From Clostridia bacterium (GTDB lineage Bacteria > Bacillota > Clostridia > Oscillospirales > Acutalibacteraceae): DNA of 37,231 bases. The notes under the pieces are model-generated. The model ran no database searches. It saw only the letters and a program-made list of their open reading frames with translations, and was not told the origin of the DNA. Position 1 is the stretch's first letter. The number at the start of each line of letters is the position of its first letter. This document shows, one piece after another, positions 1 through 37,231 of this stretch. The stretch covers positions 1 to 37,231 of the forward strand of contig JAGBSJ010000006.1 of the NCBI GenBank assembly GCA_017631955.1, written 5' to 3'. The position numbers and the translations under genes are program-made.

Positions 1-1116
1 CATATCACTATTAATATAGTTTGAGAAATATGGTGTACCGTATTTTGCTGTCATTTCGAAGAGAAGCTTGTTGTTCTCTGTTTCTGACAAATCAAAGTCA
101 CGAGTAATTGAATATGTTGGAATTGGATACTGGAAACCACGACCGTTAGCGTCGCCTTCAACCATAACTTCGATGAATGCTTTATTCACCATATCCATTT
201 CAGCTTTACAATCTTTATACTTGAAGTCCATTTCCTTGCCGCCAACAATACAGTTGAGTTCTGCAAGGTCGTTTGGAACTGTCCAGTCAAGAGTAATGTT
301 TGTGAATGGAGACTGTGTACCCCATCTTGATGGAGTATTTACACCATAAATGAATGACTGGATGCACTGTTTAACTTCTTTATATGTGAGATTGTCAACT
401 TTTACGAATGGAGCTAAATATGTGTCAAATGATGAGAACGCCTGAGCACCTGCCCATTCATTCTGCATAATACCGAGGAAGTTAACCATCTGGTTGCAGA
501 GTGTTGAAAGGTGAGCAGCGGGAGCAGATGTAATCTTACCTGGAACACCGCCAAGACCTTCCTGAATAAGCTGCTTTAATGACCAACCTGCACAATAACC
601 TGTAAGCATTGAAAGGTCGTGAATATGAATATCTGCATTTCTGTGAGCGTTGCCGATTTCATCATCATAAATTTCTGAAAGCCAATAGTTAGCAGTAACC
701 GCACCTGAGTTTGAAAGAATCAAACCACCTACTGAGTAAGTAACTGTTGAGTTTTCTTTAACGCGCCAGTCATTAACATTAAGGTAGTTATCAATGATTG
801 CTTTGTAGTCAACCATTGTTGCATTAAGGTTACGAACCTTTTCTCTCTGACGACGGTAAATGATGTATGCTTTTGAAACATCATCATAACCTGCTTTAAT
901 AAGAACTGATTCAACACTGTCCTGAATATCTTCAACTGCGATGTTACCATCTTTGATTTTTGGTTCGAAATCTGCTGTTACTTTAAGAGCCAAGAAATCG
1001 ATAATATCCGGATTAAACTGTTTGTTACATGCCTCAAATGCCTGTGTAATAGCGTCTGCAATCTTTTTAACGTCAAAATTTGCTATTTTGCCATCTCTTT
1101 TAAGTACGTTATACAT
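1..1116 (-). CDS. nrdD: anaerobic ribonucleoside-triphosphate reductase, class III (N-terminal part)
   Basis: Reduces ribonucleoside triphosphates to deoxyribonucleotides with a glycyl radical, in the cytoplasm without oxygen. The 372 visible residues begin MYNVLKRDGK, an N-terminal ATP-cone (about residues 1-95) that senses ATP/dATP, followed by the start of the catalytic barrel with the class III signature NADIHIHDLSM. The glycyl-radical C-terminus lies beyond the left edge, so the gene is cut by the window, not broken. The ATG at 1116 is preceded by a strong GGAGG. The activase gene lies just upstream, but nrdD has its own promoter overlapped by NrdR boxes, so it is probably repressed by NrdR when dNTPs are plentiful. 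Identification is secure. Confidence 0.95.
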   Translation of the reverse strand, partial: MYNVLKRDGKIANFDVKKIADAITQAFEACNKQFNPDIIDFLALKVTADFEPKIKDGNIAVEDIQDSVESVLIKAGYDDVSKAYIIYRRQREKVRNLNATMVDYKAIIDNYLNVNDWRVKENSTVTYSVGGLILSNSGAVTANYWLSEIYDDEIGNAHRNADIHIHDLSMLTGYCAGWSLKQLIQEGLGGVPGKITSAPAAHLSTLCNQMVNFLGIMQNEWAGAQAFSSFDTYLAPFVKVDNLTYKEVKQCIQSFIYGVNTPSRWGTQSPFTNITLDWTVPNDLAELNCIVGGKEMDFKYKDCKAEMDMVNKAFIEVMVEGDANGRGFQYPIPTYSITRDFDLSETENNKLLFEMTAKYGTPYFSNYINSDM

Positions 1117-1158
1117 TGTGCGTCCTCCCTATTGGTTTAATTTTTCTGTGTATAAAAG

Positions 1159-1198
1159 AATAAATCCCGCTAATTTTTTCGGGTTAGCGAGATTTATT
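1159..1198 (-). promoter_or_regulatory. inverted repeat at the nrdD transcription start
   Basis: Arms 1159-1173 and 1184-1198 can form a 15-bp stem with one wobble or mismatch. The repeat starts inside the -10 box and spans the expected start site near 1189, so the RNA would hold only about 6 bp of stem. No good U-tract follows, so I do not call it a terminator. It may be an operator or a 5'-end stabilising hairpin. Confidence 0.45.
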
Positions 1199-1224
1199 AT
1201 ATTACATATATTGTGTTTTGTCAA
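1196..1224 (-). promoter_or_regulatory. nrdD promoter
   Basis: Reading the minus strand, TTGACA (1224-1219), a 17-base spacer and TATAAT (1201-1196) form a perfect sigma-A promoter. One NrdR box fills the spacer and the other lies just upstream of the -35 box. Confidence 0.85.
1201..1216 (-). promoter_or_regulatory. NrdR box, promoter-proximal copy (nrdD)
   Basis: ATTACATATATTGTGT matches the perfect upstream box at 12 of 16 positions. The right half is intact and the left half looks shifted by one missing base. It fills the -10/-35 spacer, so binding here would block RNA polymerase directly. Confidence 0.7.
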
Positions 1225-1233
1225 TAGGTTTTT

Positions 1234-1249
1234 ACACAATATATTGTGT
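1234..1249 (-). promoter_or_regulatory. NrdR box, upstream copy (nrdD)
   Basis: ACACAATATATTGTGT is a perfect 16-bp palindrome that fits the known NrdR-box consensus exactly. It lies directly upstream of the nrdD -35 element. A second, degenerate box is centred 33 bp away, about three helical turns, as expected for paired NrdR boxes. Confidence 0.85.
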
Positions 1250-1262
1250 TTTTTAATGAAAT

Positions 1263-1958
1263 TTAGGAAATTCCTCGAAGTTCGACATTTGGCACAATTT
1301 CTGTCGCTTTTTCGCGCATTTCCCTAAGTTTATCAAGGGTTACAGGGGTTAAAGAGTCACCTATAAGGTCCCCTGAATCTACAAAATTCTGTAAAAAGTA
1401 CTTGTGTGCGCCACTAATCCACACCACAATATCTTGTATGTCTTCAACTGTATGGAATTCGTTGACGATGGTTGTTCTGAACTCAAAATCTATATTACCG
1501 TTAATTAAGAAATCTACACTTTCTTCTATTTTAGACAAATCAAGATTGTTTATTCCCGATGTTTCTTTGTATTTGGCTTTGCTGTTTTTTATGTCCATAG
1601 CTACATAATCAACGAGTCCCTCATTGACTAACTCTTTGAGTTTTTCGGGGAATGTGCCGTTTGTATCAAGCTTAACTGAATAACCAAGATTTTTGATTTC
1701 TGTAATAAACGCTTTAATATCAGGTTGAAGTAACGGCTCGCCACCAGTAATACAGACACCCTCTAAAATACCCTGACGCTTTTTAAGGTAGTCGAGCACT
1801 TCTTCTGTACTGAATGTGTTGTCGCTATCAATATGAGTTACGAGAGAAGCGTTGTGACAGAATGGGCATCTCATATTACACCCTGCAGTAAAAATTGTAC
1901 AAGCAACTCTGCCGGGGTAATCAAGTAATGTTAATTTTTGAAAGCCGTTAATAATCAT
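1263..1958 (-). CDS. nrdG: anaerobic ribonucleotide reductase activating protein, NrdG2-type radical SAM
   Basis: A radical SAM enzyme that cleaves S-adenosylmethionine to install the glycyl radical on NrdD. The 231-residue protein starts MIINGFQKLTLLDYPG, typical of the NrdG2 subfamily, and has the CxxxCxxC iron-sulfur motif at Cys27, Cys31 and Cys34 (GCNMRCPFC), then ITGGEPLL. A longer reading frame reaches 2009, but the ATG at 1958 has the Shine-Dalgarno AGGAAA at the right distance, so I use that start. nrdD lies 146 bp downstream behind its own promoter. A separate promoter is likely here because a terminator closes proC just upstream; an extended -10 (TGGTAGAAT) is visible in the gap. 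The fold is certain; NrdD as partner is inferred from adjacency and subfamily. Confidence 0.88.
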   Translation of the reverse strand: MIINGFQKLTLLDYPGRVACTIFTAGCNMRCPFCHNASLVTHIDSDNTFSTEEVLDYLKKRQGILEGVCITGGEPLLQPDIKAFITEIKNLGYSVKLDTNGTFPEKLKELVNEGLVDYVAMDIKNSKAKYKETSGINNLDLSKIEESVDFLINGNIDFEFRTTIVNEFHTVEDIQDIVVWISGAHKYFLQNFVDSGDLIGDSLTPVTLDKLREMREKATEIVPNVELRGIS

Positions 1959-2007
1959 AATAGATTTCCTTTCGTATATACTGTTTTCTATTCTACCACA
2001 TACAAAC

Positions 2008-2039
2008 AAAAAAATAAAGCACAGACCGTAATCTGTGCT
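2008..2039 (-). terminator. rho-independent terminator of mscL-proC
   Basis: An 8-bp stem (AGCACAGA/TCTGTGCT, arms 2018-2025 and 2032-2039) is followed on the minus strand by seven T residues (2014-2008). It lies just after the proC stop. Confidence 0.9.
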
Positions 2040-2048
2040 AAATTTTTA

Positions 2049-2849
2049 TTACATTCTTTTATCTTTGTCGTATGACGCCTGTACTGCATCCATAACTGCT
2101 TTGTCGAATTCTTCGTTCTGTAAAGTTGCAATTCCCTCAATAGTTGTTCCACCTGGCGAACAAACACTATTAATAAGCGCCCAAGGGGAGTCGCCACTTT
2201 CAAGCATCATTTTTGCACTACCCAAAACTGCTTGTGCCGAAATTTTGAGAGCATCTTCACGCTTCATTCCATTTTTTTCTGCACCGCGAGCCATTGAATC
2301 AATAAACATAAAAGCGTATGCAGGTGAGCAAGCAGCAATTACACCGAAAATTGAAAACTGACTTTCGGGCAATTCGATTACATCGCCGAAACTTTCGCAA
2401 AGTCCCTTTACAAAGTCAAGAAGTGCGAAACTTACTTTCTCATTTTTGCAGACCGCACTCATTGACGCACCCACTTTTGCATTAATATTCGGCATAACAC
2501 GAATAACAGGCGTATTGCTTTCAAGGAACGAGCAAAGGTAAGAAATTGTTTTACCTGCACCAATTGACACAAGCGCGTGATTGTTTTCAGAAAGTGCATC
2601 TTTAATTTTTGGTAAAACCTCAGGGAATACCTGTGGTTTTACTGCAAGGACCACAACTTGTGCATTTTCTGCAACTTCTTCAGCAGATATTAACACATCA
2701 ACGCCTAAACTATCTTTAAGCGCAGTTGCTTTTTCTTCACAAGTATCAAAAACGCAGATTTCTGCTCCATTTACGTATTGAGATTTAACTACGCCATTCA
2801 AAATGGCAGCAGCCATATTCCCGCAACCGATAAAACCAAGTTTATACAT
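2049..2849 (-). CDS. proC: pyrroline-5-carboxylate reductase
   Basis: Catalyses the last step of proline synthesis, reducing 1-pyrroline-5-carboxylate to proline with NAD(P)H in the cytoplasm. The 266 residues match the family's usual length. The N-terminal Rossmann motif is GFIGCGNMAAAIL (residues 5-17), and the C-terminal dimerisation region carries SPGGTTIEG, the family signature. The start codon is two bases after the mscL stop and has no clear Shine-Dalgarno of its own, which suggests translational coupling. Proline is an osmolyte, so pairing with an osmotic-release channel makes sense, but that link is inference. A strong terminator follows. Confidence 0.95.
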   Translation of the reverse strand: MYKLGFIGCGNMAAAILNGVVKSQYVNGAEICVFDTCEEKATALKDSLGVDVLISAEEVAENAQVVVLAVKPQVFPEVLPKIKDALSENNHALVSIGAGKTISYLCSFLESNTPVIRVMPNINAKVGASMSAVCKNEKVSFALLDFVKGLCESFGDVIELPESQFSIFGVIAACSPAYAFMFIDSMARGAEKNGMKREDALKISAQAVLGSAKMMLESGDSPWALINSVCSPGGTTIEGIATLQNEEFDKAVMDAVQASYDKDKRM

Positions 2850-2851
2850 AA

Positions 2852-3310
2852 TTATTCAACGTCAGATGTACAGTGTGCACACTTTGTAGCGTCAATAGCA
2901 ATTTCACTCTTACAGAATGGGCAAACTTTTGTTGTTGGCGCTGCTTCTTCTACAACTTCTGGTTTTTTACCGATTGATGTAAGTTTGTTAAGTCCCTTAA
3001 CAAGAAGGAAAATAACGAATGCCATAATGATAAAGTCGATTGTTACTGCGATAAAGTTACCGTATGTAAGAATTGCTGCGCCTGCTTCAGTTGCTTCTTC
3101 GATTGTTGCATATTCGCCACCATCAAGTGCTACGAATTTTGATGCAAAGTCGCTACCTTTTGTAATAAGACCGATAAGTGGCATTACAAGGTCATTAACT
3201 ACTGATGTTACGATTTTCTGGAAAGCACCACCGATGATAACACCGACTGCAAGGTCGATTACATTACCGCGCATTGCGAATTCCTTAAATTCTTTGAAAA
3301 ATCCCTTCAT
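2852..3310 (-). CDS. mscL: large-conductance mechanosensitive channel with C-terminal zinc ribbon
   Basis: Forms a pentameric membrane pore that opens on osmotic downshock to release solutes. The 152 residues begin [30 protein letters not shown], the highly conserved MscL N-terminus and first transmembrane helix. A second helix follows (about residues 77-105). Instead of the usual short helical tail, the C-terminus ends in [18 protein letters not shown], a four-cysteine zinc ribbon (about residues 131-149). The start has AAGGA nine bases upstream. It heads a two-gene operon with proC from a promoter at 3347-3375. The channel call is secure; what the ribbon binds is unknown. Confidence 0.95.
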
Positions 3311-3346
3311 TTGAAAAATCCTTCTTTCTTTAATTTTATGCTTTTT

Positions 3347-3375
3347 ATTTTAACACTATTTATTATGTATTTCAA
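3347..3375 (-). promoter_or_regulatory. mscL-proC promoter
   Basis: On the minus strand TTGAAA (3375-3370), a 17-base spacer and TAAAAT (3352-3347). It sits between the end of the PflX-like gene and mscL. Confidence 0.65.
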
Positions 3376-3377
3376 CA

Positions 3378-4256
3378 TTATTTTACGCCAGTTAAATCAA
3401 AATCGGGTATATATTTTGTTTGTGATGACGATTTTTCTTGCACAAATCCGTTTTCAAGTCCCAAATCTACGAAAAAATCCACCACCTTGTTATATTCTGC
3501 AGTAGTAAGGCGACGGTTTAACTCCTTGAATTCTGAAATGTTACCATAAGGAGTGTACTGACTCATAATGCTTATATATGTGTCGCTCGGTAAGTTTTCT
3601 TTAATCCATAAAAGAATATTTTTGCTTTCGTCAACATTTTTAGGCAACACAAGATGACGGATTATAAGCCCTTTTTGAATTATGCCGTCTTTGAATTCCG
3701 TTTTTGGTTGTTGACGGTACATTTCAAGTATTGATTTGCTTGCTTTCTCAAAATAATCAGGACATCTTGCATATTGTGTTGACTTTTCACTACTGAAATA
3801 TTTTAAGTCAGGCAAATAAACATCAATAAGTCCTTCAAGTTTTTTAAGAGTTTCTACGCTATCATACCCCGACGAATTATAAACTACGGGAACTTGCGGT
3901 TTGTACTGAGTAAGCGCATCAATTATAATATGCGAAAAGTGAGTAGGGTTTACAAAATCAATAGTATGTACTCCCCTATTTTCAAGCTCTTTTATGATTT
4001 CGATAAGGCGAGATGTTGTGATTACTTCGCCCTTATTTTCGTGGCTTATGGGGTAATTCTGACAAAAGCAACATTTAAGGGAACAACCTGAAAAGAAAAT
4101 TGCACCGGTCCCCTTTTCACCACTTATACAGGGTTCTTCCCAATTATGAATATCGGCGCGGGCAATCACAGGATTTTCGGGCATTCTGCAAAAGCCATTA
4201 CCAGTATTTTTATTTCTTTGGGCATTACAGTTTCGCGGACACAAATTGCAAATCAT
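3378..4256 (-). CDS. PflX-like radical SAM protein (COG1313 family)
   Basis: A radical SAM enzyme of the group annotated as PflX or pyruvate-formate-lyase-activase-like; its substrate is not established. The 292 residues have an N-terminal cysteine cluster (CNLCPRNC at residues 3-10, another Cys at 23) and the radical SAM motif GCSLKCCFCQNYPIS with Cys58, Cys62 and Cys65. The length fits this family rather than the shorter true PFL activases, and no formate-lyase gene is nearby. It is transcribed divergently from coaX, and the two promoters touch at their -35 boxes. Family membership is clear; the function is open. Confidence 0.8.
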   Translation of the reverse strand: MICNLCPRNCNAQRNKNTGNGFCRMPENPVIARADIHNWEEPCISGEKGTGAIFFSGCSLKCCFCQNYPISHENKGEVITTSRLIEIIKELENRGVHTIDFVNPTHFSHIIIDALTQYKPQVPVVYNSSGYDSVETLKKLEGLIDVYLPDLKYFSSEKSTQYARCPDYFEKASKSILEMYRQQPKTEFKDGIIQKGLIIRHLVLPKNVDESKNILLWIKENLPSDTYISIMSQYTPYGNISEFKELNRRLTTAEYNKVVDFFVDLGLENGFVQEKSSSQTKYIPDFDLTGVK

Positions 4257-4280
4257 ACACCCACCTCATTTCTATTTGGT

Positions 4281-4309
4281 ATTGTAACACAAATCCACTT
4301 GCGAAACAA
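4281..4309 (-). promoter_or_regulatory. promoter of the PflX-like gene
   Basis: Minus strand: TTGTTT (4309-4304), 17 bases, TACAAT (4286-4281). Its -35 shares base 4304 with the -35 of the divergent coaX promoter. Confidence 0.6.
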
Positions 4310-4327
4310 CAAAAAATGGTATATACT
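4299..4327 (+). promoter_or_regulatory. coaX promoter
   Basis: TTGCGA (4299-4304), 17-base spacer, TATACT (4322-4327). It lies about 30 bp upstream of the coaX start, which is preceded by GAGGTGA. Confidence 0.6.
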
Positions 4328-4355
4328 TATTATATTGTTTTCGTGAGGTGAGATT

Positions 4356-5120
4356 ATGCTTCTTACAGTTGACATTGGTAACACAAACATAAATCTTGGC
4401 ATTTTTGATGGGGACACTCTTACTATGAGTGCTCGCATTTCTACTGACCGTCAGAAAACCGATGACCAATATGCCGTTGATTTTGTGAATATCTTTTCAG
4501 TTTATAACATTAAGACAGGCGATATTGAGGGCTCTGTGATTTCATCGGTAGTGCCTGAAATTACTGTGCATGTTAAAAATGCAATCAAGCGTCTTACAAA
4601 TAAAAAGGTTGTTGTTTTAGGTCCCGGAGTTAAAACAGGACTTAATATTCTTATTGATAACCCTGCTCAACTTGGTGCAGACCTTGCAGCTGGTGCTGTT
4701 GGCGCGGTAAAGGACTACCCAACACCTACATTTATTGTAGATTTAGGTACTGCTACAAAAATCTGTGCAGTTGATGAAAATCGCAATTTCCGAGGTTGTA
4801 TGATTGCACCCGGCGTTGCAATTTCTCTTAAAGCACTTACCGATACTAGTTCGCTTTTACCTGCAATCCCACTTGAGCCACCTAAAAAAGCGTGCGGAAC
4901 AAACACTATTGAAAGTATGCAAAGTGGAATAGTTCTTGGCACTGCATCTATGATTGACGGCATTATTGAGCATTTTGTAAAAGAACTTGGCGAGCCAAAA
5001 ACAATCGTTGCAACAGGAGGACTAGCTAACTTTATTGCCCCTGTATGCAAAAGAGAAATGGTTTTAGACCAAGACCTTATTCTCAAAGGACTTAAAGCAA
5101 TTTACGAGAAAAATAAATAA
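4356..5120 (+). CDS. coaX: type III pantothenate kinase
   Basis: Phosphorylates pantothenate to 4'-phosphopantothenate, the first step of coenzyme A synthesis, in the cytoplasm. The 254 residues are full length for CoaX. The ASKHA-fold phosphate loop is at the N-terminus (TVDIGNTNINLGIF, residues 4-17), followed by GADLAAGAVGA (about 109-119) and FIVDLGTATK (about 127-136). The start is fixed by GAGGTGA. A PanT-like ECF substrate-binding membrane protein follows 58 bp downstream, so uptake and phosphorylation of the vitamin appear to be made together. Type III kinases are typically not inhibited by CoA. Confidence 0.95.
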   Translation: MLLTVDIGNTNINLGIFDGDTLTMSARISTDRQKTDDQYAVDFVNIFSVYNIKTGDIEGSVISSVVPEITVHVKNAIKRLTNKKVVVLGPGVKTGLNILIDNPAQLGADLAAGAVGAVKDYPTPTFIVDLGTATKICAVDENRNFRGCMIAPGVAISLKALTDTSSLLPAIPLEPPKKACGTNTIESMQSGIVLGTASMIDGIIEHFVKELGEPKTIVATGGLANFIAPVCKREMVLDQDLILKGLKAIYEKNK

Positions 5121-5144
5121 TTATTCGTTAAATTTTGCATTGCA

Positions 5145-5156
5145 TTCCGTACGGAA
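5145..5156 (+). promoter_or_regulatory. 12-bp perfect palindrome between coaX and the ECF gene
   Basis: TTCCGTACGGAA is an exact palindrome in the 58-bp gap. With one bulged A it extends to a 9-bp hairpin (TGC...GCA outside). It lies just before the Shine-Dalgarno AAGGAGG of the next gene. It could be an operator or an RNA hairpin; I recognise no specific regulator. Confidence 0.35.
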
Positions 5157-5178
5157 GCAGTAGCAAGGAGGAATATAA

Positions 5179-5790
5179 ATGGCAAAGACCACTAAACGAG
5201 CAAGAAAAAGAAAAACTCTGTTTCTTACTCAAATCGCCATACTCACATCTCTTATTGTGCTTATGGCATTCACACCAATCGGGTATTTACCACTAGGGCC
5301 TGTAAAAATGACTTTCATTATGGTGCCTGTAGCAGTTGGTGCAATCACTTTAGGCGAGAAAGCCGGTGCATTTTTAGGGCTTGTATTTGGTATTACAAGT
5401 TTCGCGCAATGTTTCGGACTCGACCTTTTCGGCACTACCTTGTTAGGTATAAACCCAATATACACATTTATAATGTGTATAATTCCACGTGTACTTATGG
5501 GTTACCTTTGCGGAGTAATTTACAAACTTGTGGCAAGGAAAAAGAAAAAATTTGCATTAGTCTTTGCAAGTTTTATGACACCAGTACTCAACACCACATT
5601 CTTTATGAGTTTATTGCTTCTATTCTTTGGAGAAAGCGACTACATAATGGGAATCCGTAATGGTGCAGACCTTTTACCGTTTTTAGTTGCATTTGTAGGG
5701 CTTAACGGAGTTATGGAAATTGTAACAACAACAGTTATTGCCCCACCCGTTGCAAGTGCTGTTAAAAAAGCAACAAAGAAATTCAAATAA
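5179..5790 (+). CDS. ECF transporter substrate-binding (S) component, probably pantothenate-specific
   Basis: An integral membrane vitamin-binding subunit that works with a shared energising module (EcfT plus two EcfA ATPases), none of which is encoded in this window. The 203 residues have a basic N-terminus (MAKTTKRARKRKT) and about six hydrophobic helices. The first helix region (FLTQIAILTSLIVLMAF) and the following LGPVKMTFIMVPVAVGAITLG match the S-component fold, whose helix 1 contacts EcfT. Pantothenate is inferred from co-transcription with coaX, a common PanT context; the sequence alone does not prove the ligand. AAGGAGG precedes the ATG. Confidence 0.82.
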   Translation: MAKTTKRARKRKTLFLTQIAILTSLIVLMAFTPIGYLPLGPVKMTFIMVPVAVGAITLGEKAGAFLGLVFGITSFAQCFGLDLFGTTLLGINPIYTFIMCIIPRVLMGYLCGVIYKLVARKKKKFALVFASFMTPVLNTTFFMSLLLLFFGESDYIMGIRNGADLLPFLVAFVGLNGVMEIVTTTVIAPPVASAVKKATKKFK

Positions 5791-5797
5791 AAAAATT

Positions 5798-5826
5798 ATG
5801 ACCACTCGATTTGAGTGGTCATTTTT
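5798..5826. terminator. bidirectional terminator between the ECF gene and ylmH
   Basis: A perfect 10-bp stem ATGACCACTC/GAGTGGTCAT (5798-5807 and 5813-5822) with a 5-base loop. T residues follow on the plus strand (5822-5826) and on the minus strand (opposite 5790-5795), so it can serve both convergent genes. Confidence 0.9.
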
Positions 5827-5830
5827 ATGA

Positions 5831-6565
5831 TTAAAAAATATCAACACTTATTACTAATCTATCTTTTTTCGTATGACGAAGAACGCCGTTATATATAAAT
5901 CTGCCGAATCCACGAACTGAAACTTTATCGCCTATATTAAGAGTCGCAGACGGACTCGTTTTAATGACACCATTCACAAATACTTTTTCTGTATGAAACA
6001 CAGGCAACACCTGACTTCGTGATAGATTATAAATCGCAGAGACTATAACATCAAGCCGTTCAGATGAAACTATGATTTCACGGTTTTCAGGTTGTGGCAA
6101 GGCATCTATGGGAATATTGTCCGCTAGTTCGCAGTTAACTGTTGTGTGCCTTACTTGTGTAAGATTTTGAATTATATAGTCACTTATAGTATCAAGGCAG
6201 AAAAGATACCCGCAATTTTCACTGATAATTATATCTCCAAGCACTTCACGACGAATTCCAAGTCCCATAAGTGAGCCGAGAAAATCACGATGAGATAGAG
6301 TATCGGCAAATTTTTGATTAACAGGTTTTATAAGAATGCAGTTTATTGGGTAATCAGATTTATCTGCAAAATATTCTCGGTCACCAAAACAAGCAACGCA
6401 CCTTTCTGCATTTTCATATCCGCCCCACAAAGTGACAGGCACAGAAAAACGCATAGCACAAAGTTCCGACATTTCGGCAATACCGAGAAAATCGGAATAA
6501 ATTGCATACCCTTTCTCATTTGAACGGTCTGCTAATTCTTGAAAACGCTTTTGTTTTTCTGTCAT
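5831..6565 (-). CDS. S4-domain RNA-binding protein, YlmH family
   Basis: A cytoplasmic RNA-binding protein of the YlmH family, linked in other Firmicutes to the division gene cluster and to ribosome-associated functions. The 244 residues have a mixed N-terminal region and a C-terminal S4 domain (about 165-235), with SERLDVIVSAIYNLSRSQV and KVFVNGVIKTSPSATLNIGDKVSVRGFG, the typical RNA-binding loop. The frame is open to a GTG at 6574, but that codon overlaps the Shine-Dalgarno; AGGTGA is correctly spaced for the ATG at 6565, so I use it. It stands alone here, between potD and the ECF gene, rather than in a division cluster. Confidence 0.82.
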   Translation of the reverse strand: MTEKQKRFQELADRSNEKGYAIYSDFLGIAEMSELCAMRFSVPVTLWGGYENAERCVACFGDREYFADKSDYPINCILIKPVNQKFADTLSHRDFLGSLMGLGIRREVLGDIIISENCGYLFCLDTISDYIIQNLTQVRHTTVNCELADNIPIDALPQPENREIIVSSERLDVIVSAIYNLSRSQVLPVFHTEKVFVNGVIKTSPSATLNIGDKVSVRGFGRFIYNGVLRHTKKDRLVISVDIF

Positions 6566-6597
6566 AACATTCACCTATATAATTATATATAACAACA

Positions 6598-6620
6598 AAG
6601 GTGGGGTCAAGCCCCACCTT
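6598..6620 (-). terminator. terminator-like hairpin after potD
   Basis: Stem AAGGTGGGG/CCCCACCTT (6598-6606 and 6612-6620), GC-rich, followed on the minus strand by TTTGTTGTT. The U-tract is imperfect, but the position right after the potD stop fits an operon end. Confidence 0.65.
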
Positions 6621-6626
6621 ATCATG

Positions 6627-7844
6627 TTATACATTATAATATTTTTTCATTCTGTTCTTTTTAAGTATATGAGCAATTATGATTACTACCACAACTGCAA
6701 TTACTGAAAAGAATGCTGTGTAAAGCCCGCCTGTATCATTTTCACCTTTGACCTTCATCCACTGAGTATTCATATACTGCAATGTATCTGTTGGCAGATT
6801 ATGAAACGCCTGACTGTTTTTAAGTTCGTCAGGGTAAACGGCTTCACTATTGCCGAGTGAGTAATCAGGATTTTCTGTAACCGCCTTATTAGGTGTTGCA
6901 TAATAAATATACTCTGCATTTGCAAGGGCAATTTCCGGCTCTAACATAAAGTTTATAAATGCCTCGGCACCCTTTTTATTCTGTGATGCTGATGGAATAC
7001 ACATTGCATCATAGAAAGTATTCACACCTTCTTCTGGAAATGCGAACGCTAAATCGGGATTATTTTCAACCATCAACTCGTAATCCCCTGCATAATAAGT
7101 TGCAAAAGCGTATTCGCCGCTTTCCATTTTAATGAAAACTTCGTCCATTACATATTCAGGTTTTACTTTTTGACGTTGTTCCAAAAGAAGTGCCGCCGCA
7201 GCGTCCCAATCTTCTTTTTCAGTTGTATTGATACTCTGACCTAAGATAAACTGCGCAATCGCAAAAGAGTCGCGAGGGTTATTGAACATAAGGATTTTGC
7301 CTTTATACTGTTCATCCCAAAGCACTTTCCAACTTGTAGGTTCTTCTTTTACAAATTTTGTATTATAAATAAGAATTGTTGAACCAACATTATAGATTAC
7401 GCCATAATCACTTATTCCGTTTTCAACAAGATGACCGTATTTATCTTTGTCAAAATACTTGTTGTAATTAGGAATATTATTATAATCAAGTGGTAAAAGC
7501 ATCTCTTCAGAAATAAGACGCTCAACCATATAGTCTGACGGAATAATAATGTCGTAACTTACTCCGCCACCTGAAAGTTTCGAATACATATTTTCGTTTG
7601 ACTCGAATGTTGTGTAATTTACGTCACACCCTGTAAGGCGTTCAAACTCAGAGATTACATCAATCTCTTCGTCGTCAATATATTCGCCCCAGTTATACAC
7701 ATTAAGCACTGTTCCCTGAAGACCAAGTTTTTTATAGTATTCAATAGTATCGGCTGAGAAAAGTTCGTCTTCTGCATAAACAGGAGTTGCAAATACAGAA
7801 AGAATCACAATAAAAGCGATTATCAAAGAGAGTAGTTTTTTCAT
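6627..7844 (-). CDS. potD: spermidine/putrescine ABC transporter substrate-binding protein, C-terminally membrane-anchored
   Basis: Captures polyamines outside the membrane for the PotABC permease. The 405 residues start with a signal peptide (MKKLLSLIIAFIVILSVFA, likely cut after Ala24 at VYA-ED) and continue into a PotD/PotF-type fold (LNVYNWGEYIDDEEIDVISEF). There is no lipobox cysteine, the usual anchor in Gram-positives. Instead the C-terminus carries a hydrophobic helix (about residues 374-394) followed by KKNRMKKYY, a stop-transfer anchor. The start overlaps the end of potC by 4 bp. It is the last gene of potABCD, followed by a terminator-like hairpin. Polyamine type is family-level; putrescine versus spermidine cannot be told. 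Confidence 0.9.
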   Translation of the reverse strand: MKKLLSLIIAFIVILSVFATPVYAEDELFSADTIEYYKKLGLQGTVLNVYNWGEYIDDEEIDVISEFERLTGCDVNYTTFESNENMYSKLSGGGVSYDIIIPSDYMVERLISEEMLLPLDYNNIPNYNKYFDKDKYGHLVENGISDYGVIYNVGSTILIYNTKFVKEEPTSWKVLWDEQYKGKILMFNNPRDSFAIAQFILGQSINTTEKEDWDAAAALLLEQRQKVKPEYVMDEVFIKMESGEYAFATYYAGDYELMVENNPDLAFAFPEEGVNTFYDAMCIPSASQNKKGAEAFINFMLEPEIALANAEYIYYATPNKAVTENPDYSLGNSEAVYPDELKNSQAFHNLPTDTLQYMNTQWMKVKGENDTGGLYTAFFSVIAVVVVIIIAHILKKNRMKKYYNV

Positions 7845-8671
7845 TCATTACCCTCCTTCTGCTTTTTTCTCTGTTTCTTATCAGAGCGTGACTGTGCCAC
7901 ATTCATAAGAATTAAAAGTACAAACATGGCTCCGAAAATAAGAGTTGAAAGCGCATACATATCTGGCTTTACGCGTTTCTTTGTCATTGAGAAAATGTGA
8001 ATAGGCAATGTCTGGAAATCAGGACCGTTTGTAAAGTAACTGATTATGAAATCGTCAAGCGACAAAGTAAATGCCATAATTGCGCCTGCTACAATTCCAG
8101 GCAAGATAGCAGGGAATACGACCTTGAAAAAGGCCTTTACAGGATGGCAACCCAAGTCCTGTGCCGCTTCAAAAATTCTGTTATCAGTCTGACGAAGTTT
8201 TGGCAAGATTGACAGAATTACATAAGGCAACTGGAATGTTATGTGGGCTATAAGAATTGTGCCAAATCCCAACACATCTTTTTTGTTAAGCATTACCCCT
8301 GCAAAAACGAACAAGAGCATCATTGAAATACCTGTAACGATTTCAGGGTTCATCATAGGAATATTTGTAACTGTCATAACTGATGACTTTACAAATTTAT
8401 TTCTCATTGAGTTTATTCCCACACTTGCAAGGGTGCCGAGCACTGTTGCTATTGCGGCAGAGATTACTGCCAACACAACTGTGTTTTTAAGGGCATCCAT
8501 AGTTGCTTTGTCGTGGAAAAGTTTTTCATACCATTGAAGTGAAAAGCCCTCAAAGATATATGTGCTTTCTGTTCCGTTGAATGAGAACACCATCATTACA
8601 ACCATTGGCGCATAAAGGAACACGAAAACAAGTGCTAAATAGAGTTTTGATAATGGAGATGTTTTTGTCAT
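7841..8671 (-). CDS. potC: spermidine/putrescine ABC transporter permease PotC
   Basis: One of two membrane channel subunits of the polyamine importer. The 276 residues contain about six membrane helices and the ABC-permease EAA loop EAAQDLGCHPVKAFFKVVFPAILPGI (about residues 167-192), which contacts the ATPase. FNGTESTYIFEGFSLQWY near the N-terminus is typical of PotC. The reading frame overlaps potB and potD by 4 bp each (ATGA), indicating translational coupling. The C-terminus is very basic (SDKKQRKKQKE). Confidence 0.93.
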   Translation of the reverse strand: MTKTSPLSKLYLALVFVFLYAPMVVMMVFSFNGTESTYIFEGFSLQWYEKLFHDKATMDALKNTVVLAVISAAIATVLGTLASVGINSMRNKFVKSSVMTVTNIPMMNPEIVTGISMMLLFVFAGVMLNKKDVLGFGTILIAHITFQLPYVILSILPKLRQTDNRIFEAAQDLGCHPVKAFFKVVFPAILPGIVAGAIMAFTLSLDDFIISYFTNGPDFQTLPIHIFSMTKKRVKPDMYALSTLIFGAMFVLLILMNVAQSRSDKKQRKKQKEGNE

Positions 8672-9495
8672 ATAAGCACACCTCCGTCATCATCACTGTC
8701 AGTAAAGTAATTAAGCACGCCAAGACAGATTAAAATCATAACCATAAGTACAAGTGAAAGTGCCGCACCTAAGTTATAATTGTATGCAGTCTGGAACTGA
8801 CCTTCAATAACGTCACCGATAAGTGTAATCTGTCCGCCACCGAGTTTTTGTGTAATATAGAATGTACTTACACTTGGCACAAACACCATAGTTACACCAC
8901 TTGCAATACCCGGTACTGACAATGGGAATATAACTTTGCGAAGACAATAGAACTTGTTACAACCCAAATCCTGAGCTGCCTCAACAAGAGAATTGTCCAT
9001 TTTAGAAAGCGCAGTATAAAGCGGTAAAATCATATAAGGTAAGAAGTTATAAACCATACCTAAAATGACCGCTCCCCCTGTGTTGAGCATCTGTAATGGC
9101 TCAATACCGAACAGTCCTAAAAATCTGTTTATTACACCTGACTCGCCTAAAATTGTAATCCACGAATAAGTGCGGATTAAGAAACTCATCCACATAGGTA
9201 ACATTACAAGCATTGTTGCAACACCTTGGAATGATGCCTTTGTCTGTGCCAATGCATAGGCAAAAGGATACGCAATTAAAAGGCAGATAAATGTTGCAAC
9301 CGCACCATAACTGATTGACAGAATAAAAGTGTTTGTGTAGTCCCCAATCTGTGCAATATTGTTAGTGGTAAAATTGCCGTCAGCATCTGTGAAGGCGTAA
9401 TAAATAACCATTATGAGCGGTGCTACTATAAATAACACCGACCAGAGCATATAAGGTGCATTAAGCATCTTTTGAAGGAATGAGGACTTCTTCAT
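8668..9495 (-). CDS. potB: spermidine/putrescine ABC transporter permease PotB
   Basis: The second membrane subunit of the polyamine importer. The 275 residues have six predicted helices and the EAA loop EAAQDLGCNKFYCLRKVIFPLSVPGI in the second half. MLPMWMSFLIRTYSWITILGESGVIN is a characteristic PotB stretch. The start codon shares one base with the potA stop (TAATG overlap at 9495), and the end overlaps potC by 4 bp, so all four genes are a tight operon. Confidence 0.93.
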   Translation of the reverse strand: MKKSSFLQKMLNAPYMLWSVLFIVAPLIMVIYYAFTDADGNFTTNNIAQIGDYTNTFILSISYGAVATFICLLIAYPFAYALAQTKASFQGVATMLVMLPMWMSFLIRTYSWITILGESGVINRFLGLFGIEPLQMLNTGGAVILGMVYNFLPYMILPLYTALSKMDNSLVEAAQDLGCNKFYCLRKVIFPLSVPGIASGVTMVFVPSVSTFYITQKLGGGQITLIGDVIEGQFQTAYNYNLGAALSLVLMVMILICLGVLNYFTDSDDDGGVLI

Positions 9496-10613
9496 TACTC
9501 CTCACCCACCTGAGATAACTCATCAAACTCATCACTAAATGAGCTGTAATCGCCGTAAAGACCTGAATACTGTGATTTTTTCATAATATGCATTTCATCA
9601 GGGTCAATAGAAATACCGATTACGTCGCCTACTTCACTCTTTTCAGTAGTCTGAATCATCCACTTAAAGTTATCAATATCAACAATAATTTCGTAGTGAA
9701 CACCTTTGAATGTTACTGATGTAACTGTGCCTTGTAACATACCTTTTTCAGGTGCTACAACGTCAATATCTTCAGGACGAATTACTACGTCAACGGGCTC
9801 ATTTTTCTTAAAGCCCTTATCAACACACTGGAATTTGATATTGTTAAATTCAACAGTGAAATCCTCTTTCATAATACCGTCAAGAATATTACTTTCACCG
9901 ATAAAGTCAGCAACAAAGGCATTCTTTGGCTCGTTGTAAATATCAAGTGGTGTGCCAATTTGCTGAATTTCGCCACCATTCATAACAACAACTGTGTCAG
10001 ACATTGAAAGTGCTTCTTCTTGGTCGTGAGTAACATATATAAAAGTAATGCCCAATTTCTGTTGAATGTTTTTAAGCTCAATCTGCATATCTTTACGAAG
10101 TTTAAGGTCAAGAGCACCAAGTGGCTCGTCAAGAAGCACAACTCTTGGGTTAACCGCCAAAGCGCGCGCAATAGCAACTCGTTGTTGCTGACCACCTGAA
10201 AGTGAGTCAATACGACGAGGACCAAACCCTTTAAGATTAACTAAAGTGAGCATTTCGCTTACCTTTGATTTAATATCGTCTTCTTTCCACTTTTTAAGGC
10301 GAAGTCCGAATGCGATATTTTCATAAACATTCAAATGAGGAAATAAGGCATAACGCTGAAAAATGGTGTTAACCTGTCGTTTATATGCAGGAACACCATT
10401 GATATTTTTTCCTTCGAAAATAACATCACCTGAATCCTGTTGTAAGAAACCTGCGATAATACGCAAAGTTGTTGTTTTACCACAGCCCGAAGGACCGAGC
10501 AAAGTGATAAACTCACCATCACGGATATATAAACTGATGTTATTGAGTATTTTTTGATTGTCAAAGCTTACGCTTATGTTTTTGAGGTCAATAATAACTG
10601 GATTGTTTTTCAA
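9495..10613 (-). CDS. potA: spermidine/putrescine ABC transporter ATP-binding protein PotA
   Basis: The ATPase that drives polyamine import at the inner face of the membrane. The 372 residues show Walker [10 protein letters not shown] (40-48), Q-loop region (about 86), signature LSGGQQQR (138-145), Walker B VVLLDEP (158-164), the switch His in YVTHD and a C-terminal TOBE-type regulatory domain (about 290-350). The start is TTG at 10613, supported by AAAGGGG eight bases upstream; no ATG lies near, and the conserved DLKNISVSF begins at residue 9, so the N-terminus is correct. It is the first gene of the operon, behind a promoter and a leader of about 80 bases with two hairpins. Confidence 0.94.
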
Positions 10614-10698
10614 TTATGCAGCCCCTTTCCAACCGATAGATATAGTTGGGATTTGACGGAAAAACACAATTCCGCCCCACCCTAATTGGTATGAATTA

Positions 10699-10727
10699 AA
10701 TATAAATAAAATTTTGCAAAAAGTCAA
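10699..10727 (-). promoter_or_regulatory. potABCD promoter
   Basis: Minus strand: TTGACT (10727-10722), 17-base spacer, TATATT (10704-10699). The leader that follows can form a 7-bp hairpin (GGCGGAA/TTCCGTC, about 10653-10675) and a 5-bp hairpin (CCAAC/GTTGG) just before the Shine-Dalgarno. Confidence 0.7.
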
Positions 10728-10754
10728 TAATTTTGACAAAATTCTTTAATATTT

Positions 10755-11441
10755 TCAGCCGATAATTTTTGCTAATTTGTCAGGGTTTCTTGTAGTGATA
10801 TTATCAGGACCAAAAGACAAAATTTTATGCATATTATCTTCGTTGTCAACTGTCCAGATTGACACTAACAATTCATTTTCGTGAAAAATATCAACTAACT
10901 CTTTTGATGCACTTTTATAGTTAAAGTTTATGCCGATAGCCCCCGCATTTTTAACCTTTTCAACGAGAGAAAGTAAATAGTTTCTGTTTTTGTTCTTTAA
11001 TTTACTTACTTTCACATTAAGAAAATATGAAACTTCAGGGCTTTTTGTCTTTACTGCATCAACAAAATTATCATTAACACCTGTATAGAAAATTTTATCT
11101 TCAACATTATATTCTTTTGCTAAAGGATAAACTTTTTCTAATTCGTCAGTCATTTTTATATCAACATTGGCTTTTGTATTCTGAAAACTACCCAAAAGTG
11201 CGAATGCTTCACAAAGCGTGATTTCTCCACCTATTGGCTCGTCGTGAGAAAGCACAAGGTCACCGTTTTTATTAGCACGCAAGTCGAATTCAATAATATT
11301 TGCGCCACTTTGAACGCCTTTTTTCATTGATTCAAGAGAATTTTGTTTTGTGCCCATACAACCAGTATGAGCAGTAAATGTAAAGCCCTTTGGCAAGTTT
11401 AGTTTTGCATTTTTGTATTTCTTGTAAAAGATATTAAACAT
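10755..11441 (-). CDS. glycerophosphodiester phosphodiesterase family protein
   Basis: Belongs to the GDPD TIM-barrel family, which hydrolyses glycerophosphodiesters to glycerol-3-phosphate and an alcohol. The 228 residues lack a signal peptide, so the protein is probably cytoplasmic. Catalytic residues seen are His25 (AHTG), Glu51 and Asp53 (IIEFDLR) and His66 (LSHDEP). Two changes are odd: the near-invariant HR is HT (Thr26), and the usual PENT motif is KQNS. Activity or substrate may therefore differ from typical family members. It stands alone between the pot operon and the cobalamin-controlled operon on the other strand. Family call firm, activity uncertain. Confidence 0.82.
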   Translation of the reverse strand: MFNIFYKKYKNAKLNLPKGFTFTAHTGCMGTKQNSLESMKKGVQSGANIIEFDLRANKNGDLVLSHDEPIGGEITLCEAFALLGSFQNTKANVDIKMTDELEKVYPLAKEYNVEDKIFYTGVNDNFVDAVKTKSPEVSYFLNVKVSKLKNKNRNYLLSLVEKVKNAGAIGINFNYKSASKELVDIFHENELLVSIWTVDNEDNMHKILSFGPDNITTRNPDKLAKIIG

Positions 11442-11506
11442 AAAACCACATCCCTATAATTTATACTAACATTTTAATCTTAAATTTTATATAAATCAAG
11501 TTTTTA

Positions 11507-11535
11507 TTGATTTATTTTGAGAACAAGTATATAAT
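11507..11535 (+). promoter_or_regulatory. promoter of the cobalamin-riboswitch operon
   Basis: TTGATT (11507-11512), 17 bases, TATAAT (11530-11535). Transcription should begin near 11542, just before the aptamer. Confidence 0.8.
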
Positions 11536-11544
11536 CATTTTGAT

Positions 11545-11735
11545 ATAGGTTAAGAATGTCGGGGAATCAGGTGAAAATCCTGAACGAGTCCGTCGCCGTA
11601 AGCAGATGAGTGATTTTCATACTCTTTGCCACAAGAGTAAAGTCATTGGGAAATCCCGAGAAGACGAAAATTGCATTTGAACTGCAAGTCGGAATACCCG
11701 GTTCTTGGAGATGAGCAGAGCAGAACCTAACACGC
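11545..11735 (+). ncRNA. cobalamin riboswitch (aptamer)
   Basis: The conserved blocks of the cobalamin aptamer are present in order: GGGGAATCAGGTGAAAATCC (11561-11580), then CGAGTCCGTCGCCGTAA, TGCCACAAGAGTAAAG (about 11627-11642), and the B12-box-like AGTCGGAATACCCGG (11687-11701). A 3' hairpin GGTTCT/AGAACC (11700-11705 and 11722-11727) with loop TGGAGATGAGCAGAGC is the likely kissing-loop partner. It precedes a lipoprotein and an ECF transporter subunit on the same strand, so corrinoid binding should lower their expression. Subclass (adenosyl- or hydroxo/methylcobalamin) was not determined. Confidence 0.9.
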
Positions 11736-11965
11736 CATAAATACAGCCCTTTAGCGAATTTTCACTTTTTCACCCTTGATTTGCGTCAGCAAACCTGCGG
11801 TCTCAAAAGCAAAAATTCATCTAAATTTCAAGTATTTCTGGTGCAGAGCAGTTTTTGCTGAATAAGTTTTTGACAAAGCACAATAAAAAGACCGTCAAAA
11901 CCGTATTAGATTCTGCTCTACTCATCTCTTTGTTCTTGTCGCGGAAACCGATATAGGAGCAAACT
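11736..11965 (+). promoter_or_regulatory. long expression platform of the cobalamin riboswitch
   Basis: This 230-base stretch holds no convincing gene. It contains an enclosed hairpin domain (GAATTTT 11756-11762 with AAAATTC 11812-11818, inner TTTGC/GCAAA at 11780-11793) and the segment TTCTGCTCTACTCATC (11911-11926). That segment pairs at 15 of 16 positions with the aptamer's 3' hairpin (11710-11725). Its core TGCTCTA can instead pair with TAGGAGCA (11954-11961), covering the Shine-Dalgarno before 11966. No strong intrinsic terminator is seen, so translational control is more likely than transcriptional. Confidence 0.5.
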
Positions 11966-11998
11966 ATGTATCGAAAAAAATTTAAGGAGATTACAAGT

Positions 11999-12415
11999 AT
12001 GAAAAATGTAATGAATTCAAAAGTAGTACTGTCTGTTCTCTCGCTGGTGCTTATTGTGGCTATGGCACTTACATTTTCAGCGTGTGGCAACGATAGTAAC
12101 ACAAACACAGGCGATGCAAAGGTAGAAAAATCTTTTGTGTTTAAGGTAATAGACCTTGACGGAAGCGAAAAATCCTTTGACATCAAAACAGATGCCAAAA
12201 CAGTTGGCGAGGCACTTGTGAATGAAAAACTCATTTCAGGTGAACAGGGCGATTACGGTCTTATGGTTGATACCGTAAACGGCATTAAGTATGACTTCAC
12301 CGCTGACGGTGCATACTGGGCATTCTATGTGAACGGTGAATACGCTATGAGTGGTGTTGACACAACAGAAATCGACGAAACCGCCATCTATTCATTTGTA
12401 GCAACAAAGGCATAA
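11999..12415 (+). CDS. DUF4430 (transcobalamin-like domain) lipoprotein
   Basis: A predicted membrane-anchored extracellular lipoprotein of 138 residues: signal peptide, lipobox LTFSAC with Cys29, a short Asn/Thr-rich linker, then a DUF4430-type domain (about 45-138; TVGEALVNEKL, YWAFYVNGEYAMSGVDTTEI). This domain resembles the C-terminal domain of transcobalamin and intrinsic factor, which caps bound cobalamin. The cobalamin riboswitch upstream and the ECF S component two bases downstream support a role in corrinoid capture for uptake, which is inference. Start: ATG at 11999 has AAGGAG nine bases upstream and gives a normal signal peptide. An in-frame ATG at 11966 also has a good AGGAG six bases upstream, and the true start is undecided. 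Confidence 0.8.
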   Translation: MKNVMNSKVVLSVLSLVLIVAMALTFSACGNDSNTNTGDAKVEKSFVFKVIDLDGSEKSFDIKTDAKTVGEALVNEKLISGEQGDYGLMVDTVNGIKYDFTADGAYWAFYVNGEYAMSGVDTTEIDETAIYSFVATKA

Positions 12416-12416
12416 T

Positions 12417-12935
12417 ATGAGAAGTGAAAAGTATAAAAAGTTGGTTGATATTATAGTGTTCACTATGTTGGGCGTTATAATGCTACTGTCAAAGTTGTTG
12501 CTTGAAGGTATTCCTAATGTACATTTATTGGGTACACTCATTGTTGCATATACAACAGTTTATCGCAAAGATGCATTGAAGCCAATTTACATATTTGTTC
12601 TGTTATCGGGACTTGTTTATGGTTTTGGTATATGGTGGGTTCCATATTTATATATATGGACAATTCTTTGGGGTATAGTAATGCTTTTACCAAAGAATAT
12701 GAAACCCGTGGTTGCAGTCCCCGTATATATGATTATTTCGGGACTTTTTGGACTTTTATATGGCACACTTTATGCCCCGGCACAAGCATTGTTATTCGGA
12801 CTTGATTTCAAGGGAATGATTGCTTGGATTGTTGCTGGCTTTTCATTTGATGTTATGCATTGTGTAGGAAACGTGGTGTTGGGAATTCTTATTTTACCAA
12901 TAGCAACGGCACTACGAAAATTTCATAAGTATTAA
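12417..12935 (+). CDS. ECF transporter S component, candidate cobamide/cobamide-precursor uptake
   Basis: A 172-residue integral membrane protein with about five to six helices (for example KLVDIIVFTMLGVIMLLSKLLLEGIPNVHLLG and PVVAVPVYMIISGLFGLLYGTLY), matching the ECF S-component pattern. It should bind a vitamin and join a shared EcfAAT module encoded elsewhere. The start is one base after the lipoprotein stop, so the two are co-translated under the cobalamin riboswitch. The ligand is therefore probably a corrinoid or a cobamide precursor, although sequence alone does not settle this. A strong terminator follows. Confidence 0.75.
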   Translation: MRSEKYKKLVDIIVFTMLGVIMLLSKLLLEGIPNVHLLGTLIVAYTTVYRKDALKPIYIFVLLSGLVYGFGIWWVPYLYIWTILWGIVMLLPKNMKPVVAVPVYMIISGLFGLLYGTLYAPAQALLFGLDFKGMIAWIVAGFSFDVMHCVGNVVLGILILPIATALRKFHKY

Positions 12936-12941
12936 AAAAAG

Positions 12942-12973
12942 ACCGATTGGGGGAAATCCTCAATCGGTTTTTT
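12942..12973. terminator. terminator between the cobalamin operon and the dockerin gene
   Basis: Stem ACCGATTGGGG/TCCTCAATCGGT-like (12942-12952 with 12958-12968, one wobble) followed by six T on the plus strand. Seven A residues before it give a T-run on the minus strand, so it can end both convergent transcripts. Confidence 0.9.
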
Positions 12974-12989
12974 ATATTGTATTTATATT

Positions 12990-14513
12990 TTAATTAAACT
13001 TCAATGTGTCTTCCAAGTATAAATCCAATGCTATTGCATCAAATCCATCAATTGCACCGTCGTGGTTTATGTCGCCTGCATAATACTCGGCAGTATTTTT
13101 TTCAGGACAACTACCCAATGTTGATGCGGTTACAACTTTGTCATAGTCAGTTATATTTGTTGTATTTGAGCCATCAATGTCACCACGTTTTGCAACAATA
13201 TATGTTTTTGTTATGCCTGTTGCAGTTTTTGTTGTTTGCACTAAACCGCCAGTTAAATCAGTATAGCTTGAAAGTCCGCCAGTAAATCCTGATGGTATTG
13301 CAAATTTTTCTTGTAACGTAGTAACGTCTTTACCTACAAATATAACATTCATACTATCTTCAATCGTAATGTCACCTACATTGAAGCTCAACATTACTTT
13401 TCCATAAAGGTCAGTTGCAAGTGTAGGATATGTCAATCTAAAAGAACCTGCACTAAAGCGCTCACCAGTAGAAACATGCCCCTCTGCAAATGTTGCACCA
13501 CCAACAACTGTTTCAGAGCCAACAAGAAAGTAGTTATAATATACGGTTGAGACATCATTGTTTAACGGGTCATCCCATGTCATATCAACTGCATACCACT
13601 TATTATCTTCCATTTTTACATAGTTCCACGCGTGGCCGCCACCACCTGCTATACCAACTACAACAACACATGGTATTCCTTCTCGGTCACACAAAAGTTT
13701 GAACGCTTCGGCATAACCTTCACATACAGTTAAAAATGGTTCAGTAAATACAGAAACCGGTTCGTGGTCAGTTGGGTTTTTGCTACTATTATTATAGTTA
13801 GGGTCATATTGCACTTGTCTTACAATAGTATCGTGTATACTTTTAAGTTTTTCATATCTTGTTATTCCGTGAACTTCAAACTTATTTACGGCATCAATAA
13901 GTTGATTATAATAATTTTCAACTGATGTAGCGTTAGCATAAACTGCTGTATTAATTTTTATCGCTACCGAAATTGCGGTTACAACAATCAAGAGAACTGA
14001 TTCATCATCCGTTGTATAAAGTTCATAATTAGCAATGCCGTAGGAAAAGCTATTAATCCAAAACATCTCAGGGTGGTCATCCATTAAAGCGGTAATGCCC
14101 GACAATGCAACTTCAAAAACACTTGTCCATACCTCATCTGATAAGTACAATGTATTTTCACTAACTGTAGCAGCACCCACAATAGCTGTATTAAGGGGCA
14201 CCGTGAGTGTTTTGTCTATGCACACCCCTGCCGCTTTTACAGTATCATAAACAGACTTCTGGTCATTAGTAAGATATGAGTAAAACCAGTGCATATCATC
14301 AGCACCAGATGAAAAATACTGATTTGCTACAGGCGCTTTATTGTTGACTTTTATTATCGCAGATGGGTCGTATTGTTGAACTGGACCACTTTCCCGCACT
14401 TCTATATCAAAAGCAGGTTTTTCCTTTTCTGCAAATGACATTATAGGCATTGCGGTTAAAAAGACGCAAAGTGCCATTATGACACAAAAGATTCTTGAAA
14501 TCGTTCTTTTCAT
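12990..14513 (-). CDS. secreted transglutaminase-like protein with C-terminal dockerin
   Basis: Exported 507-residue protein. A signal peptide (MKRTISRIFCVIMALCVFLT, cut near residue 28) is followed by a helical region. A transglutaminase/protease-like core (about 215-330) has a complete Cys264 (TVCEGYAEAFK), His294 (GGGHAWNYV) and Asp310 (AVDMTW) triad. Next comes a beta-rich stretch, then a dockerin (about 444-503) with GDIDGSNTTNITDYDKV and AGDINHDGAIDGFDAIALDLYL. The first calcium loop is degenerate; the second is canonical. Dockerins plug proteins into cohesin scaffolds, so this is probably a cell-surface complex component, perhaps a protease or peptide cross-linker. No cohesin gene is in the window. 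A terminator is shared with the convergent operon. Confidence 0.87.
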   Translation of the reverse strand: MKRTISRIFCVIMALCVFLTAMPIMSFAEKEKPAFDIEVRESGPVQQYDPSAIIKVNNKAPVANQYFSSGADDMHWFYSYLTNDQKSVYDTVKAAGVCIDKTLTVPLNTAIVGAATVSENTLYLSDEVWTSVFEVALSGITALMDDHPEMFWINSFSYGIANYELYTTDDESVLLIVVTAISVAIKINTAVYANATSVENYYNQLIDAVNKFEVHGITRYEKLKSIHDTIVRQVQYDPNYNNSSKNPTDHEPVSVFTEPFLTVCEGYAEAFKLLCDREGIPCVVVVGIAGGGGHAWNYVKMEDNKWYAVDMTWDDPLNNDVSTVYYNYFLVGSETVVGGATFAEGHVSTGERFSAGSFRLTYPTLATDLYGKVMLSFNVGDITIEDSMNVIFVGKDVTTLQEKFAIPSGFTGGLSSYTDLTGGLVQTTKTATGITKTYIVAKRGDIDGSNTTNITDYDKVVTASTLGSCPEKNTAEYYAGDINHDGAIDGFDAIALDLYLEDTLKFN

Positions 14514-14551
14514 AACAACACTCCGTTCTATTTAATATTTATTTTTTCTTC

Positions 14552-15007
14552 TTATTTCTTATCAAGGAAGTTTGAAAGTTCTTCCATAAATGCGTTTACA
14601 TCTTTAAATTGTTTGTAAACTGATGCGAAACGAACATAAGCCACTTGGTCAATTTCTTTGAGTTGGTCCATAACAAGTTCGCCAACGCGAACAGATGTTA
14701 CTTCGCGGTCAAGAGAATTCTGTAATGTTGACTCAATTTCGCTGACTGCTCTTTCAATAGTTTCCATTGAAACAGGACGTTTTTCGCAAGCAGTAAGCAT
14801 ACCTTTGATAAGCTTTTGTCTGTCAAACACTTCGCGTGTTTTGTCTTTCTTAACAACAACAATAGGTACGCTTTCAATTATTTCGTAAGTTGTGAATCGT
14901 TTTGCACATTTGATACACTCGCGACGACGACGGATTCTCTCCCCTTCGTCAGTTGGACGTGAGTCAATAACTTTGCTTTCTTCAAATCCGCAAAATGGAC
15001 ATTTCAT
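14552..15007 (-). CDS. nrdR: transcriptional repressor NrdR
   Basis: A nucleotide-sensing repressor of ribonucleotide reductase genes. The 151 residues are full length: an N-terminal zinc ribbon with Cys3, Cys6, Cys31 and Cys34 ([34 protein letters not shown]) and an ATP-cone domain (about 49-139, [19 protein letters not shown]) that binds ATP/dATP. Its target nrdD lies about 13 kb away in this window behind a perfect NrdR box. Two NrdR-like boxes also flank its own promoter, so autoregulation is likely. It is not obviously part of the dockerin gene's operon. Confidence 0.97.
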
Positions 15008-15025
15008 AAAAACACTTCCTATATT

Positions 15026-15073
15026 TTACTATATATTGTATTTTAACACATTTTAAATCACAATGTAAAGTAT
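15026..15073 (-). promoter_or_regulatory. nrdR promoter with two NrdR-like boxes
   Basis: On the minus strand TTTACA (15069-15064), 18 bases, TAAAAT (15045-15040). Box A, ATACTTTACATTGTGA (15073-15058), matches the NrdR consensus at 12 of 16 positions and covers the -35. Box B, ATACAATATATAGTAA (15041-15026), matches at 13 of 16 and follows the -10. The boxes are 32 bp apart centre to centre, the canonical spacing. Confidence 0.6.
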
Positions 15074-15856
15074 TTACAGCAATTTTTTAAGTTCATTCAT
15101 AGCAAACTTTAGTTCTTCATCACTTTCATAGCCGTTTTCATAAAGTTCAAGTATATAATCGCCTTTATAATCGTACTTTTTCATAAGGTCAAAGAACTTT
15201 TTAAAATCAAAATTACCATTTTTACAAGGCACAATGCAATCTCGTTGCGCGTTGTGGTCACTTATATGAATATGGCGTATATATTTATGCAGTTTTTCTG
15301 CAAATTCAAATGGGTTTTCGCCTGTTCTTATTGACTGTTTAATGTCGAAAACCATATTGAAATCGTCACCGATATATTCACCCATCGACATAAGAAAATC
15401 AGGGCTTTCACTACGATAATGCACAACATTTTCCTGACAGATTTTAAGTCCTTCCGCTTTACCCATACGAGTTAATTCACCAAAACGCTCAAAATATTCT
15501 TCATCCTCAATGCTACCCGGTTTTTTAATTCCGTGCATAACAAGTATTTCAGCACCTAAAGTATGCATAACATCAAAATGGCGCTTAAAAGAAGTGCCTT
15601 TCGCCTCATAAAATCTTCTTTTATATGAACTGAAAAGGTGAAAAGATTCAGTAAACGAGCCCATTGTATGCACAGATGCCACTTTTACACCGTTTGACTT
15701 GCAGATTTCTGCCATATTCTTTACAAACTGTGGCTCAAATTCTGAATGAGCATTCATAAAGATTTCAATTGTTTTAGCACCTGTTTCGCACGCTCTTACA
15801 ACTGATTTTTCAGTTTCAAGAGGGTAAAAACAGGCAGATGATAATCCGATATCCAT
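15074..15856 (-). CDS. sugar phosphate isomerase/epimerase-type TIM-barrel protein
   Basis: A 260-residue member of the AP-endonuclease-2-like superfamily (COG1082), which includes sugar isomerases, epimerases and dehydratases such as IolE and IolI. Probable metal ligands are in EIFMNAHSEF, VASVHTMGSF, ILVMHGIKKP, CQENVVHY, MVFDIKQS, IRHIHISDHN and ILELYENGY, the usual His/Glu/Asp pattern along the barrel. It follows the transglutaminase-like gene by five bases and so belongs to the ATP-grasp/alpha-E operon rather than to iol. Its substrate is unknown. Family assignment is firm, role open. Confidence 0.8.
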   Translation of the reverse strand: MDIGLSSACFYPLETEKSVVRACETGAKTIEIFMNAHSEFEPQFVKNMAEICKSNGVKVASVHTMGSFTESFHLFSSYKRRFYEAKGTSFKRHFDVMHTLGAEILVMHGIKKPGSIEDEEYFERFGELTRMGKAEGLKICQENVVHYRSESPDFLMSMGEYIGDDFNMVFDIKQSIRTGENPFEFAEKLHKYIRHIHISDHNAQRDCIVPCKNGNFDFKKFFDLMKKYDYKGDYILELYENGYESDEELKFAMNELKKLL

Positions 15857-15861
15857 AAAAA

Positions 15862-16638
15862 CTACCTTTTAGTTACCTTAAGATTTACAGTTTGAGTCTG
15901 CATTCCGCCACCTGTTAAAAGTCCGCGGTTAATTCCGCAATCGGCAAAATCGCGTCCGCGACTGATAATAATATAATTCTCATCAGCAAGACGGTTGTTT
16001 GTAGGGTCAACGCCGTGCCAACTACCATTATGATACACTTCAACCCACGCGTGAGTTTCACCCTCACCTACCATCATACCAACAACATAACGGCAAGGAA
16101 TTTCGGCTTTACGAAGAAGTGCCAAAAGAATGTGAGAATAATCCTGACACACGCCCGCACCATTAAGAAGTGCTTCTTCTGCGGTAGTTACAACGCTTGT
16201 TGAGCCCGCACGATACACAATATTTGCACGAATTGCCCTTGTGAATTTCATAGCGGTATCAACGGCATCATCAGAAATACCCACCCTAATACGGTCAAAC
16301 ATTTTATTAAGCTCTGTACCACATTTTGTAAAGTTTGTAGGGTATTTATAAACAGGATTAAGGTCGGTTTCAGGTGTAATATGTGCCCCTGTAGTTACTG
16401 TGCCCTCAACATTGACTGTAAACTCATTATGCATTGTAACAATACGGTCAGTAACTAGAATATTGCCAAAACCGTCATTTGAATAAGTGAGTTCATTTTC
16501 GGGGAAAACTGTCACTTTAATATCTTCAATGTGTTGATTTTCACACTCTAACGGAATTAGACGGAGTGTGTAACAATGTTTGATTACAGGCATTGAGAAT
16601 TTAATTGACATATTATAAGTAAAATCTAAAACTGCCAT
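15862..16638 (-). CDS. transglutaminase-like cysteine peptidase family protein
   Basis: Cytoplasmic 258-residue protein of the bacterial transglutaminase-like family (COG1305), with an N-terminal beta-rich domain (1-110) and a papain-like core. The triad is intact: Cys164 (GVCQDYSHILLALLR), His196 (GETHAWVEVY) and Asp211 (HGVDPTNN). No signal peptide. It starts two bases before the end of the alpha-E gene's region, with AGGAGTG upstream of the ATG, and is the third gene of a conserved ATP-grasp/alpha-E/transglutaminase set. Within such sets it is thought to cleave or transfer peptide bonds made by the ATP-grasp; that is prediction. Confidence 0.86.
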   Translation of the reverse strand: MAVLDFTYNMSIKFSMPVIKHCYTLRLIPLECENQHIEDIKVTVFPENELTYSNDGFGNILVTDRIVTMHNEFTVNVEGTVTTGAHITPETDLNPVYKYPTNFTKCGTELNKMFDRIRVGISDDAVDTAMKFTRAIRANIVYRAGSTSVVTTAEEALLNGAGVCQDYSHILLALLRKAEIPCRYVVGMMVGEGETHAWVEVYHNGSWHGVDPTNNRLADENYIIISRGRDFADCGINRGLLTGGGMQTQTVNLKVTKR

Positions 16639-16639
16639 T

Positions 16640-17326
16640 TTACATCACTCCTGTTACAAATAATTGAGCCAACTCATTCTGAATTGAGAATTTATAAGGA
16701 GAATAATCCTCTTCTTCTAAAATCATACGAGTAAGACGCTCAATAGAATGAGTATTGAAATCAATACCCACCTTATAAAGTCGGTTAAGCATTATTGAAA
16801 ACTCTTTTTTCAGTAATTCGTGAGGGTAATCAAGACGAGTATATAAATCAAGTCGCTCAATACTACGACCAAATTTCAAAATATTTCTTGATGCCTCTGA
16901 CTCAATATTATCGTCAGCACTACCCCAGAATGCGAAAATCCAGTCAGTAACCTCTTGCACTTTAAGAAGTGAAGCATTACTGCTACTGCTTTTTTCCATA
17001 ATATCAACCGCAAGTTGAAGATATGCAAGAGTTTCAGAGCTTATTGTGTTTCGCATTTCAACCGCATTATCATAAGCGTGAAGAAGTGAAGAATAGATTG
17101 ATGCAGGGTCATTTGCATCAAACAAAAATGAACTTATAAACTCCTGACGGCAAGAGTAGTTATTTGCAATGCCTAAACGACGACAGAAATTTATGTATTC
17201 TTCGTCGTTAATATCAATCATAATATCATAACATTCGGTAAAGGCCTTAAGAGTTGTAAACACACGCTCAACATAGCGACCTAACCAGAAAAGATTATCA
17301 CTTGATTTTATCGAGATAATACCCAT
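16640..17326 (-). CDS. alpha-E domain protein
   Basis: A 228-residue all-helical protein of the alpha-E family (COG2307), recognised by the N-terminus ISIKSSDNLFWLGRYVERV and the repeated helical E/R-rich segments. The biochemical role is unknown; the family almost always sits between a circularly permuted ATP-grasp and a transglutaminase-like gene, as here. Its start lies 19 bp inside the ATP-grasp gene in another frame, with AAGGA upstream, so the two are translationally coupled. No membrane segment or signal peptide is visible. Confidence 0.85.
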   Translation of the reverse strand: MGIISIKSSDNLFWLGRYVERVFTTLKAFTECYDIMIDINDEEYINFCRRLGIANNYSCRQEFISSFLFDANDPASIYSSLLHAYDNAVEMRNTISSETLAYLQLAVDIMEKSSSSNASLLKVQEVTDWIFAFWGSADDNIESEASRNILKFGRSIERLDLYTRLDYPHELLKKEFSIMLNRLYKVGIDFNTHSIERLTRMILEEEDYSPYKFSIQNELAQLFVTGVM

Positions 17327-18621
17327 GTGTCCTTAAAGCCCCCTCCCTGAGATGAATTTACAACGAATGAGTTTGCATCTTTTGCAAATCGTGTAAGACC
17401 TGATTGCCAAACAACTGGCTCTTCACCCATAAGCACGAATGCACGCAAATCTGCTTTTCTTTCAGTTGCAACTCCGTGTTCAACTACTTTTAAATCGTTG
17501 AATTTTATAATTTCTTGTGCTATGAATCTTCGTGGCTCTTTTTGAATTGCTTTTTTCAGTTCATAAAGGCGTTCAAGTGATAATTCATTGCCAAATACAA
17601 CACCATAGCCACCTGATTCTGCAACATCTTTAACTACTAATTTATGCACATTTTCAAGTACATATTTCATATCTTCTTCATAGAATGGCAAATATGTAGG
17701 TGCATTTGAAAGTATTGGCTCTTCGCCAAGATAATATTTAATCATTGCAGGCACATAATAATATATGCCTTTATCGTCGGCAACGGAGTTACCCGGTGCA
17801 TTAACAAGTGCCACATTGCCTGCTCTGTAAGCATCCATAATATGAGGCACACCAAGAAGTGAATCTGCACGGAAAGTCATAGGGTCAATGAAATCGTCAT
17901 TGATTCTGCGATACACCGCACCAACACGCTGACGCTTACCTGAATATTCGTTATAATAAAGCACATTACCCTCAACAAACAAATCCTGTGGCATTGCAAA
18001 AACAGAGCCGGTTTTTTCGGCAAGATATGAATGTTCAAAGAATGCGGAATTAAATCTACCGGGAGTAAGCACTACATTTATTCCGCCTGTGTTTACATAA
18101 TCAAGAGTATTGCGGAGTAAATCCCCATAATTACGGTTATCAACAACACCGTTTGCACGGAAAGTGTCTGGACTAGCGCGACGGCACAACTCTCGGGCAA
18201 TCATAGGGTATGACGCACCCGATGGCACTCGAAGGTTGTCTTCAAGGACATACCAGCGCATATCATTACCTTGAACAAGGTCGATACCTGAAATGTGAGC
18301 GAAAACATCCTTTGGTGGTACTGCACCCTCGCACTCCATCATATAACCTGCCGCACCATAAACAAATTCTTCAGGAATAATCTTATCCTTGATAATCTGC
18401 TTTTTGGTGTAGATGTCTTTTAAGAAGATATTGAGTGCCTTGACACGCTGTTTAAGACCGCGTTCAAGATAATCAAACTCATCCTTTGAAATAATGCGAG
18501 GTACTGCATCAAATGGAAAAAGACGCTCGTTGAAAACATTGTTTTTGTAAATGCCAAATTTAACACCATATCGTGCTAAAAGTCGGTTAATTTCGTCGGT
18601 ATGTTCTATAAGTCCGTACAA
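17308..18621 (-). CDS. circularly permuted ATP-grasp ligase-like protein
   Basis: A predicted ATP-dependent carboxylate-amine (peptide) ligase of the circularly permuted ATP-grasp family (COG2308), about 437 residues. Features include the family stretch YVLEDNLRVPSGASYPM, INVVLTPGRFNSAFFEH, NAPGNSVADDKGIYYYVPAMI, and the nucleotide-binding portion VVKDVAESGGYGVVFG with RRFIAQEII further on. The C-terminus ends in SSQGGGFKDTWVLSR. The frame opens at GTG 18630, but GGGAG overlaps that codon; GGGAG is eight bases before TTG 18621, which I prefer. It leads a four-gene operon with the alpha-E, transglutaminase-like and TIM-barrel genes. Substrates are unknown. Confidence 0.83.
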   Translation of the reverse strand: MYGLIEHTDEINRLLARYGVKFGIYKNNVFNERLFPFDAVPRIISKDEFDYLERGLKQRVKALNIFLKDIYTKKQIIKDKIIPEEFVYGAAGYMMECEGAVPPKDVFAHISGIDLVQGNDMRWYVLEDNLRVPSGASYPMIARELCRRASPDTFRANGVVDNRNYGDLLRNTLDYVNTGGINVVLTPGRFNSAFFEHSYLAEKTGSVFAMPQDLFVEGNVLYYNEYSGKRQRVGAVYRRINDDFIDPMTFRADSLLGVPHIMDAYRAGNVALVNAPGNSVADDKGIYYYVPAMIKYYLGEEPILSNAPTYLPFYEEDMKYVLENVHKLVVKDVAESGGYGVVFGNELSLERLYELKKAIQKEPRRFIAQEIIKFNDLKVVEHGVATERKADLRAFVLMGEEPVVWQSGLTRFAKDANSFVVNSSQGGGFKDTWVLSR

Positions 18622-18739
18622 ATTTCTCACTCCCGAAATTTAAATAGAATTATACAATTATATTATAATGTTTTTTTGTTGTTTTTTCTATTGTATAAAG
18701 TGAAAAATAATTCAATGATTAGTTATTAAAGATATACAA

Positions 18740-18766
18740 AAAGGACGGTTCATTGAATCGTCCTTT
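18740..18766 (-). terminator. terminator after the YbaK-type gene
   Basis: Inverted repeat AAAGGACG/CGTCCTTT (18740-18747 and 18759-18766) with additional pairing inside. The minus strand continues CTTTTTGTAT. The rest of the 176-bp gap up to 18621 is AT-rich, with TATAAT-like -10 candidates but no convincing -35. Confidence 0.7.
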
Positions 18767-18768
18767 AA

Positions 18769-18797
18769 TTTTGCACTTTGCGTTTTGCATTTTGCAC
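18769..18797. repeat. short tandem-like repeat of TTTGCA units
   Basis: Four close variants of TTTGCA(C/T) follow each other just after the YbaK-type stop (TTTTGCACT, TTGCGT, TTTGCAT, TTTGCACT). Low complexity; no function proposed. Confidence 0.5.
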
Positions 18798-19268
18798 TTA
18801 TTCAATTGGTTTTGAAACTTCTACCCATTCTTTGTAGTTTGAATACTTCTCAAGTTCAGGAATTGTGAGTTCAATTGCACTGTTTGAGCCACCAACTGCT
18901 GGGAATACAGTTTCGAAGCGTTTCATTGATGTATCAAGGTAAACATCTACGCCATCTTTAATACCGAATGGGCAAACGCCACCGATTTGATGCCCTACAT
19001 ATTCTTCCAACTGGTCAGGTGACATCATTTTTGCTTTTGTATGGAAAAAGCCCTTATATTTTGAGTTGTCAACCTTAACATCCCCTGCCATAAGAATAAG
19101 AATTGGTTGTTCCCCTACCATAAACGAGAGAGTTTTTGCAATTCTTGCACCCTCAACGCCTAATGCCTGTGCGGCAAGTTCAACAGTAGCACTTGAAACT
19201 TCAAATTCCTGTACTCTGCCTTCCATACCAAACTGGCGGAAATATTCTCTGCCTTTTTCAATGGACAT
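18798..19268 (-). CDS. YbaK/EbsC-family aminoacyl-tRNA deacylase
   Basis: A 156-residue protein of the YbaK/ProX/EbsC editing-domain family, which hydrolyses mischarged tRNAs (for example Cys-tRNA-Pro). Family marks are RIAKTLSFMVGEQPILILMAGD, with the conserved lysine of the editing pocket, VGHQIGGVCPFGIKDGVDVYLD, and SNSAIELTIPELEK. The frame extends to an ATG at 19277, but that codon abuts the Shine-Dalgarno AAGGA; the ATG at 19268 is nine bases downstream of it, so I use that. It is separated from iolG by a strong terminator, so it is probably transcribed by read-through or from an unseen promoter. Exact tRNA specificity cannot be told. Confidence 0.88.
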   Translation of the reverse strand: MSIEKGREYFRQFGMEGRVQEFEVSSATVELAAQALGVEGARIAKTLSFMVGEQPILILMAGDVKVDNSKYKGFFHTKAKMMSPDQLEEYVGHQIGGVCPFGIKDGVDVYLDTSMKRFETVFPAVGGSNSAIELTIPELEKYSNYKEWVEVSKPIE

Positions 19269-19282
19269 TTTTATCATTCCTT

Positions 19283-19309
19283 AAAAATATGGGCGAGTTC
19301 AACTCGCCC
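19283..19309 (-). terminator. terminator of the iol operon after iolG
   Basis: A perfect 9-bp stem GGGCGAGTT/AACTCGCCC (19291-19299 and 19301-19309) followed on the minus strand by ATATTTTT. The one-base loop implies the inner pairs open. It closes the inositol operon. Confidence 0.88.
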
Positions 19310-19321
19310 AATTTGTTTTTA

Positions 19322-20329
19322 TTAGTTAATTTCTGAAAGTTTAACTGGTCTTCCTTCGTTAGCTGATTTTTCAGCAGCAAGAGCAATCTTAACTGACTGT
19401 AAACCTGCGTGAATACCAACAGGAGTTTCCTTGTTGTTTACACAGCAATCAACGAACTGTCTAACTTCTTCTGCAAACGAGCCCATATATCTTTCAAGGA
19501 AGAAATAGAGTGGTTTTTCGCCTGTTACACCGTTAGCATCTGCAACAACTGCAGTTGAGAGTGTATCATTAGCAGTTGCAACCATACCCTTTGAGCCGAA
19601 GAGTTCTGCTCTCTGGTCATAACCGTACATTGCCTGACGAGAATTGTCAATAACTGCAAGAGCACCGTTAGCCATTTTCATTGAGATAATAGCTGTGTCG
19701 AAATCGCCGTATTCACGAATACCTGGGTTAATAAGAGCATCTGCATAAACATAAAGCTCTTCAACATCACTATTTGTAAGGAAGCAAGCCATATCAAAAT
19801 CGTGAATTGTCATATCAAGGAAGATGCTTGCTGCACAGTAGCCAACTGGTGGTGCCTGTGGGTCACGAGATGTGATTTTAAGAATCTGTGCTTCACCGAT
19901 TTTGCCATCGTCATAAGCTTTTCTAACTGCTGCAAAGTTGTGGTCAAAACGACGGTTGAAACCTACCTGGAATTTGCATTCTGGGTGTGCTTTGAGTGCC
20001 TCTGCAATTTCAAGAATCTTATCAACTGTGTTTGCAAGTGGTTTTTCACAGAATACGTGTTTACCTGCATTAATTGCTTCAATAGAAATTGGAGCATGAG
20101 TGTCAGTTGATGAGCAAACAAGAACTGCATCAATGTCAGCGTCTTCAATAATTTTTGTGTAATCTGTGTAGATTTTTTCAACACCAAAACCCTCACAGAA
20201 AGCACGAGTTTCATCATTCATAAATGGGTCTGCAATAGCAACAACTTCAGCACCCTTTACGTGATATGAGATTGATTCAAGATGCACTTTACCAATACGG
20301 CCTGCACCGATAATACCAATTTTTAACAT
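19322..20329 (-). CDS. iolG: myo-inositol 2-dehydrogenase
   Basis: Oxidises myo-inositol to scyllo-inosose (2-keto-myo-inositol) with NAD+, the first step of inositol catabolism. The 335 residues have a Rossmann GIIGAGRIGKVH (residues 5-16), CEKPLANT with the conserved catalytic lysine, and DMTIHDFDMACFL with the Asp/His pair of the Gfo/Idh/MocA family. Length fits IolG. AGGAG precedes the ATG. It is the last gene of the iol run, followed by a terminator. Activity on other inositol isomers is possible in this family. Confidence 0.94.
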   Translation of the reverse strand: MLKIGIIGAGRIGKVHLESISYHVKGAEVVAIADPFMNDETRAFCEGFGVEKIYTDYTKIIEDADIDAVLVCSSTDTHAPISIEAINAGKHVFCEKPLANTVDKILEIAEALKAHPECKFQVGFNRRFDHNFAAVRKAYDDGKIGEAQILKITSRDPQAPPVGYCAASIFLDMTIHDFDMACFLTNSDVEELYVYADALINPGIREYGDFDTAIISMKMANGALAVIDNSRQAMYGYDQRAELFGSKGMVATANDTLSTAVVADANGVTGEKPLYFFLERYMGSFAEEVRQFVDCCVNNKETPVGIHAGLQSVKIALAAEKSANEGRPVKLSEIN

Positions 20330-20351
20330 AATAATTTTCTCCTTTGTGTTT

Positions 20352-21860
20352 TTATATTGTTCCGTCCCAAGTACTTACAGAAGTGTTCTTTTTCTCGTCC
20401 TCGTCAAACCAGTGTTGTGTCACTGCCTTTGATTCTGTATAGAAACGGTATGCATCCTTACCTAAGCAGTGAAGGTCGCCAAAGAATGACTGTTTGTGAC
20501 CTGAGAATGGGAAGAAACCAACTGGTACAGGAATACCAACATTGATACCAACCTGACCACCATCTGTGTAACGAGCAAACTGACGTGCAAAGTAGCCACT
20601 CTGTGTGTAGATAACTGAGCCGTTTGCATATGGGTTGTCGTTCATAATCTTAAGGCCTTCTTCAAAATTCTTGCAACGCTTAATGCAAAGAACAGGTCCG
20701 AATACCTCTTCGTCACCGATTGTCATATCTGCTGTAACTTTATCGAAGATTGTAGGTCCGATAAAGTAGCCGTTTTCGTAACCCTCAACTTTAACATTTC
20801 TACCGTCAAGAACAAGTTCTGCACCTTCGTCAATACCTTTTTGAATATCAGCAAGAACTTCTTCGTAGTGCTTTTTATATGTAATTGGTCCGAGTTTTGA
20901 ATCTTTTTCCCAAGATGGACCAACCTTAATATTCTTTGCTTGTTTAACAAGCTCTGCAACAAACTTGTCTGCGATTGTTTCTTCAACAACACAGCAAGTA
21001 AGAGCCATACAACGCTGACCTGCACAACCATAAGCAGAGTTAATAACACCTGCAACTGTTCTTTCAAGTGCACAGTCTGACATAACAAGAGCGTGGTTTT
21101 TAGCTTGTGTCAATGCCTGACAACGCTTGCCTGCAGCAGCTGCACGAGAATAAACCTTAAGACCAACAGGAGTAGAACCTACGAATGTGATACCCTTAAC
21201 ATCTGGGTGGTCAAGAATTGTGTTTACTTCGTTTCTTGAGCAAGTGATAACATTGATAACACCGTCAGGAACGCCTGCTTCTTTATAGATAGCAGCAAAT
21301 TTCATTGCTGTTTTTGGTGTAAGAGATGCTGCTTTAAGAACCATTGTATTACCTGTTGCAATACAAGTTGGAGCCATCCAGCCAAATGGAATCATTGCAG
21401 GGAAGTTAACAGGAACGATACCTGCGAAAACACCGAGTGGCTCACGATATTTAACTGTATCGTAACCATTTGAAGCATCCATAAGAGACTCGCCCATCAT
21501 AAGTGATGGAACCTGAGTTGCAAGTTCTGTGCCTTCTTTTGCTTTGAGAACGTCGCCTTCTGCTTCGCCCCAAACTTTACCATTTTCACAAGCAACACAC
21601 ATTGTGAGTTCTTCCATATCGCGAATAATAAGTTCACGGATTTTATACATAATCTGTGCTCTCTTGATTGCTGGAGTTGCTCTCCAACCCGGATAAGCTT
21701 TCTTTGCTGCTTCAATTGCTTCAAGAACTTCATCGTTTGTACAGCAAGGTGCTTGACCAACTACCTCACCTGTACTTGGATTGTGAAGGTCATACCAAAC
21801 GTCAGTTTTTGAATCTTTGAACTGACCGTTCACAAAATATTGTAATTTTTCTACTGCCAT
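20352..21860 (-). CDS. iolA: CoA-dependent methylmalonate/malonate-semialdehyde dehydrogenase
   Basis: Converts malonate semialdehyde, the last product of the inositol pathway, to acetyl-CoA and CO2 with NAD+ and CoA. The 502 residues are full length for the MmsA/IolA type of aldehyde dehydrogenase. The catalytic Cys284 sits in SAYGCAGQRCMALTCC; other marks are VPVNFPAMIPFGWMAP (NAD site region), TFVGSTPVGLKVY and ALTQAKNHALVMSD. AAGGAG precedes the start. It lies between iolE and iolG in a tight operon, 16 to 22 bp from each. Confidence 0.95.
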   Translation of the reverse strand: MAVEKLQYFVNGQFKDSKTDVWYDLHNPSTGEVVGQAPCCTNDEVLEAIEAAKKAYPGWRATPAIKRAQIMYKIRELIIRDMEELTMCVACENGKVWGEAEGDVLKAKEGTELATQVPSLMMGESLMDASNGYDTVKYREPLGVFAGIVPVNFPAMIPFGWMAPTCIATGNTMVLKAASLTPKTAMKFAAIYKEAGVPDGVINVITCSRNEVNTILDHPDVKGITFVGSTPVGLKVYSRAAAAGKRCQALTQAKNHALVMSDCALERTVAGVINSAYGCAGQRCMALTCCVVEETIADKFVAELVKQAKNIKVGPSWEKDSKLGPITYKKHYEEVLADIQKGIDEGAELVLDGRNVKVEGYENGYFIGPTIFDKVTADMTIGDEEVFGPVLCIKRCKNFEEGLKIMNDNPYANGSVIYTQSGYFARQFARYTDGGQVGINVGIPVPVGFFPFSGHKQSFFGDLHCLGKDAYRFYTESKAVTQHWFDEDEKKNTSVSTWDGTI

Positions 21861-21876
21861 TTTATTTTCTCCTTAA

Positions 21877-22770
21877 TTATAATCCAGAAACCTCGTTGAT
21901 ATATTTGCGTGCCTTCAAAGCGTACTCAAAAGGATTTGCGATTGCTGGGTCCTGTTCTGCTTCAACAAGAACATAACCTTCATAGCCAGTTTCTTCAAGA
22001 ACATCGAAAACAGGTTTGAAATCAATTACGCCGTCACCAGGAACTGTGAAAGCACCTGCACGAACACCCTGTAAGAAGCTCATTTTTTCTGCCTTAACCT
22101 TTGCTACTACATCAGGACGAATGTCTTTAAGATGCACGTGACGGATTCTCTTAGCATATTTCTTAAGAACTGCCATATAATCTTCACCACAATATGCAAG
22201 GTGACCTGTATCGAAAAGAAGACCGAAAAGTTCTGGGTCTGTATTTTCCATCATTCTGTCAATTTCAGCTGCAGTCTGAACAACTGTACCCATATGGTGG
22301 TGGAAGCAAAGAGCAATACCCATATCTTTTGCAACTTTACCGAGTTTGTTGATACCTGTGCAAAGCATATCCCATTCTTCGTCATTCATAACATATTTGT
22401 CATCAAAGATTGAAAGGTCTGTGCCTTGAATTGAGTGGCCTTGTTCTGAAATACCAACAACCTTTGCACCCATTTCTTTAAGGAATGTGATGTGCTCGAT
22501 AAAGTCCTTTTCAACCTCTTCGTATGGTTTTGTAATAAGGAAACTTGAGAACCAAGCGTTGCAAATCTGCATACCACGAAGTTCAAGTGCTTTTTTAAGA
22601 ACTTTTGTATCTCTTGGGTACTTGTTACCAACTTCACAACCTGTGAAACCTGCAAGTGCCATTTCAGAAATGCACTGTTCAAATGTGTTTTCTGCACCAA
22701 GGTCAGGCATATCGTCATTTGTCCAAGCGATAGGTGCAATACCGAGTTTTACTTTGTTTTTGTCGAGCAT
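21877..22770 (-). CDS. iolE: inosose dehydratase
   Basis: Dehydrates scyllo-inosose to 3D-(3,5/4)-trihydroxycyclohexane-1,2-dione, the second step of inositol catabolism, with a divalent metal. The 297-residue TIM-barrel has [16 protein letters not shown], the classic IolE N-terminus, and metal-site segments [22 protein letters not shown] and [14 protein letters not shown]. The open frame reaches 22821, inside iolD, but AGGAG lies eight bases before the ATG at 22770, giving [10 protein letters not shown], so I use that start. iolD ends two bases upstream. Confidence 0.95.
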
Positions 22771-22771
22771 A

Positions 22772-24691
22772 TCAATATCTCCTTGCTTTGTTTTTATTTT
22801 CTTCCTTCTCTGCGAAGGCATTGTTTACTTTTTCATTGTTTGAAACAGATGGAACACCTGTATGCCACCAAGCACCGTAACCATCAGTCATTGACTTTGG
22901 AAGCACTTTAATATCAATAAGTGTTGAAACTGTCTGTTTTTGTGAATCAACAAGTGCGAATTCTAATTCTTCCATTGTTTTTGCTGTGTATGTCTTACAA
23001 CCGTAAGCTGCAGCAGCCATAGCAAAGTCAATTGGAATAAGGTCACCTAAAAGGTCGCCCTTGTCATCACGATAACGGAATTCTGTTGCAAGATTGCCGA
23101 TACCATTTGACATCTGAAGGTTGTTGATACAACCAAATCCGCTATTATCGAAAAGAAGAACATTAATCTTCTGCTTTTCCTGAAGACTTGTTACAAGCTC
23201 ACTATGAAGCATTAAGTAACTACCGTCGCCGCACATAGCGTATGATTCACATTCAGGATGAGCCATTTTAGAACCTAATGCACCTGCGATTTCGTAACCC
23301 ATACAAGAATAACCATATTCCATATTGTATGAATAACGCTCGTCAGATGTCCACATTCTTTGAAGACATCCTGGAAGTGAGCCCGCCGCACCTGTGCAAA
23401 GAGCATTTGCAGGGATTAACTTTCTAATCATAGCAAGAGCTGCAGTTTGAGTAATTACGCCACCGATTTTCTCAACAAATTCAGGAATTGTCTTTTCGTC
23501 GCGAGCCGCAATAAGTGGTTTGAAATTCTCGTCATAATTATAATTTGAAAGGAATTCCATTTCCTTGTCCCAACCAGCTTTTGCGTCTGCGATTTCAGTT
23601 GTGTATGCTGATTTATAGTTTGCTTTACGAAGCTCGTCACCAAGGGCTTGAATACCGAGTTTAGCATCTGCTACCATTTTAACTGCGTCAAGCTTATATG
23701 CATCAAAACGAGATGTGTTGATTGTTACCATCTTAACATCATCTTTGAAAAGTGACTTTGAAGCAGTTGTAAAGTCAGAGAAACGAGTACCAATACCGAT
23801 AACAACATCTGCATCTTTTGCCATTACATTACCTGCAGAGTTACCTGTAACACCAAGTCCACCAAGGTTATATTTATCAGATGAAAGGCAAGCAGTTTTA
23901 CCACTCTGTGTCTCTGCGAAAGGAATGTTAAATTCTGCACAGAATTTTTCAAGTGCTTCACCTGCTTCTGAATAACGAACACCGCCACCACAGATTACAA
24001 GTGGTTTTTTAGCATTCTTAACTACATTAACAACATCTTCAAGTTCTTCGTTTGCTACTGGCATACGAACAATTTTATGTACTCTTCTTGCGAAGAATGA
24101 GTCAGGATAGTCATAACTTTCGCCCTCAACATCCTGGCAAAGACAAATTGCAACTGCACCTGCATTTGCTGTGTCTGTAAGTGCTCTCATAGCATTAATC
24201 ATAGCAGACATAAGTTGCTCTGGACGAGTAATTCTGTCCCAATATCTTGTAACCGCTTTATAAGCGTCATTTGTTGTAGTTGCAAGTGAATTTTCCTGCT
24301 CAAACTGTTGAAGAACAGGGTCGGGCTGACGAGTTGAGAATGTGTCAGCAGGGAATAAAAGAAGTGGCACATTGTTAACTGTTGCAGTTGCTGCTGCAGT
24401 AATCATATTAGCAGCACCCGGACCAATTGAAGATGCACAAGCGATAATCTTTCTTCTGTTGTTCATCTTTGCAAAGGCAGTTGCAACGTGAGCCATACCT
24501 TGCTCGTTTTTGCCCTGATACACTTTGAGTCCGCCCTTATCAGAATCAAGTGCTTCACCAAGACCTAAAACAATACCGTGTCCGAATACTGTGAATATTC
24601 CGTCAACGAATTTTGTTTCAACGCCGTCAAAAGACACATACTGATTGTCAAGGAACTTAACAAGTGCCTGAGCCATTGTCATTTTTGCCAT
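22772..24691 (-). CDS. iolD: 3D-(3,5/4)-trihydroxycyclohexane-1,2-dione acylhydrolase
   Basis: A thiamine-diphosphate enzyme that opens the cyclic diketone to 5-deoxy-D-glucuronate, the ring-cleaving step of inositol breakdown. The 639 residues show the ThDP-family three-domain plan: a PYR domain (1-200) with [15 protein letters not shown], a middle domain (about 215-350) with [12 protein letters not shown] and [10 protein letters not shown], and a PP domain with the cofactor motif CGDGSYLML (around 470) ending at [10 protein letters not shown]-like [14 protein letters not shown] precedes the ATG. Confidence 0.95.
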
Positions 24692-24722
24692 AATATCATC
24701 CTCCTATAAAAAGGTAGTTTGT

Positions 24723-25490
24723 TTATAAATCTAACAACCACTTGTGAGCTGGGTCGTCAATTCTTGTTTTAATCCATGGGTCGCCGTCGAGATGACGAAT
24801 CATCCAAACATAACACATTGAATAACCCGGGGCCGCAACCTGCTGATGTGTTTTCATTGGTGTGATACAGAGAACACCTTGGTCCTCAACTTTGTAACAA
24901 TCATCACCATTAAAGCCAACACCGAAGCCCTGTGGTTTATCAAATTCATAGTAATAAACTTCAGGTTGTGGATGGTAGTGTGGTGGGTAACTTGACCAAC
25001 AACCCGGTTTGTGAATTACTTCGCCTAAAACCATATTTGAATATGGTGCATTTTCATAGTCAAATAATGTAAGCACTTGTCTGTGTGCAGTACCATTCCA
25101 TTGGTCCTTACCGAATTCCTGAAGAATTACGTTTTCAGGACTATACCAAACATAGCCAAAATCATTGTCGTTGTCTGTCTGCTGAATGAGAATTCTTGAA
25201 TCTATATTTGCAGTAACATTCACTTTATTGTTTCTTGAGAAATGAACACAATATGGACGGTCAACAAACTGATTTTCACGTTTTGCGTTTTCAGTTTTGC
25301 CGTCAAATATGTAATCAACGTCACCTGAAAGCAAAAGAATTGCAGTTTCATTGTTCTGGTCACAAATTGTAACGCTTTCCCCTGCTTTTAACACCTTTGT
25401 TTTGATATTCATAAGCATATCGGCATTTTTGCCACCCATTTCGCAAAGGACTTTTTCGTTATTTTCATTAAATTTTGGATTTTCGTACAT
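24723..25490 (-). CDS. iolB: 5-deoxy-glucuronate isomerase
   Basis: Isomerises 5-deoxy-D-glucuronate to 2-deoxy-5-keto-D-gluconate, the fourth inositol step, with a metal in a bicupin fold. The 255 residues include the metal-binding motif SYPPHYHPQPEVYYYEF (two His and a Glu) and the later His in PMKTHQQVAAPGYSMCYVWMIRH. Ten bases separate it from the SanA-like gene upstream; GGTGAT precedes the ATG. Length is normal for IolB. Confidence 0.94.
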   Translation of the reverse strand: MYENPKFNENNEKVLCEMGGKNADMLMNIKTKVLKAGESVTICDQNNETAILLLSGDVDYIFDGKTENAKRENQFVDRPYCVHFSRNNKVNVTANIDSRILIQQTDNDNDFGYVWYSPENVILQEFGKDQWNGTAHRQVLTLFDYENAPYSNMVLGEVIHKPGCWSSYPPHYHPQPEVYYYEFDKPQGFGVGFNGDDCYKVEDQGVLCITPMKTHQQVAAPGYSMCYVWMIRHLDGDPWIKTRIDDPAHKWLLDL

Positions 25491-25500
25491 AGTATCACCT

Positions 25501-26187
25501 TTATACTTTTTCTTTATCGTCGGTTAATGAGCCACTTGCACTGATTGGTATTGCTTCACCTAAATATGTTGGCTCGGGTTGGATTTCACAATAGAAAAGG
25601 TCTTTTACTCTTGCAAGCCACTCTCTCATATTATTGTAAAATCCGTATTGCATTTTATCGGCGGCTACGCCATAAGCATCTATGCCCAATTTACGAGCAT
25701 CATAGATTGAACGGTACAGATGGTATTTTTGTGTAACAATTACCATTTTTTCTACTTGAAAAACATCACGAGCACGATACATTGACTCGTAAGTTGAAAA
25801 GCCCGCGTGGTCCATAAACACATTGTCGGCAGGCACGCCCGCTTCAATGGCACAACCTTTCATAATATTTACTTCGTCATATTCTTCACGTGCGTGGTCG
25901 CCTGTCATAAGAATTCGGTCAGTACATCCTGTGAAATACACATCAATACCGAAATCGAGCCGTTCACGAAGCATTGGCGATGGCTCTGTACCCCAGATGC
26001 CCGCGCCCATAATCATTACACAGTCGAAATCGTATTCGCCAACTTCGTCCATTGTAAGAACGTATTCACTGGCATAAGACACCATATAAATGTTTATGCC
26101 CACAACGGCAATTCCGATTAAAAGGAATATACTAAGTACTGTGGCTATTATTCTTTTGAAGACTTTGTTCTTAAATAACTTTTTCAT
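25501..26187 (-). CDS. SanA/YdcF-like (DUF218) membrane protein
   Basis: A 228-residue protein of the DUF218/SanA family, thought to act at the cell envelope; SanA influences barrier function in other bacteria. A positively charged start and one transmembrane helix (about residues 13-35) precede the outside domain, which carries VMIMGAGIWG, RLDFGIDVYF, ILMTGDHAREEYDEV, GFSTYESMYRARDVF and IVTQKYHLYRSIYDARKLG, the family's conserved Asp/His/Tyr segments. An upstream in-frame start at 26244 would overlap the lipoprotein gene; I prefer 26187. It and the lipoprotein interrupt the iol cluster and have no known link to inositol. Confidence 0.8.
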   Translation of the reverse strand: MKKLFKNKVFKRIIATVLSIFLLIGIAVVGINIYMVSYASEYVLTMDEVGEYDFDCVMIMGAGIWGTEPSPMLRERLDFGIDVYFTGCTDRILMTGDHAREEYDEVNIMKGCAIEAGVPADNVFMDHAGFSTYESMYRARDVFQVEKMVIVTQKYHLYRSIYDARKLGIDAYGVAADKMQYGFYNNMREWLARVKDLFYCEIQPEPTYLGEAIPISASGSLTDDKEKV

Positions 26188-26192
26188 AGCTT

Positions 26193-26831
26193 TTATATTG
26201 ATGAAAATTCTATTGTATATGTACCCGGAGCATCTACACTCCAAGCCATACTTCCTGTTCCTTGTTCGCCAATGTTGAGCATACCGGCACTTGTACTTGT
26301 TCTTCTGACAACATTGCCGTTTGAATCCTTTATTACCATTCGTACAGTTGCTACTTTTTCTTCATCTATGCCGTCATCACAGCGTTTCATAGTAATACAT
26401 ATGTCAAACAAATAATTATTTTCATCATACCAATAACCATTATTAGTAGATGCCTTTACAACCTCAAACTCTGCGCCGAATGCAATTACCTTAACAGGAA
26501 GCTTTTGGGGAAAAACAAATTTTGGAGCTGTCTTTTGTGGCTTAGTTGTTGTTGGTTTGGTTGTTGTTGGTTTAGTTGTTGTAGGTTTACTTGTTGGCTT
26601 AGTAGTTGTCGACTTTGCCTCAGTAGGTTTCTGTGTTTTTTCTGTTGTTTGTGCCTCTGTTGTTGTGGTTGTAGTGGTAGTTGTAGTAGTTGTTGTGGTG
26701 GTAGTTGTAGTAGTTGTGCTTTCTGTTGTAGATTCATCTACAGATGTTTTATCGCCACCACAAGAGGTTAATGCAAAAAGCATTGATACAGACAATAAAA
26801 CTGAGCACCATTTTTTTACACTTTTTCCCAT
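26193..26831 (-). CDS. lipoprotein with threonine-rich linker, unknown function
   Basis: I do not recognise the folded part of this 212-residue predicted surface lipoprotein. A signal peptide ends in the lipobox ALTSC (Cys24). A linker follows (about 36-98), first a run of 20 threonines and then repeats of TTTKP. The C-terminal part (about 100-212) is probably a beta-sandwich (KVIAFGAEFEVVKASTNNGYWYDENN, GTYTIEFSSI). The frame opens with TTG at 26840, but AAGGGA is nine bases before ATG 26831. The Thr/Pro linker probably spans the cell wall. It is the first gene of the SanA-like/iolB run and follows a structured repeat. Confidence 0.75.
   Translation of the reverse strand: MGKSVKKWCSVLLSVSMLFALTSCGGDKTSVDESTTESTTTTTTTTTTTTTTTTTTTTEAQTTEKTQKPTEAKSTTTKPTSKPTTTKPTTTKPTTTKPQKTAPKFVFPQKLPVKVIAFGAEFEVVKASTNNGYWYDENNYLFDICITMKRCDDGIDEEKVATVRMVIKDSNGNVVRRTSTSAGMLNIGEQGTGSMAWSVDAPGTYTIEFSSI
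26658..26717 (-). repeat. poly-threonine coding tract with a duplicated 24-bp unit
   Basis: Twenty ACN codons in a row. On the coding strand a 24-bp unit (ACA ACT ACT ACA ACT ACC then two more codons) is repeated directly with a single base change, a sign of slippage or unequal crossing over. The mixed ACA/ACT/ACC use shows the tract is not a simple triplet repeat. Confidence 0.8.
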
Positions 26832-26852
26832 ATCTTTCAATCCCTTATTTTT

Positions 26853-26870
26853 TTATTACGGAAATGTGCC
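26853..26870. repeat. fragment of the dispersed hairpin element (3' end only)
   Basis: TATTACGGAAATGTGCC closely matches the 3' end of the full copy nearby (TATTACGGAAAATATGCC at 26953-26970): 15 of 17 with one gap. It looks like a remnant of a second copy. Confidence 0.45.
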
Positions 26871-26885
26871 ATCTCTTTGAACAGA

Positions 26886-26964
26886 TTTTTCGTAAGATAA
26901 TGTTGCCGAGGCGAAGTTGTATCGGGTATACCACGAGCCGAAAGCAACGAAGTATTACGGAAAA
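26886..26964. repeat. dispersed hairpin element, copy 1
   Basis: A 79-bp element between iolC and the lipoprotein gene, aligning base for base with copy 2 at 36216-36294 with about nine differences in the 70-bp core. It folds as nested helices: outer CGTAA/TTACG, middle GTTGC/GCAAC, inner GGC/GCC, GT/AC and an apical GTAT-CGGGT-ATAC hairpin. Many differences between copies fall at paired positions and keep pairing. It is GC-richer than its surroundings. Neither strand ends in a T-run, so it is not an ordinary terminator. Confidence 0.8.
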
Positions 26965-26978
26965 TATGCCAAAAAGAA

Positions 26979-27995
26979 TTATGCTCTTGCTATCATTTCA
27001 CCGTATTCTTCTTTTTCTTTTTTAATGAATTCCTTAACAGCGTCAACTGACGGCATATCTTGTGAGCAAGCGTGTGAAGCTACAAGCATTGCTGCAGAGG
27101 CAGAGCCGAATTCGAGAGCGTCAATAATTTCCCAACCCTCAAAAATACCATAAAGGAAAGCAGATGCGTAACCATCTCCGCCACCGAATGATTTAAGAAG
27201 TTTTACAGGGAATGGTTTGATTGAGTAGCTTTCGCCGTCATTTGTATAAGCAGTTGAGCCCTCTTTACCGTGTTTGATAATTACGATTTTAGCATTCTGA
27301 GAGTGCCAATATGCTGCAGTTTCTTTATCTGTCATACCTACTTTGATAAATTTCTCTGTAAGGTCATATTCTTCACGAGAGCCGAGAATAATATCTGCCT
27401 CACGAGCAACTGAAGAATAGTAAATTGCGATTTCGTCGCTATTTTTCCAGTTATATGCACGGTAGTCAATATCAAAAATAATTGGCACACCGTTTTTCTT
27501 TGCAAGTGCTACTGCTTTAAGAGCTGCTTCTCTTGATGGACTTTCTGCAAGAGCAGTGCCAGAAATCAAGATTGCTTTTGCTTTGTTGATATATTCTTCG
27601 TCAATATCTTCAACATCGAGTTTTAAGTCAGCTGCCTCGTTACGATACATAACGATTGAGCTTTCAGTTTCTGACTTAATTTCAGTAAATGTAAGGCCGA
27701 TTTTTTCGCCATTCTGACAACGCTTGATGTGAGAAGTGTCAATACCCTCGTTATCAAAATAATCTGTTACGAATGTGCCAAGCTGGTCATCTGAAACACG
27801 AGCAAAGAAACCACACTTTTTACCAAGACGAGCAAGACCAACTGCAATATTTGCAGGTGAGCCACCTAAATATCTCTTAAATGTTGTGCTTTCGTTAAGT
27901 GGGCAATAGTAGTCAACAGGGTTTAAGTCAACCGCCACACGACCTAAAAGGATTAAATCAAATTCTTTGTTGTTATCAAATTCAATGTATTTCAT
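26979..27995 (-). CDS. iolC: 5-dehydro-2-deoxygluconokinase
   Basis: Phosphorylates 2-deoxy-5-keto-D-gluconate with ATP, the fifth step of inositol breakdown. The 338-residue PfkB-family kinase has the N-terminal motif FKRYLGGSPANIAVGLARLG and the C-terminal active-site motif KSFGGGDGYASAFLYG with the catalytic Asp. FDIDYRAYNWKN is typical of IolC. It follows iolJ by 12 bp and shares its promoter. Downstream lies the hairpin element and then the lipoprotein gene. Confidence 0.94.
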   Translation of the reverse strand: MKYIEFDNNKEFDLILLGRVAVDLNPVDYYCPLNESTTFKRYLGGSPANIAVGLARLGKKCGFFARVSDDQLGTFVTDYFDNEGIDTSHIKRCQNGEKIGLTFTEIKSETESSIVMYRNEAADLKLDVEDIDEEYINKAKAILISGTALAESPSREAALKAVALAKKNGVPIIFDIDYRAYNWKNSDEIAIYYSSVAREADIILGSREEYDLTEKFIKVGMTDKETAAYWHSQNAKIVIIKHGKEGSTAYTNDGESYSIKPFPVKLLKSFGGGDGYASAFLYGIFEGWEIIDALEFGSASAAMLVASHACSQDMPSVDAVKEFIKKEKEEYGEMIARA

Positions 27996-28007
27996 AATGT
28001 TTTCTCC

Positions 28008-28850
28008 TTATCTTTCCATAAAACTGAAAACTTTAATATGTCTTTTAACATTTTCATAAACGCCGATTGCTTCTTGTCTGCTTAGCTCAAAATAGTTTGC
28101 CTTTTCAATTGGTTTGCAGTAATCAAGAGCGTATTTTGCAAGGTTATCAAAACTTGCAGTTGCAATATTTATTTTGCGAACACCAAGCATAATTGCTTGT
28201 TGGAACATTTCGTCTGTAATGCCTGTGCCACCGTGAAGAACAAGTGGAGTTTCAACCATTTTGTTAATATCGTCAAGCACATCAAAACGAAGATTTGGAA
28301 GCACAGGGTAATTACCGTGAGCGTTACCGATTGCAACGGCTAATGCATCAACCCCTGTTTCGTCACAGAAAAGCTTTGCATCATCAGGATTTGTGCAAAG
28401 GATTTCATGAGCCGCACCATCGCCCTCATTACCGCCTACGACGCCAAGTTCCGCCTCAACTGTTGCACCATATTTATCTGCCATTTCTCTGACTTGCTTT
28501 ACTGCTTTGATATTTTCTTCAAGGGGTAAGGTTGAGCCGTCAAACATAACAGAAGTAAATCCCATTTCTAATGCTTTTTGGACGGTTTCAATTTTAAGAC
28601 CATGGTCAAGGTGGACCGCTATATCAACCTTTGCATTTTTTGCGGCTGAAATCATCATAGGCCCCATAAGTTCAAGGGGTGAATTTTTAAGACGACACTC
28701 CGCAATCTGTAAAATTATTGGAGTGTTAAGTTCTTCTGCCGCCCATACGGCACCCATAACCATCTCCATATTACCAACACTGAAAGCCCCTACTGCAGTA
28801 TTGCTTTTTTCCGCATTTTCAAGGAGAGTTTTCATTGGAACTAATGCCAA
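28008..28850 (-). CDS. iolJ: 6-phospho-5-dehydro-2-deoxy-D-gluconate aldolase
   Basis: A class II (zinc) aldolase that splits 2-deoxy-5-keto-gluconate-6-phosphate to dihydroxyacetone phosphate and malonate semialdehyde. The 280 residues have zinc-site and catalytic segments VHLDHGLK, EAELGVVGG, AIGNAHGNY and LVLHGGTGI. The start is probably TTG at 28850, giving MALVPMKTLL, the usual class II aldolase N-terminus, with GGAG nine bases upstream; an ATG at 28835 lacks a ribosome site. The family also holds fructose-bisphosphate and tagatose-bisphosphate aldolases, and IolJ is assigned from its place directly before iolC behind the promoter at 28888-28916. Confidence 0.9.
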   Translation of the reverse strand: MALVPMKTLLENAEKSNTAVGAFSVGNMEMVMGAVWAAEELNTPIILQIAECRLKNSPLELMGPMMISAAKNAKVDIAVHLDHGLKIETVQKALEMGFTSVMFDGSTLPLEENIKAVKQVREMADKYGATVEAELGVVGGNEGDGAAHEILCTNPDDAKLFCDETGVDALAVAIGNAHGNYPVLPNLRFDVLDDINKMVETPLVLHGGTGITDEMFQQAIMLGVRKINIATASFDNLAKYALDYCKPIEKANYFELSRQEAIGVYENVKRHIKVFSFMER

Positions 28851-28887
28851 AACAACCCACTCCAATCCATTTTATTATAATCAATTT

Positions 28888-28916
28888 ATTGTATCACTTT
28901 ATACTTGTAAAATCAA
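28888..28916 (-). promoter_or_regulatory. iolJ-iolC promoter
   Basis: Minus strand: TTGATT (28916-28911), 17-base spacer, TACAAT (28893-28888). The start of transcription is about 30 bp before the iolJ start. No iol repressor gene or obvious operator was seen. Confidence 0.75.
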
Positions 28917-28972
28917 TGTTTTAACCATATTTTAGGTATAAAAAATAGTTGCAAAAAACTGTGCAAAAACAC

Positions 28973-29006
28973 AAAAAATCCGCTGACTTCAAGAGCCAAC
29001 GGATTT
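28973..29006 (-). terminator. terminator after the DUF5058 gene pair
   Basis: Stem AAATCCGYTG/CARCGGATTT (28976-28985 with 28997-29006) followed by six T on the minus strand. It separates the membrane-protein pair from the iolJ operon. Confidence 0.85.
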
Positions 29007-29018
29007 TATTTCTTTAGA

Positions 29019-29693
29019 TTATTTAACCCATTTAAGTTTCCACATAGCAAACGCGCCAACAACTGATGCGACAATACCAGGGAAGAGAAGTGTACCTGCA
29101 TCTAATGAAGGTGCTACAAGCAATACGCCAAGCATTACAAGAATTGGGAAAATTGAAATCTTCCAGTGCTTTGAAAAATAGCCTGCTGCCAACGCACCGA
29201 AAAGTGCTGGCTGAACCTGTTTGAATGCAGGCATTAAAAGTTCACTACTTGTAAATGCAGGAAGGAATGGCTTAAACACCAAAACACCAACTGCAATAAT
29301 AAGTGTTGTAACAATTGAAGAAGTTGCAATAGCAATTGTTGAAATTACTTCGCCTTCTTCACTGTTTGCCTTAACCTTTGCATTTTCCATAGCACCGATT
29401 GCGCAAGGAAGTTTAAGGTTTGTAATATTACCTGTTACGAATGAAAGATATGTACCACCCGCGCCAAGCATAGGTGTGTAAATAAGCACTTCAATAACCG
29501 CAAGAGACCAATAAAGCGGAATAAGCTTCATAAGACCACTCATAACACCACTTAAAGATGGCCATACACCTAAATACAAGCAAATTGAAAGTGGGAACAT
29601 AATAAGCACACAAAGTGCTGTAATACTTGAAACTCTACCCCAAGCATGGACACGGTCAAAATATGATTTTTCTGTTTTATTCTTTTTACTCAT
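29019..29693 (-). CDS. membrane protein, partner of DUF5058, possible transporter subunit
   Basis: A 224-residue integral membrane protein with about six helices after a polar start (MSKKNKTEKSYFDRVHAWGR). Recognisable stretches are GAGGTYLSFVTGNITNLKLPCAIGAME and EGEVISTIAIATSSIVTTLIIA. I do not know its function. The ATG at 29693, with GGAGGGG six bases upstream, is two bases after the stop of the DUF5058 gene, so the two form a pair. They lie immediately upstream of iolJ and are read in the same direction, but a terminator separates the units. A role in solute transport is inferred from topology and context. Confidence 0.72.
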   Translation of the reverse strand: MSKKNKTEKSYFDRVHAWGRVSSITALCVLIMFPLSICLYLGVWPSLSGVMSGLMKLIPLYWSLAVIEVLIYTPMLGAGGTYLSFVTGNITNLKLPCAIGAMENAKVKANSEEGEVISTIAIATSSIVTTLIIAVGVLVFKPFLPAFTSSELLMPAFKQVQPALFGALAAGYFSKHWKISIFPILVMLGVLLVAPSLDAGTLLFPGIVASVVGAFAMWKLKWVK

Positions 29694-29695
29694 AA

Positions 29696-30517
29696 TTAAC
29701 CCCTCCATTCAAAGATAGCAATTTCAGGTGGCAATACATTGTACATAACAACTGCAACCACCATCGCAAAAATCATACCAATAGGCATAACAAATGGTTC
29801 AAGCCAAGTAAGTTTGAATTTAGTTGCAACTTTTTCAAGAACCAATGAAGCAACAACCGCAACAACAAGTGTGATTACTGATAACACACCAGCACCGTCA
29901 CCGAATGTTTCTGGTTTACCTTTACCTGCAATAGCACGAGCAACGAATGCACCGATAAGACCGATGAATACTGCAGGAGTTAAAAGGTCCATAAAGCCAC
30001 CGATTCCGCTTGACTTCTTTTCTTTCTTTTCTGCTGATTCTTCTGCATTTTCATCTTTTTTACCCAAATTGAGAACCTTTTTATGCAAAGGTTTTGCAAC
30101 GAATGGTAACAACACGAGTGAGAAGCAGATACCAAGAGTCATAACCCATGCTACACCTGCAAAAACTTCAGGGTCTGTAATTACTGATGAAATTCCGCCC
30201 TCTTGGCCGAAAGCAGTCATAGCGTCGCCTGCTGCTTTAGTTTCATACAATAAGTTACCAAGAACTGATAATCTTACCCATGGGATTACAAGACCTAATG
30301 ATGGGGCTAAAACAATAACTGTAGCCAAAACTGATAATGCTGATGGAATTGTGAAAACTGCACTTGATGTAACAGCGTCACGCAACTTTTTCTTATCAAT
30401 GCCTAAGGTCTTACCTTGTTTCCATGCTTTAACAAGGAAGAAAATAGACTGTGCAAGAACAAACAAGATAACGCCGCCTGCAATCAAGTACAAACCTGTA
30501 CTTTCTTTGAAGTCCAT
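29696..30517 (-). CDS. DUF5058-family membrane protein
   Basis: A 273-residue membrane protein with about six to seven helices and a charged cytoplasmic loop (LGKKDENAEESAEKKEKKSSG). The N-terminal half, with SIFFLVKAWKQGKTLGIDKKKLRDAVTSSAVFTIPSALSVL and PWVRLSVLGNLLYE, fits the DUF5058 family as I remember it; biochemical function is unknown. The ATG at 30517 is nine bases after AGGAG; an earlier in-frame ATG at 30526 touches that site. It is the first gene of a pair with 29019-29693. A weak promoter may lie at about 30550-30580 on the minus strand (TTGATT, -10 uncertain). Confidence 0.72.
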   Translation of the reverse strand: MDFKESTGLYLIAGGVILFVLAQSIFFLVKAWKQGKTLGIDKKKLRDAVTSSAVFTIPSALSVLATVIVLAPSLGLVIPWVRLSVLGNLLYETKAAGDAMTAFGQEGGISSVITDPEVFAGVAWVMTLGICFSLVLLPFVAKPLHKKVLNLGKKDENAEESAEKKEKKSSGIGGFMDLLTPAVFIGLIGAFVARAIAGKGKPETFGDGAGVLSVITLVVAVVASLVLEKVATKFKLTWLEPFVMPIGMIFAMVVAVVMYNVLPPEIAIFEWRG

Positions 30518-30640
30518 ATCTTTCATCTCCTAAAAAAATTATGAATATATTAAAACATTTTTTTGCGACAAAATCAATAAAAAATGAAAATATTATTCCT
30601 TTATTGGCAATTTAATGATTTAATTGGTTAAAATTATATA

Positions 30641-30669
30641 TTGACAAAGCTAAAAAAATACTATAAAAT
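30641..30669 (+). promoter_or_regulatory. leuAB promoter
   Basis: TTGACA (30641-30646), 17-base spacer, TAAAAT (30664-30669). Start of transcription is expected near 30676. Confidence 0.85.
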
Positions 30670-30688
30670 ATAACACAATCAATTTAAT

Positions 30689-30957
30689 AGCCCCTATCAA
30701 AAGCAGTGAAGAAAACAAGACATAAAATACTCGCTTTCAGAGAGTTGCCGTCTGGTGCAAGGCAACACAGTGTTTATGTGTATAACTCATTTCGGAGTTG
30801 CATGGGTGAAATCATAGCCCATGACGGTTGACCCCGTTACAAAGTCAGGCCTTGTTGGAGGTCGCAGAGGTTGGCAAAAAGTCAACGAATTAGGGTGGTA
30901 CCACGGTAGAATTTTCCATCGTCCCTATCAATGTTTATATTGATAGTGGGCTTTTTT
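30689..30957 (+). ncRNA. T-box leader, leucine-specific, with terminator
   Basis: Senses uncharged tRNA-Leu. Stem I contains AGAGAG (30740-30745), an apical TTGCC/GGCAA hairpin with TGGTGCAA, and the specifier CTC (30786-30788) in the typical setting AACTCATTTCGGAG, coding leucine. The T-box sequence AGGGTGGTACCACGG is at 30892-30906; its TGGT pairs with ACCA, the 3' end of tRNA-Leu. The intrinsic terminator uses CTATCAAT/ATTGATAG (30925-30932 and 30939-30946) and six T. The leader runs straight into leuA. The transcript's first bases, AGCCCCTATCAA (30689-30700), can also pair with the terminator's 3' arm. Confidence 0.93.
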
Positions 30958-30975
30958 AATTTTAGGAGGAAAAAT

Positions 30976-32682
30976 ATGAAACAAGGTTGCGAAAAGTATA
31001 TTCCATTTCAACCAATCGACATTCCTGACAGACAGTGGCCAGGGAAAACAATCACTAAGCCACCAGTTTGGTGTTCAGTTGACTTGCGTGACGGTAATCA
31101 GGCGCTTATTGACCCAATGAATTTACAGGAAAAAATTGAGTATTTTAAAACACTTATCAATATCGGATTTAAAGAAATCGAAGTTGGTTTTCCATCTGCA
31201 TCTGAAACAGAATACGAAATTCTTCGTACTCTTATTGAAAAAGATTTAATTCCAGATGACGTTACAATTCAAGTGCTTGTTCAAAGTCGTGAACACCTTA
31301 TCAGAAAGACTTTTGAAGCAATTGATGGTGCTAAAAATGTAATCATTCATTTCTATAACTCAACATCTACTCTTCAAAGAAAAGTTGTTTTCAAGAAAGA
31401 TATGGACGGTGTTATTGATATTGCCGTTCAAGGTGCAAAACTCATTAAAGAGCTTACTGACGAGTTGAAATCGCAAAAAGATGTGAATATTCGTTATGAA
31501 TACTCTCCTGAAAGTTTTTCAGGCACTGAAATGGACAACGCTGTACTTATCTGTGAAAAAGTTATGGAAGCACTTGATATTAATGAAGATAATAAAATTA
31601 TTCTCAATCTTCCTGCAACAGTTGAAGGTAGCACTCCAAACGGACACGCAGACCAGATTGAATATTTCTGCAGAAAGCTTAAAAATCGCGAAAATGCTAT
31701 CATCAGCTTGCATCCACATAATGACAGAGGTACTGCAGTTGCAGCGGCTGAACTTGGTCTTTTAGCAGGTGCAGACAGAATTGAGGGTACACTTTTCGGT
31801 AACGGCGAGCGAACAGGTAACGTTGATATTGTTACACTTGCTCTTAATATGTACACACAGGGTATTGACCCTGGTCTTGATTTCTCAAATATGAACGAAA
31901 TCAAAGAAATGTTTGAGCGCACAACAAAAATGCCTGTTGACCCAAGAAAACCATACGGTGGCGAACTTGTTTTCACTGCATTCTCTGGCTCACACCAAGA
32001 TGCTATCAACAAGGGCAAAGAATATATGCGCACAAGCGGTACAGAGTATTGGGAAGTTCCATACTTACCTATCGACCCTGCCGATGTTGGCCGTGAATAC
32101 GAACCAATTATTCGTATCAACAGTCAGTCTGGCAAAGGCGGTGTTGCTTACATCATGGCAGAGTACGGCTACAATATGCCAAAAGCAATGCACCCAGAAT
32201 TTTCAAAGATTGTTCAGAAAGTTTGCGACGAAAAGGGAAAAGAACTGGCAAAAGAAGAAGTTTACTCACTTTTCAAACAGGAATACCTCAATGTTACAGG
32301 ACCTTACAAGCTTCTTAGCTATAAATTCTTTGAAGAAAGAGAACACGGCGAAGAACAGTCAAGAGTACACTTTGTTGGTACTGTTCAGTACAATGGCAAT
32401 GAGCCACAACAGATTGAGGGTATTGCGGCAGGTCCTATTGGCGCATTCTGTCAGGCGATGAATACAATCGGTCTTGGCGAATACAAGTTCATTGACTACT
32501 CTGAACACGCTATTTCTGTTGGCTCTGACTCAAAAGCGGTCAGCTACATTCACATTACAAATCCACAAGGCAAGAGCGTTTTCGGTATTGGTATTTCACA
32601 CAATATCAACTATGCATCTATCAAGGGTATTCTTTGTGCAGTTAACCGCTGTCTTCCAAATGTAGTAAGAGAGGAAAAATAA
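30976..32682 (+). CDS. leuA: 2-isopropylmalate synthase
   Basis: Condenses acetyl-CoA and 2-ketoisovalerate to 2-isopropylmalate, the committed step of leucine synthesis. The 568 residues match the longer LeuA type. The TIM-barrel active site shows [13 protein letters not shown] and the metal ligands in [32 protein letters not shown] is a family signature. A C-terminal regulatory domain (about 430-568) probably senses leucine. The ATG at 30976 has GGAGGAAAAAT upstream; an in-frame start at 30931 lies inside the leader terminator and is discarded. Expression is controlled by the leucine T-box. leuCD are not in the window. Confidence 0.96.
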
Positions 32683-32684
32683 TT

Positions 32685-33758
32685 ATGAAAGAATATAATA
32701 TTGTAGTATTAAAAGGTGACGGAATTGGTCCTGAAATAGTTGACGAAGCACTCAAAGTGCTTGATGCAACAGGCGAAAAATACGGATTTAAATTCAATTA
32801 TGATTATCAACTTATCGGCGGTGCGGCTATTGACGAAACAGGCGAGCCACTTCCACAGGCAACCGTTGAGGCATGCAAAAAGGCAGACTGTGTATTCTTA
32901 GGTGCAGTTGGTGGTCCTAAATGGGATGTACTCCCCGGTAATCAACGCCCTGAAAAGGGACTTTTAGGCATTCGCGGTGCATTAGGCCTTTATGCAAATC
33001 TTCGTCCTGCAAAGATTTTTGAGCCACTCAAATCTGCTTCTCCTATTAAAGATAGCATTATCGGTGACGGACTTGATATTATGATTGTTCGTGAGCTTAC
33101 AGGCGGTATTTACTTTGGCGAGCGTGGTCGCAAAGAAGTTGACGGTAACCCAGCAGCTTATGATACAGAAATGTATTCAGTTCCTGAAATCGAAAGAATT
33201 GCAAGAACTGCTTATGAAATGGCTATGAAGCGTAATAAGAAGCTTACAAGTGTTGATAAAGCAAATGTTCTTGAAAGTTCTCGCCTTTGGAGAGAAACTG
33301 TGATTAAAATGTCAGCAGAATACCCTGAGGTTGAACTTTCACATATGTATGTTGACAACTGCGCTATGCAGTTAGTACGAAATCCTGGTCAGTTCGATGT
33401 TATTGTTACATCTAACATTTTTGGCGATATTCTTTCTGACGAGGCATCTATGATTAGTGGTTCGATTGGTATGCTTGCAAGTGCATCTTTGGCAACTGGT
33501 AAAATGGGACTTTATGAGCCAATTCACGGTTCTTCACCTGATATTGCAGGTCAACAAAAAGCAAACCCACTTGCAACAATTCTTTCTGCAGCTATGATGC
33601 TTCAATATTCATTTGATGAAAAAGACGCTGCAAAAGCAATTGAAGATGCAGTTGACGAAGCATTAAGAATGGCTCGAACACCAGACATTTATGAAGATGG
33701 ATTTAACAAGGTTACAACTTCAGAAATGGGCGACCTTGTAGTATCATTGCTTAAATAA
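32685..33758 (+). CDS. leuB: 3-isopropylmalate dehydrogenase
   Basis: Oxidises and decarboxylates 3-isopropylmalate to 2-ketoisocaproate with NAD+. The 357 residues are full length. Marks are [11 protein letters not shown] near the N-terminus, VGGPKWD, the substrate-binding [59 protein letters not shown] (metal and substrate region) and [13 protein letters not shown], the NAD site. It starts two bases after leuA and shares its T-box. The isopropylmalate isomerase subunits needed between LeuA and LeuB must lie elsewhere. Confidence 0.97.
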
Positions 33759-33768
33759 AAATAACGGT

Positions 33769-33790
33769 GGGACGATGTTGGCATCGTCCC
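33769..33790 (+). promoter_or_regulatory. hairpin between leuB and the HAD gene
   Basis: Perfect 9-bp stem GGGACGATG/CATCGTCCC with loop TTGG, followed by CTACTTTTAG. The short T-run makes it a weak terminator or an attenuator within a longer transcript. The next gene's Shine-Dalgarno AGGTGA follows directly. Confidence 0.55.
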
Positions 33791-33807
33791 CTACTTTTAG
33801 GTGAATT

Positions 33808-34644
33808 ATGAAAACACTTTATATCAGCGATATGGATGGTACTCTTTTACAGAATAACGGTAAAATGAGTGAATACACCAAAGAAAAACTGAATGATTTT
33901 TACAAAAAAGGTATACCTTTCTCTGTGGCTACTGCTCGCAGTATGGTTAGTGCTACTCCACTTTTAGAAGGTGTGCATTTTGCCGCCCCTATTGTGCTTA
34001 TGAATGGTGTTTTTGTGTATGATACAGAAACAAAAAAGGCGGTTAAATACCACGAAATAGAGCATTCGGCACTTGAGAAAATTCTTGATTGCTTTTACGA
34101 GAAAAATCTTCATCCTTTCATGTTTTTATATGGTGATGATTATAAACTTTCAATTAAATACACCGAGTTTGACAACGAGGGTATGAAAGAATTTTATGAT
34201 ATGCGAGTTGATATGCTTGAGGGCAGATTTACAAAAACAGATGACCTTACAAACATAGAAAAAGGTCAACACCCTGTGTATGTTAACTACTACGCGTTAC
34301 CACAATATCTTGACGATGTTGTTGAGAAGCTTAAATCAATCCCCGAAATCGATTTTGCATATTATAAAGACTCATATTCTGACGATTGGCTTATTGAAAT
34401 TTATGCAAACACCGCATCAAAGGCAAACGGCGCTCGCGAAGTAGCCGAAATCGTAGGTGCAGATAGAATTACAGCTTTCGGCGATAATCTTAACGATTTA
34501 GTAATGCTTGGTGGCGCCGACACTGCGGTTGCGGTAGAAAATGCCGTACCAAAAGTTAAAGAAATTGCAGATGTTATAATCGGTACAAATACAGACGACA
34601 GTGTTGTAAAATATATTGAAGAAAAAGAAAACGCCCGAGGTTAA
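33808..34644 (+). CDS. Cof-type HAD-superfamily hydrolase
   Basis: A cytoplasmic phosphatase of the Cof/YbiV-like (HAD IIB) group, acting on sugar or nucleotide phosphates of unknown identity. The 278 residues contain motif I SDMDGTLL (Asp8 nucleophile, Asp10), motif II SVATARS, the lysine region NTASKANGAREVAE and motif IV FGDNLNDLVML, with a mobile cap domain of about 85-190. It follows leuB on the same strand after a hairpin. Substrate cannot be inferred. Confidence 0.88.
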   Translation: MKTLYISDMDGTLLQNNGKMSEYTKEKLNDFYKKGIPFSVATARSMVSATPLLEGVHFAAPIVLMNGVFVYDTETKKAVKYHEIEHSALEKILDCFYEKNLHPFMFLYGDDYKLSIKYTEFDNEGMKEFYDMRVDMLEGRFTKTDDLTNIEKGQHPVYVNYYALPQYLDDVVEKLKSIPEIDFAYYKDSYSDDWLIEIYANTASKANGAREVAEIVGADRITAFGDNLNDLVMLGGADTAVAVENAVPKVKEIADVIIGTNTDDSVVKYIEEKENARG

Positions 34645-34663
34645 TCCCTCGAGCGTTCTTTTT
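34630..34663 (+). terminator. terminator at the convergent HAD/LRR gene ends
   Basis: Stem AACGC-CCGAGG/CCTCG-AGCGTT (34630-34656, one mismatch) followed by CTTTTTATA. The HAD stop codon is in the loop. Confidence 0.8.
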
Positions 34664-36032
34664 ATATAATTGTTGTTAGTCCATTAAGTGCCAAATCAAG
34701 ATAAAGTGCATCAAAACTATCAACCGCACCATCATAGTTCAAATCGCAACGGTTAAACATATAATTATCGGTAATTTCTGCCGTTGCAGATGCAATTTCC
34801 ACAAGTAATTTATAGTCATCTTCATTGACCTTGCCGTTACCGTCTGCATCGCCTTTTATTGTTGATGGGCCGATGTCATTAAGGAACAAATCAAGAATTA
34901 CAACATCAAGTCCGTCAACTGCGCCATCTTCATTCATATCACCCGCAAGCATAATCGCGTGAGTTTGATACTGCCCTAAAGTTGAAATATCATAAAGAAT
35001 TTTGTAATCTTCTGCATCCAGTTTGCCGTTGAAATTCACATCCCCTTTTATGACGTTTCCAATGTCAACAAAATTAATGCCACTTTCTTTCGCATAAGTT
35101 TGAGCATAAGAATCTGCATAGCCATAAATTGTGGCGTCTGTTTTATCTGCAAAAGCATTTGGGTTAATACTTGTAACAGTTGTAGGGATTACTGCGCTAG
35201 TCCCTGTCAATGCACCACCGATTATATGAGTTGCACCATCTTTGATTACTGCTTCAGTTGATTTTGTACCCACAACACGAGTGCCCATATAAAGCACATC
35301 GTTTTCCCAATTTTCAGGGTTGTTATAAAATCCAGTGTTATAAATAGCGTTAGCGCTGAATTCAACGCCATCAGGAATATTCAGGTTTTTAAGCGAAGTA
35401 CAATCGGCAAATCCATAATCACCTATTACTTTCAATGATGGTGGAAAACCTACAGCAGTTGCACCGCTATTACCTTTGAATGCACCATCTGCCACTACAA
35501 GCGTGCCATTTTTGATACTGTAACTGCCTGCTAATTCTATTTCAACAAGTATTGTATCAAGATATAAATATTTAAGTATTGATGCGCTTATATCTTCCCA
35601 ATCGATTGAGCCACCTGTTGTAATATCTGAATTTTTGATTTTCCAATTAGTTTTATTATTATAATACGCTGTGTTATAAATCGCCTTTTCGCCAAAATGC
35701 TTTATGGTTGTTGGCACAAAAATTGTTGCAAGAGAAGTACAATGCAAAAATGCCCCCTTGCCTATATCTTCAATGCCCTCACTTATTGTTACACTTGTCA
35801 GTGTGTTATTGCTTTCGAAAGCATAATCGGTAATTTTGACAACTGATTTGCCGTCGATTTCGGCAGGGATTGTAAGGGTTGCATTGCTACCTGAATACCC
35901 TGTAATTACAATTTTTTCGTTTTCGGTTTCATAAGAAAATTCGTTGTAAGAAAGAGCAAAAGACGGTGTTGCAGATGTAAATATGCAAAATAGCATTGCA
36001 ATGCAAAGCATTGTTGATATAAACTTTTTCAT
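34662..36032 (-). CDS. secreted BspA-type leucine-rich repeat protein with two dockerins
   Basis: Exported 456-residue protein. A signal peptide (MKKFISTMLCIAMLFCIFTS, cut about residue 26) precedes BspA-like LRR_5 repeats (about 45-120 and 170-300; LTSVTISEGIEDIGKGAFLHCTSL, PPSLKVIGDYGFADCTSLKNLNI). Two complete dockerins follow in tandem: 329-385 (GDVNFNGKLDAEDY and AGDMNEDGAVDGLDVVILDL) and 393-449 (GDADGNGKVNEDDY and CDLNYDGAVDSFDALYLDL). Each has two F-hand calcium loops. A pair of dockerins implies attachment at two cohesin sites or higher affinity. An enzymatic domain is not seen. The -35/-10 at 36064-36092 drives it. Confidence 0.9.
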   Translation of the reverse strand: MKKFISTMLCIAMLFCIFTSATPSFALSYNEFSYETENEKIVITGYSGSNATLTIPAEIDGKSVVKITDYAFESNNTLTSVTISEGIEDIGKGAFLHCTSLATIFVPTTIKHFGEKAIYNTAYYNNKTNWKIKNSDITTGGSIDWEDISASILKYLYLDTILVEIELAGSYSIKNGTLVVADGAFKGNSGATAVGFPPSLKVIGDYGFADCTSLKNLNIPDGVEFSANAIYNTGFYNNPENWENDVLYMGTRVVGTKSTEAVIKDGATHIIGGALTGTSAVIPTTVTSINPNAFADKTDATIYGYADSYAQTYAKESGINFVDIGNVIKGDVNFNGKLDAEDYKILYDISTLGQYQTHAIMLAGDMNEDGAVDGLDVVILDLFLNDIGPSTIKGDADGNGKVNEDDYKLLVEIASATAEITDNYMFNRCDLNYDGAVDSFDALYLDLALNGLTTII

Positions 36033-36063
36033 TTCTGCACCGTCCTTTCGTGATTATGGAAGT

Positions 36064-36092
36064 ATTTTAACATTATTGTATTGATTTTGCAA
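36064..36092 (-). promoter_or_regulatory. promoter of the LRR-dockerin gene
   Basis: Minus strand: TTGCAA (36092-36087), 17 bases, TAAAAT (36069-36064). AAAGGA lies between it and the start codon. Confidence 0.7.
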
Positions 36093-36152
36093 GGAATAAG
36101 ACAAATTATAGTTTGGAGGGATGAATGTTTTTTAACAAACTCCAATTTGAAG

Positions 36153-36177
36153 AAAAAGGTGGGAAAACTCCCACCTT
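36153..36177 (-). terminator. terminator downstream of the kdgK-eda transcript
   Basis: Stem AAGGTGGGA/TCCCACCTT (36156-36164 and 36169-36177) followed by TTTTT on the minus strand. It would end transcripts coming from eda after they cross both hairpin elements. The rest of 36033-36152 holds the promoter above and an AT-rich stretch with an imperfect TTGGAG/CTCCAA inverted repeat; no gene was seen. Confidence 0.8.
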
Positions 36178-36215
36178 AATAACAAATTCAAATAACAATA
36201 TACAAATAGATTTAT

Positions 36216-36294
36216 TTTTTCGCAAGACAATGTGGCAGAGGCGAAGCTGTATCGGGTATACCGCGAGCCGAAAGCCACGACGTATTGCGGAAAA
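36216..36294. repeat. dispersed hairpin element, copy 2
   Basis: 79-bp element, ungapped against copy 1. Pairing: outer CGCAA (36221-36225) with TTGCG (36285-36289); middle GTGGC (36232-36236) with GCCAC (36274-36278); GGC (36240-36242) with GCC (36267-36269); apical GTAT (36249-36252) with ATAC (36258-36261). Compared with copy 1, the changed bases in these helices are compensated on both sides. Confidence 0.85.
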
Positions 36295-36320
36295 ATAACC
36301 TTTTCTATAAATTGAATTAT

Positions 36321-36400
36321 TTTTTTGTTAGGCAATCTTACCGAGACGAAGCTGTATCAGGTATACCGCGAGCCGAGAGCAAGGAAGCATAACGGGAAAA
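36321..36400. repeat. dispersed hairpin element, copy 3
   Basis: Same orientation as copy 2, about 105 bp away, and more diverged. The apical part CGAAGCTGTATCAGGTATAC and CCGCGAGCCGA is nearly identical, while the outer helix is TGTTA/TAACG and the middle helix CTTAC/GCAAG with one mismatch. Pairing survives although the bases differ. Confidence 0.8.
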
Positions 36401-36409
36401 TAATCAATT

Positions 36410-37066
36410 TTATTTGTTTGCGAGTTCTGCACGAGCGAGTTTAATATTCTCTACAAAACGCTTACCTGTTTCTGTAATCTTCTTGTAGTCGCCTGTTTTA
36501 GCACCTGCTGTAAGTGATGAACCAGCACCAACTGCTACCGCACCTGCTTTAATCCATTCACCAACGTTGTCAGCATCAACGCCACCTGTTGGCATCATTT
36601 TTGCATAAGGAATTGGGCCTTTAATGTCTTTGATAATCTTTGGTCCGAAAAGGTCAGCAGGGAAAACTTTAAGAATATCTGCACCGTTTTCCATAGCAAG
36701 AAGTCCTTCACGAACTGTCATAATGCCGGGCATCATTGGAACTCTGTAACGGTTACAAAGTTTGAGTGTTTCAATATCAAGAGCAGGGCTAACGATATAT
36801 TCTGCACCTGAAAGCATAGCAATTCTTGCTGTTGCTGCATCAAGAACGGTACCTGCACCAAGAATGATTTCTTCTGGTGTATATCTCTTTGCAAGTTCTT
36901 CAATAACTTTGTCTGCGTGTGGAACTGTGAATGTAAGCTCGATAGCAGCAACGCCACCTTCGATACAAGCATCAGTAATTCTGATAGCCTGGTCAACTGT
37001 TTCTGCACGAACAACTGCTACGATACCACAGTCCTGAATTCGGGTAATAATTTTTTCTTTATCCAT
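36410..37066 (-). CDS. eda: KDPG/KHG aldolase (bifunctional 2-keto-3-deoxy-6-phosphogluconate aldolase)
   Basis: Cleaves 2-keto-3-deoxy-6-phosphogluconate to pyruvate and glyceraldehyde-3-phosphate, the last step for hexuronates and the Entner-Doudoroff route. The 218-residue class I aldolase has the Schiff-base Lys133 in ADILKVFPAD, Glu43 in AIELTFTVP, VVRAET near the N-terminus and the phosphate loop MMPTGGVDADN. It follows the KDG kinase gene with AAGGAG overlapping that stop, so the two are coupled. Two hairpin elements and a terminator lie downstream. Confidence 0.95.
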   Translation of the reverse strand: MDKEKIITRIQDCGIVAVVRAETVDQAIRITDACIEGGVAAIELTFTVPHADKVIEELAKRYTPEEIILGAGTVLDAATARIAMLSGAEYIVSPALDIETLKLCNRYRVPMMPGIMTVREGLLAMENGADILKVFPADLFGPKIIKDIKGPIPYAKMMPTGGVDADNVGEWIKAGAVAVGAGSSLTAGAKTGDYKKITETGKRFVENIKLARAELANK

Positions 37067-37078
37067 AATTACATCTCC

Positions 37079-37231
37079 TTATCTTTGAACACGAGCGCCT
37101 GAGCCTTTAACAATATTTTCAACTTCTTTGAGTGATGCCATTGATGTATCACCAGGTGTTGTCATTGCAAGTGCACCATGAGCAACGCCATAGTTAACTG
37201 CTGTCTGTGCATCTTCTGTTGTCATAAGACC
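37079..37231 (-). CDS. kdgK: 2-dehydro-3-deoxygluconokinase, C-terminal fragment
   Basis: Only the last 50 residues are in the window. They read through AVNYGVAHGALAMTTPGDTS and end ENIVKGSGARVQR, the typical C-terminus of PfkB-family KDG kinases (phosphorylating 2-keto-3-deoxygluconate). The gene is cut by the right edge. The stop overlaps the Shine-Dalgarno of eda, and the pair supplies consecutive steps of uronate catabolism. Kinase specificity rests on this short tail and on its neighbour. Confidence 0.8.
   Translation of the reverse strand, partial: GLMTTEDAQTAVNYGVAHGALAMTTPGDTSMASLKEVENIVKGSGARVQR

Follow-up and report, generated by a model that had tools for sequence, protein, structure and literature searches.

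A clostridial hairpin repeat is probably mobile and has a core in common with the neisserial Correia repeat

A hairpin element of about 80 nt occurs in three copies in the window, the 37,231-nt stretch of Clostridia bacterium DNA analyzed here. We consider it probable that this element is a mobile hairpin of the non-autonomous, MITE-like kind and that it represents the clostridial members of a multi-phylum group with a core in common with the neisserial Correia element (NEMIS/CREE). The small DNA repeats of this group are probably mobile and recur in many bacterial phyla; a strict-sense Correia, ERIC, or REP identity does not apply to the element. Correia, ERIC, BRE, and similar small intergenic repeats have so far been described group by group: ERIC, for example, from Enterobacteriaceae and Vibrionaceae (reviewed in PMC10969869), and the mobilizing mechanism of Correia is given as not determined in PMC2649163. 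A core that crosses phyla offers a comparative handle, in which the core is constant and the ends vary, and because it is common to these phyla, both what moves the elements and what reads the hairpin become testable. The core group also explains one class of repeats that many gut MAGs carry without annotation.

Structure and covariation of the window copies

The three hairpin copies proposed in the preliminary description were recovered at 26885..26965, 36215..36295, and 36320..36400, all on the + strand, with tips at 26913..26937 (GAAGTTGTATCGGGTATACCACGAG, a compensated tip variant recognized from sequence and alignment), 36243..36267, and 36348..36372 (the latter two matching the tip pattern). 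Searching the genome with R1, a covariance model built from own-genome copies only, gave E-values of 1.4e-23, 1.3e-24, and 1.0e-21 for copies 1, 2, and 3, respectively, and no fourth copy in the window at E ≤ 5. Copies 2 and 3 form a tandem with a spacing of 105 nt. The described nested fold is present on the + strand (z of −3.66 and −5.58 for copies 1 and 2), with copy 3 folding weakly (z only −1.51; 19 of 200 shuffles were equally good). The compensatory changes listed earlier for copies 1 to 3 are all in the alignment, comprising T-A/C-G/T-A and A-T/A-T/T-A in the outer helix, G-C/G-C/C-G and T-A/G-C/T-A in the middle helix, and T-A/C-G/C-G at the inner pair. Covariation also extends beyond these copies. 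Among eight own-genome copies, 12 of 28 pairs show two-sided changes, a count reached in 0 of 500 shuffles, and pairing is kept in 94.1% of cells. In an alignment of 31 copies from several phyla, which had been fitted to the structure, two-sided changes affect 23 of 28 pairs and 176 cells (0 of 500 shuffles). The copies are richer in GC (0.43, 0.52, and 0.46) than their 80-base flanks (0.28–0.42, the flanks of copies 2 and 3 overlapping each other's element), and neither strand of the three copies ends in a T-run, as had been stated.

The core is a single long hairpin on the GA-rich strand. Its conserved tip, GAAGC-U-GUAY/RUAC-H-GCGAG, can be written as C-GAA-GC-U-GUAY, loop, RUAC-H-GC-GA-G, with G·A-type internal loops on one strand. 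The flanking motifs RGACRAGGC and CAACGMAGYA are likewise conserved, the stems between the conserved motifs drift by compensatory change, and the outer ends differ by lineage and are not conserved. An excess of G·T over A·C on the + strand (12:3, 66:17, 59:10, and 37:15) shows the GA strand to be the folded strand. The + strand is also the more stable folder in 106 of 116 tip instances, and 22 of the 116 do not fold beyond their shuffles. The flank motifs did not reach significance in Beta/Gammaproteobacteria (0/3), Spartobacteria (0/1), or three other phyla (0/3).

Copy number and distribution

The preliminary description had proposed a covariance-model search, which did reveal further copies in this genome and in others. 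Within the 1.4-Mb, 77.65% complete assembly, R1 finds 11 copies at nine loci. Across the family, the tip pattern occurs in 23 of 398 genomes (reversed control, 0), reaching 40 copies in one species; it was not found in any of the other five genomes belonging to the window's genus. R1 also matched Bacteroidetes (1.6e-8), Spartobacteria (3.6e-8), Myxococcales (1.9e-7), Massilia (2.6e-5), Correia (3–4e-5), and Psychrobacter (9.5e-5), where E refers to 66.6 kb of loci originally fetched with a broader model, R2, and the values from both models are rough. R2 matched 20 of the 21 genomes behind the named loci, 16 of which hold at least five copies. When applied to an even draw of 200 genomes, R2 retrieved, in nine copies, a repeat with an end identical to that of the printed Correia repeat (best E in its genome, 5.4e-10), the terminal repeat printed in PMC5039591 serving as the reference for end comparison.

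At the Rfam gathering score, the window matches only T-box and cobalamin families, none at the elements, and 18 other loci gave no match at an element; the best weak match over the copies was Arrc14 (23.6 bits versus a cut-off of 99). The earlier remark that no named family is recognized stands as far as Rfam goes, but there is a relationship between the core and the Correia element. In the open-access literature, we found no source that gives the tip letters or states a cross-phylum link.

Placement at gene ends

Mapping against gene 3′ ends, also suggested beforehand, showed that at 8 of nine own-genome loci, the 3′ edge of the element lies −1 to 15 nt from an opposite-strand stop codon. Copy 1 is 13 nt from the stop codon of a pfkB-family kinase gene (26979..27995, − strand; PF00294, 3.8e-53), and copy 3 is 9 nt from that of a KDPG/KHG aldolase gene (36410..37066, − strand; PF01081, 6.6e-43). 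Beyond copy 2, sequence inspection and a terminator scan identify a terminator-like hairpin followed by T's (36158..36175, − strand), so that the order along the mRNA is stop codon, copy 3, copy 2, terminator. Over the wider set, the right-hand gene is antisense to the element in 78 cases versus 24, and the strand that folds is in most cases not the one carried by the adjoining mRNA. Terminators are found near elements on the two sides at 47 and 37 of 155, versus 29 and 27 of 324 control positions; as a measure of polarity, 47 versus 37 is not decisive.

Element ends and mobility

In Psychrobacter, the core lies between ends that match those of a resident IS, 911 bp long, whose domains are HTH_Tnp_IS630 and DDE_3. 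In clostridial relatives, elements of 155–227 bp are bounded by inverted ends other than those of Psychrobacter, often with A-rich and T-rich flanks. Of 15 such bounded elements, 13 have no candidate target duplication, and two have one of 2 bp. Long direct repeats near some copies resembled target duplications but were judged to be tandem or larger 3′-region duplications that do not coincide with the hairpin ends. The window copies have indistinct ends, and neither a clean empty site nor a target duplication turned up for them; five congeners keep the kinase at 87–92% identity with other genes behind it.

Candidate mobilizers were also considered. IS630 was rejected as a general mobilizer, with matching ends in Psychrobacter only and DDE_3 in 4 of 69 genomes searched; among the 23 tip-bearing genomes of the family, the window's own included, none carries a DDE_3 transposase. 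A search of seven genomes for an autonomous partner of the GGRRCTGTYGCA ends gave no IS-sized inverted pair among those listed, of which the pairs 155–227 bp apart were examined.

Of the readings offered in the preliminary description, which included a small structured RNA and a transcript-end stabilizer, the MITE/REP-like option is the best supported, owing to the 11 copies, the patchy distribution, the inverted ends in relatives, and the IS630-family ends in Psychrobacter. We envisage that a transposase acting in trans would recognize the outer ends, which vary by lineage and are of IS630 type in Psychrobacter. The folded GA strand may owe its retention to an enzyme or host factor that reads it, either as single-stranded DNA or as RNA. 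Copies would persist mainly just behind stop codons, where they presumably do least harm, and mostly in the orientation that leaves the less stable strand on the adjoining mRNA. A bolder proposal, which we put forward only tentatively, is that an ancient hairpin module, its GA strand read by a conserved host factor, sits inside many unrelated transposon ends in at least eight phyla. Lineage-specific shells around this module would then include Correia, the clostridial repeats, and perhaps also ERIC and BRE, with the core instead of the terminal repeats as the selected heritable unit. If true, the shared core would correspond, in bacteria, to a portable SINE-like body.

Alternative explanations

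The placement behind genes invites a reading as a cis-acting RNA element at the 3′ ends of genes, in which a hairpin transcribed between stop codon and terminator sets mRNA decay, as a nuclease site or exonuclease block, and is kept by that function. The proximity to stop codons at 8 of nine loci and the 78-to-24 excess of antisense right-hand genes agree with this reading, and there is precedent in ERIC, reported to alter mRNA decay in Yersinia by orientation (PMC2229807), and in Correia, reported as an RNase III substrate (PMC2649163). We nonetheless regard it as unlikely, since the adjoining mRNA mostly carries the strand that is not the folded one, folding is weaker on this mRNA strand, and the tip pattern is missing from the other five genomes in the genus. 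The least credible account is that of an ordinary intrinsic terminator or a repeat derived from one: the terminators enriched nearby and the A-rich and T-rich flanks of bounded elements in clostridial relatives would fit, but the window copies have no T-run and a terminator distinct from them lies beyond copies 3 and 2.

Convergence would instead hold that unrelated repeats reached the same tip and flanks through one conserved host factor, giving a shared core without common descent. Lineage-specific outer ends and the weakness of the flank motifs in several phyla are compatible with it; that the tip, both flanks, and their order are common over ~80 nt, and were found by a model from one genome, makes it rather improbable. 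As a strand-specific intergenic hairpin, the element also invites comparison with REP elements mobilized by a RAYT (Y1 tyrosine transposase). This explanation is very doubtful: the element is ~80 nt, compared to 20–40 for REP in PMC3733652, and no relaxed tip was seen near 20 Y1 loci. Y1/RAYT was rejected as the mobilizer, as Y1_Tnp shows no link with the tip (16 of 23 genomes with tip copies versus 19 of 35 without) and has no match in the window's genome at 77.65% completeness.

Comparison with known systems

Among the closest known systems is the Correia element (NEMIS/CREE) of Neisseria, which is associated with a TA target duplication. Its core is found by both R1 and R2 and comprises the flank GGACAAGGCG, a GTAC/GTAC tip stem, and the flank GGCAACGCCGTA; like the window element, it is intergenic. 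The Correia tip reads GCAGACAGTAC..GTACGGCAAG instead of GAAGCTGTAT..ATACCGCGAG, and its ends, TATAGTGGATTAA, are not in the window copies. The 26–29-bp terminal repeat of Correia (tatagtggattaa..) is absent from the copies, whose arms end T/A-rich. The short form of Correia, about 105 bp as given in PMC2229807, is near the 105-nt tandem period of the window.

ERIC (IRU) of enterobacteria and Vibrionaceae is a hairpin with a GAGC-TTAC/GTAA-GTGA tip. Four copies were scored, a fifth locus without the tip having been dropped: for E. coli and Pantoea, the arms of the copies are similar to the panel, though solely in the same orientation (z 6.0, 5.1, and 5.1), and the Serratia copy shows no resemblance (z 1.1). 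Motif-matrix p values were.06,.20,.002, and.455. Both R1 and R2 missed ERIC in 40 kb of E. coli, the Pantoea copy reached only E 0.068 by covariance model, and the best hit of a sequence-only profile against ERIC loci (E 0.7) fell elsewhere in E. coli. Placement of ERIC in 3′-UTRs is among the findings reported in PMC2229807.

The 75–91-bp BRE of Bordetella and Comamonadaceae are intergenic and often tandem, as described in PMC3110155; the 7 copies that R2 detects in a Comamonas and the 30 in a Massilia are possible counterparts. REP elements of the GTAG and CGTC families are intergenic single-strand hairpins behind genes, and are 20–40 bp and end-tagged, with the GTAG types RAYT-linked (PMC3733652), features that the window element lacks. 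MITEs of the IS630-Tc1/mariner type differ from the clostridial repeats in that the window's genome and all 23 tip-bearing family genomes are without DDE_3; in Psychrobacter, the same core lies between IS630-family ends.

A conserved multicopy hairpin element

The preliminary description had placed three copies of an approximately 80-bp element in the window, with a nested-helix fold and paired base changes. Reading the window sequence confirmed the positions (26885-26965, 36215-36295 and 36320-36400, the last two in tandem), folding the three copies gave a single rod of nested helices on the + strand, and every listed paired change was present in the alignment. Across eight copies from this genome, two-sided changes affected 12 of 28 pairs, and pairing held in 94.1% of cells, a level reached by 0 of 500 shuffles; sliding the structure along the alignment lowered pairing to 34-57%. 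The covariance-model search proposed in that description, run with a model trained on eight copies from the window's genome (R1), retrieved 11 copies at E <= 0.0056 in 1.40 Mb (77.65% complete), as well as a 29-nt remnant (E 0.31). BLAST added one further fragment on contig 38. The absence of a named family held for Rfam, which gave no match at the window copies or at the element in 18 other loci. The hairpin element is real, conserved, and multicopy, and its kind is already known, that of small intergenic mobile palindromes, the window's copies being putatively mobile.

The window also encodes a T-box leader (30697-30929, +, 116.4 bits) preceding an ORF at 30931-32682, and a Cobalamin riboswitch (11516-11714, +, 67 bits); an 89% inverted repeat links 11708-11734 with 11902-11928.

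Gene context and the folded strand

Counting each of two tandem pairs once, the 11 copies occupy nine loci. Mapping against gene 3' ends, likewise proposed earlier, placed the element's 3' edge -1 to 15 nt from an opposite-strand stop codon at eight of the nine; at the remaining locus, on contig 12, the element's 5' edge extends 11 nt into the end of a same-strand gene. Within the window, the 3' ends of pfkB kinase and KDPG aldolase genes face the element, and a terminator-like hairpin lies beyond the two copies behind the KDPG aldolase gene. The ORF next to copy 1 (26193-26840, -) contains imperfect 15-base direct repeats (26498-26723) in a threonine-rich stretch, and the protein encoded at 34662-36032 (-) combines BspA-type leucine-rich repeats with a dockerin domain. 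In a Comamonas locus (L088, 3254-4730), the element lies amid eleven tRNA gene matches.

Orientation was counted for 155 instances of the tip, the conserved apical part of the hairpin, from all loci; 36 inside ORF calls were set aside, leaving 119. Of the right-hand genes, 78 were antisense to the element, 24 were sense, and 17 were unassigned (p 7.7e-8), and the left-hand gene showed no bias (53 vs 48, 18 unassigned); these counts rest on crude longest-ORF calls, and copies within one genome are non-independent. On the + strand, which is GA-rich, G.T arm mismatches exceeded A.C by 12:3 in the window's genome (6 elements), 66:17 in named Clostridia (68), 59:10 in family genomes (55), and 37:15 in other phyla (27), with poorly aligned arms left out and the four sets partly overlapping. 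This excess indicates that selection acts on the fold that the GA strand forms by itself, as RNA or single-stranded DNA, the mismatch data fitting either. The folded GA strand is mostly antisense to the adjoining mRNA, an arrangement that argues against a simple stabiliser of the 3' UTR and is in keeping with putative mobility or an antisense RNA.

Distribution within and beyond Clostridia

R1 gave weak matches in four further genera of the window organism's family: two genomes (G057, G162) kept the tip with new stem arms, and two (G110, G126) kept the flanks with an altered tip. The tip pattern GAAGCTGTAYN{3,7}RTACNGCGAG was present in 23 of 398 family genomes, spread over 13 of 135 genera; in G137 and G396, matches lay inside ORFs only. 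Its reversed control gave 0 matches in the 398. One species carried 40 copies, and none occurred in the remaining five genomes of the genus to which the window belongs. Among named genomes, at least 116 stretches matched. Clostridia formed the majority of the matches listed, many of ruminant-gut origin, and 37 listed titles fell outside Bacillota, including two titled merely "bacterium" and two (L150, L155) inside ORFs. Single matches prove nothing because, by our own arithmetic, tens are expected by chance in 257 Gb. Of 116 tip instances (loci L057-L176, 45 nt on each side), 94 folded better than shuffled-arm versions (z<-2) and 22 did not; the + strand was the more stable folder in 106.

Seven clostridial copies served to train a flank matrix (5' RGRCRAGGC, 3' CAACGNNGYA), which was applied to other-phylum tip loci within the first 80 listed named-genome matches, one locus being too short. 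Twelve of 21 instances reached p<0.05 against shuffled arms: Bacteroidetes 8/9, Fibrobacter 2/2, Myxococcota 2/3, Spartobacteria 0/1, Beta/Gamma 0/3, and other phyla 0/3. Matches judged coding reached it in 0/5.

A broader covariance model (R2; 31 sequences, alignment A4) was positive at E <= 0.01 in 20 of the 21 genomes behind named loci, most of which contributed training sequences (none came from Massilia, Elusimicrobium, or the first Spartobacteria genome). Copies per genome were 7 to 37 in four Bacteroidetes, 25 in Flavobacteriales, 14 in Myxococcales, 27 in Enhygromyxa, 4 and 17 in Spartobacteria, 7 in Comamonas, 30 in Massilia, 25 in Psychrobacter, 12 in a Bifidobacteriaceae MAG, 7 in Glassbacteria, 5 in Elusimicrobium, 2 and 2 in Fibrobacter, 3, 6, and 7 in Clostridia, and 0 in Peregrinibacteria. 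R1 matched Bacteroidetes, Spartobacteria, Myxococcales, Massilia, and Psychrobacter loci at E 1.6e-8 to 9.5e-5 (66.6 kb); these loci had been fetched with R2 and are therefore no random draw. Both models' E-values are roughly calibrated; on 40 kb of E. coli, R2 gave 21 matches at E <= 10 (best 0.065), about the chance expectation.

Element ends and relation to known systems

Psychrobacter elements end in TATAGTCAATTCAA / TATAGTCGGCTCAA. Ends of this type, one differing in its final base, also flank an IS of 911 bp that was read at three sites; its two frames match HTH_Tnp_IS630 (6.7e-19) and DDE_3 (4.9e-31). Clostridial relatives in the window organism's family carry 155-227 bp elements (loci L311-L325) within GGRRCTGTYGCA inverted ends; 13 of 15 read had no candidate target duplication and two had one of 2 bp. 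Many carry A-rich and T-rich, terminator-like flanks, given which they may serve as two-way terminators. In the genome G324, eight of ten copies read start TGCTTGTCGAAA.., each beside different terminator-like hairpins (by eye). None of the 23 family genomes that carry tip copies has DDE_3, nor does G524, a genome of the Psychrobacter phylum. Y1_Tnp as mobiliser showed no link, occurring in 16/23 genomes with tip copies vs 19/35 without. The ends and, where any was found, the candidate mobiliser thus appear lineage-specific around a constant core. At five loci (L032, L042, L159, L066, L170), 24-41 nt direct repeats enclose the element plus other 3'-region sequence. Another palindromic repeat, of a GTCATTCTGAGCGAAGCGAAGAATC type common in gut genomes, adjoins some copies in L004 and G324 loci.

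Neither R1 nor R2 recovered ERIC from 40 kb of E. coli sequence. Five loci entered an ERIC arm test, and L203, without the searched tip, was dropped. For three copies, two from E. coli and one from Pantoea, the arms resembled a panel of 36 sequences more closely than shuffled versions did (z 6.0, 5.1, 5.1), in the same orientation only; those of a Serratia copy did not (z 1.1). The flank-motif matrix gave p 0.06, 0.20, 0.002, and 0.455 on the four copies, R2 scored the Pantoea copy at E 0.068, and a sequence-only profile found nothing significant at the ERIC loci. Kinship of ERIC with the element is suggestive only.

When 200 genomes were drawn evenly from the Psychrobacter phylum, R2 at E <= 1e-4 was positive in 12, the centre genome included. 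G524, from this draw and outside the training set, had nine R2 matches (best 5.4e-10), and R1 also recovered its Correia-type copies. The three G524 copies read start with tatagtggattaaATTTAAATCAGGACAA, identical in every letter to a Correia repeat given in the PMC5039591 Methods, and we infer that G524 is a Neisseria. Intermediate tips occur in a clostridial copy (L093, GCAGACAGTAT..ATACGGCAAGG) and a Massilia copy (L259, GAAGACAGTAC..GTACGGCGAG). In the open-access literature, we found neither the clostridial family nor a Correia-shared core across phyla. The window element's ends are unlike Correia's, so it is no Correia element in the strict sense; the two share a common core.
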